In this document: positions 1 to 64,000 of the stretch, one piece after another
Position numbering within the stretch: position 1 is the first letter of the stretch
How the letters are laid out: each line of letters starts with the position of its first letter
DNA from: Pseudanabaena sp. FACHB-1998
Lineage (GTDB): Bacteria > Cyanobacteriota > Cyanobacteriia > Pseudanabaenales > Pseudanabaenaceae
Direction: 5' to 3'
Length of the DNA stretch: 64,000 nucleotides
NCBI RefSeq assembly: GCF_014696355.1
Contig: NZ_JACJQA010000024.1
Location: 62,001-126,000, forward strand
Made by a program: the position numbers and the translations under genes
Notes under the pieces: generated by a model
The model's input: only the letters and a program-made list of their open reading frames with translations
What the model was told of the DNA's origin: nothing
Database searches by the model: none

Positions 1-238
1 ATGGATAGAGATAAATATGCTAAAGATGCGTAGCTTTACTTGCGTGTATTTTAATGCAATTGTTCATGCATTTGTCTTGTAGTGATAAATAATGGGGACA
101 TAAAACTCAATAGCAGAGTTGCGGCGCAGATCTCTATGGGGTTAAGCAACCTACTTTATATTTGAGAATGCATTAGACTAGTAACATAACAAAGTCAACC
201 GATTACCGCATCGACGGGGTTCTAAGGAGCGACAGGCA

Positions 239-2131
239 GTGATGTCTTCTGTAAACAAAGTCTTTTGGGCAAACTTTTGGCGGCGCGTCAAAACGACAGC
301 CGTAAGTTTAGCAATAGTACAGGGTGTAGCCATGACAGCGCCTACACCAGTGCGTGCTGACGGTGAAACCGCGTCATCTATGGGCTATACGGAGCTACTT
401 TCCAATGTGAAAGATAACAAAGTCCAAAAGATCGATCTTGAAAGTAACGGGCTGGCGGCGGAAGTAGTTCTAAAAGACGGACGCAAAGCCAGAGTTGACT
501 TGATTGCCCGTGACGGAAACACCGAGTTGATGAAGGCTATACGGGAGAATAATGTCGATATTGCGGTAAGAGCGCCTCAACAGCCAACCTTACTTTGGCA
601 ATTGGCAAGTACTTTTTTTGTGCCACTATTGTTAATTTTTGTGTTGCTAATGGTGTTACGCCGACTTAGTAATGCCCCCGGAGGTCCGGGACAGACCCTA
701 AGCTTTGGCAAGACTAAGGCAAGATTTTCGCCAGAAGCGAAAACAGGAATCATGTTTGAAGATGTGGCGGGAATTGACACTGCTAAGGAAGAATTGCAAG
801 AAGTTGTCACTTTTCTGAAACAGCCCGATCGCTTTACGGCGGTTGGTGCAAAAATCCCCAAGGGCGTATTGCTAATTGGTCCTCCCGGAACTGGTAAGAC
901 GCTTTTAGCTAAGGCGATCGCGGGAGAGGCGGGTGTACCATTTTTCTCGTTGTCGGGTTCCGAATTTGTGGAAATGTTTGTGGGTGTGGGTGCATCCCGC
1001 GTCCGCGACCTATTCCAAAAAGCCAAGGAAAATGCGCCTTGCATTATTTTTATTGATGAAATTGATGCCGTCGGTCGTCAACGGGGCGCGGGCATCGGTG
1101 GCGGTAATGATGAGCGTGAGCAAACCCTTAACCAAATGCTTACGGAAATGGATGGTTTCCAAGGTAATTCAGGCGTAATTGTGGTGGCGGCAACCAATCG
1201 CCCTGATGTCTTAGATAGCGCCCTACTCCGTCCCGGTCGTTTTGATCGCCAAATTACGGTGGACTATCCCGACTACAAGGGTCGCCAAGAAATCCTCAAA
1301 GTCCATGCGCGTAATAAGAAACTAGAAGAAAATGTATCGATTGAATCGATCGCCCGTTTAACTCCCGGATTTGCAGGAGCTGATTTGGCGAACTTGCTTA
1401 ATGAAGCCGCAATTCTAGCCGCTCGTCGCTACAAAGAGGCGATCGGTGAACTGGAAATTGCCGATGCGATCGATCGCGTTACCATCGGTTTAAGCATGAA
1501 GCCGATGCTCGACAGCTCCAAGAAGCGTCTAGTTGCCTATCACGAAGTTGGTCACGCCTTGGTGATGACCCTACTCAAAAATGCATCTCTCCTCGACAAA
1601 ATTACGATTGTGCCGCGTTCGGGTGGTATCGGTGGCTTTGCTAAGGGTGTTCCCGACGAGGAATATGGGCTAGAGTCGCGATCGCAAATTCTGGACACGA
1701 TTACAATGATGCTCGGTGGTCGTGCTGCGGAGGAAGTGGTTTTTGGTGATGCCGAAATTACCACAGGTGCATCGGGAGATTTTCAGCAGGTTGCCCGCTT
1801 AACTAGACTGATGGTGACTCAGTTTGGCATGTCGGAACTAGGTTTGGGTGCTCTGGAATCAGAAAGCGGTGAAGTTTTCTTGGGTCGTAATTTTATGCCC
1901 CAAAGTGATTACTCAATTAAGCTAGGCGATCGCATTGATCGGCAGATTCGTGAAATCGCTCAAACCTGTTACAACACTGCTAAAACACTCATCGAAGATA
2001 ATCGCGATCTATGCGATCGCCTTGTGGACATTCTTCTTGATGTGGAAACCCTTGATGGTGAGGAGTTCCGTAAAATTGTGGCGGAATATACGCAGCTACC
2101 CGAAAAGAAAACGGCTTCAGTCAAGTTTTAA
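239..2131 (+). CDS. ftsH: FtsH AAA+ membrane zinc metalloprotease
   Basis: An ATP-dependent membrane protease that extracts and degrades damaged or unassembled membrane proteins; in cyanobacteria FtsH hexamers serve photosystem II repair. Residues 14-41 look like a signal peptide or first membrane segment ending near VRAD. A second membrane segment lies around 120-140. The AAA domain has Walker A GPPGTGKT at 214-221 and Walker B with D273-E274. The zinc site HEVGH is at 435-439. The length of 630 residues is normal. A GTG start at 239 has AAGGAG nine bases upstream; the ATG at 242 is the alternative. Which of the four cyanobacterial FtsH paralogues this is cannot be decided by eye. A strong hairpin terminator follows. 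Confidence 0.96.
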
Positions 2132-2136
2132 TGATT

Positions 2137-2169
2137 AAAAAAGGCGGCGCAATGCGCCGCCTTTTTTTT
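2137..2169 (+). terminator. Intrinsic terminator of ftsH
   Basis: A stem GGCGGCGC/GCGCCGCC with a three-base loop is extended by an A-run on the left and a T-run on the right. It lies six bases after the ftsH stop. The same GC core recurs at many gene ends in this window. Confidence 0.85.
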
Positions 2170-2206
2170 ATTCTAAAATATTCAGTGCGATCGTATTGCT
2201 TGAGCT

Positions 2207-2959
2207 ATGACACCAATTATTGCCCCTGAGCTTGAGTCTGTTCAACAAATTCAAGAAGTTCAAAAAGAAATATTTTATCCTTCTGAGGATGGCGAACCTT
2301 TGGCTGAGACTTCTGTTCATGCCGATGCAATTATTGCAACGGTAGCTGTTTTACGCAATTATTTAGCCGAAAAGTTTGTAGAGCGATCGTCTGTTGTCCT
2401 TGCAGATCAGTTTTTATATTACGCAAAGGGCTTTCCTAGATTACGGGTTGCGCCAGATGTGATGGTGATTTTTGATATTCCTCAACAACCCTATGACAAT
2501 TACAAAATTTGGGAAACAAGCAAAATACCCAGCGTAATTTTTGAGATGACTTCGGCAAGTACACAAGCTCATGATCAAACGAAAAAGCGAGAGCTTTACG
2601 AAAGCATTGGGGTTTTGGAATATTGGCTTTTTGATCCTAAAGGTGAATGGATTCCTGAAAAATTACGCGGCTATCGTCGTCAAGCGAATCTCCCAGAAAG
2701 GGAAGAAGATTTATTGATTTATGAAGCGATCGCTGATGGCTTGAGTCAGGTTTTAGGATTACGCCTTGAAGTTGAAGGTTCTCTAATCAATTTCTATCGC
2801 CAAGACAATGGCGAAAAGTTGTTAATTCCTAGTGAGTTATTTTCGGCTCTGCAAGAACAGACTCAACGTGCCGAATCTGCGGAAGAAAGGGCTAGACTTG
2901 CCGAACTAGAGGCTCAAAAATTACGCGATCGCTTAGCTGCATTAGGTGTAGAACCATAA
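2207..2959 (+). CDS. Uma2-family (DUF820) putative restriction-endonuclease-fold protein
   Basis: The Uma2 family has a PD-(D/E)XK nuclease-like fold and is greatly expanded in cyanobacteria; its biological role is not settled. The family signature is visible: APDV with D84, a core strand with E113 followed by TSAST, conserved lysines at 126-127, and the motif YWLFDP at 139-144. The C-terminal 30 residues are rich in Glu, Arg, Ala and Leu and form a predicted coiled coil, common in cyanobacterial Uma2 proteins. It stands alone after the ftsH terminator. Family assignment is firm; catalytic activity is inferred only. Confidence 0.9.
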   Translation: MTPIIAPELESVQQIQEVQKEIFYPSEDGEPLAETSVHADAIIATVAVLRNYLAEKFVERSSVVLADQFLYYAKGFPRLRVAPDVMVIFDIPQQPYDNYKIWETSKIPSVIFEMTSASTQAHDQTKKRELYESIGVLEYWLFDPKGEWIPEKLRGYRRQANLPEREEDLLIYEAIADGLSQVLGLRLEVEGSLINFYRQDNGEKLLIPSELFSALQEQTQRAESAEERARLAELEAQKLRDRLAALGVEP

Positions 2960-3040
2960 AATGATCAACAAATATCTATATTCTGGTCTTTCTAGATATG
3001 TTGTTATCTAAAATGGTAACAACCCAATCTGAGAAAAGCT

Positions 3041-3316
3041 ATGGCTAAAACTTTGACGATTACGCTTTCAGATAATTTGGAAGAAGAGTTAACGGCTCAA
3101 GCAGTACGCCTAAATCAATCTCCTGAAGCGATCTTGTTACAGGCTTTGACTAGGCAGTTAAAGTTTTTATCTCAGATTAGCTTGTTACCAGTTACAGAAA
3201 CCGATCCGCTCTTACGGTTAATTGGTTCTATTGATGTTGATATACCCGCTCTTACTGAAAATTGCGATCGCTATATCGGTCAAGATCTTTATCAGGAGCT
3301 ACAAGTGAATGAATAG
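3041..3316 (+). CDS. Ribbon-helix-helix antitoxin-like protein (orphan)
   Basis: A 91-residue protein. Residues 3-40 form a ribbon-helix-helix DNA-binding segment (alternating strand LTITLS, then two helices), as in CopG-type antitoxins. The tail has acidic residues and a DPLLRLIGSID element that I associate with antitoxins of VapC-like PIN toxins in cyanobacteria. The stop codon overlaps an ATG at 3309 that opens a toxin-like reading frame closed after ten codons, so this looks like an antitoxin whose partner has decayed. DNA binding and autoregulation are inferred from the family. Confidence 0.75.
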   Translation: MAKTLTITLSDNLEEELTAQAVRLNQSPEAILLQALTRQLKFLSQISLLPVTETDPLLRLIGSIDVDIPALTENCDRYIGQDLYQELQVNE

Positions 3317-3341
3317 TTTGTTTGTTAATACACAGGGATAG
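3309..3341 (+). pseudogene. Remnant of PIN-domain (VapC-like) toxin start
   Basis: An ATG overlapping the antitoxin stop by eight bases reads MNSLFVNTQG and then TAG. Cyanobacterial PIN toxins often begin MNSLFVDT-x-GW; here the first catalytic Asp would be Asn and the Trp codon TGG would be TAG. No further PIN sequence is seen before the convergent parE-like gene. The identification rests on about ten residues and is tentative. Confidence 0.45.
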
Positions 3342-3351
3342 ACAAGTCTTT

Positions 3352-3672
3352 TTATTTGTCAGGGGTAAGTATAAATTCCAGATCTTGAGCGCCATGTAAA
3401 ACCCGAAGGATTTCAACAGTTTCAGGGGATTGAATCTGATAAAAAATGATGTATTTCGTAAACCCTTTAATTTGGTACTGGCGAACTTGAGTTAGCTGTG
3501 GATGGCTGAAGTTACTAAGTCTGCCGATCGCGGGAAACTGAGCGATAACATTAAATGTGGCTTCAGCAGAGTAGAGCAAGCGATCGCTTGCATCAAGATT
3601 TTCCAGACTGATATTGGTTGCATGGGCAATTAGATCCTGAATGACGATCGGACGTTTGTTGATGTTAGCCAT
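3352..3672 (-). CDS. ParE/RelE-family toxin
   Basis: A 106-residue protein with the ParE/RelE layout: an N-terminal helical hairpin (about 9-45), then a beta sheet with FPAIGRLSN, a strand VRQYQIKGF, and YIIFYQI followed by the ending EILRVLHGAQDLE. ParE toxins poison DNA gyrase and RelE toxins cleave mRNA on the ribosome; sequence alone does not say which applies. It starts six bases after the stop of the antitoxin gene, so the two form a two-gene operon. The organisation antitoxin-then-toxin is standard. Confidence 0.85.
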   Translation of the reverse strand: MANINKRPIVIQDLIAHATNISLENLDASDRLLYSAEATFNVIAQFPAIGRLSNFSHPQLTQVRQYQIKGFTKYIIFYQIQSPETVEILRVLHGAQDLEFILTPDK

Positions 3673-3678
3673 TGGGTC

Positions 3679-3936
3679 TTAGCTATTCTGAGTGCGATCG
3701 CTATGGTTGTTGCGGACTGATTGACGGATTGCATCCCAATCATCGCTGGTCATGGGAGTTGGATCTCCTGAAGCAATACCTTCGAGAATGAGTGGTTCAA
3801 GGTATTGTTTGCGCGACTGATCTTGCTGAATTAAGGTTTGAATGTAGTCATTGGCATTGGAATAATATCCTGATGCTATTTGCTCTTGCAAGTATAGGGT
3901 CAAAGCTTCAGGCAGAGTGACTGTTAGGGTTGTCAT
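3679..3936 (-). CDS. ParD-like antitoxin
   Basis: An 85-residue protein with an N-terminal beta strand (LTVTLPEAL) and two helices including GYYSNANDYIQTLI, typical of ParD ribbon-helix-helix antitoxins. The C-terminal half, with a GIASGDPTPMT segment, would wrap the toxin. It lies directly upstream of the parE-like gene and should neutralise its product and repress the shared promoter; that is family knowledge, not seen here. Confidence 0.85.
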   Translation of the reverse strand: MTTLTVTLPEALTLYLQEQIASGYYSNANDYIQTLIQQDQSRKQYLEPLILEGIASGDPTPMTSDDWDAIRQSVRNNHSDRTQNS

Positions 3937-3987
3937 CGTTAGGCTGATGTAACTATATTTTTTGAGTATAGATTATTTTAAAATAGT

Positions 3988-4012
3988 AAAGGCGGCGCAA
4001 TGCGTCGCCTTT
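3988..4012 (-). terminator. Hairpin terminator downstream of the PEP-CTERM protein gene
   Basis: An AAAGGCGGCGC...GCGTCGCCTTT hairpin sits just past the stop of the minus-strand gene ending at 4018. It is the same GC-core family as the ftsH terminator, with one mismatch in the stem. Confidence 0.65.
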
Positions 4013-4017
4013 CTTGC

Positions 4018-4668
4018 TTATTTTGATTTTTTAAACTTTTTACGCAAGAGCCAACCGCCGCCGAGGACGGCTATGCCAAACTGTGGCGAAAAGTCAAAGG
4101 GAACAGGCGTAGCATCTATAGCATTGACTTGAAAAGAATAGCGATTCGCGTTATTAAAGTAGCTTCCACCATTGTTGTTACTGCTCCTATAACTATCAAA
4201 AGTAGCAACTCCTGTTGGCGCGACAGCAGGAAAACTCCCAAACCAAGCATAATTACCAGATGTTGCATCGACTAATAGCCAATAGCGCGTATCTGCGGCA
4301 AAGGTGAAGTTGGCAGTGGGAGTGAAGGTGAAGTCACTCGCTGCATCAGAATTAGATGTAGGGTTAGTGAAGAAAACTGTCTGGAGTGTGGCTCCTAATG
4401 GACTGGTACTTGTTTTAGTGGCATCGGCATAGATTTGCAGCAGGGCGACATCACCATCAGTATCGGTGTTGTAGGTTGAGAGTCGCAAAACGATGTTATC
4501 TAATTGATAGCCCACGCCTACGGGTAATGTGAAACCGACAGCAGTCTGCTGAACGCCAGCAGAAATGTTAGCACCACCACCACCATCATTTGAAGGTAAG
4601 TTACCGATCAGATTAATTGCTTCGGCGGAGCTAGAAAAGGCTAGAGTGGTTGCTAGGAGAGCAGTCAC
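4018..4668 (-). CDS. Secreted protein with cyanobacterial PEP-CTERM-type anchor; 5' frameshift at a G7 tract
   Basis: The product is a low-complexity, Thr/Ser/Asn-rich exported protein of the choice-of-anchor type. The C-terminus has a PFDFSPQFG motif, a hydrophobic stretch, and a basic RKKFKKSK tail. This is the cyanobacterial variant of the PEP-CTERM signal, recognised by exosortase and cut after membrane insertion. The frame opens at GTG 4668 with only half a signal peptide (ALLATTLAFSSSAEA). An ATG at 4697 in another frame encodes the missing basic N-region MLKSKIKMGG and meets a stop at a run of seven G (4668-4674). Eight Gs would fuse both parts into a perfect signal peptide. It is either a frameshift mutation, a slippery tract, or a sequencing error. 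The function of the mature protein is unknown. Confidence 0.8.
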   Translation of the reverse strand: MTALLATTLAFSSSAEAINLIGNLPSNDGGGGANISAGVQQTAVGFTLPVGVGYQLDNIVLRLSTYNTDTDGDVALLQIYADATKTSTSPLGATLQTVFFTNPTSNSDAASDFTFTPTANFTFAADTRYWLLVDATSGNYAWFGSFPAVAPTGVATFDSYRSSNNNGGSYFNNANRYSFQVNAIDATPVPFDFSPQFGIAVLGGGWLLRKKFKKSK

Positions 4669-4927
4669 CCCCCCATTTTTATTTTAGATTTGAGCATTTG
4701 GTGACAGGTTGTTAGGTAGGGATTTACAGGCAAGGGGCTTAAGCCGCTTATTTATATAGATTAGAGTTGAAAATTGCAGCTACTTTCGACAAAGCATACT
4801 TTGCTGATAAATAAATAGCAATACTGCGTTTGACTTGTCTAATTGGCATTTTTCGCTCATTTAGGAAATTTATTAGGACTGACGCAGAATTGTCTAAGAC
4901 CCTCACCCCTAGCCCCTCTCCCAAAAA

Positions 4928-5102
4928 CTACCGTGTACACACAAGTCATAAAACCCAGTCAAGTCAACATTTAATCGCCCCCTAGCCCCCAATTCTGGGG
5001 GAACAAGAAAAGAAAATTCTTTCAAAGTCCCCCAGAATTGGGGGATTTAGGGGGCTTAGATAAATCGCAACGTAGACACTTAGACTTGTGTGTACACGGT
5101 AG
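4928..5102. mobile_element. Miniature inverted-repeat element, 175 bp, with 19-bp perfect terminal repeats and 10-bp target duplication
   Basis: The left end CTACCGTGTACACACAAGT (4928-4946) is the exact reverse complement of the right end (5084-5102). CTCCCAAAAA is present on both sides (4918-4927 and 5103-5112), which is a 10-bp direct duplication. The element contains no transposase gene, so it would be non-autonomous. Its interior carries another hairpin repeat (4978-5055, CCCCCTAGCCCCC...GGGGGATTTAGGGGG). Confidence 0.9.
4978..5055. repeat. CCCCCTAGCCCCCAATTCTGGGGG repeat inside the miniature element
   Basis: An imperfect inverted repeat with GCCCCCTAGCCCCC on the left and GGGGGATTTAGGGGGC on the right, and inner arms CCCCCAATTCTGGGGG and CCCCCAGAATTGGGGG. 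It resembles the repeat at 23377-23462 in design. It is the innermost layer of a three-level nest. Confidence 0.75.
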
Positions 5103-5305
5103 CTCCCAAAAAGGGAGAGGGGAACAAGAAAAATATCTTACTCCCCTTCTCCCAGAACGGGAGAAGGGGGTGGGGGATGAGGGCAAAAGCGATCTGAACT
5201 GATATAGAAAAAGTCGGGGATCTGGACATACACAGGTTACATTTACATTCCTGTTAATCAAAGCGATCGCGTTATGATTAACCTGACTGCCACACAGCTT
5301 TAATC

Positions 5306-6145
5306 ATGACAACGATCGCTTATCTTGGTCCCGCAGGTACATATTCAGAAATGGCAGCCTTGCGCTATTTGCAGCTTAGTCATCCAGACCTAGAACACGA
5401 TCCATCGCGAATGTGTCCCTATCCGACGATACCCCAAGCAATTAACGCCGCCGAAAAAGGTAATGTGGAAATCGCGGTCGTGCCTGTGGAAAACTCTATC
5501 CAAGGCGGCGTAACCATGACCCTTGATAGCCTCTGGCAATCGGAAGCTTTACAAATTCAACAAGCGATCGTTCTCCCGATCGCCCATGCTCTGATTACCC
5601 GTGCCGAAAAACTGGAAGATATTAGAACTGTCTATTCCCATCCTCAAGGCTTAGCCCAATGTCAGCAATGGCTCGATCAACATTTGCCTAATGTGCAGCA
5701 AATTGCTACAGATTCCACTACCGATGGACTCCATACGGTTGCAGAAGATTTAACTGCGGCGGCGATCGCCTCTCAACGCGCTGCTGAATTGTATAACCTA
5801 CCGATTTTGCAATTTCCCATTAACGATCAACCCGATAACTGCACCCGTTTTTTAGTTTTAGGACATAAACCCAGCACCCAAGGCACGCATACATCCCTAG
5901 CCTTTAGCCTCAATCGCAATATTCCCGGAGCTTTAGTTAAGCCCTTGTTAGTCTTTGCCGATCGCCATATTAATTTAAGTCGCATTGAGTCTCGCCCCAC
6001 CAAGCGATCGCTTGGCGAATATATCTTTTTTCTAGATATCGAAGTTAGTTCTCAGGAATCGAACTTCCATGAAGCATTACAAGAATTAAAAACCGTTACC
6101 GAAAATCTCAAAATTCTCGGCAGTTACGCCATCCATAATTGCTAA
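5306..6145 (+). CDS. pheA: Prephenate dehydratase
   Basis: It converts prephenate to phenylpyruvate in phenylalanine synthesis in the cytoplasm. The N-terminus IAYLGPAGTYSE (4-15) is the family signature. The catalytic TRF motif is T180-R181-F182. The last 80 residues form an ACT domain with ESRP at 228-231, the usual phenylalanine feedback site. At 279 residues it is a monofunctional enzyme without chorismate mutase. The ATG at 5306 places the conserved strand correctly. Two hairpins follow its stop, separating it from a convergent gene. Confidence 0.96.
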   Translation: MTTIAYLGPAGTYSEMAALRYLQLSHPDLEHDPSRMCPYPTIPQAINAAEKGNVEIAVVPVENSIQGGVTMTLDSLWQSEALQIQQAIVLPIAHALITRAEKLEDIRTVYSHPQGLAQCQQWLDQHLPNVQQIATDSTTDGLHTVAEDLTAAAIASQRAAELYNLPILQFPINDQPDNCTRFLVLGHKPSTQGTHTSLAFSLNRNIPGALVKPLLVFADRHINLSRIESRPTKRSLGEYIFFLDIEVSSQESNFHEALQELKTVTENLKILGSYAIHNC

Positions 6146-6151
6146 ACTCCA

Positions 6152-6190
6152 AGAAACTGATTCTCACGCTTTGCGTGAGAATCAGTTTCT
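6152..6190. terminator. Perfect hairpin after pheA
   Basis: AGAAACTGATTCTCACGC pairs perfectly with GCGTGAGAATCAGTTTCT across a TTT-type loop. It lies seven bases after the pheA stop and probably terminates pheA; the right arm ends in a T-rich stretch. Confidence 0.7.
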
Positions 6191-6208
6191 GTTATGGCTC
6201 TGTCATAA

Positions 6209-6269
6209 AATAAAGAACCAGATTTTGATGGCGCGGCAGAGCCGCGCCATCAAAATCTGGTTCTTTATT
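6209..6269. terminator. Perfect 29-bp hairpin between convergent genes
   Basis: The left arm AATAAAGAACCAGATTTTGA followed by TGGCGCGGC pairs with GCCGCGCCA plus its complement around an AGA loop. AT flanks on both sides allow bidirectional termination for pheA and the minus-strand gene ending at 6284. Confidence 0.75.
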
Positions 6270-6283
6270 AAGTTATGGAACCC

Positions 6284-7045
6284 TTATCTTTTTGAGTGAG
6301 CTAAACGCTTATTTCGCATCAGGACATTTGCGCCCTCATTGGTTTGCTCAATCACTAGTACAGGTGTAGGCTTCGCATTTTGATCCCAACTGATCACGGC
6401 AAGTTTGCCTTGAATCGTAGGTTGCCAGTTGCGATTTTCATCGGAAGCTGAAACAAAGTTTTCTAAACCACTAGCCAAATCCTTAAGAATACTTTGAGAA
6501 CCATGGGCAGGAATTTTGGCTAATTTGACATGAATACGAAAAAGAACCCGAATTTGCGAATCATCATGATGTTCAGGCTGGTAGGAAACATCGAAAATGA
6601 CATCAATTTTGCGGACATTGCCATTTTCCTCTTCCGTAGGCATTAAGGCAGGCGCAACTTTGTGACGGAGATTAACTTTTATCTGCGCCAAAATAATGTC
6701 ACAAAAGTGAGGTTCCTCCATTCTCATACTGAGGTAGTCGAGATTAAATTCACGGGAATGAATTAGATCGGGATTACGTTCATGGTCATCAATTGTATGT
6801 AGCGCTAATTTGAGTTTTTTGAGCAGTTCTTGATTCTTGATTTGTTCCACCCTTAACTGTTCGCGAGTTCTTCGCAATTGCCAGTAATGATAGGCAGTTG
6901 CGCCAAGAGCGCTCCAAAGTAAAACTATCAACAAACTCACACCCATCACATTTTGGAGAGGCATAGTTGTCTGTTCGATCGCGCTAAATAGTCCTTCGGG
7001 TTCGCTAGTCTTTGCGGTATTCACAACCTTAGATGCATTCAACAT
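6284..7045 (-). CDS. Membrane-anchored protein of unknown function
   Basis: Not recognised. The 253-residue product has one membrane helix at about 32-54 (VMGVSLLIVLLWSALGA), then a coiled-coil-like stretch rich in Leu, Arg, Glu and Gln (58-90), then a mixed alpha/beta soluble domain to the end. With a short N-terminal segment inside, the bulk would most likely lie on one face of the membrane. It stands alone between two hairpins. It is a solid open frame with codon use like its neighbours, and I believe homologues are confined to cyanobacteria. Confidence 0.8.
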   Translation of the reverse strand: MLNASKVVNTAKTSEPEGLFSAIEQTTMPLQNVMGVSLLIVLLWSALGATAYHYWQLRRTREQLRVEQIKNQELLKKLKLALHTIDDHERNPDLIHSREFNLDYLSMRMEEPHFCDIILAQIKVNLRHKVAPALMPTEEENGNVRKIDVIFDVSYQPEHHDDSQIRVLFRIHVKLAKIPAHGSQSILKDLASGLENFVSASDENRNWQPTIQGKLAVISWDQNAKPTPVLVIEQTNEGANVLMRNKRLAHSKR

Positions 7046-7231
7046 ATCCCAGCCTCAATTAATCTACTAAAAAGCTTATGAAAATTTCATCCAATTATTT
7101 TTTTTCCTCCCACCTGCCTGAAATATGAATTTCTGCCGCGATCGCAAGTTCTTACAAATAATCTTCGCATTTCCCCTCAATAAAATTATTCCCTCAAATA
7201 ATTTAGAAATTTCACTATGCCTGCATAAAAA

Positions 7232-7264
7232 GATAAGTGGCGGCGCAAAGCGTCGCCACTTATC
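7232..7264. repeat. GATAAGTGGCGGCG hairpin upstream of ribBA
   Basis: GATAAGTGGCGGCGC pairs with GCGTCGCCACTTATC with one mismatch. It lies in the divergent gap between the 6284-7045 gene and ribBA, where no gene ends, so a role as terminator is not obvious. Confidence 0.65.
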
Positions 7265-7323
7265 CTTGGGTAAACAACGTTATATTATAGATATAAATAG
7301 CTTGAAGCCCTGAATAGTAAGCC

Positions 7324-9039
7324 TTGACCAAGTTTCAATTTGACTCCATCCCAGATGCCATTAACGACCTTAAATCTGGTCGCCTAATTATCGTTGTCGA
7401 TGATGAAAACCGTGAAAACGAAGGCGATCTAATTGGAGCGGCGCAATTTGCAACTCCTGAAATGATTAACTTTATGGCAGTCAAAGCAAGGGGCTTAATC
7501 TGCCTAGCGATGACTGGCGATCGCCTTGATAATTTAGATTTGCCCCTCATGGTTGATCGCAATACCGATAGCCAACAAACCGCTTTCACCGTCAGCATTG
7601 ATGCGGTCGAAGGAACCTCCACAGGAATTTCGGCGGAGGATCGTTCGCGCACAATTCAAGCCGCGATTAACCCTCATACTCGCCCTAATGATCTGCGTCG
7701 TCCGGGACATGTATTTCCCCTCCGAGCCAAAGATGGCGGCGTATTAAAACGAGCAGGACATACGGAAGCAGCCGTTGATTTATCGCAGATGGCAGGGCTA
7801 TATCCCGCAGGCGTAATTTGTGAAATTCAGAATGATGATGGCTCGATGGCGCGTTTGCCTGAGTTGATCGAATATGCCAAACTGCACAACCTCAAATTAA
7901 TTAGCATTGCCGATTTGATTAGCTATCGCCTTACCCACGATCGCTTTGTGAAGCGGGAGGCGATCGCCAGTTTGCCATCCCTATTTGGTAATTTCCGCGT
8001 CTATGCCTATCGCAATATCATTGATAACACCGAGCATTTAGCGATCGTCAAAGGCGATCCACAGGAATTTGCCGACAATGAAGTGCTAGTCCGAGTCCAT
8101 TCGGAATGTTTGACAGGTGATGCCCTCGGCTCCCTACGTTGTGATTGTCGCGGGCAGTTGCAAAGCGCCTTAAAAATGATTGAATTTGCCAATTGGGGCG
8201 TAGTCATTTATCTCAAGCAAGAAGGGCGCGGCATTGGACTAATTAACAAGATCAAAGCCTATGCCCTCCAAGATGGCGGATTAGACACGGTTGAGGCAAA
8301 TGAAAAGCTAGGTTTTGGGGCTGATCTGCGTACCTATGGGGTTGGGGCGCAAATGTTGCATGATCTAGGAGTCAAAAAAATGCGCCTGATCACCAATAAT
8401 CCCCGCAAACTAGCAGGGCTGAAGGGTTTTGATATTGAAGTAGTTGGGCGTTTGCCTCTGCTGATCGAAACCAACGAATATAACTCGCGCTATCTCGAAA
8501 CTAAGGCGGAGAAATTAGGGCATCTACTCCTGCAAACTAAGCTGGTCACCTTGGGCATTTGCTGGACAGGTGATATATCGTCAGATTATTTGGCGCAATT
8601 ACGAGAAGTTGCCTCGGAGAATGACCTGCTATTGCAGGAGGAAAATTCTCCCAATTTGGCTAGTCTTTTTGCCAATGGTGCGAGCCTATCTCCTGAGGCA
8701 GCTAGCAAAAAAGATTCCTCCCAGTCTCCCGCTCATAAGCTTTCGATTGTGCATTTAGGCTTCGATCGCTCCAATGAAATTTCCGAGGATTGGTACGAGC
8801 AGCCCAATCATCCCTACCGCCAAGCGATCGTGCGAGTCTTTAAGCATCTAAAGCAATGGGAGCAAATCACCACGTTTAAATTTTTTGTAGCCACAAAGGA
8901 TGCGGAACTGCCCGACGAATTTGAGGATACGATCAATTTGGGGCTAGCTTGGAATAGTCCTTGGAAAAGCGATCGCCTGTACGAGTGGTTTAACTTTTTC
9001 CACCACGACGGCGACGGTCTTGCCATTCTAGATAAGTAA
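7324..9039 (+). CDS. ribBA: Bifunctional 3,4-dihydroxy-2-butanone-4-phosphate synthase / GTP cyclohydrolase II
   Basis: It supplies both precursors of riboflavin. Residues 1-200 are the RibB domain, with DDENRENEGDL at 26-36. Residues 205-395 are the RibA domain with the zinc ligands C262, C273 and C275. A tail of about 170 residues follows; cyanobacterial RibBA proteins often carry such an extension, whose role is unclear. The start is TTG at 7324: a stop lies six bases upstream in frame and the next ATG would remove the conserved N-terminus. The last 50 bases overlap an antisense small gene (8990-9121). Confidence 0.95.
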   Translation: MTKFQFDSIPDAINDLKSGRLIIVVDDENRENEGDLIGAAQFATPEMINFMAVKARGLICLAMTGDRLDNLDLPLMVDRNTDSQQTAFTVSIDAVEGTSTGISAEDRSRTIQAAINPHTRPNDLRRPGHVFPLRAKDGGVLKRAGHTEAAVDLSQMAGLYPAGVICEIQNDDGSMARLPELIEYAKLHNLKLISIADLISYRLTHDRFVKREAIASLPSLFGNFRVYAYRNIIDNTEHLAIVKGDPQEFADNEVLVRVHSECLTGDALGSLRCDCRGQLQSALKMIEFANWGVVIYLKQEGRGIGLINKIKAYALQDGGLDTVEANEKLGFGADLRTYGVGAQMLHDLGVKKMRLITNNPRKLAGLKGFDIEVVGRLPLLIETNEYNSRYLETKAEKLGHLLLQTKLVTLGICWTGDISSDYLAQLREVASENDLLLQEENSPNLASLFANGASLSPEAASKKDSSQSPAHKLSIVHLGFDRSNEISEDWYEQPNHPYRQAIVRVFKHLKQWEQITTFKFFVATKDAELPDEFEDTINLGLAWNSPWKSDRLYEWFNFFHHDGDGLAILDK

Positions 9040-9121
9040 GATAGCCAATGCCACCTGTGGTAAGCGCTAGCAAGATGATCGCAATCCAGAAAAAAGAATT
9101 AAGAACAATAGCTTCTGACAT
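8990..9121 (-). CDS. Small single-span membrane protein, probable NDH-1 subunit NdhP
   Basis: A 43-residue open frame: a short N-terminus, one hydrophobic helix (about 9-31) with the turn TTGGIGYLT, then EWQDRRRRGGKS. This layout, one helix followed by an Arg-rich stromal tail, fits NdhP, a small subunit of cyanobacterial NDH-1. That identification is from memory of the family and is tentative. The 3' part overlaps the end of ribBA on the other strand by 50 bases. It lies near petN on the same strand and in a genome where ndhS is also present, so a photosynthetic electron-transfer subunit is plausible. Confidence 0.6.
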   Translation of the reverse strand: MSEAIVLNSFFWIAIILLALTTGGIGYLTYLEWQDRRRRGGKS

Positions 9122-9150
9122 ATACCTTGGTTACAAAATTTAAACTTTTT

Positions 9151-9370
9151 ATCCCAATTCACCAAAGTGCTAACACTTTGGTGAATTGAAACCCAAATCT
9201 ATAGCTGTGGTCACTTGTATTAGGACAAATCAAAACCTAAGAAGACGAGTTGCGGCGCTTCGCGCCGCAACTCGTCTTCTGGTTTTGTGTCCTAACAAGA
9301 TTGACCACAGCTATACTAAGGATTTTAAAACAGAAAATGTCTACGCCATTTTCTGTTTTGGTACGACATC
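9151..9370. repeat. Two-hairpin TTATACCAAA-type element interrupted by a TA-type miniature element
   Basis: The left part (9151-9199) has hairpin CAATTCACCAAAGTG/CACTTTGGTGAATTG; the right part (9316-9367) has AAAACAGAAAATG/CCATTTTCTGTTTT then GGTACGAC. Joined at a TA, they match the intact copies at 45920-46026 and 56139-56247 in order and spacing, including the linker CCAAATCTACTAAGGATTTT. The interrupting element is at 9200-9315. Confidence 0.8.
9200..9315. mobile_element. 116-bp miniature inverted-repeat element, TA-type (copy 1)
   Basis: The ends are TATAGCTGTGGTCA and TGACCACAGCTATA, exact complements. The centre is a perfect hairpin AAGACGAGTTGCGGCGC/GCGCCGCAACTCGTCTT. It lies inside another repeat whose sequence resumes across a TA, so the target duplication is probably TA, as in IS630/mariner-type transposition. 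A same-length copy in inverted internal orientation is at 55991-56106. Confidence 0.88.
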
Positions 9371-9399
9371 ATAAAGGCGGCGCAATGCGCCGCCTTTAT
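9371..9399 (-). terminator. ATAAAGGCGGCGC hairpin downstream of petN
   Basis: A perfect stem with AAAGGCGGCGC/GCGCCGCCTTT and an AT loop lies 24 bases past the petN stop. It uses the same core as the ftsH terminator. Confidence 0.65.
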
Positions 9400-9422
9400 A
9401 TTTTGGAATAGAGAAGCACGAT

Positions 9423-9512
9423 TTATAAACCGTTACGTCCCCACACAACGAAAGCGATCGATAGTGTGAACATACCCAACAAACCAAACCAACCTAGTGA
9501 CAAGATATCCAT
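9423..9512 (-). CDS. petN: Cytochrome b6-f complex subunit PetN
   Basis: A 29-residue frame reads [20 protein letters not shown], then FVVWGRNGL. This is essentially the universal PetN sequence, with one membrane helix and the diagnostic VVWGRNGL ending. PetN is an essential single-span subunit of the cytochrome b6-f complex in the thylakoid membrane. The gene is monocistronic here, with a hairpin downstream. Its presence alone marks the genome as an oxygenic phototroph. Confidence 0.95.
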
Positions 9513-9722
9513 AATTTGTAACGATTTATAGACTTAAGGACAATTTAAATAAACTTTTCTAAATCTCATCATACGCTTTCCTGTGCTTTACGCCCACAGC
9601 AAAATGTTAAGTCGAATGTCTATAGCAACTTTTTAGTGAAAGCTGCATTCTTAATATCTGTATAACTGCCCACTATTTGCCTACTTGATCATACAATCCA
9701 ATTTTCTGGAGGCGATCGCATT

Positions 9723-10475
9723 ATGTATTTCCCAAAAAAACTCTTAACAGCGTTAGCCTGTTCTTGCTTGGCGGCAACTACTATCGCTTCATCGGTTACC
9801 ATCTTTACGCCATTTGCCCAAGCACAGTCACGTAAAGTCAAGTACAATCCCCCAAGCAATCTAGATGCCCCCAAAACATCATCCCCTGGGATCATCCGTG
9901 GTGTCTGCCTCAAGGATACAGCTTGTCTAATTGGTTTACTTCCAGATTTAAAAATAGATACAACCCCCGTCCCGCAAACTATTTCGGAGCGTCCAACCAT
10001 TTATTTCCTTGTTCCCAAATTTGAAGGACAAGGCACTTTCCGACTGTATGAAAGAGAAGGGAATGGTCGTTTTATCTACCGTAAGGATTTTGAACTAAAA
10101 AATGAAGCTGGTATTATTGCCTTTAAACTTCCCGATGATGCGCCCAGCCTAGAATTAGGTAAGGCTTATCGATGGAGATTTGATGTAAATGAAAAGCCTG
10201 ATTCCAAGATTGTGTTTGGAATGATTCGCCGAATTGCGCCTAGTGCCAAATTCGTAGAACAACTTAAAAAGGTTACTAATCCCACCGAAAAAGCGGCTCT
10301 TCTAGCCCAAGAGAGCATTTGGTATGATGCTGTACAAACTTTGGCGGAAGCTCAAATGACAGTTCCTCGAAATACTGAAGTATTTGCAGAATGGAATGCT
10401 TTGCTACAAACATCTAAACTCGATCGCGTCTTACCCTTCTCCTTTGTGTCCCAAAAAATTTCCCCAGTAGAATAA
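9723..10475 (+). CDS. DUF928 exported protein
   Basis: A 250-residue protein with a signal peptide (basic start, hydrophobic core, cut near FAQAQS at about 35). The body has the DUF928 pattern: RPTIYFLVP, then FRLYE, an all-beta domain with GKAYRWRF, and a helical C-terminal region with WYDAVQTLAE. The function is unknown. DUF928 genes commonly sit beside CHASE2-domain sensor genes in cyanobacteria, as here, which suggests an extracytoplasmic partner of the cyclase at 10720. The start has a GGAGG ribosome site at about 9708-9712. The gene is separated from the cyclase by a transposed repeat. Confidence 0.88.
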   Translation: MYFPKKLLTALACSCLAATTIASSVTIFTPFAQAQSRKVKYNPPSNLDAPKTSSPGIIRGVCLKDTACLIGLLPDLKIDTTPVPQTISERPTIYFLVPKFEGQGTFRLYEREGNGRFIYRKDFELKNEAGIIAFKLPDDAPSLELGKAYRWRFDVNEKPDSKIVFGMIRRIAPSAKFVEQLKKVTNPTEKAALLAQESIWYDAVQTLAEAQMTVPRNTEVFAEWNALLQTSKLDRVLPFSFVSQKISPVE

Positions 10476-10492
10476 TCTTAATTCAAAGCCTT

Positions 10493-10686
10493 CTACTTAA
10501 TACTGATGTTACGTGGAAGTTTCCAAGACCCTCACCCCTAGCCCCTCTCCCAAAAGGGGAGAAGGGAACAAGAAATTGTCTTACTCCCCTTCTCCCTTGA
10601 TGGGAGAGGGGGCTGGGGGGGTGAGGATTCCACGTAACATCAGTTAATAGTGGTGCGCGGCGTTGCCGCGCACCACTATTAAGTAG
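10493..10686. repeat. Perfect hairpin whose left arm is split by a miniature element
   Basis: CTACTTAATA (10493-10502) continues after the insert as GTGGTGCGCGGC (10650-10661), and then GTT and the full complementary arm GCCGCGCACCACTATTAAGTAG (to 10686). Removing 10503-10649 restores a perfect 22-bp stem. Confidence 0.88.
10503..10643. mobile_element. 141-bp miniature inverted-repeat element with TTAATA target duplication
   Basis: Perfect 16-bp ends CTGATGTTACGTGGAA and TTCCACGTAACATCAG bound the element. TTAATA flanks it on both sides (10497-10502 and 10644-10649). The interior is the CCCTCACCCCTAGCCCC repeat also seen at 4900-5183. No transposase is encoded, so it is non-autonomous. Confidence 0.88.
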
Positions 10687-10719
10687 GATGGCTATAGCAT
10701 TGTTCAATAAGGATCGATC

Positions 10720-13071
10720 ATGGCGAAGGTTGCTCGGTTGAAAAATCTTCTCTGGAAATGGCGTGGTATTGCGATCGCCGCTCCCAGTATTTCTGTAGTG
10801 GTCATTGCTCTAAGACTGTTAGGAGCATTGGAACCTTTAGAACTATCTTTGCTCGATCAATTTTTTCGATGGCGATCGCCCGAGCCAGAAGATCAGCGAG
10901 TCGTCGTTGTGGGCATTGATGAAGCGGATATCCGTCAATATGGATGGCCAATTGATGATGCTCTATTAACTCAGTTATTAGATAAAGTGCGTCAGCAAAA
11001 GCCCCGTGCGATCGGGCTGGACTTAGCAAGAGATAAGCCACTGGGTTTAGGCTATGCCCAATTAGAGAAATTATTTAAAACTACTCCCAACTTGATTGGT
11101 GCATCCAAAACCGCCGATCTCGTAGCTTCTAACTTTGCGATCGCTAGTTCAGATATTGCCCCACCTCCTGCTTTAGCGGAGCTAGATCAAGTGGGAGCAA
11201 TTAATCTGCCCGTTGATGCTGATGGTCGGGTGCGGCGAGGCTTGCTATCTCTGCGCCTCCCCGATGGTAAAACTTCCCTAAGCTTTGGTTTGCAATTATC
11301 TTTGCTCTATCTTGAACAGGAAAAAACAGTTCCCTTTGAGCAAGCGTTAAATCCGCCGCGACTAAATGCGAATGATGGCGGTTACAGTCATATTGATGTG
11401 GGAGGACATCAATTTATAATTAACTATCGCCGTTCCGCTAAAGGCTTTCAGTTTGTGAGAATGGCGGAAGTCTTAGAGGGCAAGCTTGCCCCTGAGGTAT
11501 TGCGCGATCGCGTGGTGATTATTGGCGTAACTGCGGTGAGTTTGCGAGATTGGTTTTTTACGCCTCTGGATAGCGGGATTGGCAGCACCCGCATATTTAC
11601 GTCGGGAGCCGAGGTTCATGCCCAGATTGTTAGTCATATTCTTAGTAGTTCCCTTGATGGACGAGCGACGATCCATACTTGGGAGAAGTACTGGGAATAT
11701 CTCTGGATCTTTGGGTGGGCTTTAGCAGGTTCCTTTTTAATTTGGCAATGGCGCAATGTTAGTTCTAAGGATCGGGAACTCTTGGTGCTGGTGGCGCGAT
11801 CGCTCAGTATTTTTGCGATCGGCGGTGGTTTGGTGGCTGTTAGCTATATAGCCCTAAACTATGGCTGGTGGTTACCCTTTGTGCCTGCGATGATTGCCTT
11901 TTTAGGTGGCGGCGCGATCGTGACGAGCTATTTAGCTATTACGGCTGCACAGGTTCGCGCTTACTTTAGTCGCTATCTCACCGACGCGGTGGTCAAAAGC
12001 CTTCTCGAAACTCCTGAAGGACTGAAGCTTGGAGGCGATCGCCGTAAAGTCTCAATCCTGATGTGTGATTTGCGGGGATTCTCCACAGTTTCCGAAAAGA
12101 TGCCTCCTGAGAAGGTCGTGGAAATCCTCAATGTTTTTCTCGGCACAATGACCGAGGCGATCGCCCCCTATCAAGGCACAATTGACGAATTCATCGGGGA
12201 TGCGATTTTAGTTCTCTTCGGCGCACCCATTAATCGCGAAGATGATGCCGCCAGAGCTGTCGCCAGTGCGATCGCTATGCAATTAGCCATGCGATCGGTC
12301 AATGAAAAGCTTGCTCACATGAATTTACCCGAAATAGCTATGGGAATTGGCATTAATACAGGGGAAGTCGTGGCGGGAAATATTGGCTCCCAATCCCGCG
12401 CTAAGTATGCCGTGGTGGGCAATCACGTCAACCTCACCGCCCGCATCGAATCCTATACGGTCGGTGGTCAAATCCTGATTTCGGAAACTACCTATCAAGA
12501 AGTTCAAGATATGGTCAAAACTAACGGCTCTATGCAAGTAGAACCCAAAGGCGTATCTCAACCAATCTCGATCTACGATATTTGGGGTATTGAAGGTAGT
12601 TATGGTCTGGAACTCCCTTCCATCAATGAATCTCTCCAAGTTTTGCCAACTCCTATTCCCATTACCTATCGCATTTTAGAAGAGAAGCATTTAGGAACGG
12701 ACATTTTTACAGGCGAAATCCGCAGATTATCTCTTTATGGGGCGGAAATCTTTGCTAGTCAGGATATTCCTGTATTAAGCAATCTCAAGATCCATCTCCA
12801 AGTTCCCGTTGATTATCCGCGAGTAGATGGGAATCAAAATTCAGAAATTGCCGTTTCAGGGGAAATCTATGCCAAGGTGTTAAAGCGTCAACAGCCTAAT
12901 CGTACGAGTGGATTAGAGCAGATGATTTCAGAAAATTTCGTTCTCGAAAATAAACTAGCGATCGCTTCTATTCCTAAACAGCGATCGCCCAAATTTAAGA
13001 TCATTTACTTACATTTCACCACCGTACCCAGCGAAATCAAAGATTGGATTAAAGCAACTAAGTTGCTTTGA
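10720..13071 (+). CDS. CHASE2-domain class III adenylate/guanylate cyclase with PilZ-like tail
   Basis: A receptor cyclase of 783 residues. A first membrane segment (about 15-35) is followed by the extracytoplasmic CHASE2 domain (about 45-300), three membrane helices (about 328-415), and the class III catalytic domain (about 445-630) with the metal-binding aspartates in MCDLRGFS and FIGDAILVLFGAP. The C-terminal 120 residues contain GEIRRLSLYGAEI and end in IIYLHFTTV, resembling a PilZ domain, though the usual RxxxR is not clear. The neighbouring DUF928 gene fits the CHASE2 context. The ligand is unknown, and whether it makes cAMP or cGMP cannot be read directly. Confidence 0.92.
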   Translation: MAKVARLKNLLWKWRGIAIAAPSISVVVIALRLLGALEPLELSLLDQFFRWRSPEPEDQRVVVVGIDEADIRQYGWPIDDALLTQLLDKVRQQKPRAIGLDLARDKPLGLGYAQLEKLFKTTPNLIGASKTADLVASNFAIASSDIAPPPALAELDQVGAINLPVDADGRVRRGLLSLRLPDGKTSLSFGLQLSLLYLEQEKTVPFEQALNPPRLNANDGGYSHIDVGGHQFIINYRRSAKGFQFVRMAEVLEGKLAPEVLRDRVVIIGVTAVSLRDWFFTPLDSGIGSTRIFTSGAEVHAQIVSHILSSSLDGRATIHTWEKYWEYLWIFGWALAGSFLIWQWRNVSSKDRELLVLVARSLSIFAIGGGLVAVSYIALNYGWWLPFVPAMIAFLGGGAIVTSYLAITAAQVRAYFSRYLTDAVVKSLLETPEGLKLGGDRRKVSILMCDLRGFSTVSEKMPPEKVVEILNVFLGTMTEAIAPYQGTIDEFIGDAILVLFGAPINREDDAARAVASAIAMQLAMRSVNEKLAHMNLPEIAMGIGINTGEVVAGNIGSQSRAKYAVVGNHVNLTARIESYTVGGQILISETTYQEVQDMVKTNGSMQVEPKGVSQPISIYDIWGIEGSYGLELPSINESLQVLPTPIPITYRILEEKHLGTDIFTGEIRRLSLYGAEIFASQDIPVLSNLKIHLQVPVDYPRVDGNQNSEIAVSGEIYAKVLKRQQPNRTSGLEQMISENFVLENKLAIASIPKQRSPKFKIIYLHFTTVPSEIKDWIKATKLL

Positions 13072-13094
13072 AGATTGGCGAAACAAAGAGTTAA

Positions 13095-13159
13095 ACTGAC
13101 TAAAGAGGAATTTTTGTGTCATGGCTTAGCCATGACACAAAAATTCCTCTTTAGTCAGT
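13095..13159. terminator. Perfect 31-bp hairpin after the cyclase gene
   Basis: ACTGACTAAAGAGGAATTTT plus TGTGTCATGGC pairs perfectly with its complement. The core ATGGCTTAGCCAT matches the hairpin cores at 29638, 51996 and 58022. It lies between co-directional genes and would isolate the cyclase from the next gene. Confidence 0.75.
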
Positions 13160-13176
13160 CCGCCTAACTCTGCCCT

Positions 13177-15210
13177 ATGCCCAATCGTCTCGCGCAATCG
13201 CAAAGCCTCTATCTCCGTAAACACGCTGAGAACCCCATTGATTGGTATCCTTGGGGCGACGAAGCTTTGGTAAAAGCGAGAGCCGAAAATAAGCCGATTT
13301 TTCTATCTGTAGGTTACTCTAGCTGCCATTGGTGTACGGTGATGGAGCATGAAGCCTTTTCGGATACCTTAATCGCTGACTATATGAATGAGCGATTTGT
13401 GGCGATTAAAGTTGATCGCGAAGAACGTCCTGACCTTGACAGCATCTATATGCAAGCTGTGCAGATTATGGGCGAAAGTGGCGGATGGCCGCTTAATCTG
13501 TTTCTGGCTCCCGATGACTTAGTGCCTTTTTATGGCGGAACCTATTTTCCCATTGAGCCACGCTATGGTCGCCCAGGATTTTTAAGAGTATTGCAGTCGA
13601 TTTGTGAGATTTATTACGATCGCCATCAGGACATTCAAGACTATAAAGAGCAAATCGTGCGGAATTTGCATCAAGTTAATCGTCTCATTCCTGTGCCAAT
13701 TATTAGCGATGAGGTTTTGGCTAATGGAATTGCCAAATGTGCTGAGGTAGTTACTAATCGGGATTATGGAACTTGTTTTCCGATGATTCCCTACGCTAAT
13801 TTTTTGCTGAGGGCAAGTCGTTTTGAATCGGTGCGATCGCTGGTGTTAGATAAGGCGCAGCAAAGGGGACTAGATTTAGCCTTGGGCGGTATTTTTGATC
13901 ATGTAGCGGGGGGCTGGCATCGTTATACGGTCGATCCCACTTGGACAGTGCCGCATTTTGAGAAGATGCTCTATGACAATGGCTTGATCATGGAATATCT
14001 CGCGAATTTATGGATGTCTGGCTTACAAGAACCTGCGATCGCCAGAGCTTGCGAAATCACGGCTATTTGGTTACAGAGAGAAATGCTCGCGGAAGAGGGA
14101 TGTTTTTATGCCTCTCAAGATGCTGATAGCGAGGGTCGAGAAGGCAAATTTTGGGTATGGAGCTATGCAGAACTCAAAAAGCTTTTTAGTGCCACAGAAT
14201 TAGAATTATTAATGCAGGAGTTCACCATTTCGGTGAGTGGTAATTTTGAAGAAACTAATGTGCTTCAGCGTAAAAGGCTAGGAGAGTTAGCCCCTGAGAT
14301 TGAAAATAGTCTCTTAAAACTATTCCGTCGTCGTTATGGTGAATATTCCCGTCCGACTGACGCTTTTTCGGTGGCGCGTAGCCAAGCGGACATTCGCGAA
14401 ATTAGTTGGGAAGGTCGCGTTCCTCCCGTAACGGATACCAAGGCAATCACGTCTTGGAATGCGCTGATGATATCGGGCTTAGCTGTTGCCTATCGTGCCT
14501 TTCCGAAGCCAATTTTTAAGCAGCTAGCAGTCAAGGCGGCGAAATTCATTCTAGAAAATCAATGGATGGAGGGACATTTACAAAGAATTAATTATGAAGG
14601 CACAGCTTCGGGGGCGGCTCAGTCGGAAGACTATGCACTCTTAATTAAGGCTTTGCTAGATTTACATCAAGCAATTCCTGAAACAGCAAGTTTTTATTTA
14701 GAGCAGGCGATCGCCATTCAAGCGGAGTTCGATCGCGATTTTTGGGATGCGATGTCTGGCGGTTATTTCAATACTACGAGCGATTCCAGTCAGCATTTAT
14801 TATTGCGAGAACGCAATTATCAAGATAATGCGATTCCTTCAGCTAATGGTGTGGCGATCGCGAATCTAGTACGGCTAGCGAGCATTACCGAAAAATTGGA
14901 ATATCTAGATCGGGCTGAGTTGGGGCTGAAACGTTTTGGTCAGGTGATGAGCAATAGCCCTGTAGCTTGTCCGAGTCTATTAGTTGCCTTTGACTGGTTC
15001 CGCAATCATACACTGGTACGCGCAAATCCAGAGCAGTACGCCTATCTCAATCGGCAATATTGGCCCGTAGCCAATTTGCGAATCGAGCAGAATTTTGCCC
15101 ATCCCGAGGCGATCGCGATGGTCTGTCAGGGCTTAGCTTGTTTGGAACCTGCAACTAGTCAGGAAATGTGCGATCGGCAAATTTTACGCAGCAGCACCCG
15201 AATTAAATAA
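13177..15210 (+). CDS. YyaL/SPATA20-type thioredoxin-domain protein (DUF255)
   Basis: A 677-residue protein. The N-terminal thioredoxin-like DUF255 domain begins [21 protein letters not shown] and has the CHWC motif at about 50-53 ([14 protein letters not shown]). The remainder is an (alpha/alpha)6 glycosidase-like barrel, with [17 protein letters not shown] and [10 protein letters not shown], as in bacterial YyaL and mammalian SPATA20. The family is widespread but its reaction is unknown. The length is full and the start fits the conserved N-terminus. It is a stand-alone gene flanked by hairpins. Confidence 0.93.
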
Positions 15211-15244
15211 AAGGGGGCTTACTTACGCCCCTTGTTTAGCAAAA

Positions 15245-15277
15245 AGCTAATGGTGGCGCAGAGCGCCACCATTAGCT
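15245..15277. terminator. Hairpin between convergent genes
   Basis: AGCTAATGGTGGCGC pairs perfectly with GCGCCACCATTAGCT around an AGA loop. A weaker AAGGGGGC/GCCCCTT hairpin precedes it (15211-15233). It probably terminates both converging genes. Confidence 0.75.
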
Positions 15278-15279
15278 AA

Positions 15280-16101
15280 TTATAAGTAGGAACACCAATC
15301 GCTCCAACTTCCTGCGTAGAGCTTTGCTGTTTCAATTCCTGCTAATTTTAGCGATAGCAAATTCACGCAAGCAGTCACCCCTGAGCCGCAGTAAACAATC
15401 ACTTCCTGTGCATTTTGGACATTTTGCCAGCGATCGCCCTGATTGCTAAGTACAAAACCTTGCTCATTGGTAACTTCCATCCAAGGATAGTTAACTGCAC
15501 CTTCGATATGTCCCGCCACAGGATCGATCGGTTCGCGCTCACCCCGATAGCGATCGCCTTCCCGTGAATCCACTAAAACAACATCGGCTAAATCCTTGCG
15601 AGATTTTACCTCTTGAATATCGACCACCCATCCAGTTTGTAAATTGGGAATAAAGCATCCCATTTTCGGCTCAGGAATTTCCGCACTAGTTGCATAGTTT
15701 TGATCTTGCCATCCTGCAAAGCCGCCATCTAGAACCGCCACACTTTCATGTCCCATATAGCGTAATAACCACCACAGCCGCGAGGCAAAGGCAAACCGAG
15801 AATCATCATAGGCAATGACTGTAGTTTTCTCTGTGATTCCCATTTGGGATAGCTTTGTCGCTAGTTGCTCAAAATCGGGGAGAGGATGCCTCCCGCCATG
15901 TTGCTGCACAGGGCTGGATAAATCTAGATGGAGGTCAAGGTAATAAGCACCTTGAATATGGTTTTCTTGATATTGCTTACGCCCTAAATCTTGATCGGCT
16001 AAAGAAAATCGGCAATCAATTACAACTATTTGAGAATGATCTTGAGGCTGGTCAAGACGAGCATGGAGCCAATCAGCCGAAACAATATTTGGATTATGCA
16101 T
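15280..16101 (-). CDS. sseA: Sulfurtransferase with two rhodanese domains (mercaptopyruvate sulfurtransferase type)
   Basis: A 273-residue tandem rhodanese protein. The N-terminal inactive domain has VIDCRFSLAD and HIQGAYYLDLHLDLS. The C-terminal domain has VVLVDSREGDRYRGEREP and the active loop CGSGVTAC. A CGSGVT loop is typical of 3-mercaptopyruvate sulfurtransferases, while thiosulfate enzymes have CRxGxT, so mercaptopyruvate is the likely sulfur donor. It follows gpsA on the same strand after a short hairpin. The cellular role is probably sulfur relay or cyanide/cysteine metabolism. Confidence 0.9.
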   Translation of the reverse strand: MHNPNIVSADWLHARLDQPQDHSQIVVIDCRFSLADQDLGRKQYQENHIQGAYYLDLHLDLSSPVQQHGGRHPLPDFEQLATKLSQMGITEKTTVIAYDDSRFAFASRLWWLLRYMGHESVAVLDGGFAGWQDQNYATSAEIPEPKMGCFIPNLQTGWVVDIQEVKSRKDLADVVLVDSREGDRYRGEREPIDPVAGHIEGAVNYPWMEVTNEQGFVLSNQGDRWQNVQNAQEVIVYCGSGVTACVNLLSLKLAGIETAKLYAGSWSDWCSYL

Positions 16102-16138
16102 AGGTTTAAGTTGGTGCTAAATAAATCCTAAAAGTTTT

Positions 16139-16160
16139 AGCGCACGCTGCGCGTGCGCCA
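16139..16160 (-). terminator. GCGCACGCTGCGCGTGCGC hairpin between gpsA and sulfurtransferase gene
   Basis: A short GC-rich stem in the 78-base gap; on the minus strand it follows the gpsA stop and is followed by an AT-rich run. It may terminate or attenuate. Confidence 0.45.
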
Positions 16161-16178
16161 CACCTCTTTTTTGATTTT

Positions 16179-17105
16179 TTAATTTTCTGGTTTGAGATCC
16201 CGTTCCATCAGTCCTTCTACAGCTTGTTGTAGAGTAATTTCACCCTTGAGCAGTCGATCAACATAACGGGATACAGGTACATAGATTTTTTCCCGATCGC
16301 TAATTTCCATTAATACATTCGCCGTATTTACCCCCTCCGCCGTACCACTCACACTCGCGATCGCCGCTTCCAGACTCATCCCCTGTGCGATCGCATAGCC
16401 TACTTGGTAATTACGGCTGAGATTGCTATTGCAAGTGGCTAGTAGATCGCCCAAACCAGATAGTCCCCAAAAGGTCTCAGGCTGCGCCCCAAAATACACC
16501 CCGACCCGAATAATTTCAATCAGCGATCGCGTAATTAAGGCGGATTTAGCATTTGTCCCCAAATTTAGCCCATCGCAAGCCCCCACCGCGATCGCAATCA
16601 CATTTTTGAGCGTGCCGCCAAGCTCCACGCCAATGGGATCGGAATTGGTATAGACCCTAAAATTGCGTGACGCAAAAATATTTTGAATGAATTGAGCCGC
16701 CGCTTCATCGCTACTCGCAACTACGGTCGCCGCAGGTTGTCCCGCCATAATTTCCTTAGACAGATTTGGTCCTGACAGCACCACAAGGGGATGATCGGGG
16801 ATCAGCGATCGCCAAATTTGGGAAGGAGTTTGTCGGGTCTGTGGCTCTAGCCCCTTCGTGGCGCTGACCAAAATTGCATGGGGTAGTAGCTTTGCACTTT
16901 GTAACTGCTCCGCGATCGCCCTAACGCCTTTCATCGACACTGCCGAAATAATCGCATCGCTATTTATAACTACTTCCGCCAGCGACAAATTGCTTTGCCG
17001 CGACCAGATCTGCACAGAATGATCGTTTGTTTTTACCAGACTTGCTAGCGCCGATCCCCAAGCACCAGCGCCAATAATCGTAATATTTTTTAAGTCTGAT
17101 TTCAT
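16179..17105 (-). CDS. gpsA: Glycerol-3-phosphate dehydrogenase [NAD(P)+]
   Basis: It reduces dihydroxyacetone phosphate to sn-glycerol 3-phosphate, the backbone of membrane lipids. The N-terminal Rossmann motif is IGAGAWGSALA (about 10-20). The family motifs VSATKGLEP, LSGPNLSKEI and the helix LGGTLKNVIAIAVG with its catalytic lysine are present, followed by GLSGLGDLLATC. At 308 residues it is slightly short at the N-terminus but complete. The reading frame is ended by a minus-strand hairpin. Confidence 0.95.
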   Translation of the reverse strand: MKSDLKNITIIGAGAWGSALASLVKTNDHSVQIWSRQSNLSLAEVVINSDAIISAVSMKGVRAIAEQLQSAKLLPHAILVSATKGLEPQTRQTPSQIWRSLIPDHPLVVLSGPNLSKEIMAGQPAATVVASSDEAAAQFIQNIFASRNFRVYTNSDPIGVELGGTLKNVIAIAVGACDGLNLGTNAKSALITRSLIEIIRVGVYFGAQPETFWGLSGLGDLLATCNSNLSRNYQVGYAIAQGMSLEAAIASVSGTAEGVNTANVLMEISDREKIYVPVSRYVDRLLKGEITLQQAVEGLMERDLKPEN

Positions 17106-17303
17106 GTTGTGGATATTGCCCTTAAAAACAAGACGGGAAGCCAGATTCCCTATCGTGACGGTGATATAATAACCTGCAAAAGCCTCTCAATTTCTAAAAC
17201 CCTTGCTAGTTAGATATGGATGGTCTTTAATTATCAATATCACATCAAGATTTTTGATTGATGAGGGGTACTTTCGCTCATTTCTTGAGAAAGGCTGGCA
17301 ACA

Positions 17304-17801
17304 ATGATCGAAATGAAGGTGGCTGGAATAGCGATTGATGCTGTCAGCCGTAATCCTATCGTCTTACTGCGAGACACTTTAGAACGGAGAGCCTTGCCGA
17401 TCTGGATTGGCGAAGCCGAAGCCAAAGCAATTATCGGAGCTTTAGATGGTAGACCACTAGAGCGCCCAATGACTCATGATTTAATGCTGAATTTTTTGGA
17501 TGCATGGGGTATAACTGTGGAGAGGATTGTCGTCCATGCCCTCAAAAACAGCACTTTTTATGCTGTGATCACGGTTTCACAGGGAGATATCAAAAAAGAA
17601 ATCGATGCCCGTCCTAGTGATGCGATCGCCGTTGCAGTAAGGGCAAAATGTCCAATTTGGGTAATGGAAGAGGTCATCCTCGAAGCATCAATTCCTGTGG
17701 ATCAAGATGCTGACGAAGCTGAAAGAAAAGCCTTTCGTGAATTTTTAGCCAAGCTCACCCCAGAGGAGTTAGTCAAAAAAAGTGGGCTAGAGAGTAGCTA
17801 A
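17304..17801 (+). CDS. Bifunctional nuclease family protein (DUF151/BFN)
   Basis: A 165-residue protein of the BFN/DUF151 family. The conserved blocks are all here: ILLRD-like NPIVLLRDTLERRALPIWIG, EAKAIIGALDG, RPMTHDLM, and ARPSDAIAVAVRAKCPI. Plant and thermophile members show DNase and RNase activity, but the bacterial role is poorly known. The C-terminal UVR-like segment is short. A GAGAAAGG ribosome site precedes the ATG. A terminator hairpin follows, shared with the convergent gene. Confidence 0.92.
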   Translation: MIEMKVAGIAIDAVSRNPIVLLRDTLERRALPIWIGEAEAKAIIGALDGRPLERPMTHDLMLNFLDAWGITVERIVVHALKNSTFYAVITVSQGDIKKEIDARPSDAIAVAVRAKCPIWVMEEVILEASIPVDQDADEAERKAFREFLAKLTPEELVKKSGLESS

Positions 17802-17804
17802 CTA

Positions 17805-17838
17805 TAAAAAAAGCGGTGCTTTGCACCGCCTTTTTTAT
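17805..17838. terminator. Bidirectional terminator
   Basis: A-run, GCGGTGC, TTT, GCACCGC, T-run: a symmetric terminator placed four bases after the plus-strand stop and seven before the end of the minus-strand gene. Confidence 0.88.
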
Positions 17839-17844
17839 GAAGTT

Positions 17845-18930
17845 TTATTGAGAGTTACTAGTGGACATAAATTCCACAAAACCACGCACGCTATCATCAT
17901 TAACTTCGACATTATTGGCTTGATTAAGCCCAAAGTTTCTTTCCGCCACTTCACCCTCTTTGCCCAGTAGCTTAATGGACTGGTTATTGTAGCTTAGGGC
18001 GATCGAAGAAGCGTTACCCGCACGGATGGAGATTTGGCGATCGCCAGACCAAGATAGCTTTTTGCCCTCATTGAGCATTCCTTCAAACTCCGTCTGTCCA
18101 TCCACAATGATTCTCACCCAAGATTCTCCCTTGGCGACAATACCGACATTGACGGGTTTACTACCCACAAAATCAAACTTAGGATTGTCAACGATCGCAC
18201 TGCTATTATTTTGGAGATTAGTACTGCTAGCCCATATGGTAAGCGCATTATTAAATCCAAAACTAGCTTCTGTAAAAGCCGTCTGGGCTTGAGTTTGATT
18301 TAAGAGAGTGGCGGTCACAGTTTCACCCACAGGCGGCTGGGCGGGAGCAGTAGTTTTAGAAATATTAGGTATGGCTTTTCCCGTTTGATCGATTCCGACC
18401 TGTCGTAGAACCTCTAACCCCCCAATTTTCGGCAACAAAACATCAATTGCGGTGGTGGACTTATTGGTTTTAGCAGGACTAATTTGCGCCGAATTACCAA
18501 AAATAGTTTGATTGTCGTTAATCTTATTAGCTTCAGGAGGATTTAAAAATGTCGCTAGCAGACTCACGGCTCCTGCAATGACCCCCACATAAAGCGCATA
18601 TAAATGAAGTGGGCGTAATTCCGCCGCCGCACTACCTGCCCATTTTTGCTCAGGCAATACAGGATTTAAAGGAAAATCATCCGAAAGATCCCCAACTCCC
18701 AGCGCTGTACCATATTTACGGATAAATCCACGCACATAGACAGGTTCGGGAAGAGACTCGATTTCTCCGTCTTCGATCGCCCGCAAGTATCGTTCAGAAA
18801 TTAACGTTGTTGCTGTTAAATGTGGAATCGATAGATCTTTATCTTGTCGAATTCGCTTAAACTGCGCTCCGATTTCTGCTAATTTCTCTGCTTGCTTCGA
18901 GGTTGTAATATTCACAATACTCACAGACAT
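17845..18930 (-). CDS. RodZ-like protein: HTH, membrane helix, DUF4115
   Basis: A 361-residue protein. Residues 15-80 form a helix-turn-helix of the RodZ type (GAQFKRIRQDKDLSIPHLTATTLISERYLRAIEDGE, shown only as its opening GAQFKRIRQDKDLS). Residues 108-130 are the membrane helix (LYALYVGVIAGAVSLLATFL). A Thr/Asn-rich linker leads to a C-terminal DUF4115-like beta domain (about 260-340) with SWVRIIVDGQTEFEGML. RodZ anchors MreB and helps set cell shape, a role inferred here. It is monocistronic. Confidence 0.88.
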   Translation of the reverse strand: MSVSIVNITTSKQAEKLAEIGAQFKRIRQDKDLSIPHLTATTLISERYLRAIEDGEIESLPEPVYVRGFIRKYGTALGVGDLSDDFPLNPVLPEQKWAGSAAAELRPLHLYALYVGVIAGAVSLLATFLNPPEANKINDNQTIFGNSAQISPAKTNKSTTAIDVLLPKIGGLEVLRQVGIDQTGKAIPNISKTTAPAQPPVGETVTATLLNQTQAQTAFTEASFGFNNALTIWASSTNLQNNSSAIVDNPKFDFVGSKPVNVGIVAKGESWVRIIVDGQTEFEGMLNEGKKLSWSGDRQISIRAGNASSIALSYNNQSIKLLGKEGEVAERNFGLNQANNVEVNDDSVRGFVEFMSTSNSQ

Positions 18931-19232
18931 GTTAGGAAGAGATTGGACTGACTGACTTACACAAGCTGACCTTGGTCAAACTTGGACAACCACAAGTTTT
19001 ATATAGATATTTGTTCGCAATATGTTTGCTCACAACGTAGCGCTCTGCGATAGGCAGATTGCTTACACCTTTATAACTATAACATTCTGCAAAGTTTTGA
19101 CATCAAATAAAGATCAGCTTGAACATAATTGGGTGATTTTCAGCATTTTAAGGGTTGATTTGTTGACAATTTAGGGAATTAAAGAGATTTGGGATCTAAA
19201 ACGTGATGAAACTCTGGAGAGATTAGACAGCA
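18931..19232. other. Gene-free spacer, about 300 bp
   Basis: It lies between the start of the RodZ-like gene and the end of the pseudouridine synthase gene, both on the minus strand. It should hold the promoter of the former and the 3' end of the latter. I see no strong hairpin, repeat or small gene in it. Confidence 0.6.
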
Positions 19233-19979
19233 TCAGGTTTTTGCAGGATATAAATCTTTGATTTCAGTGTTTTTTAAGAGACGATACATTCCCATTTTTA
19301 ATGAAGTAACCGAAATTGAAGCGATCGCGACTCGATGGAGGGCTAATACTGGATGTCCTAATTGTTCAGCAACGCGACGAATTTGGCGATTACGACCTTC
19401 TCTCAAAATTACTTGGAGTTGGGTTGTAGAAGTGAGTGATTTAGGATTTGGAGATTGTGCAATTTTTTGAAGATGAACGATCGCGGGTAAGGTCATTCTT
19501 CCTTCCAACATGACACCCTGCTGCCATTGTTCAAGGGTGGACTGACTAGGAATATCTTTTACCCAGACCTCATAGGTTTTGTCAACATGATGGCGTGGAT
19601 GCATCAGGTAGTTGGCAAAGTCGCCATCATTAGTTAAGATTAGCGCCCCACTGCTGTTATAGTCCAATCTCCCCACGGGATAAAGATGCTGATATTCTTC
19701 GGGCAGTAGATTTAAAACAGTTTTTCGACCTTGGGGGTCATCACAGGTGCAAACTACTCCCGTGGGTTTATTCATTAATAGATAAGTAAAGGCGGGCGCA
19801 TCTATTTTTAATAGCTTGCCGTTAACTTCAATGCGATCGCTAGCAGCCTCGGCTTTAGTACCCAACTCTGTTACTTGTTTCCCATTTACCCATACTTTTC
19901 CTGCCAAAATAATCTGTTCGGACTCTCGGCGCGAAGCGATGCCATGTCTAGACAGAATTTTTTGAAGACGCTCAAGCAT
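19233..19979 (-). CDS. rluB: RsuA/RluB-family rRNA pseudouridine synthase
   Basis: It isomerises a uridine in rRNA to pseudouridine. An S4 RNA-binding domain fills residues 1-60 (RLQKILSRHGIASRRESEQ). The catalytic block VGRLDYNSSGALILTNDG contains the catalytic Asp of GRLD, and GRNRQIRR is the conserved C-terminal motif. At 248 residues it is typical of RluB/RsuA proteins in cyanobacteria. The exact target uridine cannot be assigned from sequence, so the gene symbol is provisional. Confidence 0.88.
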   Translation of the reverse strand: MLERLQKILSRHGIASRRESEQIILAGKVWVNGKQVTELGTKAEAASDRIEVNGKLLKIDAPAFTYLLMNKPTGVVCTCDDPQGRKTVLNLLPEEYQHLYPVGRLDYNSSGALILTNDGDFANYLMHPRHHVDKTYEVWVKDIPSQSTLEQWQQGVMLEGRMTLPAIVHLQKIAQSPNPKSLTSTTQLQVILREGRNRQIRRVAEQLGHPVLALHRVAIASISVTSLKMGMYRLLKNTEIKDLYPAKT

Positions 19980-19993
19980 AGGGACTCAATAAT

Positions 19994-20036
19994 TAACTGA
20001 AAGAAAGCAGCAAAAAGCGCCACTCTCTTTCAGTTA
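19994..20036. repeat. TAACTGAAAG/CTTTCAGTTA hairpin
   Basis: A 10- to 11-bp stem with a 20-base loop, lying just upstream of the minus-strand pseudouridine synthase gene. It is part of the hairpin cluster that continues to 20115. Confidence 0.55.
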
Positions 20037-20054
20037 TACCAATTTGTGAACCAA

Positions 20055-20115
20055 CCAGAAAACCCTACAAATCCAGAAATGGCGTAGTTATTTCTGGATT
20101 TGCGGGGTTTTCTGG
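20055..20115. repeat. Long hairpin CCAGAAAACCC...GGGGTTTTCTGG
   Basis: The arms CCAGAAAACCC-TACA-AATCCAGAAAT and ATTTCTGGATTTGCGGGGTTTTCTGG pair with a few mismatches around GGCGTAGTT. The flank TTATACCAA at 20035 matches the end of the elements at 45920 and 56247. It is a member of the ATGGCTACGCCAT-core set with a mutated centre. Confidence 0.7.
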
Positions 20116-20169
20116 CTATGCATTTAACGCATTGCATAATTGCAATTATTAAATAAAGATTAAAAATAT

Positions 20170-20211
20170 GTATTTAGTTATACGAATTGAGATCGAAACA
20201 TTAAGTAGTGT
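20170..20211 (+). promoter_or_regulatory. NtcA-activated promoter of the nitrate assimilation operon
   Basis: GTA-N8-TAC occurs at 20170-20183 and a TAN3T -10 box (TAGTGT) at 20206-20211, 22 bases downstream. This is the canonical arrangement of an NtcA class II promoter in cyanobacteria, where NtcA replaces the -35 box under nitrogen limitation. The downstream gene nirA is a classic NtcA target. The match is by eye; no start-site data are available. Confidence 0.8.
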
Positions 20212-20320
20212 AAAGCCTATACAAAGTTGAAATAGCGTTTGACATATAGAAATTTAGCATTTTGCTGTAATCGCGATCGCTAAAGATCAAGTTCACCCGC
20301 ATGAGCCAAGGATAAATCGC

Positions 20321-21880
20321 ATGGCAAACAAAATTGAAGACCTAAAAGCCTCAAAGGATGGTCTTGCACTTAAAGCAGAAATTGATCGGTTTGCCCAAAT
20401 TGGTTGGGAAGCGATCGAGGACGATGATTTGCAACACCGCTTGAAATGGCTAGGTATATTCTTTCGCAAAAGCACCCCTGGACGTTTCATGGTGCGGATG
20501 CGAATTCCCAACGGATTATTGAGTAGCGATCAGATGCGAGTTCTCGCTTCGGTGGTTGAAAAGTGCGGTGAGCATGGTGTTGCAGATATTACCACCCGCC
20601 AAAATATTCAAATGCGCGGCATCTGTATCGAAGATGTGCCTGAGATGTTTGCGAAGTTTCGCGCCGTTGGCTTGACCAGTGTGCAGTCCGCTATGGATAA
20701 CATTCGCAATATTACAGGATCACCTGTTGCAGGGATTGATGCTGATGAGCTTTACGACACTCGCGAACTCGCTATTCAAGTTCAAAATTTACTAACTAAT
20801 AACGGTGAAGGTAATTCCGCCTTTACTAACTTACCTCGCAAGTTTAATATCGCGATCGCAGGTTGTCGCGATAATTCCACCCATGCGGAAATCAATGACC
20901 TCGCCTTTGTGCCTGCCTTTAAAGACGAAGCAAAAGAAATTTTTGGATTTAACGTTATTGTGGGCGGATTCTTTTCGGCGAAGCGCGTTGAAGCTGCCAT
21001 TCCCCTCAATGTATGGGTTGCTCCTGAAGATGTCGTTGCCCTATGCGAAGCGGTGTTAATCGTATTCCGCGATAACGGCTTACGAGAGAGCCGCCAAAAG
21101 TCTAGATTAATGTATCTCATTGATGAGTGGGGAATGGAAAAATTCCGTGCTGAGGTTGAGAAACAAATGGGTAAAACCCTAGAAACCGCAGCCCTCAAAG
21201 ATGAGATCGAATGGGAAAAGCGCGATCATATTGGTGTGCATAAGCAAAAGCAATCTGGGTTGAGCTACGTCGGCTTGCAAATTCCTGTGGGGCGGATGTA
21301 TGCGCCTGATATGTATGAATTCGCAAGACTAGCCGACACCTATGGCAACGGAGATATGCGCCTCACGGTAGAGCAAAATCTGCTCATTACCCATGTAAGT
21401 GATGAGAAATTGCCTGCGCTTTTGCAAGAACCTTTGCTGCAAAAATTCCCTGTTAGTCCAGATAACCTGATGCGCGGATTGGTCTCCTGCACGGGTAATC
21501 AATTCTGTCCTGTGGCGATCGTGGAGACCAAAAATCGCTCCCTTGCGCTGACTAAGCAACTGGCAGATGATTACTATCTTCCGAAAGTTGTCCGCATTCA
21601 TTGGAGCGGTTGTCCGAATTCTTGCGCCCAGCCACAGGTTGCCGACATTGGTTTTACGGGCTGTAAAGCGCGTAAGAATGGCAAGGTTGTCGATGGTGTT
21701 GACATTTATATGGGTGGCACTGTCGGCAAGGATGCCCATCTCGGCAAATGTGTGATGGAGAAGGTTCCCTGTGAAGATTTACGAGAAGTTATTGGAAAAC
21801 TTTTAGTGGATCACTTTGGTGCTACACCTAAGGAACAAGCCCTATCTGAATCTTCGGCAGAGCTAGTAGCCGTTGGATAA
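20321..21880 (+). CDS. nirA: Ferredoxin-nitrite reductase
   Basis: It reduces nitrite to ammonium with six electrons from ferredoxin. The siroheme/4Fe-4S ligands are C390, C396, C431 and C435 (CTGNQFC and GCPNSC). The duplicated ferrodoxin-like halves are seen in DITTRQNIQMRGI and DMRLTVEQNLLI. At 519 residues it is the short cyanobacterial form without a C-terminal ferredoxin domain. It is first in the nitrate operon behind an NtcA-type promoter. The enzyme could be confused with sulfite reductase, but its position before nrtA-narB decides. Confidence 0.96.
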   Translation: MANKIEDLKASKDGLALKAEIDRFAQIGWEAIEDDDLQHRLKWLGIFFRKSTPGRFMVRMRIPNGLLSSDQMRVLASVVEKCGEHGVADITTRQNIQMRGICIEDVPEMFAKFRAVGLTSVQSAMDNIRNITGSPVAGIDADELYDTRELAIQVQNLLTNNGEGNSAFTNLPRKFNIAIAGCRDNSTHAEINDLAFVPAFKDEAKEIFGFNVIVGGFFSAKRVEAAIPLNVWVAPEDVVALCEAVLIVFRDNGLRESRQKSRLMYLIDEWGMEKFRAEVEKQMGKTLETAALKDEIEWEKRDHIGVHKQKQSGLSYVGLQIPVGRMYAPDMYEFARLADTYGNGDMRLTVEQNLLITHVSDEKLPALLQEPLLQKFPVSPDNLMRGLVSCTGNQFCPVAIVETKNRSLALTKQLADDYYLPKVVRIHWSGCPNSCAQPQVADIGFTGCKARKNGKVVDGVDIYMGGTVGKDAHLGKCVMEKVPCEDLREVIGKLLVDHFGATPKEQALSESSAELVAVG

Positions 21881-22001
21881 GCAATTATGCGGTCACCTTC
21901 TACATATCTAGTTCAGGAAATTACTAATTAATCTTCCTAATCCCCATTAGTTTAGTTATTAACTTCATTTATCAAGTCATTCATCAACGTTAAGGAAATC
22001 A

Positions 22002-23348
22002 ATGAGTACATTCTCCCGTCGTAAATTTTTAACCACAGCAGGGCTATCTACCGTCAGCGCGATCGCTTTAAATGCTTGTGGTGGCGAAGCTACGAAAACT
22101 GACACCAAGACCGAAACCAAAGCTAGTACTAGCCCTACGGCAACAGCAAGTTCCACTCCTAAAATGAGTGCGGCTGATGCTCCTGAGACAACTAAGGCAA
22201 AACTCGGCTTTATTGCTCTGACTGACTCTGCACCACTGATCATTGCCAAAGAAAAGGGGTTATTTGAGAAATATGGCATGAAGGATGTCGAAGTCCTCAA
22301 ACAAGCTTCTTGGGGAACTACCCGTGACAATCTTGTGCTTGGTTCTGAGTCAGGTGGTATTGATGGCGCACATATCTTGTCTCCAATGCCTTACCTGATT
22401 TCTGAAGGTAAGATTACTAACGGGAACAAAGTACCGATGTACATCTTGGCAAGGTTGAACACCAATGGTCAAGCGATGTCGATCGCTAATGAGTTTAAAG
22501 AACTAAAAATCGCACTCAAGAGTGATTCTCTTAAAGACAGCTTTGCCAAAATCAAGTCTGGTGGTAAAGAGGTTAAATGTGCTGTAACTTTCCCTGGTGG
22601 TAATCACGATCTTTGGATGCGTTATTGGCTAGCGGCAAATGGTGTCGATCCTGATAAAGATGTCAGCACGATCGTTGTTCCACCACCACAAATGGTTGCC
22701 AACATGAAGGCTGGCAACATGCAAGCCTTCTGTGTCGGTGAACCTTGGAATGCTCGTCTAGTTGCTCAAAATGTTGGTTATACAGCCTTTACCACAGGTG
22801 AATTCTGGAAAGATCACCCAGAAAAAGCATTCACACTCCGTGGTGATTGGGTTGACAAGAATCCTAAAGCTGCCAAGGCAATGCTTGCAGCTATTCTTGA
22901 AGCTCAAGTTTGGTGTGAGAAAGCTGAGAACAAAGAAGAGATGTGTAAGATCATCGGTGCTGACAAGTGGCTCAAAGTTCCTGCTGCTGAAATCTTGGGT
23001 AGAATTCAAGGTAAGGTTGACTACGGCGATGGACGCACCCTTGACAACCCTGATTTGGCGATGAAATTCTGGAAAGATAACGCTTCCTATCCATACAAGA
23101 GCCACGATCTTTGGTTTGTGACTGAAGATATGCGTTGGGGCTATCTTGACGCTGACACTGATGCGAAGAAGTTGGTTGATAAGGTTAACCGCGAAGATCT
23201 TTGGAAGGAAGCCGCGAAGATGATTGGAAAAGAAGCTGATATTCCTAAGAGTACTTCTCGTGGTGTTGAAACTTTCTTTGATGGAGTCAAGTTCGATCCT
23301 GAAAATCCTAAAGCCTATTTGGATGGACTCAAGATCAAGAAGGCGTAA
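22002..23348 (+). CDS. nrtA: Nitrate ABC transporter substrate-binding lipoprotein
   Basis: It binds nitrate/nitrite at the outer face of the cytoplasmic membrane. The N-terminus has SRRKFLTTAG, a twin-arginine-like signal, and lipobox LNAC with C26 as the lipidation site. A Thr/Ala/Ser linker follows. The body has the NrtA/CmpA pattern: LGFIALTDSAPLIIAKEKG, then PPPQMVANMKAGNMQAFCVGEPWNAR (shown in part). A ribosome site AAGGAAA precedes the ATG. The gene lies 121 bases after nirA. Confidence 0.95.
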   Translation: MSTFSRRKFLTTAGLSTVSAIALNACGGEATKTDTKTETKASTSPTATASSTPKMSAADAPETTKAKLGFIALTDSAPLIIAKEKGLFEKYGMKDVEVLKQASWGTTRDNLVLGSESGGIDGAHILSPMPYLISEGKITNGNKVPMYILARLNTNGQAMSIANEFKELKIALKSDSLKDSFAKIKSGGKEVKCAVTFPGGNHDLWMRYWLAANGVDPDKDVSTIVVPPPQMVANMKAGNMQAFCVGEPWNARLVAQNVGYTAFTTGEFWKDHPEKAFTLRGDWVDKNPKAAKAMLAAILEAQVWCEKAENKEEMCKIIGADKWLKVPAAEILGRIQGKVDYGDGRTLDNPDLAMKFWKDNASYPYKSHDLWFVTEDMRWGYLDADTDAKKLVDKVNREDLWKEAAKMIGKEADIPKSTSRGVETFFDGVKFDPENPKAYLDGLKIKKA

Positions 23349-23376
23349 TGTCTTAGAAGCCATTTGATGCTGGTGT

Positions 23377-23462
23377 AGATCCACCCATCCCCCCTTACGA
23401 AAGGGGGGGAGAATATAAAAACTATCTTCTTCCCCCTTTCTAAGGGGGATTGAGGGGGATCT
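23377..23462. repeat. AGATCCACCCATCCCCCC...GGGGGATCT intergenic repeat
   Basis: Inverted arms AGATCC(A)CCC...CCCCCCTTACGAAAGGGGGG and TCCCCCTTTCTAAGGGGGATTGAGGGGGATCT (in part) form a large hairpin in the nrtA-nrtB gap. It belongs to the C-rich/G-rich repeats found between cyanobacterial genes. Confidence 0.75.
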
Positions 23463-23572
23463 CTTAGAGATTTAAAACCAATCACAGTAATTCTTCAATG
23501 GTTTCTAAATCAGCGATATAAATAGCAGTTGGTTGCAAAAAATTAATTACTTCCAATTTAGGAGACAAAAAA

Positions 23573-24502
23573 ATGGTGGCAGGTAGCATAACTTCTAAAT
23601 TCACACTTAATAACATAGGTGAATGGTTACAACAGCAGGCAAAAACTTTTATTCCGCCATTGTTAGCGCTAATCTTACTTTTAGCAGCTTGGCAAGTAAT
23701 TTGTTCTGGCAAAAAACCGCCATTACCACCACCAACTAAAGTTTGGGAAGAAACTCAACCATATATTTGGCATCCCTTTTTTGATCGCGAATATTATGAT
23801 GTCAATGCCAAAGAAAAAATTGATAGTCCAGCCCGTAAAGAACTTAAAGAAAAAGTAACGATCGAACAGGGCTTGGGTGTCAAAACCATGATTAGCGTTC
23901 GCCGTGTGGCGATCGGTTATACAGCATCAGCGATCGTGGGGATCGCGCTAGGTATTGCGATCGGTACAAATGCTTTTCTCTATCGCGCCTTCGATCCAAT
24001 CTTCCAAGTTTTGCGAACTATCCCTCCCCTCGCATGGTTGCCGATCGCTTTAGCAGCCTTTAGTGGCATGAATGAATCCCTCCAAACTATCGGACTGAAC
24101 GTCAACGAAGCGGCGGGACTGTTCGTGATTTTTGTAACTTCGATTTGGCCGATTTTGATGAATACGGCGGTGGGTGTACAGCAGGTTCCTCAAGATTATC
24201 GCAACGTGGCAAGAGTATTGCGACTCGGTAAATTAGATTACTTCATCACAATCCTAATGCCATCTGCTGCACCCTATATCTTCACAGGTTTACGTATTGC
24301 TGTTGGTCTATCATGGCTAGCGATCGTGGCGGCGGAGATGTTAACCGCAGGTGGTGGCATCGGCTTCTTTATTTGGGATAGTTACAATAGCGGCAAACAG
24401 AGCGAACTGATTCTAGCGCTCTTGTATATCGGCTTAGTGGGGCTGTTGCTTGACAAACTGGTTTATTACATTAGTAAATTCGCAGTTCAGTCAGATTCGT
24501 AA
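23573..24502 (+). CDS. nrtB: Nitrate ABC transporter permease
   Basis: It forms the membrane channel of the nitrate importer. A first helix is at about 30-47 (FIPPLLALILLLAAWQVI). After a periplasmic stretch with HPFFDREYYD there are five more helices, with the permease EAA-like loop VPQDYRNVARVLRLGKLDYF. At 309 residues the size is normal. Its ribosome site AGGAG lies near 23560. A 224-base gap with a repeat separates it from nrtA, but co-transcription is still likely. Confidence 0.94.
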   Translation: MVAGSITSKFTLNNIGEWLQQQAKTFIPPLLALILLLAAWQVICSGKKPPLPPPTKVWEETQPYIWHPFFDREYYDVNAKEKIDSPARKELKEKVTIEQGLGVKTMISVRRVAIGYTASAIVGIALGIAIGTNAFLYRAFDPIFQVLRTIPPLAWLPIALAAFSGMNESLQTIGLNVNEAAGLFVIFVTSIWPILMNTAVGVQQVPQDYRNVARVLRLGKLDYFITILMPSAAPYIFTGLRIAVGLSWLAIVAAEMLTAGGGIGFFIWDSYNSGKQSELILALLYIGLVGLLLDKLVYYISKFAVQSDS

Positions 24503-24510
24503 ACCTATTG

Positions 24511-24545
24511 GAGTTTTAATTTTGCCATAGGCAAAATTAAAACTC
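24511..24545 (+). repeat. Perfect hairpin within the nrt operon
   Basis: GAGTTTTAATTTTGCC pairs perfectly with GGCAAAATTAAAACTC around ATA, eight bases after the nrtB stop. The right arm lacks a clean T-run. It may attenuate the promoter-distal genes or protect the upstream mRNA. Confidence 0.6.
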
Positions 24546-24575
24546 TAAATTTTTAAAATTAATCAAAGTAGCAAT

Positions 24576-25412
24576 ATGCAGACATTAGATCTTACCGATA
24601 ACGACCAGAAAAAAAATCAAGACCCTTTCTTAGTAATTGATGGAGTTTCCAAAGTTTACCAAACTGCTAGAGGTCCCTATACCGTTCTCGAAGACGTGAA
24701 CTTAACCGTATATGAAGGCGAATTTATTTGTGTGATCGGTCACTCTGGTTGCGGTAAATCGACATTGCTGAATATGATCGCAGGTTTTAACAGACCGACT
24801 GCTGGCGAGATTTGCTTAAAGTCAAAACCAATCCTGCGTCCCGGTCCTGATCGCATGGTGGTATTCCAAAACTATTCGCTATTGCCTTGGATGAGTGCTT
24901 TTGAGAATGTCTATCTTGCTGTAAAACAAGTTTATACCGACAAATCTAAAGAAGAAAAGACCAAGATTGCCAAAGATAGTCTGGCTCTGGTGGGCTTGAC
25001 TGAAGCAATGAACAAAAGACCGAAAGAACTCTCTGGCGGGATGCGTCAGCGCGTATCGATCGCCCGTGCATTATCAATTCGTCCTGAAGTGTTAATCCTT
25101 GATGAACCCTTCGGCGCGTTGGACGTAATGACCCGCGAAGAGTTGCAAGAAGAACTACTCTCAATTTGGCGAGCCAATCGAGTTACGGCGCTGATGATCA
25201 CCCATGACATTGATGAGGCTTTGTTCCTAGCCGATCGCATTGTCCTCATGAGCAATGGACCCGCCGCCCATATAGCCGAAGTCGTTGACATACCCTTTGC
25301 CCGTCCCCGCGATCGTAAAGCGATCGCCGACGATCCTCGCTATTACACCCTGCGTAACTACATTCTCGAATTTTTGTATAACCGCTTTGCCCTTGCTGAT
25401 GATGCTGAGTAA
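24576..25412 (+). CDS. nrtD: Nitrate ABC transporter ATP-binding subunit NrtD
   Basis: One of two ATPase subunits of the nitrate importer. Walker A GHSGCGKST is at 55-63; the signature LSGGMRQRVSIARALS and Walker B VLILDEPFGALD follow. The ending RNYILEFLYNRF and the 278-residue length match NrtD, which lacks the regulatory C-domain. It lies before nrtC, whereas the order I recall from Synechococcus and Synechocystis is nrtC then nrtD. Confidence 0.93.
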   Translation: MQTLDLTDNDQKKNQDPFLVIDGVSKVYQTARGPYTVLEDVNLTVYEGEFICVIGHSGCGKSTLLNMIAGFNRPTAGEICLKSKPILRPGPDRMVVFQNYSLLPWMSAFENVYLAVKQVYTDKSKEEKTKIAKDSLALVGLTEAMNKRPKELSGGMRQRVSIARALSIRPEVLILDEPFGALDVMTREELQEELLSIWRANRVTALMITHDIDEALFLADRIVLMSNGPAAHIAEVVDIPFARPRDRKAIADDPRYYTLRNYILEFLYNRFALADDAE

Positions 25413-25418
25413 TTAATT

Positions 25419-27440
25419 ATGTCCAAATTCCTAGAAATCGATCACGTCAGTCGCGTTTTTAAAACCAACAATGGGAAACCCTACGTTGCTGTCAAAGATG
25501 TCTACTTTGAAATGAAAGAAGGCGAGTTTGTCTCGATCATTGGACATTCAGGTTGTGGTAAATCAACAGTTTTGAATATCCTTTCGGGATTAGATAGAGC
25601 TAGTGAAGGCGGTATTGTCTTAGAAGGTCGGGAAGTGCGCGAACCCGGTCCCGATCGCATGTTGGTATTCCAAAATCACTCGCTATTACCTTGGCTAACG
25701 GTGCGTCAAAATATCGGCTTAGCTGTTAATCGCGTATTAAGGGATTTGCCCAAAGAGGAACGTCGCCATATTATTCAAGAAAATATTGATCTGGTGGGCT
25801 TAAGTCATGCGGCAGATAAATATCCTAGAGAAATTTCGGGCGGGATGAAGCAACGGGTGGGAATTGCCCGTGCGTTATCAATTAAGCCCAAAATTTTGCT
25901 ATTAGATGAACCCTTTGGGGCATTGGATGCCTTAACTAGAGGTCGATTACAAGAGAAGTTAATGCAGATTTGCGATGAGCATAAGATTTCGGCGGTAATG
26001 ATCACCCACGATGTGGATGAAGCACTCCTCTTAAGCGATCGCATTGTGATGATGACTAACGGACCCGAAGCGAAAATTGGTCAAGTCCTCACCGTTGATC
26101 TGCCCCATCCACGTAAGCGTCTTGATGCGGTCAATCATCCTAACTATTACCGACTCAGAGGCGAAGTGGTGAACTTCCTCGATCGCCAGAAGCAGATCAA
26201 GATCGAACGCGCCAAAAACAAGAGCAGTGCGGCTGTCAGTTTGGGCAATATCGAGAAAACCAATCTCACAATTGGCTACATTCCTCTAACTGATTGCGCT
26301 CCCTTTGCGATCGCGCAGGAAAATGGTTTCTTTGCTAAATACGGCTTAGATGTCAAACTCTCTAAAGAAAATAGCTGGAACGATCTAGCGGAAGGAATTC
26401 GCGAAGGTCGCCTTGATGCGGCTCAAATGGTTACGGGAATGCCCCTCGCGATTACCTTGGGTATGGGGAATAAAATCCCTGTTCCAGTTGTCACTTCTCT
26501 AACGCTCACTCGCAATGGTAATGCAATTACCTTGAGCAAAAAGTTGCAAAACAAGGGAGTAAATGATCTAAATTCCTTAAAAAATTATATTAAGGAATTC
26601 GCCGATAATCCCTACACACCTGCGATGGGCATGGTACATCATGCCTCCATGCATAACTTTTTGCTACGGCATTGGCTAGCCAGTGGCGAAATTGAACCTG
26701 ATAAGGATGTGGATGTAATCGTAATTCCACCACCACAGATGGTTTCTAATTTAATCGCGAATAACATCATTGGCTATTGCGTGGGCGAACCTTGGAATGT
26801 CCGAGCCGTCCATGATGATGTCGGCTTTGTTGTAGCAACCGATCTGGATATTTGGCGCGGCCATCCTGAAAAGGTGTTAGGGCTGAAAAAAGAGTGGGCG
26901 GAGCAGTATCCCAATACCCATCTAGCCCTCGTTAAGGCTCTCCTAGAAGCCTCACAATTCTGTGAAAATGTGTCAAATCGTGATGAAGTTGTCTTAACTT
27001 TGGCAAAACCTAATTATCTCAATCTTGATCCTGTGTATATTCGTCCAGGCTTTGCGGGTCCCTACCGCGTCAGTACGATGGAAGCAAAATATGATAAGGA
27101 TTTTTGCCAATTTGGTGTGGACAACATGCCTTCACGTAGAGAACATCTATGGGTTTTGGCACAAATGGCGCGTTGGGGTTTAGTGAATTTCCCAGAAAAT
27201 CATGCGGAAGTAATTTATAACTTACTTGCCACTGATGTATATAATCAAGCGGCGCGAGAGTTGGATTTACCCACTGCACAGGAGAACAAAGAACCAATTG
27301 TATTAGCTGATGGTTCTACTTTTGATTGTGCCGATCCGATCGCGGCTCTTGCGGCTATGCCCTATTCTCAATTCACCGAAGCTAGCTATTTCGATCCCGT
27401 CAAAGGTTTCGCCACCAAAAAAGTAGCTGTTCGCCAATAG
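25419..27440 (+). CDS. nrtC: Nitrate ABC transporter ATPase fused to NrtA-like regulatory domain
   Basis: Residues 1-265 are an ABC ATPase (Walker A GHSGCGKST at 42-50, ISGGMKQRVGIARALS, LLLDEPFGALDALT). Residues 285-660 resemble NrtA (LTIGYIPLTDCAPFAIAQENG, PPPQMVSNL, YCVGEPWNVRA). In Synechococcus this C-domain mediates ammonium-promoted inhibition of nitrate uptake. The 673-residue fusion is complete. It starts six bases after the nrtD stop. Confidence 0.95.
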   Translation: MSKFLEIDHVSRVFKTNNGKPYVAVKDVYFEMKEGEFVSIIGHSGCGKSTVLNILSGLDRASEGGIVLEGREVREPGPDRMLVFQNHSLLPWLTVRQNIGLAVNRVLRDLPKEERRHIIQENIDLVGLSHAADKYPREISGGMKQRVGIARALSIKPKILLLDEPFGALDALTRGRLQEKLMQICDEHKISAVMITHDVDEALLLSDRIVMMTNGPEAKIGQVLTVDLPHPRKRLDAVNHPNYYRLRGEVVNFLDRQKQIKIERAKNKSSAAVSLGNIEKTNLTIGYIPLTDCAPFAIAQENGFFAKYGLDVKLSKENSWNDLAEGIREGRLDAAQMVTGMPLAITLGMGNKIPVPVVTSLTLTRNGNAITLSKKLQNKGVNDLNSLKNYIKEFADNPYTPAMGMVHHASMHNFLLRHWLASGEIEPDKDVDVIVIPPPQMVSNLIANNIIGYCVGEPWNVRAVHDDVGFVVATDLDIWRGHPEKVLGLKKEWAEQYPNTHLALVKALLEASQFCENVSNRDEVVLTLAKPNYLNLDPVYIRPGFAGPYRVSTMEAKYDKDFCQFGVDNMPSRREHLWVLAQMARWGLVNFPENHAEVIYNLLATDVYNQAARELDLPTAQENKEPIVLADGSTFDCADPIAALAAMPYSQFTEASYFDPVKGFATKKVAVRQ

Positions 27441-27455
27441 CTAAGTTATCCGTCT

Positions 27456-29621
27456 ATGTCTGCAATTCTTTCTAATACCAGCACCACACCTCAAATCGCT
27501 AAAACCCTATGTCCCTATTGTGGTGTCGGCTGCGGTTTAGAAGTGGTGGAAACAACGAAACAGCCAACTGTCAAATTCCCTGATCGCTTTAAAGTACGCG
27601 GCGATCGCGCCCATCCCTCGAGTCAGGGGATGGTTTGCGTCAAGGGTGCAACCATTGCCGAATCCATTCAAAAGGATCGGCTGCTGCATCCGATGATGCG
27701 CGATCGCCTCGATCAGGAATTTCGCCAAGTAAGCTGGGACGAAGCTTTAACTTCTATTACCCAACGCATTCAGCAGGTGATGGCAGCTAAAGGTGCAGAT
27801 GCTCTCTGTATGTATGGTTCAGGACAATTCCAGACTGAAGATTATTACATCGCTCAGAAACTCCTAAAGGGCTGTTTGGGGACAAACAATTTTGATGCCA
27901 ATTCAAGGCTTTGTATGTCCTCAGCCGTTTCTGGCTATGTCAAAAGTCTTGGCTCCGACGGCCCGCCTTGTTGTTATGAAGATTTTGATTTGACTGATTG
28001 CTTATTTGCGATCGGAACGAATACCGCCGAATGTCATCCGATTATTTTTAATCGCTTTCGCCGCCATCACAAAAAAAATCCCCATGTCAAGCTGATTGTC
28101 GTTGATCCGCGCCGTACTCAAACCGCCGAAGTTGCAGATTTACATCTAGCGATTCAACCGGGAACGGATATTGATTTATTAAATGGCATTGCCCATTTGC
28201 TATTACGTTGGAATAAATGCGATCGCCAATTCATTGAAAATCACACCACAGGTTTTGCCGAATTTGCGGAAATTACTCAATTCTATACTCCCGAATTTGT
28301 ATCGCGGCGCTGTGGAATTAGGCTCGAGGATTTAGAACTTGCCGCTAAATATTGGGCGGAGTCCCAGCGAGTTCTTTCCATTTGGTCAATGGGAGTCAAT
28401 CAATCTACTCAAGGTACAGCCAAGGTAGAATGCCTTATTAATCTCCATTTATTGACGGCTCAAATTGGCAAAGAAGGAGCGGGTCCTTTTTCGCTGACAG
28501 GACAACCAAATGCGATGGGTGGTCGAGAAGCAGGTGGCTTAGCCCATTTATTGCCGGGGTATCGCTTTGTAACTAATCCCGATCATCGTGCGGAATTAGA
28601 ATCATTTTGGAAGTTTCCCTCTGGTCAGATTTCGCCACAGATGGGCCGGACTGCTTGGGATATAATTCGGGGTTTAGAAGCGGGAGAAGTAGATTTACTT
28701 TGGATTGCGGCGACTAATCCTGCGGTGAGCTTTCCTGATCTCGTCAGAACAAAAGCGGCTCTGAGGCGATCGCCTTTCACGGTTTATCAAGATGCTTACT
28801 ATCCTACGGAAACATCAGCTTTTGCCCATGTTCTCTTACCTGCGACCCAATGGAGCGAGAAAACTGGCACAATGACTAATTCTGAGCGTTGTGTCACGCT
28901 CTGTCAGTCTTTTCAGCCGCCCCTTGGCGAGTCGCGTGCTGATTGGGAAATCTTCGCTGAAGTTGGCAAAAGATTAGGATTTGCGGATAAGTTCCCTTTC
29001 CAAAACTCCGCCGAAGTCTATGCTGAATTTGTGGAGATTACGCGCGATCGACCCTGTGATCTGACAGGAATTAGCCATGGGAAACTTACCGAACTAGGAG
29101 CGATGCAATGGCAAGCCTCTGATCAAGATCCCGCTCAAGACTCGGTTCACAATAAGCGCCTTTATACAGATTTGCAATTCCATACCAGCGATCGTCGAGC
29201 CAGATTTGGCGCTTACCATTCCCAAGGTGTGTTTGAAGCTGCCGATGAGGAGTATCCATTTATTCTGACCACAGGTAGATTATATGGACATTGGCACACT
29301 CAAACGCGCACAGGTCGAATCGATAAAATTAGGCAAATGTATCCTAATCCCTTTATCGAAATCCATCCCAAAGATGCTGCGAAATTTGGCATTAATAATG
29401 GCGATCTTGTGGAAGTGAAATCGCGGCGCGGCAGTTCTAATTTTCCTGCTCTGGTGACTGAGGCGATCGCGCGAGGTGTGTTATTTGTGCCGATGCATTG
29501 GGGCGCACTCTGGGCAGATAAGGCGGAGGCAAATGCGCTAACCCATCCTGAAGCTTGTCCTGACTCCAAACAACCAGAATTAAAGGCTTGCGCGGTAGCT
29601 ATTAAACTATCAGCCCCATAG
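27456..29621 (+). CDS. narB: Ferredoxin-nitrate reductase (molybdopterin)
   Basis: It reduces nitrate to nitrite in the cytoplasm with ferredoxin as donor. The 4Fe-4S ligands are C19, C22, C26 and C61 (CPYCGVGC and GMVCVKG). The bis-MGD binding regions follow, including [17 protein letters not shown] with the molybdenum Cys, and [13 protein letters not shown]. At 721 residues it has the cyanobacterial NarB length. No signal peptide is seen. It is the last gene of the cluster; its stop codon lies inside a hairpin. Confidence 0.95.
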
Positions 29622-29667
29622 CAAGATTAAAAAATGGCTACGCCATTTTTTAATCTTGCTATGGGGT
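29615..29667. terminator. Perfect 25-bp hairpin at narB end
   Basis: CCCCATAGCAAGATTAAAAA plus ATGGC pairs with its complement around TAC. It includes the narB stop codon and faces the end of the convergent gene. It carries the ATGGCTACGCCAT core. Confidence 0.78.
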
Positions 29668-29668
29668 T

Positions 29669-30304
29669 TTAGGGATGTACTTGCCCTAAAATTGCGCCGA
29701 GGCGATCGTAATCATCTTTTAGCAAAATACTGAGCTTTCTTCCCGCTTGGACTAACCAATTGCGATCGCACTTTCTCACTTGATAAACATTGCGGAGTAC
29801 CGCCGCAATTAGCTCATCCACAGGAGCATTATTCATTTGTACCAAGGTTCTCAAAAAATTTAATTCTTCCGTAAAGTTCTCAATTTCCTCCTCATTACAG
29901 GCATAAACCGCTTGATGGATTTGGGGAGGTTGAGAAGGTAAATGTTGATAGATATTACCGATAGAACTAAAGCCTAGCAAAATAACTTTAATTTCAGAAC
30001 GGAGCATCGCAAAAATTTGGGGTTGCTGCTCGCGGAGTTCCTGAAGGCTCAGCCCTAGAGCCACCGCTCGATGCACAGAATCAATCGGGGCTGTCGTTGC
30101 ATGATAAACCACCCCATAGGCAATAATATCGCTTTGCTCATCCTGTTGGGACTTCACCCAACTCCCAAAGGCAGGCATGATCGGAAAATCCAAATTTTCA
30201 GGCTCTAGACATTGAGCAAGAAATTCGGTTGTGGAAGTTGCCACCACTTCGGCAAGATGATTCGGATGGCGATCGCGACTAGATTGTTGCCGAGGTAAGA
30301 GCAT
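29669..30304 (-). CDS. HAS-barrel-like protein of unknown function
   Basis: A 211-residue protein that begins LPRQQSSRDRHPNHLAEVVATSTTEF, with conserved beta segments FGSWVKSQQ and YGVVYHATTAPIDSVHRAVAL. This resembles the small cyanobacterial proteins annotated with a HAS-barrel, a domain found at the start of HerA-type ATPases; here no ATPase follows. Helical residues dominate the last 80. I am unsure of the family and give no function. It ends two bases after a hairpin and lies eight bases downstream of a YbjN-like gene on the same strand, suggesting co-transcription. Confidence 0.7.
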   Translation of the reverse strand: MLLPRQQSSRDRHPNHLAEVVATSTTEFLAQCLEPENLDFPIMPAFGSWVKSQQDEQSDIIAYGVVYHATTAPIDSVHRAVALGLSLQELREQQPQIFAMLRSEIKVILLGFSSIGNIYQHLPSQPPQIHQAVYACNEEEIENFTEELNFLRTLVQMNNAPVDELIAAVLRNVYQVRKCDRNWLVQAGRKLSILLKDDYDRLGAILGQVHP

Positions 30305-30312
30305 AGTTACAT

Positions 30313-30753
30313 CTAAAATAAATCATCCGTAGCTCGTCTACCACCCCAGCGCTGAACGATCTGATCATCATAGCGATCGGCACTTTCTAAAACTTCGGTG
30401 AGTGCAAGTTTAAATTCATTCTGTTGGCAAGATGAGCCGAGCAAAGTAACGTGAAAGCGAATATCGCCATCATCCGCCATGCTAAATCCCCCAAAGCGAA
30501 AAATATCATTTTGCTTCAGTAAAAATAAGAGTAAATCGTCACTAATTTCTACTTCTGTCGCCACATACGACCAGACACAAATGGCAGCTTCTTGATCGCC
30601 AAAGGGACTGATATCAATGAGGGCAGTTGCCGAACCACTTTGTAAGCTAAAAATGGGTGTCTGGGGAACAGGCTTGGTGACGCTGTCATATTCAGCTAGC
30701 CAATTAGCTACTTTTTGGTAGCAATCTTTTTGTGCATCTGTCTGAAAATTCAC
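30313..30753 (-). CDS. YbjN-domain (CesT-like fold) protein, copy 1
   Basis: A 146-residue protein with the YbjN/type III chaperone-like layout: helix, strand with PIFSLQSGSATALIDI, a long helix LLLFLLKQND, and strands GGFSMADDGDIRFHVTLLGSSC. It is about half identical by eye to the gene at 30892, with the same YDD...WGG ending (DQIVQRWGGRRATDDLF). The role is unknown; members in cyanobacteria are often called YbjN. It is followed after eight bases by the HAS-barrel-like gene. Confidence 0.8.
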   Translation of the reverse strand: MNFQTDAQKDCYQKVANWLAEYDSVTKPVPQTPIFSLQSGSATALIDISPFGDQEAAICVWSYVATEVEISDDLLLFLLKQNDIFRFGGFSMADDGDIRFHVTLLGSSCQQNEFKLALTEVLESADRYDDQIVQRWGGRRATDDLF

Positions 30754-30799
30754 GAGTTCAATTTACCGTTAACTAGAACCTATTAGAGTTTACAGCAAG

Positions 30800-30889
30800 G
30801 AATGAAAAATTATTGGTGTGGGCAAAGCCCACACCAATAATTTTTCATTCTCGCGAATATACATAAAGGAGGCGCAAAGCGACTCCTTT
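30800..30889. repeat. Two hairpins between the YbjN paralogues
   Basis: GAATGAAAAATTATTGGTGT plus GGGC pairs perfectly with its complement around AAA (30800-30850); a second AAAGGAGGCGC/GCGACTCCTTT hairpin is at 30865-30889. They lie between two co-directional genes and may uncouple their expression. Confidence 0.7.
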
Positions 30890-30891
30890 TA

Positions 30892-31335
30892 CTAAAGACT
30901 ACGATCTAAGGCGCGTTCTCCACCCCACGAAGCGACGATCGCATCATCGTATTTATCCGCAGTTTGCAACACGGACGAAACTAGGGTTTGTAATTCAGTG
31001 CGATCGCAGGTTGAACCCACTAAGGTCGTATGAAAGCGAATATCGCCATCATCATCAATACTAAAAACCCCAAATTGTAGTTCAGAATTTTTTTTAAGCA
31101 AAAATCGCATCAAATCTTGGGTAATTTCTGCGCCCGTTACCACATACGACCAAGTGGAAATTATGGCTTCTGTAGTTCCCCAAGGTAATACTTCAACGGT
31201 GGCTGTTGCTGAACCTAAGGGTAAGACAAATACAGGCATATCGTAAGGAGGTGAATAGACGTTGTCATACAAATCATGCAACCAAGTTTGAATTTTTTCA
31301 TAGCAAGCTTGTTGTATGGGTGTCTCGAACTTCAT
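30892..31335 (-). CDS. YbjN-domain (CesT-like fold) protein, copy 2
   Basis: A 147-residue paralogue of the 30313-30753 protein. Shared landmarks are QxACYEKIQTWL, VFVLPLGSATATVEVLPWG, WSYVVTGAEIT, LMRFLLKKNSE and FSIDDDGDIRFHTTLVGSTCD. The same WGGxRA ending is present. The pair is a tandem duplication. The function is unknown; a chaperone-like binding role is only an inference from the fold. Confidence 0.8.
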   Translation of the reverse strand: MKFETPIQQACYEKIQTWLHDLYDNVYSPPYDMPVFVLPLGSATATVEVLPWGTTEAIISTWSYVVTGAEITQDLMRFLLKKNSELQFGVFSIDDDGDIRFHTTLVGSTCDRTELQTLVSSVLQTADKYDDAIVASWGGERALDRSL

Positions 31336-31479
31336 TTCCTTACCTCTCGTTTTAATGTTGCTGATATATATCTAACTTCGTTGCCTTAACTACTGCTTAT
31401 GTGGATTTGTAGCAAATCTTTTTATTTAAAAATTTTGTGATCAACTAGGTTTTTCATGCGGTATTGTGTGTTACTTCAT

Positions 31480-32157
31480 CTATGGCTTTAGCGCGATCGC
31501 TCGTAAATCGGCAATATCTTCAACATTTTGGGGAGGAACAATCTCCATATTTAAAATTCTAAAATTTGATTGAATGATTTCTTGCAAAATATCATTAGAA
31601 TCACCAATATAGCGAGTAGCGATCTCTCCATGTATGGTACAGCGCGATCGCTGGTCAAAATTAGCCAACCAAGAAGCGGTTGCAGGAACTTCATTACACA
31701 TCGTATTCACCGCAAAAATGCCCTTAGGCTTGAGAACTCGATAGACATTTTTTAAAAATAGCTGGCGATCGCGATCTATTAAGCAATGAAAGCAACGTCC
31801 ATCTAGGGCAATATCAACAGAATTATCTTCAATCTCGGCTAACTGAAGAACATCTGCGGTTAGAAATATCGCCTTTACTCCTAGCTTCGCAGCATTTTCG
31901 GTTGCCCAATCAATTGCTGTGGGCGCAATATCTACACCTACGACTTCATAACCTTGTTGAGCAAACCGAATACTGAGATTACCTGCTCCGCATCCTAATT
32001 CTAGAAGCTTTCCTTGTTTAGGAAAGTAATGATTTTGGATAAGAGGAAGCCAACTATTTACCCAATCCTCTTCATAACCGCTACTCCAACCTTCAAAATT
32101 AGGATCTTGGCGGTTGCGTTGGTAGGCGCGATCGTGTCCGCGATAATCAGTTTTCAT
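31480..32157 (-). CDS. SAM-dependent class I methyltransferase
   Basis: A 225-residue methyltransferase. SAM-binding motif I is LLELGCGAGNLSIRF, motif II VVGVDIAPTAIDWA, and motif IV has SVDIALDGRCFHCL. The start MKTDYRGHDRAYQRNR is chosen because the frame upstream overlaps the kinase gene and has no family character. Its ATG overlaps the kinase stop (TAATG), which indicates translational coupling. The C-terminal DLRAIALKP is intact. The substrate is unknown; a link to the kinase is possible but not shown. Confidence 0.85.
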   Translation of the reverse strand: MKTDYRGHDRAYQRNRQDPNFEGWSSGYEEDWVNSWLPLIQNHYFPKQGKLLELGCGAGNLSIRFAQQGYEVVGVDIAPTAIDWATENAAKLGVKAIFLTADVLQLAEIEDNSVDIALDGRCFHCLIDRDRQLFLKNVYRVLKPKGIFAVNTMCNEVPATASWLANFDQRSRCTIHGEIATRYIGDSNDILQEIIQSNFRILNMEIVPPQNVEDIADLRAIALKP

Positions 32158-33614
32158 TACAAAATTGAATAGAGTAATTGGAAAATCAAGCGGAAGAATG
32201 CCATGAGGGCGATCGCGGTAAACCCAGCAACTCCACATAGTTGAGCGACCTCTAGCCATTGAGGGAAATCTTGAAATTGAGGGATTTTGACAAGGGTTTG
32301 CACTCCCCAAATCGCTCCTACACTCAGCAAATTGACGAAGAAAAATAGATCTTTGTTATCTAAAATAGAGGAAATCCTGAGCAAAGTTATGCCTACCATG
32401 ACCACACCAAAAGCAATCAAGTTATTGGGCATACCCATCAAAGCCTTGCCTACAGTACCCGCAAATTGCCATAGCAACATCGCTTCTACCCCCAACAAAA
32501 AAGCGGCTAAGAACTGAATCTTAATGGGTGCGGATAGGAGCCAAGGTGTTTTATTGGATTTAGTGGATATAGACTTGGGGACTGAGGGGGCATTAACTGC
32601 ACTAGGGGAAGTAATGGGGACAGGTACTTGAATATTGGTCTGATGGGCTGTTTTTGCGGGAATTGGTGATGGAATGGGTGTGGGAATGGGAGATTTATTG
32701 CTAAGGGCTTGAATTACACTAGCGGCACTGTTAAAGCGATCGCTGGGAGCAGTCTCCAGCATTTTATGCAAAATGGCATCGAAGTTAGGACTTAGCTTGA
32801 TAAAACTCTCCCAACGCCATTGATTGTAATTCACATCAAATAATTCCTCTGGCTCCTTGCCCGTTAACAAAAAGAGACAGGTTACGGCAAAGGCATAGAG
32901 ATCAGTCGAGGGAAACACCGTATCGCCTCGCATCTGCTCAGGTGCGCCATACCCAGGGGTAAAAATACCTGTAGATTTTTGACCTTGGGCGGCGGCGACC
33001 TGCTTAACTGCACCGAAATCCAACAAAAAGTAAGACTGATCGGATTTGCGTACCATGATATTTGCAGGCTTGATGTCTCGATGGATCGAGCCTTTCTCAT
33101 GGATAAATGTTAAGACAGGCAAGAGACTTTGCATTAATTCAATGACATCGGCTTCAGCGATCGCCCCATGCTGCTCCACAATTTGCTCTAGGGTGAAGCC
33201 ATCCACAAACTCTTGAACTAGATAAAAAAATTCATCCTGTCCCGACTGCACCTCAAAATAGGCAAGTAAATCAGGAATTTGCGGATGTGTCCCCAAATCT
33301 TCTAAAACCGTTGCTTCACGCTCAAACATTTGCTTAGCAATGACCATTTGCGAACCACTCAGCCCAATGGGTTGCAGCAACTTCACTACACATCTCTTCA
33401 TCGCGGGTGTATAGCGATCGCGTGCTAAGAAGGTCGCACCAAAGCCACCTCTCGCGATCGGACTCTCGACGATATAACGCCCACCAAGGAGTAAAGGCAT
33501 CCCGCAGCTGGTGCAGAATTTTTGGGCAACCGTCTTGACCGTATTGCCGCTGTCGAGATCGGCAAAGGAATTTAAAGGCTTGGTGCAATTGGGGCGAGTG
33601 CAATAAATGTCCAC
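32157..33614 (-). CDS. Serine/threonine protein kinase with zinc-ribbon N-terminus and membrane C-terminus
   Basis: A 485-residue eukaryotic-type kinase. Cysteines C5, C10, C34 and C37 form a possible zinc ribbon, common in cyanobacterial Spk kinases. The kinase domain has the glycine loop ARGGFGATF (54-62), lysine K78, HRD at 178-180 with K182, and DFG at 199-201. A Pro/Thr-rich linker (about 305-365) leads to four hydrophobic segments (about 370-480). It would be membrane bound with the kinase in the cytoplasm. Its stop overlaps the methyltransferase start. Confidence 0.93.
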   Translation of the reverse strand: MDIYCTRPNCTKPLNSFADLDSGNTVKTVAQKFCTSCGMPLLLGGRYIVESPIARGGFGATFLARDRYTPAMKRCVVKLLQPIGLSGSQMVIAKQMFEREATVLEDLGTHPQIPDLLAYFEVQSGQDEFFYLVQEFVDGFTLEQIVEQHGAIAEADVIELMQSLLPVLTFIHEKGSIHRDIKPANIMVRKSDQSYFLLDFGAVKQVAAAQGQKSTGIFTPGYGAPEQMRGDTVFPSTDLYAFAVTCLFLLTGKEPEELFDVNYNQWRWESFIKLSPNFDAILHKMLETAPSDRFNSAASVIQALSNKSPIPTPIPSPIPAKTAHQTNIQVPVPITSPSAVNAPSVPKSISTKSNKTPWLLSAPIKIQFLAAFLLGVEAMLLWQFAGTVGKALMGMPNNLIAFGVVMVGITLLRISSILDNKDLFFFVNLLSVGAIWGVQTLVKIPQFQDFPQWLEVAQLCGVAGFTAIALMAFFRLIFQLLYSIL

Positions 33615-33983
33615 GATGCTTATAGCGCTCTGCGACGTGTTAAAAGGCGGCGAGTTAAAAGGTGATTAAACCTAAAAAGGTCTATGAGAATGAGTTTTTA
33701 AGAACCTTCTCACAGACCATTTTACATTGCCTTGACTTTTATGAAACCAATGCTACTCACATAGCGATCGTCCCATAGCGATCGCCATCATAAATTAAAT
33801 TGGACATAAATCAACCCCTTGCCCGAAACCACAAAACCCAATAGATAGTTGCGGCGCTTAGAGCCGCAGCTATCTATTGGGTTTTGTGGTATTACTTATG
33901 CAGTAATCGCCATATCAAACGTATGCGTAAACATTTTTGGCATACTGTATTAGAGTCTACCTAAGTTTTTCCCTCCTGTACCC
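33615..33983. other. Divergent spacer with hairpins
   Basis: A 369-base gap between the kinase gene and pcrA. It holds an imperfect hairpin (33678-33718, GGTCTATGAGAA...TTCTCACAGACC), two HIP1-like sites near 33764-33785, and the perfect hairpin at 33829-33889. Promoters for both genes must lie here; none was convincingly resolved. Confidence 0.6.
33829..33889. repeat. CCACAAAACCCAATAGATAG hairpin
   Basis: A 29-bp stem with the core GTTGCGGCGC...GCCGCAGC, nearly perfect. The arm AAAACCCAA matches the elements at 43815 and 55991. No terminal TATAGC ends are seen, so only the inner part of an element may remain. Confidence 0.7.
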
Positions 33984-36359
33984 ATGAGTTCCAACTTTTT
34001 AAATCACCTCAACCCTGCTCAGCAAAAAGCAGCTAGCCATCTCCACGGGCCCATGCTAGTAGTAGCGGGCGCAGGTTCAGGAAAAACGCGCACCTTAACT
34101 TACCGAATTGCCAACTTACTGCTCAATCACGATGTTGCCTCCGAGCAGATTTTAGCGGTAACTTTTACGAATAAGGCGGCAAAGGAAATGAATGAGCGAA
34201 TTCAATCACTCCTAACCCAAGAAGTCGCCCAAAGAGAATATGGCAAGCCTTTAACAGAAATTAATGAATGGGAACAGGAAAAACTTCGCAAAAAGGTTTA
34301 TAAGCGCTATATCAACAGCTTTGCTGAAGATGGGCTATGGATGGGGACTTTCCATAGTATGTGCTGTCGAATTTTGCGGCTAGATATTGATAAATATAAA
34401 GATTCCAATGGGAGAAGTTGGGCAAAAAATTTCTCGATCTTTGATGATTCGGACGCGCAATCCCTAGTTAAAGATATTGTCGTTAATCAATTAAATCTGG
34501 ACGACAAGAAGTTTGAGCCACGCTCGGTTCGCTTTGCGATCGGCAATGCCAAAAATAAAGGCTGGACTCCCGAAGAATATGAAAAACAAAGCGATGATTC
34601 GCCCTATCGGAAGAGGTCGATCGCGCAAGTTTATAATCTCTATCAAAATCAGCTAGCCACGAATAATGCCCTCGATTTTGATGATCTGATCTTCTTACCC
34701 GTCCGACTTTTCCAACAAAATCCCGAAGTTCTTACCTATTGGCACAATCGCTTTAAACATATTCTCGTTGATGAATACCAAGATACCAATCGCACTCAGT
34801 ATGATTTGATTCGCTTACTATCCACAAATGATAATCAGCCCACTTGGGAGAATCGTTCTATTTTTGTAGTGGGTGATGCGGATCAATCCATCTATAGTTT
34901 TCGTTCTGCCGACTTCACGATTTTAATGGAATTTCAAGAGGCTTTTGGCGATCGCCTGCCCGATGCCCACACAGGCACAATGATCAAACTCGAAGAGAAT
35001 TATCGCTCTGTTGCCAATATCCTCGAAATTGCTAACCAACTGATTGATAACAATTCCCAGCGTATTGATAAAGTGCTCAAGGCAACTCGTCCCGATGGCG
35101 ACCTGATTGAGCTATATCGCGCCGATGATGAAGTGGATGAAGCCCAATTTGTAATCGAGCAGATTCGCCGGGTGAGGGCAAAAAATCCTAGCGCCAATCT
35201 AGGACATTTTGCGATTCTCTATCGCACCAACGCTCAATCCCGTCCCTTTGAAGAAATGCTAGTGCGCTGGAATATCCCATATAAAGTGGTAGGCGGCTTG
35301 CGTTTCTACGATCGCAAAGAAATTAAAGATATTCTCTCCTACTTGCGCTTACTCTCCAATCCGTCCGACACCCTCGGCTTGATGCGAATCATTAATGTCC
35401 CCAAACGCAGCATCGGCAAAGCTACTCTCGATAAGCTCCAGCAAGCCGCCCAAGAACTCAGTGTCCCGATCTGGGAAATCATCAGCGATGAAACGACAGT
35501 CAAAACTCTGGCGGGGCGATCGGCAAAGGGAGTTCTCTCCTTTGTGGAACTCATGCAAAAATGGCAAGAGAAAGTTCCTGTTACCCCTGCGGCGGATATC
35601 ATTCAAGGAATTCTCCAAGAATCAGGCTATGTGGATGAACTCAAGGCTCAGAGCAATGATGAAGCAAATGATCGCATTGCTAACTTGCAGGAACTCTATA
35701 ACGCGGCAGTTCAATTTGCGGAAGAAAATGAAGATGCATCCCTTGATGCCTTTTTAGCCAATGCTGCCCTAGCTTCTAGCCTTGATGATAGTAGTGAAAA
35801 TGCCGAAAAGGTCACCCTCATGACCCTCCATGCGGCAAAAGGTTTAGAATTTCCTGTCGTATTTCTCGTTGGGCTGGAGCAAGGACTATTCCCTAGCTTC
35901 CGTTCCATTAATGACCCCATGGCATTAGAAGAAGAACGCCGCCTGATGTATGTGGGCATCACTCGCGCCCAAGAGAAGTTATTTCTGAGCCATGCTCAAG
36001 CCCGTCGCCTCTATGGCAATCGCGAATACGCCATTCCCTCCCAATTCCTCGCCGAATTGCCAAAGGAATATCTCACAGGACATGGGATCGATAAGTTTAT
36101 TAGCAAGGCGAGTCAGCGTGCTGAAGCCACTAGCGTTAAAGGTTCTCTCAGAACTGTCGCACCTCCTAAGGTCAATGCCGTTAAGCCTAAGCCTCGCATT
36201 GATTGGCAATTAGGCGATCGCGTGATGCACGACAAATTTGGCGAAGGTCAAGTGGCAAATTTATTAGGTACTGGCGACAAGATGTATTTAGCGGTTTCCT
36301 TTGCAGGTCAAGGCAAAAAAATCATCGATCCTAAAATTGCTCCAATTCAAAAAATATAG
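33984..36359 (+). CDS. pcrA: UvrD/PcrA-type DNA helicase
   Basis: A superfamily 1A 3'-5' helicase used in repair and in clearing recombination intermediates. Walker A GAGSGKT is at 29-35; Walker B has VDEYQDTN. Motif III GDADQSIYSFRSA, motif V TLMTLHAAKGLEFPVVF, and motif VI ERRLMYVGITRAQE are present. The C-terminus RVMHDKFGEGQV is a Tudor-like tail that binds RNA polymerase in PcrA. At 791 residues it has the expected length. A small hairpin follows its stop. Confidence 0.95.
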   Translation: MSSNFLNHLNPAQQKAASHLHGPMLVVAGAGSGKTRTLTYRIANLLLNHDVASEQILAVTFTNKAAKEMNERIQSLLTQEVAQREYGKPLTEINEWEQEKLRKKVYKRYINSFAEDGLWMGTFHSMCCRILRLDIDKYKDSNGRSWAKNFSIFDDSDAQSLVKDIVVNQLNLDDKKFEPRSVRFAIGNAKNKGWTPEEYEKQSDDSPYRKRSIAQVYNLYQNQLATNNALDFDDLIFLPVRLFQQNPEVLTYWHNRFKHILVDEYQDTNRTQYDLIRLLSTNDNQPTWENRSIFVVGDADQSIYSFRSADFTILMEFQEAFGDRLPDAHTGTMIKLEENYRSVANILEIANQLIDNNSQRIDKVLKATRPDGDLIELYRADDEVDEAQFVIEQIRRVRAKNPSANLGHFAILYRTNAQSRPFEEMLVRWNIPYKVVGGLRFYDRKEIKDILSYLRLLSNPSDTLGLMRIINVPKRSIGKATLDKLQQAAQELSVPIWEIISDETTVKTLAGRSAKGVLSFVELMQKWQEKVPVTPAADIIQGILQESGYVDELKAQSNDEANDRIANLQELYNAAVQFAEENEDASLDAFLANAALASSLDDSSENAEKVTLMTLHAAKGLEFPVVFLVGLEQGLFPSFRSINDPMALEEERRLMYVGITRAQEKLFLSHAQARRLYGNREYAIPSQFLAELPKEYLTGHGIDKFISKASQRAEATSVKGSLRTVAPPKVNAVKPKPRIDWQLGDRVMHDKFGEGQVANLLGTGDKMYLAVSFAGQGKKIIDPKIAPIQKI

Positions 36360-36381
36360 ATGTGGCGCGAGTGCGCCACAT
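36360..36381 (+). terminator. ATGTGGCGC hairpin after pcrA
   Basis: ATGTGGCGC pairs with GCGCCACAT around GAGT, directly after the stop codon, with TTTACT downstream. Confidence 0.65.
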
Positions 36382-36858
36382 TTACTCAACTTCTGGACTA
36401 AGAGTAATTCCTCGATAAATTTGGGCGATCGCAAAGGCAAGATTGATGCTCTTTAGCTCGATCATGTCACCTTACTCCAATTAATTCTGGAATATACTCT
36501 TCAGGAGTTTGCTAAAGTTCTGACAATAGTTCAAGACGTGGGTTCGTCACTATATTAACCTCTTACAAGTTTTGTAAAAACTGAGGTGAGTTCTTTGGAC
36601 TCACCCTAACATTATAATTAAAAAAGTTTAGAATCTTTATCTAATCGCCTATCCATTAGCCACAATCAGCGATCGCCTCTCTAAAAATCAATCAACCAGC
36701 GATCGCCTATCCATTCTCATAACCAACAATCGCCTATCCATTCCCCATAAACAGTGATCGCTTATTCACCCAAGATTAAAGCAAGGCGATCGCTTCAAGC
36801 AAATAATTCTATATAATCACAAGAGGAGTTATATCAATTCCTAGCCTAAACTAATACG
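36382..36858. repeat. Gene-free region with degenerate 28-bp HIP1-containing repeats
   Basis: From 36644 to 36794, ATCGCC/ATCGCT recurs six times at intervals of 27-32 bases, with shared flanks such as AGCGATCGCCTATCCATT and CAATCAACCAGCGATCGCC. The repeats are imperfect and spacer-like segments are not unique, so this is not a CRISPR array. The stretch 36670-36706 reappears after the DUF29 gene at 37321-37357. A 27-codon minus-strand frame (36384-36467) shows no recognisable family. Confidence 0.7.
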
Positions 36859-36867
36859 GTGAGTATC

Positions 36868-37314
36868 ATGACATCAACAGTACTTTATGAATCTGATTTT
36901 TATAATTGGACAGTTGAACAGGTCAAGAGTTTGCGATTAGGTAAGTTGGATAGTTTAGATTTAGAGAATTTAGCGGAAGAGATTGAATCTTTGGGTAATC
37001 AGAAAAGGTCTGAGTTGGAAAATCGTTTGGCAATTTTGCTAGGGCATTTACTCAAGTGGGATTTGCAGCCGAATTTGCGTGGTAAGAGTTGGCGAGCAAC
37101 AATTAGGGAACAACGCCGCGAAATCAAAAAATTAATTAGAAAAAATCCTAGCTTGAAGTCTTATTTAGATGAAGCAATGACAGATGGTTATGAGTCGGCT
37201 TTGGATCTAGTAGTACGAGAAACCCCACTTGACTATAAGGATTTATCCAGAGAATGTCCTTATGTGATTGCTCAAGTTTTTGATGACAGTTTTCCTATCG
37301 GTGTAGAGGTTTGA
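36868..37314 (+). CDS. DUF29 family protein
   Basis: A protein of about 148 residues, all helical, with the DUF29 signature: YESDFYNWTVEQVKSLR, the heptad-like LDLENLAEEIESLG, and LLKWDLQP...WRATIREQRREI. DUF29 genes are abundant in cyanobacteria and their function is unknown. I prefer ATG 36868 over the in-frame GTG at 36859. It is flanked by near-identical copies of a 37-bp repeat, as if it sits in a repeat-bounded cassette. Confidence 0.88.
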   Translation: MTSTVLYESDFYNWTVEQVKSLRLGKLDSLDLENLAEEIESLGNQKRSELENRLAILLGHLLKWDLQPNLRGKSWRATIREQRREIKKLIRKNPSLKSYLDEAMTDGYESALDLVVRETPLDYKDLSRECPYVIAQVFDDSFPIGVEV

Positions 37315-37320
37315 TAAATA

Positions 37321-37357
37321 GGCGATCGCCCCTCAAAAAAATTAATCAACCAGCGAT
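37321..37357. repeat. Second copy of GCGATCGCC...AATCAACCAGCGATC repeat
   Basis: It matches 36670-36706 with about six differences over 37 bases. The two copies flank DUF29 in direct orientation. Confidence 0.65.
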
Positions 37358-37359
37358 CT

Positions 37360-37701
37360 CTAAGCCAATGCAAACTCAGTTAACTTCCGAGTCTCTGGAT
37401 CATGAAAAGCCAAAACAATATCAGACTTAGGAATACCTTCCGTTAACAACTCATTAGCAATCCCCTCTTCAGTCCAATCATCCTCAATATAAATCTTTTG
37501 ATTCTTAATACGGATATGCAGCTGAATATTTCTATATTTTCTATTGTCTTGCCAACCCATTAAAAACCAAAAATACTGATCGTGAACCTCATCAAAAACT
37601 AGACAATTCTCCCTTTCTCTAATGTTAGAATTAGAAGCCCAGCTATGATATTCAGTCAAAATCTTTTTGATGATATCACGATACTTATCTAATCTATCCA
37701 T
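37360..37701 (-). CDS. xisI: XisI-like protein
   Basis: A 113-residue protein of the XisI family, first defined as a control factor for excision of the fdxN element in heterocyst-forming Anabaena. Landmarks are the YHSWASNSNIR segment, FDEVHDQYFWFLMGWQ, and the ending VLAFHDPETRK. XisH and XisI occur as pairs in many cyanobacteria without fdxN elements, so excision control here is doubtful. It overlaps the end of xisH by 13 bases. Confidence 0.9.
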   Translation of the reverse strand: MDRLDKYRDIIKKILTEYHSWASNSNIRERENCLVFDEVHDQYFWFLMGWQDNRKYRNIQLHIRIKNQKIYIEDDWTEEGIANELLTEGIPKSDIVLAFHDPETRKLTEFALA

Positions 37702-38105
37702 TGTAAAATTTCCTCCTGCATTGTATTTACAATCAACAACTTAATTGAATCGATGCGTATCAGATCTTGAATTGAATCTCTCAGAAAAAAGTTTTGATAA
37801 CGGCTTTCCTTGATTGCTAAATAAAGACTGTATTCAGGAGCAGTTAACTGGATTAAATTTCGATAGAGAATGTACTGCCCCAATGCTAATTCAAAATCTC
37901 GCATTGGTGAAGGACTTAAAAAACTTTTAATCTCAACCACAATCTTTTTGCCTTGTCGTTCAGCAGCGATCGGCTGTTCGGCAGCTAGGTCAGCAAACAA
38001 ATCAACATCTTTATATCGAATCAAATAAGGATCAGCCGTGATCACCCAGCCATCTTTGATGAGGGCATTTTTTACTGCATCATGATAAATGTCTTTGGCT
38101 GGCAT
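37689..38105 (-). CDS. xisH: XisH-like protein
   Basis: A 138-residue XisH protein. The start MPAKDIYHDAVKNALIKDGW is diagnostic. A PD-(D/E)XK-like core is visible: D51-class VDLFADLAAE, then KIVVEIKSF with E-x-K, suggesting a nuclease-fold enzyme. The partner xisI overlaps it. No recombinase or excision site was recognised nearby. The function outside fdxN excision is unknown. Confidence 0.92.
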   Translation of the reverse strand: MPAKDIYHDAVKNALIKDGWVITADPYLIRYKDVDLFADLAAEQPIAAERQGKKIVVEIKSFLSPSPMRDFELALGQYILYRNLIQLTAPEYSLYLAIKESRYQNFFLRDSIQDLIRIDSIKLLIVNTMQEEILQWID

Positions 38106-38171
38106 AGCTCTAAATCCAAAAAATGAGGGTGAACTAATTCATCCACCCCCATTATACGCAAATTAAACTAA

Positions 38172-40772
38172 CTACTTCGCTACTACAGGCATACCCAAAA
38201 TATCCTCAATGCGAGGCATATCCTCCAACGCAATCACTCGACCTTGATCTTCAAAATTGCTAATCTGATCGAAGTTGAGATAGCGATAGAGGTCACTGGC
38301 AAAAGGATCGATCTTTTTCGTGACGATCGCTTGATATTCTTCCACGGTTGGAAGCTTACCTAGCAAGGCGCAGACAGCCGCAAGTTCGGCGGAACCGAGA
38401 TAGACTTGAGCATCCTTCCCCATGCGATTATTGAAGTTGCGAGTGGAAGTGGAGAATACCGTCGCGCCATCGGCAACACGGGCTTGATTACCCATGCAGA
38501 GAGAACATCCAGGAACTTCGGTTCTGGCTCCTGCTACACCGAAAGTGCTGTAGATTCCTTCTTCTTTGAGTTGGAACTCATCCATGCGCGTGGGTGGTGC
38601 GACCCAGAGACGGGCTTTGACGGCGGCTTCTTTTTCGAGAACCTTGGCGGCGGCGCGGTAATGTCCGATATTGGTCATGCAGGAACCGATAAAGACTTCA
38701 TCCACGCGATCGCCTGCTACTTCAGAGAGCAACTTCACATTGTCAGGATCGTTGGGTGCAGCCACGATTGGCTCCTTGATTTCATTGAGATTGATCTCGA
38801 TGATTTCTGCATATTCAGCATCAGGATCGGCTTCCATTAATATGGGATTGGCAAGCCATTCTTCCATTTTGGCGATACGGCGCAAGAGGGTCTTGGCATC
38901 GCTGTAGCCACGAGCGATCATATTCTTCATGAGGGCAACATTCGATCGCAGGTATTCGGCAACTGTCTCCGTGCTGAGTTTAATTGTGCTACCAGAGCAG
39001 GAACGCTCGGCAGTGGCATCCGTGAGTTCAAAGGCTTGTTCCACTTTCAGATCAGGCAATCCTTCGATTTCCATAATCCGACCTGCGAAGACATTCTTTT
39101 TGTTCTTCTTCTCAACGGTGAGTAAGCCGCGTTGAATGGCAATATAGGGAATCGCATTCACGACATCACGCAGGGTGACACCAGCTTGCAATTCGCCTGT
39201 GAAGCGCACCAATACAGATTCAGGCATATCCAAGGGCATGATGCCAAGGGCGGCGGCGAAGGCTACTAGTCCTGAACCTGCGGGGAAGGAAATGCCCAAT
39301 GGAAAACGGGTATGGGAATCGCCACCAGTACCGACGGTATCGGGCAGAAGCATTCTATTTAACCAAGAATGGATAATGCCATCGTTCGGGCGTAGGGCTA
39401 CGCCGCCACGATTGGAGAAGAAGTCGGGAAGTTCCTTATGGGTTTTGATGTCGGTGGGTTTGGGATAGGCGGCGGTGTGACAGAAGCTCTGCATCACCAA
39501 GTCAGCGCTAAATCCTAAACAAGCCAGTTCTTGCAACTCATCGCGGGTCATCGGACCAGTGGTATCTTGAGAACCAACGGTAGTCATCAAGGGTTCGCAG
39601 GAAGTGTAGGGGCGCACACCAGCCACGCCGCAAGCTTTGCCGACCATTTTTTGAGCGAGGGTGTAGCCTTTGCCTGTGTCGGCGGGAGTGGCGGGGAGGA
39701 TGAACACATCGCTGGCAGGGAGTCCCAAGGCTTGACGGGTTCTGGCGGTGAGACTGCGACCAATCAAGAGGGGAATGCGACCACCTGCGCGAACTTCATC
39801 GGCGATCGTGTCAGGGGTGAGACTGAAAGTGGAGAGAGTTTCACCTGCGGCGTTAGTGATTTTACCTTCGCGAGTGTGAATCGTGATCACATCGCCTGTT
39901 TCCAATTTGGTGACATCGCATTGGATTGGTAAGGCTCCTGCATCTTCGGCAGTGTTAAAGAAGATCGGCGCGATCGTGCTGCCGAGAATTACACCACCTG
40001 ATCGCTTGTTAGGGATGAAGGGAATATCGTTGCCAATGTGCCACAACACCGAGTTAATTGCAGATTTGCGCGAAGAACCTGTTCCCACCACATCACCGAC
40101 AAAGGCGACGGGATGCCCTTTTTGCTTCAGTTCAGCAATAGTTTGCAAACCCGTTGGCATCATCGATTCCAACATACAGAGCGCATGGAGGGGAATGTCA
40201 GGACGCGAGAAGGCTTGAGAAGCAGGAGAGAAGTCATCGGTATTGATTTCGCCTGTGACTTTAAAGACGGTCACGGTCACAGTTTCAGGCAAAGCAGGGC
40301 GACTGGCAAACCATTCGGCAGCAGCCCATGAATCGATGACGGATTTGGCTCTCGCGTTAGTTTTTGATAATTCGAGAACTTGATTAAAGGCATCAAATAC
40401 GAGCAACGTCTTCTTGAGCGCCCTTGCCGCCAAGTCGCCCAAATCATCATTGGTGAGCAAATCAATTAAGGTCTGCACGTTATAGCCACCGACCATTGTG
40501 CCGAGCAGTTCCACCGCGTAAGCTGGGCTAACTAGAGGCGATCGCAATTCACCCTTAGCGATCGCCGTTAGCCATCCCGCTTTCACATAGGCAGCTTGAT
40601 CTACACCAGGGGGAATGCGATCGCGCAGTAACGCGAGTAAAAATTCCTCTTCGCCTGTGGGGGGATTTTGCAATAGCTCACAAAGGGCTGATGCTTGCTG
40701 AGCATTGAGGGGTAAGGGCGGAATCCCTTGGGCGGCGCGATCGGCAACATGGTCACGGTAGGCTGATAACAT
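38172..40772 (-). CDS. acnB: Bifunctional aconitate hydratase 2 / 2-methylisocitrate dehydratase
   Basis: It isomerises citrate to isocitrate in the carbon pathway that feeds 2-oxoglutarate, the nitrogen acceptor. The AcnB order is present: N-terminal HEAT-like domain (1-160), the swivel domain around 165-310 with [15 protein letters not shown], and the catalytic part with [11 protein letters not shown] and the 4Fe-4S Cys ligands, including FIGSCMTN and [10 protein letters not shown]. At 866 residues it is full length. It is the only gene in its unit. Long antisense open frames over it reflect its codon bias. Confidence 0.96.
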
Positions 40773-41009
40773 ACTTGTTATTTTAATTCTTTACAAATAC
40801 TTAACTTATTATCGATCCTATTAAACTTTGGTGCGTAAAATATGTTTGGGGTAATATATTTGCATTAATAGCAGTCACAAATTTTTGTCTAAATGTACTT
40901 ACACCGCAGAGCAGTAGTGTATTTACCCTCTTAGTTGACTAAAGTTATTCTTGGAACAAAAGCCTGAATTTTATCGCAAATAAATCGTAAATAAATAGAT
41001 TCAAAGAAT

Positions 41010-41339
41010 ATGAAATATACTGGTGACTGGCGCATTGATGAGATGGATTTGTGGGAAGCAGATTATCTCAATATGGAGGTAGAGGCTTTTATTTCCATAG
41101 ATGAGCGTGGTGATGGGCGGTTCCAATTTGGATTGGTCTCAGGATATATTGATGGAGAAGTTATCCAGAGAAAAACAGAGACTCGTCTTGAGTTTACTTG
41201 GGAAGGTAATGACGAATGTGACGAAGCCGCAGGAAGTGGTTGGTTACAATTGAGAGATGACGATACTCTTGAGGGCGAAATTAAATTTCATGGAGGCGAT
41301 CGCTCAAGTTTAATTGCTACGCGCATTAAAAAACAGTAA
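41010..41339 (+). CDS. Conserved hypothetical protein (beta-rich)
   Basis: A 109-residue acidic protein, beta-rich, starting MKYTGDWRIDEMDLWEADYL, with FTWEGNDECDEAAGSGWLQL and EGEIKFHGGDRSSLIATR. I recognise this as a widespread conserved hypothetical family without assigned function. It lies 19 bases before the RelE-like gene, so the three genes 41010-42284 may form one transcript. It does not look like an antitoxin. Confidence 0.75.
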   Translation: MKYTGDWRIDEMDLWEADYLNMEVEAFISIDERGDGRFQFGLVSGYIDGEVIQRKTETRLEFTWEGNDECDEAAGSGWLQLRDDDTLEGEIKFHGGDRSSLIATRIKKQ

Positions 41340-41358
41340 ATTGGAGAGCTATTTGGTT

Positions 41359-41664
41359 ATGAAAGTAATTTTACAACAACGGGCAGCAATTGCTAAAAGA
41401 TCACTTACTCCTTCGGAAAGAAATCAGGTTGTTAAAGCGATCAATTCACTGAATGAATTGAATTTTGAAAATGCATTAAATTCACCCAAGTTTTATAAAT
41501 TAACGGGTTTATCTAAAACTCATCAAACTCAATTGTATGCATATAGAGTGAACAGCAGATTAAGGTTAATGATTTCTATTGATGAAGACAAATGGATTAT
41601 TGAAGATATTGTTGATTATCATGGTCACTCAAGTAGACTCTTCTTAATACAAGAGAAGGCATGA
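41359..41664 (+). CDS. RelE/ParE-fold small protein
   Basis: A 101-residue basic protein. ATG 41359 has GGAGAG ten bases upstream, while earlier starts overlap the preceding gene. The layout fits RelE-like toxins: two N-terminal helices (LTPSERNQVVKAINSLNEL), then strands FYKLTGLSKTH, QLYAYRVNSRLRLMISI and KWIIEDIVDYHGH. Catalytic residues cannot be assigned. No antitoxin gene is adjacent. Its stop overlaps the start of the DUF4263 gene (ATGA), so the two proteins are probably made together. Confidence 0.72.
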   Translation: MKVILQQRAAIAKRSLTPSERNQVVKAINSLNELNFENALNSPKFYKLTGLSKTHQTQLYAYRVNSRLRLMISIDEDKWIIEDIVDYHGHSSRLFLIQEKA

Positions 41665-42284
41665 AAATTCTAAAATCACATAACTTTGATGCGATAAATT
41701 GCCGATTAGAGTGGAATGATTTTGATGCCTTGCTTAGAACAAAAGAAACACTTAGTGAGCGTAAAGATGTGTTGCCATTTTTTAAGAAAAGGCAAGATTT
41801 ATCTATACTAATTTGTTCATACATTCCAAACATCAAAAAGCCAGATGTATTTGCCCATGAATTTCAAATAAATGGTGATTTTGTTGCAGACCTAATCATT
41901 GGAGATTCAAGAACACATAATTATTTGCTTGTTGAATTTGAAGATGGCAGACCAGATAGTATTTTTATGCACAAGAGAAATAAAGCTACTCCTGAGTGGT
42001 CACCAAGATTCGAGGCAGCGTTTTCGCAATTAGTTGATTGGCTATGGAAATTAGAAGATATGAGAAGTACCTCAGATTTCCATAATACGTTTGGCAGTAG
42101 AAGGGCAAAATTTCAAGGTTTGATTGTGATTGGGAAAGATATGCGGTTTAGCTCACAAGAAATAGATCGTCTAAATTGGCGAAATGATAGAATCATTGTT
42201 GATTCAACTGCTATTTCTTGCGTGTCTTTTAACAAACTTCGAGAAGATTGTGATTATTGGTTAAACAATTACTATGGAGTTTAG
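41661..42284 (+). CDS. Shedu-like (DUF4263) nuclease-fold protein
   Basis: A 207-residue protein with the DUF4263 pattern: a PD-(D/E)XK-like core DFVADLIIGD (D77) then YLLVEFEDG (E92-F-E94, Glu in place of the usual Lys), a helix with FSQLVDWLWKLED (Q122), and strand FQGLIVIGKD. DUF4263 is the nuclease domain of the Shedu anti-phage system. This protein lacks the long N-terminal region of full-size Shedu. It overlaps the RelE-like gene by four bases. A defence role is inferred. Confidence 0.7.
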   Translation: MKILKSHNFDAINCRLEWNDFDALLRTKETLSERKDVLPFFKKRQDLSILICSYIPNIKKPDVFAHEFQINGDFVADLIIGDSRTHNYLLVEFEDGRPDSIFMHKRNKATPEWSPRFEAAFSQLVDWLWKLEDMRSTSDFHNTFGSRRAKFQGLIVIGKDMRFSSQEIDRLNWRNDRIIVDSTAISCVSFNKLREDCDYWLNNYYGV

Positions 42285-42308
42285 CCTAACTTTATGCTCT
42301 GTCCTAGT

Positions 42309-42353
42309 CCCAAAGATAAAGGGCGGCACAAAGTGCCGCCCTTTATCTTTGGG
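42309..42353. terminator. Hairpin between convergent genes
   Basis: CCCAAAGATAAAGGGCGGCAC pairs perfectly with its complement around AAA, between the DUF4263 gene and the antiporter gene. It should terminate both. Confidence 0.78.
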
Positions 42354-42363
42354 GTTTTAAGTC

Positions 42364-43794
42364 CTAACTGTCTTTGGTTTGTCCAAAGGCGAGACGTAAA
42401 AATGGGGGGGCGAGGAAAGTGGTGAGGATGACCATAATAATGATCGAAACCTCTAAGGGTTTGCTCAGAACACCGCTAGCGGAACCGATTCCCGCGAAGA
42501 CTAATCCGACTTCACCACGGGGGATCATGCCTACGCCGATCGCTACTCGATTGATATTAGGTATCCCAAATACCGCCCAACCCGTGACCAATTTGCCAGC
42601 GATCGCTACTAACACTAAGAAAATCGCAATCAGCAAACCAGCGCGATTATCAGGATTAGCAGGATTTAAAACGGTTAAATCGGCTCTAGCCCCAACCGTC
42701 ACAAAAAACACTGGCACAATTAGATCAGCGATCGGCTTAATTAGCTCATCCAATTCATTCCTTGCGTCACTTTCGTCTAAAACTAGCCCTGCGGCAAAAG
42801 CACCCAAAATCGCCTCAAGGTGAATCGCATTCCCGATAAATGCCATAAAGAAGGCAAAAATAAAGGCAGGGATCACAATGTTGCCGCGAGTTTCTAGCTT
42901 AGAGACGATCGCTGTAAAACTTTTATTAAAAAAGCCACCCAGCAAGATTGCGCCCACCAAAAAAGCTGTTGCACTGACGATTAGGTAAACCACGTTAAGC
43001 ACATCAATTTCACCAGTTTTCGCTAAACTTGCGACCACTGCCAAAACGATAATTCCTAAGACATCATCTATAACCGCAGCCCCAACGATGATTTGACCTT
43101 CTGTAGACTTCAATCTGCCTAGCTCCGATAGCACCTTAGAGGTAATACCGATGCTAGTTGCAGTCAAAGCAGCTCCCGCAAAAATAGCAGGAATAGCCGC
43201 CACATGGAAAATCATCATCAATCCCACCGTACCTGCGGCAAAGGGAACTGCTACCCCGACGCAAGCAGCAACCACGGCTTGAATCCCTACTTCCTTTAGG
43301 TCACGGAGGTTGGATTCCAGCCCAATCTCGAATAGCAAGACAATCACCCCTAACTCAGCAATCACTGAAATAACTTCACTTTGCGAAGCAAAAACTTGGC
43401 TAAGGACTTCGGGGGACAGATGATTGAGTAGTTGAATCCCTGACATGATCAACGAGTCGGACACCAATAAGCCACTGTCGGGAAAAATGATCAGATGTAG
43501 AGCCGATATGCCGACAAGGACACCTGCCACAAGTTCGCCGAGGACAGGAGGAAAATCGAGCCGTTTGGCTATTTCGGAGCCAATTTTGCTGGCGAGATAG
43601 ATTACCACCAAGCTTAATAACACACTAGAGAGGACAATCGGCGCATTTTCAGCTTCGGCAGTAGCTAAAAGTGGACTTGGTAAGTCGAAGGCAAAGAGCT
43701 TAGGTAAATAGCCCTCAAAAAAATACGACGCGATCGCATTATTCAAAAACATAAGCTGTGCTTGTGGTGATCGATTTATTTGCAATTCATCCAT
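42364..43794 (-). CDS. CPA2-type Na+/H+ (or K+/H+) antiporter
   Basis: A 476-residue membrane protein with about 12-13 hydrophobic segments. Landmarks are FPPVLGELVAGVLVG, ELGVIVLLFEIGLESNLRDL, AALTATSIGITSKVL, the ion-site region AAVIDDVLGIIVLA with paired aspartates, FVTVGARADL, and MIPRGEVGLVFAGIG. It resembles NapA/NhaS3-type antiporters, which in Synechocystis is a thylakoid Na+/H+ antiporter. There is no C-terminal TrkA domain. Ion choice cannot be read from sequence. Confidence 0.9.
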   Translation of the reverse strand: MDELQINRSPQAQLMFLNNAIASYFFEGYLPKLFAFDLPSPLLATAEAENAPIVLSSVLLSLVVIYLASKIGSEIAKRLDFPPVLGELVAGVLVGISALHLIIFPDSGLLVSDSLIMSGIQLLNHLSPEVLSQVFASQSEVISVIAELGVIVLLFEIGLESNLRDLKEVGIQAVVAACVGVAVPFAAGTVGLMMIFHVAAIPAIFAGAALTATSIGITSKVLSELGRLKSTEGQIIVGAAVIDDVLGIIVLAVVASLAKTGEIDVLNVVYLIVSATAFLVGAILLGGFFNKSFTAIVSKLETRGNIVIPAFIFAFFMAFIGNAIHLEAILGAFAAGLVLDESDARNELDELIKPIADLIVPVFFVTVGARADLTVLNPANPDNRAGLLIAIFLVLVAIAGKLVTGWAVFGIPNINRVAIGVGMIPRGEVGLVFAGIGSASGVLSKPLEVSIIIMVILTTFLAPPFLRLAFGQTKDS

Positions 43795-43814
43795 TTTCGC
43801 TTAGGATGCGTATG

Positions 43815-43930
43815 TATAGCAAAGCAAGAGTTAGCCAGTCCAAGCTAAAACCCAAAAAGCGAGTGGCGGCGCTTCGCGCCGCCACTCGCTTTTTGGGTTT
43901 TATGTCCTAAGCAAAACTTACATTGCTATA
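43815..43930. mobile_element. 116-bp miniature inverted-repeat element, TA-type (diverged copy)
   Basis: It begins TATAGCAAAGCAAG and ends CTTACATTGCTATA, with TATAGCAA as an inverted end. The central hairpin AAAACCCAAAAAGCGAGTGG plus CGGCGC is perfect. The total length equals that of copies at 9200 and 55991, although the outer ends have diverged. It lies between the divergent antiporter and sigma factor genes. Confidence 0.78.
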
Positions 43931-43996
43931 TTAATAAAGAGCAAAAAACTTACGGCAAAGTCCAAATCTCAAAGGCTTTCTGAGATTCCTTTTACT

Positions 43997-44563
43997 ATGA
44001 AACTTGCTGACCAGACTGACGCAGATATTTTGCAAGCTTGGCGATCGGGTAGCAGTCTAGCTTTTGGCATCTTCTACGATCGCTATGGCGAGTTGATTTA
44101 TCGCTTAGCCCTCAGAATTTTGGGTAATTTGCAAGAAGCGGAAGACTTAACCCAAGAGATTTTTATTCTGCTAAGTCGCAATACTAACTATGACAGTAGC
44201 CGTGGTTCGATCTCTACCTACTTAACGGTTCTAACGCGATCACGTGCCATTGACCGAATTCGCAAAACGCGATCGCAACAGCAACATTTAGAAAAATGGG
44301 AACAGAATCTGGCGATCGACTATGACCCTAGAAATTCTTCGCTCATGGAAACAATGTCACTTGCCGAACGTTCAGAAAAGGTAAAGGCAGCTTTAGCAAA
44401 TTTGCCAGACAAACATCGCCAAGTTTTAGAAATGGCATATTTTGATGGACTCAGCCAAACCGAAATCGCCAAAGCACTCGATAAGCCCTTAGGAACGGTG
44501 AAGTCTTGGGCGCGAAATGGATTGATTCGACTGAGAGAAAGTTTAAAAGATGCGTTAGATTGA
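43997..44563 (+). CDS. ECF-type RNA polymerase sigma factor
   Basis: A 188-residue group 4 sigma factor. Region 2 spans about 25-95 with FYDRYGELIYRLALRIL and EAEDLTQEIFI. Region 4 spans about 130-185 with LPDKHRQVLEMAYFDGLSQTEIA and LGTVKSWARNGL. The next gene, 13 bases on, encodes an anti-sigma factor, so the pair is likely a signal-responsive regulator of the redox genes that follow. The stimulus is unknown. Confidence 0.92.
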   Translation: MKLADQTDADILQAWRSGSSLAFGIFYDRYGELIYRLALRILGNLQEAEDLTQEIFILLSRNTNYDSSRGSISTYLTVLTRSRAIDRIRKTRSQQQHLEKWEQNLAIDYDPRNSSLMETMSLAERSEKVKAALANLPDKHRQVLEMAYFDGLSQTEIAKALDKPLGTVKSWARNGLIRLRESLKDALD

Positions 44564-44576
44564 GGCGAGAGTACCC

Positions 44577-45392
44577 ATGACACAAGCAAATTATCCTGAA
44601 AGTTTTCCTCAAAAATATCCTCCTAATTGGGAAGAGTTATTAGCTGGTTATGTTTTAGGTGATTTAGAGTCGGATGAGGTGACCGAAATGCAGGAACTCA
44701 TCACCACTTATCCAGAGCTAATTACGGAAATTGATCGCTTGCAGGAAACCCTCGCACTTTTACCACTTGGACTGAGTGAAAGTTTACCCGCTAATAATTT
44801 GCGCGATCGCATCGCGGCGATCGCTGTGCCTCAAGATAATCCTGAACTTGTCTTCAAATCCTTAAAAAACAGTAATTTAGAAACAGATAAGCGATCACCA
44901 AAAACTCAAAATCTCTGGAAATTAGGAGCAATTGGTTTAGGCGCTATTAGTGCGATCGCCCTAGCGATTTTGGGCTATGACAATTATCAAATGCGTCAGC
45001 AAATTGCCAGTACTCAAATAGAAATGCAAAAATATCGCCAAGCGATCGCTATGTTACAAGCGGCTGATAATCGGATGATTTCGCTTAAGGGAATGGGCGC
45101 AATTCCTGCGGCTTCGGGAAGTGTGATGATTGCTCCCAATGAAAAGACTGCCATGATCAACATTCAAAATCTCATACCGATTCCTGAAGAAAATAGCTAC
45201 CGTCTTTGGGCGATCGTGGATGGCAAAAAGGTTGACTGCGCCCAATTTCGTCCTGATGCTCAGGGCAAGGTCTTTTTAAAAGTGCCATTAGGGAGCGCTC
45301 TCAAGCAATCCACGACTTTAATAATTACAATCGAACCTAATAAAGATATGCCCGAACCCACAGGCGAAATGGTCATGAAAGGAGAAGTCTAA
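44577..45392 (+). CDS. Membrane anti-sigma factor (RskA-type)
   Basis: A 271-residue protein. The N-terminal cytoplasmic domain has NWEELLAGYVLGDLESDEV, the usual anti-sigma fold, but no HxxxCxxC zinc site. A membrane helix is at about 120-139 (IGLGAISAIALAILGY). A coiled coil (about 140-170) precedes the extracytoplasmic RskA C-domain with NSYRLWAIVDGKKVDCAQF and TLIITIEPNKDMPEPTG. It should hold the sigma factor until a periplasmic signal triggers proteolysis; that is family knowledge. Confidence 0.88.
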   Translation: MTQANYPESFPQKYPPNWEELLAGYVLGDLESDEVTEMQELITTYPELITEIDRLQETLALLPLGLSESLPANNLRDRIAAIAVPQDNPELVFKSLKNSNLETDKRSPKTQNLWKLGAIGLGAISAIALAILGYDNYQMRQQIASTQIEMQKYRQAIAMLQAADNRMISLKGMGAIPAASGSVMIAPNEKTAMINIQNLIPIPEENSYRLWAIVDGKKVDCAQFRPDAQGKVFLKVPLGSALKQSTTLIITIEPNKDMPEPTGEMVMKGEV

Positions 45393-45423
45393 ACAAAAGT
45401 GTCGTGTGCCGCACCACTAATTC

Positions 45424-45482
45424 TTGGATGACAAAATAAAAGTGGCGGCGCTTCGCGCCGCCACTTTTATTTTGTCATCCAA
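45424..45482. terminator. Perfect 28-bp hairpin after the anti-sigma gene
   Basis: TTGGATGACAAAATAAAAGT plus GGCGGCGC pairs perfectly around TTC. It may separate the sigma/anti-sigma transcript from the redox genes. The arm TTGGATG also occurs in the hairpin at 63026-63074. Confidence 0.75.
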
Positions 45483-45559
45483 TTTGAAAGTTCATGCGTA
45501 TATCCAATAAGTGAGTATCCAAAAAACAACTCCATTTATTGCAAAGAGAGCTTATAACG

Positions 45560-45919
45560 ATGAACTACAAATTTCTTGGACTAATTGCTGGTTTAGTTTT
45601 GACCTCTGGGCTTGTCTCCTGTGCAGATTCCACTACGCCTACCCAGCAATCCACTCCCGCCACTCAATCCACTCCCGCCACCAAGCCCGCCGAAGCGATG
45701 AAAAATGACGCAATGAAAGGCGATGCGATGAAGGATAAAACTGGCGACGCGATGAAAAATGATGCCATGAAAGGTGATGCCATGAAAAAGGATAAGCCTG
45801 CGGATGCGATGAAGGGAGATGCGATGAAGAATGATGCGATGAAAAGTGATAAACCTGCGGATGCAATGAAGAATGATGCGATGAAAAGTGATAAACCTGC
45901 GGATGCTCCTAAACCATAG
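45560..45919 (+). CDS. Pentapeptide MXKDX-type repeat lipoprotein
   Basis: A 119-residue lipoprotein. The signal peptide MNYKFLGLIAGLVLTSGLVSC ends in a lipobox LVSC. A short Thr/Pro linker is followed by repeats of AMKNDAMKGD and SDKPAD units, about 13 AMK units in all. NCBI models a similar family as pentapeptide MXKDX repeat protein, and its function is unknown. ATG 45560 is chosen because it starts the signal peptide. The gene lies between the sigma/anti-sigma pair and the DM13 gene. Long antisense frames over it are artefacts of the repeats. Confidence 0.85.
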   Translation: MNYKFLGLIAGLVLTSGLVSCADSTTPTQQSTPATQSTPATKPAEAMKNDAMKGDAMKDKTGDAMKNDAMKGDAMKKDKPADAMKGDAMKNDAMKSDKPADAMKNDAMKSDKPADAPKP

Positions 45920-46026
45920 TTATACAAATTCACAAAAGTGTGACAACACTTTTGTGAATTAAAAAACAAACCGAGTAAGGCTTTCCAAAACTAAAAATGA
46001 CGTAGCCATTTTTAGTTTTGGTATAA
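45920..46026. mobile_element. Two-hairpin miniature element, TTATACCAAA-type (intact copy)
   Basis: It begins directly after a stop codon with TTATACAAATTCAC and ends TTTTGGTATAA. Hairpin 1 is ATTCACAAAAGTG/CACTTTTGTGAAT; hairpin 2 is CAAAACTAAAAATG/CATTTTTAGTTTTG. It matches 56139-56247 and the interrupted copy at 9151-9370. Confidence 0.8.
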
Positions 46027-46126
46027 CTCATCCCCTTTGAGAAAAAGTCGGAGATCTTAAGCTTTACTTGGACTAACTTAAAAAGAGCGACTTGATTACG
46101 ATTCTTGGAATTGAACAAATCTATTT

Positions 46127-46651
46127 ATGTTAAATAAAAATCTAATCTTAGCCACTTTAACAGTGATACTTCTAGGATGTGCAAATCGTTCAACCATATC
46201 CCAAGTTGAGTCTATTCCTACATCAATAACTGCGAATGAAAAATCTTTGCAGACTAAATCTCCTGTCTTGGCTGATAGCCCAAAAGCTATCAATAAATTA
46301 AGAACTGGTAGTTTCGTTAATGGCGAACATCCCACCAGTGGCTCGGCTAGACTTATCTACGAAAATGGAACCTATTTTGTTGAACTGGATCAAACCTTTC
46401 AGACATCAGATAAGGGGCCAGATTTGTTTGTAATTTTGCATCGATCGCCAGATGTTTTAAAAACGACTAAGCCGCCAGATTTTGCGATCGCTAAGGGAGA
46501 CTATACCCTAGTTGCACCTCTCAAAAGCTTTAACGGCAAACAACGCTATGCAGTTCCTAAAGGTATTCAGCCAGACCAATATCAGTCTATTGCGATCTGG
46601 TGTCGCCAGTTTAACGCGACCTTTGGTGCTGCGTCTCTCACTTCTTCTTAA
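46127..46651 (+). CDS. DM13-domain lipoprotein
   Basis: A 174-residue lipoprotein: the signal peptide ends ILLGC, a Ser/Thr linker follows, and a DM13 domain occupies about 62-172. Landmarks are GSFVNGEHPTSGSARLI, GPDLFVILH, and the ending YQSIAIWCRQFNATFGAA with a conserved Cys. DM13 is a beta domain thought to act in electron transfer, proposed mainly from its occurrence beside redox proteins in bacteria and animals. It sits at the head of the TlpA/CcdA/molybdoenzyme genes, in agreement. Confidence 0.9.
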   Translation: MLNKNLILATLTVILLGCANRSTISQVESIPTSITANEKSLQTKSPVLADSPKAINKLRTGSFVNGEHPTSGSARLIYENGTYFVELDQTFQTSDKGPDLFVILHRSPDVLKTTKPPDFAIAKGDYTLVAPLKSFNGKQRYAVPKGIQPDQYQSIAIWCRQFNATFGAASLTSS

Positions 46652-46702
46652 TGAACAAAGGATGGCATCGCTCTACTGGACAATCCTTTAGGAGCATATA
46701 TT

Positions 46703-47317
46703 ATGAGTAATAGTCTATTGCGTCGTCGTCGATTGTTGATCTATGCAGGTTTGGGAGCTTTAGGGATTGGTAGTGCGGCGATCGCCACGCAATTGGGCGC
46801 ATCTAAAATTACAGCCAACAAACCCAAACTAGAGACTCGCAAGCCTTTGACAAACCTAGCCCAGCCCCTAGTAACAGAAGCCAATTTGCCAAAGTTGCCA
46901 GAATTTCAAGGTATTGCTCAATGGTTAAATTCTCCTCCCTTGATGACTGGGAACTTAGTTGGTAATGTAGTGCTGATTCAGTTCTGGACTTTTAGCTGTA
47001 TTAATTGTCAAAGGACTTTGCCCTATGTCACTCGCTGGCATGAGCAGTATGGGGCGAAAGGTTTAAAAATTATCGGTGTGCATACGCCTGAATTTGCCTT
47101 TGAACGTGATATCAATAACATTAAGGATGCGATGCAACGCTATAGAATTAACTACACGGTTGCAGTAGATAATGAATTTAAAACTTGGAAAGCCTATGGT
47201 AACGAGTACTGGCCGCATCTATACTTAGCCGATCGCCAAGGTAATCTCCGATATGATCATATTGGTGAAGGTGCATATGACCGTACTGAAAAAACAATTC
47301 AACAACTCTTAGGCTAG
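46703..47317 (+). CDS. TlpA-like extracytoplasmic thioredoxin
   Basis: A 204-residue exported redoxin. The N-terminus RRRRLLIYAGLGALGIGSAA is a basic, twin-arginine-like signal anchor. The thioredoxin fold has the redox pair C99-x-x-C102 in FWTFSCINCQRTLP, and the conserved cis-Pro loop appears as EYWPHLYLADRQG. The protein would act in the periplasm or thylakoid lumen as a thiol reductant fed by CcdA. It starts 51 bases after the DM13 stop and ends five bases before ccdA. Confidence 0.9.
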   Translation: MSNSLLRRRRLLIYAGLGALGIGSAAIATQLGASKITANKPKLETRKPLTNLAQPLVTEANLPKLPEFQGIAQWLNSPPLMTGNLVGNVVLIQFWTFSCINCQRTLPYVTRWHEQYGAKGLKIIGVHTPEFAFERDINNIKDAMQRYRINYTVAVDNEFKTWKAYGNEYWPHLYLADRQGNLRYDHIGEGAYDRTEKTIQQLLG

Positions 47318-47322
47318 AGATA

Positions 47323-48015
47323 ATGGAACTTTCTCCTTTCGCAATTGGTTTAGCAATTCTTGGCGGTATGGTCACCGTATTTTCTCCTTGCATCTTGCCA
47401 ATTTTACCAATTGTGATTGGGCGATCGCTCCAAACCCATCGCTACGGACCCATTGCCCTCGTCGCTGGAACGATGAGTGGCTTTGCGATCGCGGGTAGCC
47501 TCTTAGGCGTAGCAAGTTTATGGTTTACCGACTTAGCAAATTTTATCCGCATTTTGGCGATCGCCATTTTGCTAATTTTAGGACTTCTATCTCTATTCCC
47601 AAAGTTAAATTATTTATTATTAAGTAAGTTGCGACTTCCTAAATTCAAAGAACCAGAACGGATCAATCTAGCTGGTGAGTTCCTTTTAGGTTCGCAATTA
47701 GGCTTGTTATGGACTCCCTGTGCTGGTTCTGTCCTTGGCAGTATCTTAGTTTTAGCTGCTGCTGAGCAAGAAATCTTTAGCGCTTTTATTCTTTTAATTT
47801 TCTATGGATTTGGCGCAGGTATTCCGATGTTATTGATTGCCTATGCCAGCCGCTATTTCAGCAAGTCATTTATCAAGCTGCGTAAACATAGCGCCATACT
47901 TCAACAAATCGGTGGCTTACTGATTTCCTTGACAGCGATCGCGATCATTCTCGGATGGGATGTCAAGGTTCAACTTTGGCTAGCGCCTTTATTTCCACCT
48001 CTGTTTGATCTTTAG
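47323..48015 (+). CDS. ccdA: CcdA/DsbD-type thiol transporter
   Basis: A 230-residue membrane protein with six helices. The two redox cysteines are C23 (VFSPCILPILP) and C133 (LLWTPCAGSVLG), placed as in CcdA. It moves reducing equivalents from cytoplasmic thioredoxin across the membrane to exported thioredoxins. The gene follows the TlpA-like gene by five bases, so the pair likely forms a reducing relay. A role in cytochrome c maturation is an alternative, but no ccs gene is close by. Confidence 0.92.
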   Translation: MELSPFAIGLAILGGMVTVFSPCILPILPIVIGRSLQTHRYGPIALVAGTMSGFAIAGSLLGVASLWFTDLANFIRILAIAILLILGLLSLFPKLNYLLLSKLRLPKFKEPERINLAGEFLLGSQLGLLWTPCAGSVLGSILVLAAAEQEIFSAFILLIFYGFGAGIPMLLIAYASRYFSKSFIKLRKHSAILQQIGGLLISLTAIAIILGWDVKVQLWLAPLFPPLFDL

Positions 48016-48057
48016 CTAATGCTTCTTAAGCTCTAATTCCTTACCTCTAAAAAGCTG

Positions 48058-48642
48058 ATGAGTCCCAAATCTTCTCCTGCACCCAAGCAAGCGATTTTTA
48101 TTAAATCCTTCCATTTTATTAATTTAATCTCTTTGATTTTTATGACCGCTAGTGGTCTGCAAATTTATAACGCTAATCCTGTATTTGGCGGTAGAGCAGG
48201 ATGGCGATTCCCTAAGGTTTTACTCTTGGGCGGATGGCTAGGAGGCGGACGCAATTGGCATTTTGCGGCGATGTGGTTCTTTTCGATGAGCCTATTGATT
48301 TATGGAATTTATATTTTTATTACTAGGCGTTGGAAGCATCGCTTTGCTTCGGAAAAAGATTTGCAAGCCCTCAAAGCTCAAAATCCTAAACGCAAAAATT
48401 ACGCATGGCATCGTCTTGCCTATACGGCGATTATTCCCATACTTTTGCTAGCGATTCTTTCGGGTTTATGTATGTATAAGCCTGCTCAGTTTGCCTTCGT
48501 CTCAGGTTTATTTGGCAGTTGGCAAAATCTCCGCATTGCTCATTTTCTGACTATTCCGATTGTGCTTATTTTTGCGATCGCCCATATATTTCTATCTTTT
48601 AGAGTTGGCGGTCTCAAGATGATTCGCTCCATGTTTGTGTAA
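48058..48642 (+). CDS. Membrane cytochrome b (b561/YedZ-like)
   Basis: A 194-residue protein with four or five membrane segments. Histidines in helices, H19 (IKSFHFINLI), NWHFAAMWFF, AWHRLAYT and AHFLTIPIVLIFAIAHIF, could ligate two hemes. The family is the bacterial cytochrome b/b6 type that serves periplasmic oxidoreductases. It lies 24 bases before the molybdoenzyme gene, so it probably passes electrons between the quinone pool and that enzyme. Confidence 0.85.
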   Translation: MSPKSSPAPKQAIFIKSFHFINLISLIFMTASGLQIYNANPVFGGRAGWRFPKVLLLGGWLGGGRNWHFAAMWFFSMSLLIYGIYIFITRRWKHRFASEKDLQALKAQNPKRKNYAWHRLAYTAIIPILLLAILSGLCMYKPAQFAFVSGLFGSWQNLRIAHFLTIPIVLIFAIAHIFLSFRVGGLKMIRSMFV

Positions 48643-48666
48643 GTAGGATACTTTAAGGTAAAGCAA

Positions 48667-49425
48667 ATGCAGTTTGATAAATACATTCGGAATAATCTTC
48701 AAAAGCAATTACAGCATAATTTACAGCGTCGGTTTTCCCGTCGTCAGATGCTCCAATTTACAGGACTATCAGGACTGGGCTTAGCCTTGGGAAGTTGCGG
48801 GACTTCTCTGTATGTAGATAAAGTTCGTCCGATTTTTGAGCCACTTAATCAAAGCATTGAAGAGTTAATTCTCAAGCCTCAGACTCCTGTGCCTGAATTT
48901 CCCGCCAGTGCGATCGAGCCAGAAGCTTTATTAGTCAACTCCTTTGACTTCACTCCTATTATTAATCCTAATACCTTCAAATTAGTAATTGATGGTGCAG
49001 TGGATAATCCCTTGCAATTGAGCATGAGTGATATGCGATCGCTACCCTTAACCTCCATGGTGATCCGTCATGTTTGCGTAGAGGGTTGGGCAGCGATCGT
49101 GCAGTGGGGAGGTGTACGCTTACTGGATTTAGCAAAGCTAGTCCAGCCCCAAGCAGGAGCGCGTTATGTCTACTTTGAGTCCGCCGATGGCTATTATGAA
49201 AGTTGGGATATCGCCTCTTCTTTACATCCACAGACGCTGCTTGCCTATCAAAAAAATGGAGAGACGATACCTGTGGAGAATGGCGCTCCTTTACGATTAG
49301 CATCTCCGATTAAATTGGGTTATAAGCAATCTAAATGGGTAATTAGAGTCACCTTTGCCAAGGAACTTTCGCAACGTCGAGGCTATTGGGTAGATGAAGG
49401 CTATGAATGGTTTGCAGGATTGTGA
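48667..49425 (+). CDS. Exported sulfite-oxidase-fold molybdopterin oxidoreductase
   Basis: A 252-residue enzyme with a signal containing SRRQMLQFTGLSG, a twin-arginine type, and a possible lipobox LGSC. The Mo-cofactor domain has IDGAVDNPLQLSM and the molybdenum-ligand C137 in RHVCVEGW, followed by YFESADGYYESWD and LRLASPIKLGYKQSKW. It resembles MsrP/YedY-type proteins but lacks a dimerisation domain. With the cytochrome b beside it, a MsrP-like reductase for oxidised methionine is one possibility. The substrate is unknown. Confidence 0.9.
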   Translation: MQFDKYIRNNLQKQLQHNLQRRFSRRQMLQFTGLSGLGLALGSCGTSLYVDKVRPIFEPLNQSIEELILKPQTPVPEFPASAIEPEALLVNSFDFTPIINPNTFKLVIDGAVDNPLQLSMSDMRSLPLTSMVIRHVCVEGWAAIVQWGGVRLLDLAKLVQPQAGARYVYFESADGYYESWDIASSLHPQTLLAYQKNGETIPVENGAPLRLASPIKLGYKQSKWVIRVTFAKELSQRRGYWVDEGYEWFAGL

Positions 49426-49512
49426 AATTTATTAAATCAAAAGAATCATGAAGTATCCGATTAACTGCTCTATGCTTGGCATATACTCAGGTTAATTATA
49501 AAAACTTAGGCT

Positions 49513-51954
49513 ATGAGTCTGCATTCTCTTTCTAATCTAAGCTTAGATTGGAGCAATGACTATAGTCCCACTACAATCGATGCTCATGAATTTGTAATAC
49601 ATACAATAGGTCTTATGAGCCAATCACAGCAAAGCTGTGTATTGGTAGTAGAGGGGGAAAGGTTTGCTGGGACATTTACCGAACAGGATTTGTTTCGACT
49701 TATTGCGACAAATCAAAAATTAGATACCTTAAAGCTTATTAATGTCATTACGCGATCGCCTATTACTATTAGGCGATCGCAAGTTTCTGTTGCAGAAATT
49801 CTTCGTCTTTTTACAGAACATAGCCTCAAATACTTACCAGTTTTAGACGAACACGAATATCCGATCGCTCTAATTACAGCGGAGCATCTCGTCCAAATAA
49901 TCTCCCGTACCTCTGGTTCATCTTCAATTGAAAGTGAAGTTACAACTGAAATACAGCAAAATCATCAAGAAGCATTAACAAAACCAAGATTTACCACGGA
50001 CTTCCCAAATACACCTGTAGACGATCAACATTTCATCCAACGCATTGTTGATATATCGCCAGATATTATTTATATCTATGATTTACAAGAGCATCGTAAT
50101 ATTTATGTAAATAACTCTATCACCTCAATTCTGGGTTACTCTGTTTCCCAGATCCAAGCAATGGGTTCAGCTTTGTTTCTGACCATTATCCATTCTGATG
50201 ATTTGGAAACGATAATCCAAACTCAAAAACGTTTTGATAACGCTAAAGATGGAGATATTTTAGAGCTTGAGTATCGAATTATTAATGCTAATGGGCAATA
50301 TCGCTGGTTTTATGATCGTAGTGCCGTATTTTTGAGGGATGCAGAGGGACGGGCTAAACAAATAGTTGGCAAAGCTCAAGACATTCATAAGCGTAAGCTT
50401 GCCGAAGAACAAATTAGAGCGATCGAATCCCAGCAAAGATCTATTTTAGAACATTTACAAACAATTGTCAGCCACAGCTCTGACGGGATTATCATTCTTG
50501 ACCAATATGGAAGGATTATCTTTGCAAATCCTTCCGCAGAAAAAATCTTTAATCTCCATATTGGCGAACTAAAGGGATTAGAGTTAGGGATTCCCATCAC
50601 GATTGATAAATCCTTTGAAATGGATTTCATCACCGAAGCAGGTAAACTCAAAGTCGCAGAAGTTCTCGTCACCCAAATTGAATGGGATAACGAGCTATCC
50701 TATTTAACTTCTATTCGGGATATTAGCGATCGCAAGCAGGTAGAGGAGCAATTAATACTAGCTAACTGTGAACTAGTGAGGGCAACCCGCCTCAAAGATG
50801 AGTTTCTAGCGAGTATGAGCCATGAGCTAAGAACTCCGCTCAATACAATTTTAGGCTTGTCCGAAAGTTTGCTCGAAGGTATCCTCGGAGAGCTAAACGA
50901 ACGTCAGAGAAAATCCCTTGAAACGATTGAGCGTAGTGGCTATCATCTCTTAGAACTAATTAATGATATTCTCGATCTTGCCAAAATTGAATCTGGCAAA
51001 TTAGAACTCCATTTGCAAAACACCTCAGCCCCAGCAATTTGCGATGATAGTCTGACCTTTGTAAGGCAATTGGCTAATAAAAAGAATATTCAATTAATCA
51101 CCAAACTTCCCTTAAATACCATTTATATCTATGCTGACGAACTTCGTTTGCGTCAAGCCTTAATCAATTTATTAACCAATGCGGTCAAGTTCACTCCCAA
51201 TGATGGTCAGGTCACCTTAGAAATCCAAATTATTAACTTAGGCAATATAGAAACAAGTCCCACTTATATTGAATTTTCGGTAACCGATACAGGTATTGGA
51301 ATCGATCAAAAAGATATTAGCAAACTCTTTCAAACCTTTGTCCAAATCGATAGCGCTCTCAATCGCAAATATGCGGGTACTGGGCTAGGACTAGCCCTAG
51401 TCAAAAGAATTGCGGAACTGCATGGCGGTCATGTTTTGCTAGAAAGTCAGATCGATCAAGGTAGTAAATTTATTATCCGAATTCCCTATCAACCTCATCA
51501 AGCAGATTCTTTACCTTATCCAATCATTGAAGTTAATACTTCATTATCTTCTTTTATCTCAACTAAAAAAACGCTCTACCCTAAATCATCTTTGATTTTA
51601 ATTGCTGATGATAATGAAGCCAATGTGGCAAGCATTTGGGACTATTTAGAAAGTCATGGCTATCGTTTATTAGTAGCCAAGGATGGGCTTGCCGCCGTTA
51701 ATATAGTCAAGCAAGAAAAGCCTGACCTAGTTTTGATGGATATTCAAATGCCAGAGATGGATGGATTAGAAGCAATTAAAATTATTCGTAAAAATCCCGA
51801 ATTGCAATCACTTCCTATCATCGCCTTAACGGCTCTAGCAATGTCAGGCGATCGCGAAAAATGCCTAGAAGCAGGAGCAAATGAGTATTTAGCCAAACCT
51901 GTTAAGTTAAAGCAACTAGTGGCAACTATTCAGCATTTATTGTCGCTCCCCTAA
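49513..51954 (+). CDS. Hybrid sensor histidine kinase: CBS pair, two PAS, HisKA, HATPase, receiver
   Basis: An 813-residue soluble kinase. A CBS pair occupies about 15-135 and could sense adenine nucleotides. PAS 1 (about 175-300) has YDLQEHRNIYVNNS and a PAC segment; PAS 2 spans about 305-410. The dimerisation helix has the phospho-acceptor H437 in SMSHELRTPLN. The ATPase domain has NLLTNAVKFTP and GTGLGLALVKRI. The receiver (about 690-810) has D743 in LVLMDIQMPEMDG. It follows the molybdoenzyme gene by 87 bases; a regulatory link is only positional. Confidence 0.93.
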   Translation: MSLHSLSNLSLDWSNDYSPTTIDAHEFVIHTIGLMSQSQQSCVLVVEGERFAGTFTEQDLFRLIATNQKLDTLKLINVITRSPITIRRSQVSVAEILRLFTEHSLKYLPVLDEHEYPIALITAEHLVQIISRTSGSSSIESEVTTEIQQNHQEALTKPRFTTDFPNTPVDDQHFIQRIVDISPDIIYIYDLQEHRNIYVNNSITSILGYSVSQIQAMGSALFLTIIHSDDLETIIQTQKRFDNAKDGDILELEYRIINANGQYRWFYDRSAVFLRDAEGRAKQIVGKAQDIHKRKLAEEQIRAIESQQRSILEHLQTIVSHSSDGIIILDQYGRIIFANPSAEKIFNLHIGELKGLELGIPITIDKSFEMDFITEAGKLKVAEVLVTQIEWDNELSYLTSIRDISDRKQVEEQLILANCELVRATRLKDEFLASMSHELRTPLNTILGLSESLLEGILGELNERQRKSLETIERSGYHLLELINDILDLAKIESGKLELHLQNTSAPAICDDSLTFVRQLANKKNIQLITKLPLNTIYIYADELRLRQALINLLTNAVKFTPNDGQVTLEIQIINLGNIETSPTYIEFSVTDTGIGIDQKDISKLFQTFVQIDSALNRKYAGTGLGLALVKRIAELHGGHVLLESQIDQGSKFIIRIPYQPHQADSLPYPIIEVNTSLSSFISTKKTLYPKSSLILIADDNEANVASIWDYLESHGYRLLVAKDGLAAVNIVKQEKPDLVLMDIQMPEMDGLEAIKIIRKNPELQSLPIIALTALAMSGDREKCLEAGANEYLAKPVKLKQLVATIQHLLSLP

Positions 51955-51986
51955 GACCTTGAGAGAGTGCGGCTCACTCTAATACC

Positions 51987-52019
51987 AAATGAAGAAATGG
52001 CTACGCCATTTCTTCATTT
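51987..52019. terminator. AAATGAAGAAATGGC hairpin between convergent genes
   Basis: A perfect stem around the ATGGCTACGCCAT core between the kinase and radical SAM genes. The preceding ACTCTAATACCAAATG resembles the flanks of the element at 45920. Confidence 0.7.
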
Positions 52020-52026
52020 AAAAAAC

Positions 52027-53712
52027 TTACTGGGTTTGAGATAAAGAAGTATCTCGATGCTTAATTAAAGTCTCTACGGGTAAATTAGTGCGAAGGTGTT
52101 GCCAAGGTAATACTTGATTTACATCCCAATTTTCATGGACATACCAAGCTAAAGGTGGCAACTGTTCCCGCAATTCCTTAAAGGCGCGTTTATAGGAACC
52201 ATCGCTCGGTACATCGCCATCGCTATAGCTACAAGCCAAAATCAATAACTTAGTTAGGCGGCGATCGCCACGAGAAATGAGCGCTTGTACCAGCGAATCC
52301 TTGTAGCTTTCAGGACGAAAATCAATTCCCTTTGGTAATAACTTCTTACGGAAATGTTGCATTTTCTTCTCGGCAGAAGTGTTGACCCCTTGCCATTGCC
52401 AAGGCGTATGGGATTTGGGAACAAAAGTACTACAACCAAAGGTTATCTTTAATTTTGGTGCGATTTTGCGAAGGGAAATTAACATCTCAATAGTTTGCTC
52501 GATATCATCATCATTTTCCATCGGTATACCTGCCATACCATAGAGCTTGAGAGACTTCAAACCACCAGCCTGTGCATTAATTGCCGCCTGTCTAATTTCA
52601 TCGTTATGTAATTTCTTATTAATAATTTCCCGCAAGCGTTCAGAACCGCTTTCGATCGCAATGGTAACAGAGCGGCTATCTCGAGTAGAGAGAATTCGCG
52701 CCAATTTCTCCGTGAGTGTATTAGTACGCACAGAGGCGAGACTGAGGCGCACATCATCAAACTGCGGCTGGGCGAGATGATCCAGTAAAGCATCAAATTC
52801 AGGATGTTGGGTAATTGATGCACCGAGCAAGCCCAATCGTTTAGTTACGCTCAGTCCCTTAGCGATCGCAGGAATTAAACTTGATTCTAGACTTGCCGTT
52901 CTAAAGGGGAGGGTTAAATAACTGGCTAAACAGAAGCGGCACATCTCTGGACAACTCCGCACCACTTCCACCATAAAAATGCTCTCCCAAGCCGCCTTTT
53001 CGGTAACGACCGTAGAAGCCGAAAGAGTATTGCCCTTATAGGTCTGTTTATGCACTAGGGCGGGAATATCCGAGTCAATGGGTTGAATTGAAGCGATCGC
53101 GCCATCTTCTGATTCGTAAGTAACTTCATAGAACTGCGGAACATAAATTCCATCTAGTTTGGCAAGATGACGCAGTTTCACGTCACGACTAGCATGGCGC
53201 ACTTCCTGATAAGCCTTGAGAAAGTTCCCAATTAATTCTTCACCATCTCCCAGTAGCACAATGTCAAACCATGCTGCAAAGGGTTCAGGATTAGCCGTGA
53301 GGACAGGTCCCCCACCAAATACGAGGGGATGCTCATCGGTGCGATCGCTTGTATCTATGGGAATCTCAAATTGCTTTAGCGCCGCCAAAATATTCACGTA
53401 ATCCAGTTCCCACGAAAACGAGAATCCTAATATTTCAATCTGACGCGGTAAATTCTCATGGGCATCGGTAAACCATCGACTCACATTAACCTGCGATCGC
53501 GTAGCTAAGTTTGCCCAAACCCCTTGATAGCCTAAGCTAGTGATGCCAACGGTGTAGGTACTTGGGAAAGCAAAGACAATATTTACTGCATCATGATCTG
53601 GTGTAGTGGGGTCAAACAGTAAATATTCAGACTGAAAGTAGGATTGATTCAAGGTTTCGGCAATAGATCGCAATATCGCTATTATGCCAGCAATTTTCGA
53701 CCGACGACTCAA
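52027..53712 (-). CDS. Radical SAM protein with B12-binding-like N-domain
   Basis: A 561-residue protein. Residues 45-160 form a Rossmann-like domain with FAFPSTYTVGITSLGYQGVW and VLLGDGEELI, as in B12-binding radical SAM proteins. The cluster ligands are C254, C258 and C261 in CPEMCRFC. The SAM-binding region follows with IAIESGSERLREIINK. The C-terminal part has TFVPKSHTPWQWQG, seen in the TIGR03960-like family. The reaction is unknown. The first start (TTG 53712) lies in a hairpin arm, so translation may begin slightly downstream. Confidence 0.85.
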   Translation of the reverse strand: MSRRSKIAGIIAILRSIAETLNQSYFQSEYLLFDPTTPDHDAVNIVFAFPSTYTVGITSLGYQGVWANLATRSQVNVSRWFTDAHENLPRQIEILGFSFSWELDYVNILAALKQFEIPIDTSDRTDEHPLVFGGGPVLTANPEPFAAWFDIVLLGDGEELIGNFLKAYQEVRHASRDVKLRHLAKLDGIYVPQFYEVTYESEDGAIASIQPIDSDIPALVHKQTYKGNTLSASTVVTEKAAWESIFMVEVVRSCPEMCRFCLASYLTLPFRTASLESSLIPAIAKGLSVTKRLGLLGASITQHPEFDALLDHLAQPQFDDVRLSLASVRTNTLTEKLARILSTRDSRSVTIAIESGSERLREIINKKLHNDEIRQAAINAQAGGLKSLKLYGMAGIPMENDDDIEQTIEMLISLRKIAPKLKITFGCSTFVPKSHTPWQWQGVNTSAEKKMQHFRKKLLPKGIDFRPESYKDSLVQALISRGDRRLTKLLILACSYSDGDVPSDGSYKRAFKELREQLPPLAWYVHENWDVNQVLPWQHLRTNLPVETLIKHRDTSLSQTQ

Positions 53713-53759
53713 GAAGCATTTCCCAAATATTGCTTTGCAATATTTGGGAAATGCTTCTT
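53711..53759. repeat. Perfect hairpin AAGAAGCATTTCCCAAATAT plus TGC
   Basis: A 23-bp stem with a TTT loop between two minus-strand genes. It touches the first possible start codon of the radical SAM gene and ends four bases before the end of the DUF3598-like gene. Confidence 0.72.
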
Positions 53760-53762
53760 GGC

Positions 53763-54233
53763 TTAGGCAATTCGGATTTCTTCGATAAAGGAAATGCCAT
53801 CAAAAATGCCATTTTTAAAAGCTTGGGTGCTACGCACGCGCTGATGATCATCGAGTAAAGTCATGGTTTCGATAAACTTAATGAGTGCATCATCTTGCGT
53901 TTTTGTAGCCTGAAAGCAAACTAAGCCCTGCCCTGCATCCCACGCGATCGCTTCAAAGTCAGAGTAACTACGAGAACGCATTGTTAAAATCTGATCTACA
54001 AATTCTCCTTCAAAATCAAGCTGAAGTCGGGAGCCATCGGCATATTCATATTTGTTTACCTGTCGGTATTGATTACCAGCGATCGCGATCGTAAAGCTGC
54101 CTACAAAACTACGGGAGAATTGTCCTTGTTTGTCGGTTTTAATATATTCGCCTTGCCAAGTACCAAGATGACGGATAAAGATTTCAGGAACTTGGGAGCG
54201 ATCGGGCGGTATCTCAAGGTTATTAATCATCAA
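53763..54233 (-). CDS. DUF3598-like (lipocalin-fold) protein
   Basis: A 156-residue beta-rich protein: FIRHLGTWQGEYIKTD, then strands YRQVNKYEYADGSRL and ILTMRSRSYSDFEAIAWD, ending FDGISFIEEIRIA. The HLGTWxGxY opening suggests the DUF3598 family, related to the CpcT/CpeS lipocalin fold of phycobilin lyases. No lyase function is implied. It stands upstream of the radical SAM gene on the same strand, separated by a hairpin. The family call is tentative. Confidence 0.65.
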   Translation of the reverse strand: MMINNLEIPPDRSQVPEIFIRHLGTWQGEYIKTDKQGQFSRSFVGSFTIAIAGNQYRQVNKYEYADGSRLQLDFEGEFVDQILTMRSRSYSDFEAIAWDAGQGLVCFQATKTQDDALIKFIETMTLLDDHQRVRSTQAFKNGIFDGISFIEEIRIA

Positions 54234-54277
54234 CTTTCGCCTTTGTTTTTATAAATTTTTTCACGACTCAATGCCAA

Positions 54278-54360
54278 AACAAAAAATGGCTACGCCATTT
54301 TTTGTTATTAAAACTAGAGGTATTCGTTTTGCCTAGGGCAAAATGAATACCTCTAGTTTT
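54278..54360. repeat. Two adjacent hairpins
   Basis: AACAAAAAATGGC/GCCATTTTTTGTT (54278-54306, core ATGGCTACGCCAT) is followed by AAAACTAGAGGTATTCGTTT plus TGCC pairing, with one mismatch, around TAG (54310-54360). They lie directly after the stop of the minus-strand FAD monooxygenase gene. Confidence 0.75.
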
Positions 54361-54362
54361 TG

Positions 54363-55433
54363 TTAACGCCGCCCAATTTTTTGGCTAACTTCACGACTGC
54401 TGCGCTGATACTCATGGACGATGGGTAATCGTTCCGTCTGATAACTTGCCAGAGCTTCAGCAATATTGTCACTGGATTTGAGATGTCGCACCAAAGCCAA
54501 GCCATCTTCCCATCCTGAAGTCATCCCCCTAGCACGAGTAGAGCTTTTAGCATGAGCCGCATCGCCAATTAACAGAACTCGACCATCATATAACTGTGGC
54601 AATGGATCGATATCGTAGGAATAGCGACAGATTATATTTTCTAGAGGAGTTGATGCAATTACCTGTCGAGCATCCTCTGGTAGCTTCGCTAATTCTTGAG
54701 CAGGTATTTCTGTGTTCGTTGGATGTAGCGTCTGTTTTTCTATATCGGTTTGTTCGGTTTCAATGAAAAAGCCCCAATGGGTATGGGTTGCATCGATGTG
54801 AAAAAAGTTAGCATAGATGCCACGACCGCGCACATAGACAAAAAAGTTTCCTTCGGGACAGAAGCTATCATCTTCCACAATTCCCCGCCAGACGAGATCC
54901 CCTAAATAATTAAGCTCAATATTGCCAACCACAGACGGACGGACTTTTGAGAGAATGCCATCAGCCCCGATAATCAAGTCGCCTTCCCATTGACTGCCAT
55001 CTTTAAAATGGGCGATCGCGCTATGAGGAGTCTGGGCGATCGATGACACCTGAGCATTAAAGGTAATGCGATCGCTCGGCAAAGTATCGAGAATGGCTTC
55101 TAAAATCGCCTTGCGATGTACCAACATTCCCGGAATCTCTCCTTCCTCATAGGTCACAGATTCAGAATTAATAAATCCACCTTTAAGGTTCCGAAACTCA
55201 AACAACTTAACAGGATTACCAGCTTCAATAATTTTTTTAGTGATTTGAGGGTTTCCATCATGGAGAGCTTGCATCCCCGATCGCACGATCAGAATGCCAC
55301 AGCCATCGGTACGCACGGCAGGAGATTTCTCAAACAGGCTGACTTCAAATCCCTCTTGAATCAGTAAACTGGCAAGATAAGCCCCTGATGTCCCTGCGCC
55401 GATAATCCCAATCCTGCTATTGCTAGAAACCAT
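54363..55433 (-). CDS. FAD-dependent aromatic-type monooxygenase
   Basis: A 356-residue flavoprotein. The dinucleotide fold IGIIGAGTSGAYLASLL opens the chain at 8-24. DLIIGADGILSKVR is the DG motif and VLLIGDAAHAKSSTRARG the GD motif, as in the p-hydroxybenzoate hydroxylase group. It could hydroxylate an aromatic or act as a carotenoid- or tetracycline-type oxidase; the substrate is unknown. It is a single gene with hairpins downstream. Confidence 0.88.
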   Translation of the reverse strand: MVSSNSRIGIIGAGTSGAYLASLLIQEGFEVSLFEKSPAVRTDGCGILIVRSGMQALHDGNPQITKKIIEAGNPVKLFEFRNLKGGFINSESVTYEEGEIPGMLVHRKAILEAILDTLPSDRITFNAQVSSIAQTPHSAIAHFKDGSQWEGDLIIGADGILSKVRPSVVGNIELNYLGDLVWRGIVEDDSFCPEGNFFVYVRGRGIYANFFHIDATHTHWGFFIETEQTDIEKQTLHPTNTEIPAQELAKLPEDARQVIASTPLENIICRYSYDIDPLPQLYDGRVLLIGDAAHAKSSTRARGMTSGWEDGLALVRHLKSSDNIAEALASYQTERLPIVHEYQRSSREVSQKIGRR

Positions 55434-55755
55434 TTATGCCTCTTCAAGTTTGGCTTTCATTTTGGCGTTGCCCTGATCATAATCAATATTTCTTTGTCTG
55501 CAAGTTTTTTGTAACTTATGTAACATTAATTTCTTCCCCGTTAATAATTGAGTATTGCGCGGCAAAGCCCCCCATACTCAATTATTCTAATTTTACTTTC
55601 GCAAATCAATACGAAATCTGTAGCACATGGGTAGTGCGCCCCCGCCTCTGATCTACCTATCCAACTGGTAATCATTGAAAAAAGCAATAGGGGGAGATCG
55701 TCAAAAGATATAGAATAAACCTAGTCAAAACCACAGCAGGGAGTTTCAAGAAAAT
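55434..55755. other. Divergent spacer upstream of ndhS
   Basis: A 322-base gap between divergent genes. It holds an imperfect hairpin at about 55552-55595 (TAATAATTGAGTATTGCGCGG...CCATACTCAATTATTC, in part). The promoters of the monooxygenase gene and ndhS must lie here but could not be resolved. No small gene was found. Confidence 0.6.
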
Positions 55756-55965
55756 ATGCAGCCAATCATTTTTCCGGGTTCAGCAGTGCGGGTTGTAAAT
55801 GAAGGTGACACCTATTACGGATTTCAAGGACAGGTACAGCGTGTAACTGATGGTCGAGTTGCCGTGATTTTTGGTGGTGGGAACTGGGAAAAGATGGTGT
55901 CCTTTCGGGCAAATGAGTTAGAACTGATCGATACAACCGTTAGTTCTAAAGCCAAGAAAAAATAA
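55756..55965 (+). CDS. ndhS: NDH-1 subunit S (ferredoxin-docking SH3-like subunit)
   Basis: A 69-residue protein, [20 protein letters not shown] then [20 protein letters not shown] and [11 protein letters not shown]. It has an SH3-like fold and matches NdhS, the subunit near the ferredoxin-binding site of the photosynthetic NDH-1 complex, used in cyclic electron flow. The length and the Lys-rich tail KAKKK fit. The ribosome site GGGAG lies before the ATG. A TA-type miniature element follows 25 bases after its stop. Confidence 0.88.
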
Positions 55966-55990
55966 TGTATCTAAAGGTGCGGCTCGCTCT

Positions 55991-56106
55991 TATAGCTGTT
56001 GCCATTCTTGTTAGGACACAAAACCCAAGAAGCGAGTTGCGGCGCGAAGCGCCGCAACTCGCTTCTTGGGTTTTGATTTGTCCTCCTGCAAGTGACCACA
56101 GCTATA
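55991..56106. mobile_element. 116-bp miniature inverted-repeat element, TA-type (copy 2)
   Basis: The ends are TATAGCTGTTGCCA and TGACCACAGCTATA. Its two arms are the inverted arms of the copy at 9200-9315 with few differences, while the central stem AACCCAAGAAGCGAGTTGCG plus GCGC is perfect. Equal length and conserved ends mark it as one family. Confidence 0.88.
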
Positions 56107-56138
56107 ACTCAGCATTGCTGATTCTGATCTCTAGAACC

Positions 56139-56247
56139 TTAATATCAATCCCCAAAAGTGTGACGACACTTTTGGAGATTAAAAACCAAACCTAGTAAGA
56201 GTTTTAAGAACACAAAATGGCTACGCTATTTTGTGTTTTGGTATATA
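56139..56247. mobile_element. Two-hairpin miniature element, TTATACCAAA-type (copy 2)
   Basis: Hairpin 1 is CCCCAAAAGTG/CACTTTTGGAG, the linker is ATTAAAAACCAAACCTAGTA, and hairpin 2 is AACACAAAATGGC/GCTATTTTGTGTT followed by TTGGTATA. It is collinear with 45920-46026. Its right end supplies an ATG (56217) in frame with the next gene. Confidence 0.78.
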
Positions 56248-56345
56248 AATCTAAAAAACCTACTATTAGATTTGTACGAGATTCACAATTAGGCGTATGC
56301 TCAATTGTAGATCTGACTATTGAGCAAGGATATTGTGCGGTTGCT

Positions 56346-56903
56346 GTGACAAATTCACCAACTCCAGATAAAGGAACTAGTAAATCTATAGGCAAACCAT
56401 CGAGTAATTTGCCCTCGGATCATCCTGTGATGACTTTGCTTGTGCGGAGTACAGTTCTGGGTGTAGGGGCGATCGCAGGAATTGTGACTGGCTTAGCGAT
56501 CGCTTTTGTGCGACCAGATTTAGTATGGCAACCCTCCTTTAATTTCTTAAATTACAAAAAGCAGCAATTTACTCTCGCCTCAGATGCGTTGTTTGAATCA
56601 GATAAAGCAAGCATTCGTCCTGAAAGCTTTCGATTACTGGATGAAGTGGCGGCGCAACTGCCCCTAGAAAAAGGTAAACGCATTAGAATTAATGGACATA
56701 CTGACGTAGCTAGTACTGACAATGCGCTCACCTTGTCCTATTTACGGGCTTCGGCGGTTAAAGAATATTTGGTAAGACTGCGGGGTGAGCAAAGCTATTA
56801 TTGGACGGTGGTGGGCTATGGCGCGACTCGTCCTTTAGCCAGTAGCGCTGGCGATAGTAATAGCAAAGGTAATCGCCGTATCGAGATTTTTGTAGATGAT
56901 TAG
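56346..56903 (+). CDS. OmpA-family peptidoglycan-binding protein
   Basis: The C-terminal domain (about 110-185 of the short form) has FTLASDALFESDKASIRPES, then IRINGHTDVASTDNALTLSY and a final GNRRIEIFVDD, the OmpA/MotB fold that binds peptidoglycan. An N-terminal membrane helix is in TVLGVGAIAGIVTGLAIAFV. The open frame extends up to 56217, but that part is encoded by a repeat element, so I prefer GTG 56346; the ATG at 56430 is another choice. The gene ends two bases before rnz, so both probably share a transcript. Confidence 0.82.
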   Translation: MTNSPTPDKGTSKSIGKPSSNLPSDHPVMTLLVRSTVLGVGAIAGIVTGLAIAFVRPDLVWQPSFNFLNYKKQQFTLASDALFESDKASIRPESFRLLDEVAAQLPLEKGKRIRINGHTDVASTDNALTLSYLRASAVKEYLVRLRGEQSYYWTVVGYGATRPLASSAGDSNSKGNRRIEIFVDD

Positions 56904-56905
56904 AT

Positions 56906-57841
56906 ATGCAGATCACTTTTCTCGGTACTAGTTCAGGGGTTCCCACTCGCGGACGCAATGTCTCTAGTGTGGCGGTAAGGCTGCCACAACGGGCTGAGGT
57001 TTGGCTGCTGGACTGCGGCGAAGCTACTCAGCATCAATTGCTGCGAAGTGATGTAAAAATTAGCCAAATCACCAAAATTTTTATTACCCATATGCATGGT
57101 GATCACATTTTTGGATTGCCGGGGCTATTGGCAAGTTGTGGGATGGCGGGAAATGTTAGCCATATTGATATTTATGGACCCTCAGGGTTGGGCGAATATT
57201 TGGATGCTTGTTTACGCTACAGCGAAACGCGGCTTTCCTATTCGATTAAGGTGCATCGGGTCAAAACAGGGATAGTTTGTGAAGATTCAGAATTTTATGT
57301 GATGGCAGCACCTCTTAAACATAAGGTAACTGCCCATGGTTTTAGATTAGTAGAACGCGATCGCGCAGGTAAGTTTGATGTCGATAAGGCGGTCGCCATG
57401 AATATTCCCGCAGGGCCGCTTTTTGGCGCACTCAAGCAGGGCAAGATTGTCACTCTTCCTGATGGGCGCAAGATTGATGGAAAGGAATTTTGTGGCGCAC
57501 CGCAGATTGGGCGCAAGATTGCCTACTGCACGGATACGATTTTTTGTGATAGCTCGGTGGAGTTGGCGCAAAATGCCGATGTCTTAATCCATGAGACTAC
57601 CTTTGCCCATCAAGATTCAGATATGGCGTTTCAGCGCCTCCATTCCACTAGCACGATGGCGGCGCAAGTGGCTCTATTGGCAAATGTGAAGCAGTTAATC
57701 ATGACCCATTTCAGTCCAAGGTATGCCCCCGGAAATGCCGTTTTATTGGAAGATCTCGTAAATGAAGCAAGAATGATTTTTGCAAATACCATTCCTGCCT
57801 ATGATTTCATGACCTACGAGATTGCTCCGCCACAAAAATAA
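56906..57841 (+). CDS. rnz: Ribonuclease Z
   Basis: It trims the 3' trailer of tRNA precursors. The metallo-beta-lactamase motif THMHGDH has H62, H64, D66 and H67. Further ligands are in YCTDTIF and the HFSPRY motif. The exosite arm region is around 145-200. At 311 residues it is the short RNase Z form. Its ATG follows the OmpA-family stop by two bases. A perfect hairpin terminator is downstream. Confidence 0.95.
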   Translation: MQITFLGTSSGVPTRGRNVSSVAVRLPQRAEVWLLDCGEATQHQLLRSDVKISQITKIFITHMHGDHIFGLPGLLASCGMAGNVSHIDIYGPSGLGEYLDACLRYSETRLSYSIKVHRVKTGIVCEDSEFYVMAAPLKHKVTAHGFRLVERDRAGKFDVDKAVAMNIPAGPLFGALKQGKIVTLPDGRKIDGKEFCGAPQIGRKIAYCTDTIFCDSSVELAQNADVLIHETTFAHQDSDMAFQRLHSTSTMAAQVALLANVKQLIMTHFSPRYAPGNAVLLEDLVNEARMIFANTIPAYDFMTYEIAPPQK

Positions 57842-57846
57842 AAAAC

Positions 57847-57887
57847 AGCTTTTTGATAGTGCGGCTTCGCCGCACTATCAAAAAGCT
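57847..57887. terminator. Hairpin terminator of rnz
   Basis: AGCTTTTTGATAGTGCGGC pairs perfectly with its complement around TTC, six bases past the rnz stop. Confidence 0.75.
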
Positions 57888-57910
57888 AAATTATGACAAT
57901 TTTTGTGATG

Positions 57911-58007
57911 TATAGCTGTGGTCACTTGCCTTACGCCCTCAAAAAGCGAATTGCGGCGCGTCGCGCCGCAACTCGTTTTCTGGTTTTGAAGAATGTCAAC
58001 AGCTATA
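57911..58007. mobile_element. 97-bp miniature inverted-repeat element, TA-type (shortened copy 3)
   Basis: It begins TATAGCTGTGGTCACTTG, like copy 1, and ends AACAGCTATA. The centre is AAAAGCGAATTGCGGCGC...GCGCCGCAACTCGTTTTC with small mismatches. It is 19 bases shorter than the full copies. Confidence 0.8.
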
Positions 58008-58052
58008 ATCCCAAATGAAGAAATGGCTAAGCCATTTCTTCATTTGGGATTA
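58006..58052. terminator. TAATCCCAAATGAAGAAATG hairpin between convergent genes
   Basis: A perfect 22-bp stem with core ATGGCTAAGCCAT, between rnz and the beta-helix gene. It abuts, and slightly overlaps, the TA-type element. Confidence 0.75.
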
Positions 58053-58061
58053 GGCAGGGAT

Positions 58062-59534
58062 TTAGCGAAAGGAAATAATTTCCCCATTAACACCCGACTG
58101 GGCTAATTTCTGGAGCATGGCATCGGCGGCTGGGCGATCGCTATATGCACCAACCTGCCACAGGATTCGACCGCTACGGGAAAGGCGGAAGGCATCGGGA
58201 ATCATGGTTTTGACCTTTTGCGTAATTGCGAAGGAAGTATTTGGCACAACTACCCGATATTGAAATGGTTTGCCAGTTGTCGGATCGAGGGTGACGGGAG
58301 GTAAAGTTGCCACACGCGGAGCCGAGGTATTCGGAATATTATTAGGACTATATTCCCGCTCAATTGTAATCACCATTGGTGATTCTGGTTTTCTTGACGA
58401 ATTAGGAGAAGTGGAAATTACGGGACTTGGTAAGGCTTGACTCGGAGGTTTAGCAGGCACAAACACAGTTTTAGGAGGATTGATCGGCGCTACGGCAATA
58501 GCTGGAAGAGGGGGCTTGCTTGCCATAATGGGATTATTGCTGGGGGGAACGGAAGCTGTGAGATCGATTAAGCCCGTAACTCGCGATCGGTTGATTTGAT
58601 TACCAACTGCCGAAAGGGGAATCGTGGTGGCATTGTTAATATCGTATTCGCGATTGTTCTTGAAGATATTATTTCCCTGAGAGGAAGTTGTGCCTAAATC
58701 TGGCTGTGGTGCGCCATTACTGCTAGGCAAAACTACTAAACCATTGCGTTGATTGTCAAAGATGGCATTATTGCGAAGTGTGGGCTGAGCCGTATTAGAA
58801 ATAACGATGCCATCGACGTTGCGAGAGATGTTGTTATTAATGAGGACAACCTGTGATTGTTGTCCAATGGACAGACCAAAGCCAGTATTCTCAAATCGGT
58901 TATCACGGATTTCACCTGAGCTAGTTCCCAAAGCTGAGATACCGCTTCCCGTATTGCCTGCGAATAGATTATTGCCGATATAGGCTTTCGCATTGCCCGT
59001 GAGGAAGATGCCGTCATGGGTGCTGCGAACGAAGTTATTGTTGGCAATAACGACATTGCGACTAGACTCTAGCCATAGTCCATAGCCACGGGGATTGCTA
59101 TTGGTGATGGTGACACCTTCAATGCGGGAGTCACTAGCAGCAGCGATCGCGATATTTTGGCTCGCAAAGGTCGGACTAACAAAACGCCCACCACCACTAA
59201 TTACGACATTACTTCCATTTCCATTGCCGCGTAATACTGCTCCTTTAGGAAGACGAAGGGGAAAATTTTCACCCGTTGCTGCACTATAGTTACCCGCAGC
59301 TAATTGAAAGATAGTTCCTTGCTCTGGATTGGCGGCGATCGCGGCAGAGATGGTGCGAAAGGCTTGGGTTGGTGAGCCAGCACCCACGACATCCGCACCT
59401 TGTGGGGAGACAAAAACGATCTTTTGTTGGGTGGGTTGAGATTGCGCCCAAGCGATCGCTGGCAAATTGAGCGCAATGACAAAAGCGACGTTAGCTACAT
59501 TAATTACATTAGTAAGACAGGGAAACTTATTCAT
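58062..59534 (-). CDS. Exported beta-helix (DUF1565) protein with C-terminal SPOR domain
   Basis: A 490-residue exported protein. The signal peptide ends near AWAQS at about 30. Residues 38-320 are a right-handed parallel beta-helix: the DUF1565 opening VSPQGADVVGAGSPTQAFRT and then repeated NxF/NxI coils such as NVVIANNNFVRS. A Pro-rich linker (about 330-400) leads to a SPOR-like domain (about 405-488) with ILWQVGAYSDRPAADAMLQK. The SPOR part would bind denuded septal peptidoglycan. The beta-helix may bind or cleave a polysaccharide, with no active site assigned. Confidence 0.88.
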   Translation of the reverse strand: MNKFPCLTNVINVANVAFVIALNLPAIAWAQSQPTQQKIVFVSPQGADVVGAGSPTQAFRTISAAIAANPEQGTIFQLAAGNYSAATGENFPLRLPKGAVLRGNGNGSNVVISGGGRFVSPTFASQNIAIAAASDSRIEGVTITNSNPRGYGLWLESSRNVVIANNNFVRSTHDGIFLTGNAKAYIGNNLFAGNTGSGISALGTSSGEIRDNRFENTGFGLSIGQQSQVVLINNNISRNVDGIVISNTAQPTLRNNAIFDNQRNGLVVLPSSNGAPQPDLGTTSSQGNNIFKNNREYDINNATTIPLSAVGNQINRSRVTGLIDLTASVPPSNNPIMASKPPLPAIAVAPINPPKTVFVPAKPPSQALPSPVISTSPNSSRKPESPMVITIEREYSPNNIPNTSAPRVATLPPVTLDPTTGKPFQYRVVVPNTSFAITQKVKTMIPDAFRLSRSGRILWQVGAYSDRPAADAMLQKLAQSGVNGEIISFR

Positions 59535-59601
59535 ACCGAGACATCCTCAAGATATCTTGCAAACATGCAATTACAGACTAGCAGTAAGTTGCTTTTGTTT
59601 C

Positions 59602-59660
59602 TATAGCTATAAACCAATTGAGAGGTGCGGCACTTCGCGCCGCAATTCTCAATGATAAAA
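59602..59660. repeat. Degenerate TATAGC-flanked hairpin
   Basis: TATAGC at 59602 is followed by TTGAGAGGTGCGGC...GCCGCAATTCTCAA. A second short GCGGCACAAAGTGTC-type stem runs to 59690. It looks like an eroded miniature element between the cyclase and beta-helix genes. Confidence 0.5.
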
Positions 59661-59694
59661 ATGGCAATGATAAAAATGACACTTTGTGCCGCCT

Positions 59695-62600
59695 TTATCT
59701 TTTGCGTTCTAGCCAATAGGTTTTCATGGTTCCTTTGCCTTTGACCTCGATCGCCCCCCGTTCTATTAATTCAAATTGATCTTTGAGCAATTCATAGGTT
59801 TCAGAGGTAACTTGGATTTTGCCCACCTCACTGTGGGATTCCATTCTGCTGGCGATATTCACCGTATCACCCCATAAATCATAGATAAATTTCTGTGTGC
59901 CAATTACCCCAGCGATAACAGCACCCGTGTGAATGCCAATGCGAATTTGTAATTTTCGACCTGTTAACTCGCGCAGTTCGTTCACTTTTTGAACCATCTC
60001 TAAAGCCATAGAGGCGATCGCTTCAGCATGGTTCTCATTGGGGAGAGGAATACCACCCGCTACCATATAGGCATCACCGATGGTTTTGATTTTCTCTAAG
60101 CCATAGGTTTCGCTGAGGGTATCAAAATTAGAAAAGATGAGATTGAGAAGATCGACTAAATCCTGTGGTGAAAGTTCCGAAGATATTTTAGTGAAGTTGA
60201 CGATATCAGCAAATAGAACGGTGACTGACTCAAAACTATCGGCGATGACTCCGTGAGATTGTTTGAGGCGATCGGCGATTACCTTGGGTAGAATGTTGAG
60301 CAATAATCTTTCCGACTTCTCTTGTTCTGCATAGAGAGCTTCTTCAGCCAGCTTACGCTGAGTAATATCGTCTAGTACGCCTAAAATCCCAATAGTCTTG
60401 CCATCAGCGTCAATTATTGGCAGCTTGCTAATATCTAACCAAATGGATTGACCTAATTTATCAGGATTGACCTTACGCTGAATAATATGCATTTCAGGAA
60501 TATTCGATTCCATAATTTGGCGATCGTGATTACGGAACATTTCCGCTAATTGAGAATTATTGATCAAGTCATAATCAGTTTTGCCAACCACACTTTCAGG
60601 GGTTTCTAATTGAGCATACATCGCCCAGTTTTTATTACATCCCCGAAAAATAAGATTGGTATCTTTCCAGAAAATTTGTTGAGGAATACTATCAATAATG
60701 AGGCGGAGATAGGTTTCCTGCTCTTTGAGAGATTGTTCGGCTTTAGTTCGCGCCGTAATATCTTGAAAGCTCCAGACTCGCCCAATAATTGCATCTCCTA
60801 ATCTCTGGGGACGGGAATATCTTTCGATAGTTCGACCATCTTGGAGTTCTAGTAAGTCATAACTCTCCTGTTCGGGATGGCGATAAAATCCATGCGATCG
60901 CTGCATAAATTCGTGGGGATCGAGCATTTGCTCCGCGAGAAATTCTAATCTTAAGGAATAGTCAGGTATGGTGAGAATCTCGTCTGAGAGAGAAAACATA
61001 TCCATAAATTGCTGGTTATAGCTGGTGATATGCCCAACCCGATCTACGGCTAAAATGCCATCGGCGATCGATTCAAAGGTTGCCCTTTGTAAGCTCAAGA
61101 ATTCTTCTAAGGTGGACTCAACGCGCTTACGTTCCGTAATATCCACACCAATGGAGAGAATCTCTAGCAAATTGTCGTTATCATCGACGATGGGGCGATT
61201 TGACCAAGAAATCCAGACCAATTCGCCATCACTACGCATATTCTGACTCTCCTGAAACATATAGATTTCAGGGTTATGGGCGCTATTTTGTAACCAGTTG
61301 AGTAAGTTCGTACTGGTTGTATCATCATCATCTTTGACAATTGTGCCTCGGATATTTTTGCCGATTACTTCATTTTCATCTAAGAATCCAAAGAAGCTCA
61401 AGCCATATTCATTGATAAATTTAATTGTACCCACGGTATCGCGTCTAAGGATGATGCAATTTGCTGCCTCAACCAAAGTACGGTATTTGATTTCACTAGT
61501 TCTGAGCGCTTCTGTCCGTCGTTCTACACGCTGTTCTAATTCTTCTTTGTTCTGAGCTAGAGCTGTAAAAGAAATTTGTAATTGTTGAGCCATTTGATTG
61601 AAGGAATCCGCAAGAATCGAGAGTTCGCGAACATTGGCAGTTTCAATTAAATGATAGGGTTGCCCTGTAGCCATATCTGCTGATGCGGAAAGTGTGGCAA
61701 GTTTGTGGGATGCATCGATAAGTTTCTCAACGGGGCTGGCAATCCATTTAGATGTATAAAAGCCTGTGATACTGGCTAAGAGGAAGGCTAAAGCACATAA
61801 AACCAGCGTATTACGAGTATTAATATCAATGCGATCGCGAAAATCCTGTTCTGATACAGCCACAACTAGCAACCAATCCAGCCCTTGATCGTTGCGTAAT
61901 CTACTTACCTGAATATATTGATTTGCATTTTCCCATTCCATTTGGATCTGTAAATGGTTGGGTAAATTAGCGAAATTAGGATATTGTCGCTGAAGATTTT
62001 GAAAGATCAAACGTAGTAAAGGATTTTGACTTTTGAGCGCATGGATTCGCTCTTGTCCTGTGGAGGTAGAAATATAGGGGACTTCTAAGGTCGAAGTGGC
62101 GACGATATTTCCTGATGGTTCGAGAATGAAGGCTTGTCCTGTTTTGGCAATTTTTAATTTATTTAAAAAATCGCCAATTTGCGAAAGGGGAAGGTCGATC
62201 GCTAAGACTCCGCGCAAACTTCCCGATTCGCTATAAATTGGCAAGGAAGCCGTAATTCCTAAAATCGGGCGGGCAACAAATAGATAAATCGGACTCCAAA
62301 CCGCTTGACGAGCCTTGACTGCCTGCTTGTACCAAGGGCGATCGCGAGGTTCAAAAATATTGACATCAATTTTATTAAGGATTCGCCCCTTTTCGTCTAG
62401 ACGATAGATTGTTTTTTGCGGCTGGCTAGGGCTGACGATACCAGCGATCGCGGGCATTGATGTGCGATGCAATAACAGTAAGTTATCTTCTCTACGCTCA
62501 ACCCCAATGAATTTCCCTTCAGAATTTGCCCCATAAAAAAAGTATAGATTTTTGGCTTGATGCATCTGTTGCCAAAATAATTTATCTAAACTATCTAAAT

Positions 62601-62889
62601 TCTCTAAAGCTAAATATCCTGCCTTCGCCGCCGCCCCATGAGCCTGAAGAATTTCTAAGGGAGCATCAAAATAACCGCGCACATGGGATTCGATTGTGTT
62701 GGTTACTTCCTGTCCGATTTTGGGCGCGAGTTCTTTGGTGGCTTCATGGCTATTTTGGACTGACAACCACCCTGTAATCCCTACGGCGGCAATCACCTGT
62801 GTGACGACTGGAACTATCAGTAATATCTTGAGAGACAACTGACGGCGATCGCGTTGAGGTTTGTCATCATGGGAAGGAATGGCAGGCAT
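59695..62889 (-). CDS. Adenylate/guanylate cyclase with Cache, HAMP and three PAS domains
   Basis: A 1064-residue receptor. A first membrane helix (about 22-45) and a second (about 357-378) enclose a large extracytoplasmic Cache domain with WYKQAVKARQAVWSPIYLF. A HAMP-like region (about 378-435) and coiled coil follow. Three PAS domains lie at about 465-590, 595-720 and 725-850. The class III cyclase domain (about 865-1060) has metal Asp D895 in FADIVNFT, and the second Asp in GDAYMVAGG, with GDTVNIASRM later. The ligand is unknown, and it is the second large cyclase in this window. Confidence 0.93.
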   Translation of the reverse strand: MPAIPSHDDKPQRDRRQLSLKILLIVPVVTQVIAAVGITGWLSVQNSHEATKELAPKIGQEVTNTIESHVRGYFDAPLEILQAHGAAAKAGYLALENLDSLDKLFWQQMHQAKNLYFFYGANSEGKFIGVERREDNLLLLHRTSMPAIAGIVSPSQPQKTIYRLDEKGRILNKIDVNIFEPRDRPWYKQAVKARQAVWSPIYLFVARPILGITASLPIYSESGSLRGVLAIDLPLSQIGDFLNKLKIAKTGQAFILEPSGNIVATSTLEVPYISTSTGQERIHALKSQNPLLRLIFQNLQRQYPNFANLPNHLQIQMEWENANQYIQVSRLRNDQGLDWLLVVAVSEQDFRDRIDINTRNTLVLCALAFLLASITGFYTSKWIASPVEKLIDASHKLATLSASADMATGQPYHLIETANVRELSILADSFNQMAQQLQISFTALAQNKEELEQRVERRTEALRTSEIKYRTLVEAANCIILRRDTVGTIKFINEYGLSFFGFLDENEVIGKNIRGTIVKDDDDTTSTNLLNWLQNSAHNPEIYMFQESQNMRSDGELVWISWSNRPIVDDNDNLLEILSIGVDITERKRVESTLEEFLSLQRATFESIADGILAVDRVGHITSYNQQFMDMFSLSDEILTIPDYSLRLEFLAEQMLDPHEFMQRSHGFYRHPEQESYDLLELQDGRTIERYSRPQRLGDAIIGRVWSFQDITARTKAEQSLKEQETYLRLIIDSIPQQIFWKDTNLIFRGCNKNWAMYAQLETPESVVGKTDYDLINNSQLAEMFRNHDRQIMESNIPEMHIIQRKVNPDKLGQSIWLDISKLPIIDADGKTIGILGVLDDITQRKLAEEALYAEQEKSERLLLNILPKVIADRLKQSHGVIADSFESVTVLFADIVNFTKISSELSPQDLVDLLNLIFSNFDTLSETYGLEKIKTIGDAYMVAGGIPLPNENHAEAIASMALEMVQKVNELRELTGRKLQIRIGIHTGAVIAGVIGTQKFIYDLWGDTVNIASRMESHSEVGKIQVTSETYELLKDQFELIERGAIEVKGKGTMKTYWLERKR

Positions 62890-63311
62890 ATATCAAGCTG
62901 CACCAAGCTGCATGAAAAATTTAGGTTGTTGGTACTGCCTATCATAAATTGATTACCACTAAAATTTACGTTCCTGCGCTTATTTGCCCATGTCCAGCTA
63001 TGTGCATATTCGTAATTTCTTACTATCCAAGAATTAGCTGTGCGGCGCTTCGCGCCGCACAGCTAATTCTTGGATGCCAGAAGATTAAACGTAAACCCCA
63101 AGGGGGTGTGGCGCAGCGTGAGACCCATTCTATTCAGTAGCGAAAATAACAAAACAGGGCAAAATACCAGAAATTTCGGCTTTTAGTATGATCATTTCAT
63201 TAAGACATCTTCCCGAAGACATAAAGTTATTAGTACAATCCAAGATAGCCGTCGTAAAATCCGAATTACGTCCAAGCTAACTTAGCCCTCTAAAATATCC
63301 CCTTTTTGTCC
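62890..63311. other. Divergent spacer upstream of glutamate synthase
   Basis: A 422-base gap between the cyclase and glutamate synthase genes. It holds the perfect hairpin at 63026-63074 and a short CCCCAAGGGGG element near 63097. No GTA-N8-TAC NtcA site was found; GTA-N10-TAC at 63255-63270 has the wrong spacing. No small gene is evident. Confidence 0.65.
63026..63074. repeat. Perfect 23-bp hairpin TCCAAGAATTAGCTGTGCGG plus CGC
   Basis: The stem closes on TTC with the core GCGGCGCTTCGCGCCGC. The arm TCCAAGAATT recurs near 45418-45428 as TAATTCTTGGATG. Confidence 0.72.
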
Positions 63312-64000
63312 ATGATGAATAGCAACGCACTGCCACTAAAACAAGGTTTGTACGATCCACAGTTTGAACATGATGCTTGTGGGGTCGGATTTATTGTCCA
63401 TAAATCAGGAAAAAAATCCCATGTGATCGTCGAACAGGGATTAACCATTCTGGAGAACTTGGAACACCGTGGCGCGTGCGGTTGCGAAACGAATACAGGG
63501 GACGGTGCGGGGATTTTGATGCAGATTCCCCATAAATTCTTGGTGAAAGTGACGGCGGCAGCAAACATCACTTTGCCCGAAGTCGGACAGTACGGCGTGG
63601 GTATGGTTTACGCTTCTCCCGATCCCGAAGCACGTCAAAATGGTAGACAAGCCTTTGAAAAATTAGTCGAAGCTGAAGGTTTAAAGGTGCTTGGTTGGCG
63701 AGATGTACCAACCGATAATTCTTCTTTGGGCAATACTGCACAATCGAGCGAACCCTTCATGCAACAGGTGTTTATCTCTCGTTCTGCCGATCTTGCGGAT
63801 GATCTCGCATTTGACCGCAAGCTGTATGTATTGCGTAAACTCGCCCATACTAATATTCGGGTTACGAATATCGATTCCTATTGGTATCCCTCTAGCCTCT
63901 CCTGTCGCACCATCGTCTATAAGGGGATGTTGATGACAGCGCAAGTTGGGCAGTATTATGCTCACGATTTGCATGATCCTGACATGGAGAGCGCTCTAGC
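63312..64000 (+). CDS. gltB: Glutamate synthase, large subunit (5' part; runs off the window)
   Basis: The first 229 codons of a GOGAT large subunit, which makes two glutamates from glutamine and 2-oxoglutarate and pairs with nitrite-derived ammonium assimilation. The glutaminase domain starts after a short propeptide: [14 protein letters not shown] contains the expected N-terminal catalytic Cys (about residue 23). [20 protein letters not shown] follows. It could be the ferredoxin- or the NADH-dependent form; the distinguishing C-terminal part is outside the window. ATG 63312 and 63315 are both possible. Confidence 0.92.

Follow-up and report, generated by a model that had tools for sequence, protein, structure and literature searches.

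A probable SigK-like ECF sigma factor regulon for envelope methionine protection in Pseudanabaena, combining a methionine-rich lipoprotein, TlpA/CcdA, DM13 and an MsrP-like molybdoenzyme

The MsrPQ system of E. coli consists of an enzyme exported via the twin-arginine pathway and a haem-b membrane partner. In the Neisseria PilB and pneumococcal Etrx-CcdA-MsrAB2 systems, exported MsrA/MsrB are fed by CcdA/TlpA-type proteins; to our knowledge, these systems have no Met-rich sink, no molybdoenzyme and no known ECF control. In mycobacteria, dipZ belongs to the regulon of the ECF sigma factor SigK, whose -35 element is CCATCC. Azospira suillum reportedly possesses a SigF-NrsF-MrpX-YedY1-YedZ1 system, described by Melnyk in 2015. 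According to the available part of a Brucella report, the BcrS-AbcS-BcrXQP system comprises an ECF sigma factor, an anti-sigma factor, a Met-rich peptide and MsrP/MsrQ, is induced by HOCl and protects against it (PMC8315932). The same logic is known from Azospira and, as far as the available part of that report goes, from Brucella (PMC8315932), and the view of the initial annotation that no such set had been described as one system does not hold for the logic. For cyanobacteria, searches of the open-licence literature found no envelope methionine-repair regulon.

The window, a stretch of 64,000 nucleotides from Pseudanabaena sp. FACHB-1998, contains eight ORFs at positions 43997-49425, all on the plus strand, and ORFs and family matches together confirm the run of eight co-directional genes that had been claimed. 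The first gene (43997..44563) encodes an ECF sigma factor, which matches the NCBIfam model PRK12519 with 254.8 bits (cut-off 222); the curated SigK model ranks second with 120 bits, below its cut-off of 226, and the best solved relative is SigK (4nqw, 80.5 bits). Adjoining this SigK-like sigma factor is an RskA-type transmembrane anti-sigma factor (44577..45392; RskA_C, PF10099, 76 bits), for which no other Pfam family, including those of NrsF/DUF1109 type, was found at E 0.01. No credible PDB relative was obtained for the anti-sigma factor, DM13 or the cytochrome b. The sigma factor contains no cysteine, and its relatives have between 0 and 2; in SigK, by contrast, Cys133 and Cys183 are important according to the available part of the respective report (PMC7509140), and disulfide sensing of the SigK type was therefore rejected. 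A cysteine of the RskA_C domain is shared by 10 of 13 sequences and was not taken as a general sensor because L105, L124 and L126 lack it. The tail of the anti-sigma factor carries a GxMVM motif, the first Met of which is found in 13/13 and the second in 12/13 aligned sequences.

The third gene (45560..45919) encodes a Met-rich MXKDX-type lipoprotein of 119 amino acids, which scores 39.4 bits against TIGR02953, just below the cut-off of 41, and matches no Pfam family; a search of its own genome with this model gave two weak matches. It is followed, after 207 bases that include a hairpin, by a DM13 lipoprotein (46127..46651; PF10517, 102 bits), in which W158 and C159 are kept in 15/15 aligned sequences. 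At another locus, L088, a different Met-rich exported protein adjoins the set. The TlpA/ResA-like exported thioredoxin (46703..47317; active-site motif CINC) is a relative of the C-terminal domain of DipZ (2hyx, 141.9 bits) with both cysteines conserved in 33/33 sequences, and it has a weak match (E 1e-4) to the MsrAB model PRK14018, close to its N-terminal end. CcdA (47323..48015; DsbD_TM, 43 bits) has two conserved cysteines (35/36 and 36/36). In L130, a single open frame was matched by both the CcdA-like and the TlpA-like search. The b-type cytochrome (48058..48642; PF01292, 53.9 bits) contains five conserved histidines, H19 in 73/74 and H68, H118, H162 and H176 in 74/74 aligned sequences, and PF01794, the MsrQ family, is absent from its Pfam matches. 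The last gene (48667..49425) encodes a molybdoenzyme (PF00174, Oxidored_molyb, 114.8 bits) with a twin-arginine signal and a lipobox, whose R25, R26 and C44 are nearly invariant in 25 sequences. It reaches 85.9 bits with MsrP (1xdq) and 90.9 bits with the MsrP equivalog model, failing the cut-off of 207; the alignment reveals CVExW and NGAPxRL stretches in common with MsrP. With a structure model of the molybdoenzyme, ranks 1-8 of a Foldseek search were MsrP chains; since the mean pLDDT of the model is only 65, its core alone was relied on, which suggests an MsrP-like fold with the predicted molybdenum-ligand cysteine in CVExW. Both genes of the proposed path from cytochrome b to an MsrP-like molybdoenzyme are present, but the cytochrome belongs to PF01292 rather than to the MsrQ family and the molybdoenzyme stays under the MsrP cut-off.

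The order MXKDX, TlpA, CcdA, (DM13), cytochrome, molybdoenzyme on a single strand is found again in 26 of 98 loci, which are related to one another and many of which lie on short contigs; these 26 include Nostoc, Microcoleus, Phormidium and Leptolyngbyaceae records. The arrangement of the locus therefore exceeds chance, and the conservation that the initial annotation proposed to check is found, as the genes co-occur across cyanobacterial families. A Met-rich gene is present in 37/98 loci, and in 78/98 the molybdoenzyme gene has a PF01292 cytochrome gene in its vicinity, whereas an ECF sigma factor is linked at only nine. Among 26 genomes of the same genus, 18 of which have the sigma factor, the cluster-type molybdoenzyme occurs in 16, all within these 18, and in none of the eight without it.

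The motif TCATCC-N16-CGTAT, taken from a block of aligned relatives, occurs exactly twice in the window. One exact match forms the predicted ECF promoter of the sigma gene (43787..43813, plus strand) and overlaps the start of a divergent antiporter gene; the other is the predicted promoter of the Met-rich lipoprotein gene (45475..45501, plus strand) and is kept in nine aligned Pseudanabaena-type sequences. The sigma/anti-sigma genes and the Met-rich gene hence appear to share TCATCC-N16-CGTA in the manner of SigF/NrsF-type systems. Between the first predicted promoter and the sigma start codon lies a 27-bp hairpin (43846..43902), a predicted leader; G258, G264 and G267 also have promoter-to-start hairpins, with differing arms. 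A 28-bp hairpin 3' of the anti-sigma gene (45424..45482) contains the -35 element of the next promoter in its right arm. When two mismatches were allowed, the window gave 11 matches versus 14.3 expected. In the 26 same-genus genomes, a related pattern yielded 63 sites versus 24 for the reversed-pattern control; 40 of the 63 precede genes for the sigma factor, the Met-rich lipoprotein, exported MsrA or the ergothioneine enzyme EgtD, all in genomes with the sigma factor; 17 fall inside ORFs, and the non-ORF sites L189, L190, L204, L221, L232 and L233, located before other or no genes, were counted as misses. CATCC-N16-CGTA gave 26 matches versus 13 for the control in G193 and 22 versus 18 in the window's own genome, where, lacking a clear excess, only the position of a site relative to genes is informative. 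The egtD site of this genome lies 30 bases upstream as judged by start codons, and three further sites, L139, L141 and L158, are likewise outside ORFs but are followed by none of 110 amino acids.

The motif precedes egtD in 16 of the 18 genomes with the sigma factor (13 with N16 and at least 9/10 bases, three exact with N17), the exceptions being G245 and G256, and in none of the six genomes that have egtD without the sigma factor (best match 7/10; N16 and N17); it is also missing upstream of a second egtD copy in G267. Exported MsrA is encoded in nine of the 26 genomes, all with the sigma factor and the window's own genome not among them, and its gene is preceded by an exact motif with N16 in eight cases and with N17 in the ninth. 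In L096, L105, L124 and L126, where the genes are split into several units, 15/15 motif copies precede units (2.0 expected), with one separate copy before TlpA-CcdA and another before cytochrome-molybdoenzyme. This count is partly selected, as the motif was recognised with the help of L105, L124 and L126, and L096 was picked for its Met-rich-gene motif. Five sites, four before Met-rich genes and one before a sigma gene, therefore lack independence; the remaining ten copies were unseen beforehand. One of these ten, preceding msrA of L105, lies inside the frame as counted from the first ATG; taking a later ATG as the start places it about 60 bases upstream. Outside the main Pseudanabaena cluster type, 24 Met-rich genes were scanned over 300 bases, and 19 of them lack the motif.

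A sigma link and co-occurrence, on which the initial annotation had made its proposal depend, are both found at the sequence level, with a promoter-like motif in common that precedes every module in some loci. On this comparative evidence, the assignment of the eight genes to one regulon is supported. Alternatively, the sigma factor might control only its own operon and the Met-rich/DM13 genes, with the genes from TlpA to the molybdoenzyme forming a separate housekeeping operon that lies downstream by chance. This would fit the gap between the Met-rich gene and DM13, which has a hairpin and no second exact motif, the locus of G248, which retains the sigma factor and a Met-rich/DM13 fusion without the redox chain, and a second, motif-free Met-rich/cytochrome/molybdoenzyme set elsewhere in the own genome; however, the separate motif copies of the four split loci and the absence of the cluster-type molybdoenzyme from the eight genomes lacking the sigma factor make it very unlikely.

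The locus is probably an ECF regulon that guards the cell envelope against methionine oxidation by scavenging oxidants and repairing methionine sulfoxide. The gene set, the promoter-like motif in common, the co-occurrence and the conserved redox residues are present in the sequences. An oxidant in the envelope would free the SigK-like sigma factor from its membrane anti-sigma factor, and the sigma factor would then bind the motif and activate the sigma gene itself, the operon of the Met-rich lipoprotein and, at another place in the genome, egtD, as well as exported MsrA in relatives. The Met-rich lipoprotein may serve as a sacrificial, renewable sink, whose spaced methionines would be oxidised first and reduced afterwards by one of two electron arms. 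In one arm, the MsrP-like molybdoenzyme, with methionine sulfoxide as putative substrate, would receive electrons from quinone via the PF01292 cytochrome b; in the other, electrons would flow from cytoplasmic thiols via CcdA and TlpA to envelope thiols, and TlpA might also reduce exported MsrA/MsrB where these occur. DM13 may be an additional exported redox part acting alongside the Met-rich protein.

Besides the molybdoenzyme score below the MsrP cut-off, the few sigma-linked loci, the Met-rich and egtD genes that have no motif, the G248 locus without a redox chain and the lack of exported MsrA in the window's own genome, two further observations count against this methionine reading: the Met-rich gene follows TlpA/CcdA (33/40 loci) and not the molybdoenzyme alone (4/58), so that the molybdoenzyme may have another job, and, according to the available part of a Limnospira study, an msrP-like gene went down, not up, with gamma radiation (PMC8400943). 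A regulon for thiol (disulfide) maintenance with TlpA/CcdA as its core, where the molybdoenzyme acts as an oxidase on sulfite or some other small sulfur compound and the Met-rich protein is present only incidentally, would account for the DipZ similarity of TlpA, for the sulfite-oxidase fold and for the joint change of the Met-rich gene and TlpA/CcdA on the tree, where 8.2 pairs agree and 0.2 disagree (median p of 0.008, ranging from 0.002 to 0.29); for DM13 versus TlpA/CcdA there were too few pairs to tell. It is nevertheless highly improbable: by profile and fold, the molybdoenzyme is closer to MsrP than it is to the sulfite oxidases, and MsrA and MsrB belong to the regulon or cluster. In 7/98 loci, MsrA or MsrB is encoded no more than 9 kb from the molybdoenzyme, in four of them right next to it, and in L107, EgtD, MsrB, MsrA, Met-rich lipoprotein, TlpA, CcdA, cytochrome b and molybdoenzyme are strung together. 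The exported MsrA, MsrB and EgtD therefore point to oxidised methionine instead of a general thiol path, and of the repair of oxidised methionine or thiols in exported proteins, as first proposed, the methionine variant is favoured. The least probable alternative is the handling of copper or another metal, with Cu(I) as ligand of the Met-rich lipoprotein and with TlpA/CcdA and DM13 engaged in loading or protecting a metal centre: copper centres of other bacteria are served by Met-rich exported and TlpA-type proteins, a heavy-metal P-type ATPase with an HMA domain lies about 4 kb from the molybdoenzyme in L119 and L088 has its different Met-rich protein, but a motif script found P-type ATPase-like ORFs in only 3/98 loci, the 37 Met-rich proteins (on average 0.1% His and 1.3% Cys including the lipobox Cys, median Met spacing 7) do not resemble MxxM clusters, and MsrA, MsrB and EgtD do not fit.

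As an extension of the methionine regulon, a single ECF switch for cyanobacterial envelope methionine repair and ergothioneine synthesis might sense methionine oxidation directly via the extracytoplasmic GxMVM Met pair of the anti-sigma factor, with DM13 as a new exported redox partner regenerating or reading the Met-rich lipoprotein, a role to which the natural fusion of the two in G248 would point; this seems rather doubtful. Photosynthetic cells make oxidants continuously, and the gene set offers a cyanobacterial candidate for an envelope methionine-repair regulon with a defined candidate promoter and sigma factor. DM13, a domain labelled electron transfer, would gain a concrete partner. 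The frequent PF01292 neighbour of the molybdoenzyme would also offer a reason why the available part of the Limnospira report notes an MsrP-like protein but no MsrQ (PMC8400943), assuming the same subfamily.

Like the Azospira and Brucella systems, the locus would place an ECF sigma factor and a membrane anti-sigma factor over a Met-rich MXKDX protein, an MsrP-type molybdoenzyme and a haem-b membrane partner. It differs from them in its RskA-type anti-sigma factor, in the PF01292 cytochrome replacing MsrQ, in a lipobox molybdoenzyme under the MsrP cut-off, in a Met-rich protein that is a lipoprotein, and in the addition of TlpA, CcdA and DM13 and, in relatives, of exported MsrA/MsrB and EgtD. 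With the mycobacterial SigK-RskA system it shares the RskA-type anti-sigma factor, and SigK and DipZ are the nearest solved relatives of its sigma factor and TlpA; unlike in that system, the sigma factor lacks cysteines, the eight genes include none of Mpt70/Mpt83 (fasciclin) type, molybdoenzyme and Msr genes are added, and the CcdA-like and TlpA-like parts united in DipZ are two genes. E. coli MsrPQ has the CVExW motif and the fold in common with the molybdoenzyme, but there the partner belongs to another Pfam family, and the lipobox and the low MsrP score set the window's enzyme apart. The putative feeding by CcdA/TlpA-type proteins and the weak PRK14018 match recall PilB and Etrx-CcdA-MsrAB2. 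Phyla seemingly differ in the regulators and cytochromes from which the sacrificial Met-rich strategy has been assembled: judged from sequence, the logic is that known from proteobacteria, and the parts are partly different, namely a SigK/RskA-like regulator, a DipZ-like TlpA with CcdA, a PF01292 cytochrome, a lipobox relative of MsrP and DM13.

Eight open reading frames run in one direction on the + strand at 43997-49425 of the window (within a genome of 4.78 Mb), as the initial annotation had stated. Matches to Pfam and NCBIfam bore out its assignment of an ECF sigma factor, an anti-sigma factor (RskA_C), a DM13 protein, a TlpA/ResA-like thioredoxin and CcdA, and the cytochrome b was recovered as PF01292. 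The gene annotated as an MXKDX lipoprotein does encode a Met-rich lipoprotein of MXKDX type, but its score lies slightly below the family cut-off. The molybdoenzyme, which had been called MsrP-like, belongs to Oxidored_molyb; E. coli MsrP (1xdq) is its top profile match among solved structures (85.9 bits), MsrP takes ranks 1 to 8 in a fold search with the molybdoenzyme model (mean pLDDT 65), and both enzymes have CVExW and NGAPxRL in common. However, the MsrP equivalog model gives it only 90.9 bits against a cut-off of 207. A lipobox was recognized by eye in the translated Met-rich and DM13 proteins, and a twin-arginine pair and a lipobox cysteine are both nearly invariant among 25 molybdoenzyme sequences; judged from these predicted signals, the exported parts look anchored.

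The putative redox residues are well conserved: C99 and C102 of TlpA are kept in 33/33 aligned relatives, the two cysteines of CcdA in 35/36 and 36/36, five histidines of the cytochrome in 73 to 74 of 74 each, and W158 and C159 of DM13 in 15/15. Among solved structures, TlpA matches mycobacterial DipZ first (141.9 bits) and then chloroplast SOQ1 (78.7 bits), a protein tied to methionine sulfoxide reduction.

Alignment of relatives revealed CATCC-N16-CGTA as the block common to the regions upstream of the sigma and Met-rich genes. Only two exact copies of the longer form TCATCC-N16-CGTAT are present in the 64-kb window: at 43787..43813, 184 bases upstream of the sigma start codon, and at 45475..45501, 59 bases upstream of that of the Met-rich gene. 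The whole genome contains 22 copies of CATCC-N16-CGTA versus 18 of the control, six of which lie outside open reading frames as judged by start codons; the only ones among these closely followed by a frame of at least 110 amino acids precede sigma, the Met-rich gene and egtD, whose start is 30 bases downstream of the motif. Across 26 genomes of the genus, TCATCCA-N15-CGTA was found at 63 sites, compared with 24 for the reversed pattern. In this tally, where two of the 63 sites belong to a duplicated copy in genome G247 and were not fetched separately, 14 sites lie upstream of sigma, 12 of the Met-rich gene, 8 of egtD and 6 of an msrA encoding an exported protein; 6 others are outside frames before other or no genes, and 17 are within frames. 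All 40 sites before these four genes fall in the 18 genomes that carry the sigma factor, while the 8 genomes lacking it have a single site, upstream of a gene identified by eye as recN-like.

The association was also checked target by target. EgtD is present in 24/26 genomes of the genus, and the motif precedes its gene in 16 of the 18 genomes with sigma, in 13 of them with 16-base spacing and at least nine of ten bases and in G244, G251 and G267 as an exact match with 17-base spacing. No motif was found before egtD in G245 and G256, which also carry sigma, or before the second copy in G267, and in the 6 genomes that possess egtD and lack sigma the best score was 7/10 with either spacing (16 or 17). 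MsrA proteins judged by eye from their N-termini to be exported occur in 9/26 genomes, all with sigma, and an exact motif precedes their genes with 16-base spacing in 8/9 and with 17 in the ninth. The motif is a predicted promoter that the sigma factor would read. The cluster-type molybdoenzyme (at least 75% identity) is found in 16/26 genomes, all of them among the 18 with sigma, and is absent from G248 and G262, which have sigma as well. A second type, 59 to 65% identical, is present in 25/26 genomes; L115 (G000:C17:156065-156739) and L117 (on G193:C17), the two loci of this type that were read, show no such motif and each have a further Met-rich/cytochrome/molybdoenzyme set that lacks sigma and TlpA as well. 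G247 has two copies of the entire cluster, from sigma through to the molybdoenzyme, separated by about 23.5 kb and with equal match scores (G247:C9:41093-71446; L045, L046).

Four loci from other families have the set divided among divergent units: Argonema (L105), G129 (L126), G197 (L124) and L096, which is a short contig of an uncultured relative with no sigma on it. In Argonema, ATCC-N16-CGTA lies upstream of sigma, the Met-rich gene, TlpA-CcdA, cytochrome-molybdoenzyme and MsrA; it precedes 4/4 units in L126, 3/4 in L124, where sigma has a weaker form recognized by eye, and 3/3 in L096. Together, these are 15/15 motif copies before units, with 2.0 expected by base count, a count that is partly selected: L105, L124 and L126 were used to spot the motif and L096 was picked for its motif-bearing Met-rich gene, so that four Met-rich sites and one sigma site are not independent, and the other ten were unseen beforehand. 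Genome scans gave 18 sites versus 4 for the control in G129, including one more exported MsrA behind the motif, and 11 versus 9 in G197; further sites lie within frames or before other or no genes. In G197, the motif is also found before the gene of another exported DAM-repeat protein (L250; G197:C6:19382). Two small exported proteins, similar by eye and without Pfam match, were also noted (L244:9519-9893 and L243:8595-9005), one behind the motif in G251 and the other about 4 kb from an exported msrA in G193.

The molybdoenzyme is present in 38/244 sampled cyanobacterial genomes and 26/108 genera (E 1e-20). A GTDB genome scan yielded 487 relatives, the best 80 of which, with 20 further stretches and minus two duplicates, make up the 98 loci examined. 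Many contigs are short, and the neighbour counts are therefore lower bounds: near the molybdoenzyme, a cytochrome gene was found in at least 78 loci, TlpA and/or CcdA in at least 40, a Met-rich protein in at least 37, DM13 in at least 13, anti-sigma in at least 10, sigma in at least 9, MsrA or MsrB in at least 7 (adjoining in L087, L097, L098 and L126) and EgtD in at least 2. The proposed check of gene order came out in favour of a conserved set, with Met-rich, TlpA, CcdA, cytochrome and molybdoenzyme genes following one another in this order on one strand in 26/98 loci. The presence of TlpA/CcdA requires 15 changes on the molybdoenzyme tree versus 31.4 in shuffles, and the Met-rich gene accompanies it in 33/40 loci with TlpA/CcdA and in 4/58 without; independent pairs gave 8.2 with and 0.2 against this association (median p 0.008, range 0.002 to 0.29). 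Molybdoenzyme matches with one in-frame stop (L012, L026; G091:C3:1709038-1709751) are possibly pseudogenes or the result of start misplacement.

MsrA adjoins the molybdoenzyme in Chamaesiphon, where DM13 and an EgtD-like frame without its start are nearby, and on the opposite strand in Chroococcus; in L098 and L126 the adjoining gene is MsrB. For these Msr proteins, too, export is read by eye from the N-terminus. Leptolyngbyaceae SM1_3_5 (L107) has a run of MsrB, MsrA, Met-rich lipoprotein, TlpA, CcdA, cytochrome and molybdoenzyme, with EgtD on the opposite strand and an EgtB-like (FGE-domain) gene further out. The motif was not seen before the MsrB-to-molybdoenzyme or EgtD genes of this locus, and its clustering is thus motif-independent evidence.

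The Met-rich repeat varies by locus (GDAMKND, SPDAMKSPDAM, EQGDAMQQD, SSPDAMSSPDAM). Methionine makes up 10% of the proteins on average (3 to 15%), its median spacing is 7, and aspartate is about equally steady. Lysine content varies between 0 and 22%, and glutamate is the most variable. Selection seems to keep a flexible exported chain with evenly spaced methionines, of the kind expected for an oxidant sink. Such a role was proposed for the MXKDX protein BcrX of Brucella, where bcrXQP is induced by HOCl and adds to HOCl resistance (PMC8315932). A hairpin downstream of the Met-rich gene suggests that the cell may produce more of this lipoprotein than of the enzymes. A GxMVM tail of the anti-sigma factor, whose first methionine is kept in 13/13 and second in 12/13 aligned proteins, mostly from Pseudanabaena, is a speculative candidate for sensing methionine oxidation as the signal. 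G248 retains, behind the motif and beside sigma and anti-sigma, a single gene of the set, in which a short Met-rich lipoprotein is naturally fused to DM13 (L240:4434-4982). Acaryochloris has a different kind of exported Met-rich protein, with MMKDG/MMKKDD repeats and excluded from the 37, beside a cytochrome-molybdoenzyme pair (L106:8968). A heavy-metal P-type ATPase with an HMA domain, some 4 kb away from the molybdoenzyme (L119:14567-16831), is the only sign of metal handling in the vicinity of any locus.

The window contains 18 long, near-perfect hairpins with stems of 16 to 31 bp and three-base loops, among them 43846-43902, 45424-45482 and 45985-46021 besides 15 others. Their self-complementary arms differ, with common tips GGC-NNN-GCC (7/18) and GGCGC-NNN-GCGCC (5/18); several lie directly past gene ends. 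Terminators and small palindromic elements are both possible identities for them. The hairpin at 43846-43902 lies downstream of the predicted promoter and ahead of the start codon of sigma, as do others in G258, G264 and G267 (L203, L213, L237), whose arms differ from those of the window and which have a TTC or GAA tip and one compensatory stem change. This leader hairpin could attenuate sigma expression. Further upstream, 41661-42284 encodes the Shedu anti-phage protein SduA (Pfam SduA_C 104 bits, PADLOC SduA 294 bits), the start of which is overlapped by a small frame at 41314-41664 with no Pfam family above cut-off.

In Limnospira, an MsrP-like gene was noted, MsrQ was not found, and the gene was repressed under gamma radiation (PMC8400943); this gives no support for induction by gamma radiation. 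In the mechanism proposed from sequence, an envelope oxidant would free sigma to read the motif, quinone would supply the cytochrome with electrons, and the molybdoenzyme would reduce methionine sulfoxide. The view that the set had not been described as one system holds in part: searches of open-licence literature turned up no description of such a system in cyanobacteria, but the logic already exists in Brucella (PMC8315932) and, reportedly, in a similar system of Azospira. Parts of the set are reminiscent of mycobacterial SigK, RskA and DipZ, and SigK is the closest solved relative of the sigma factor (80.5 bits).
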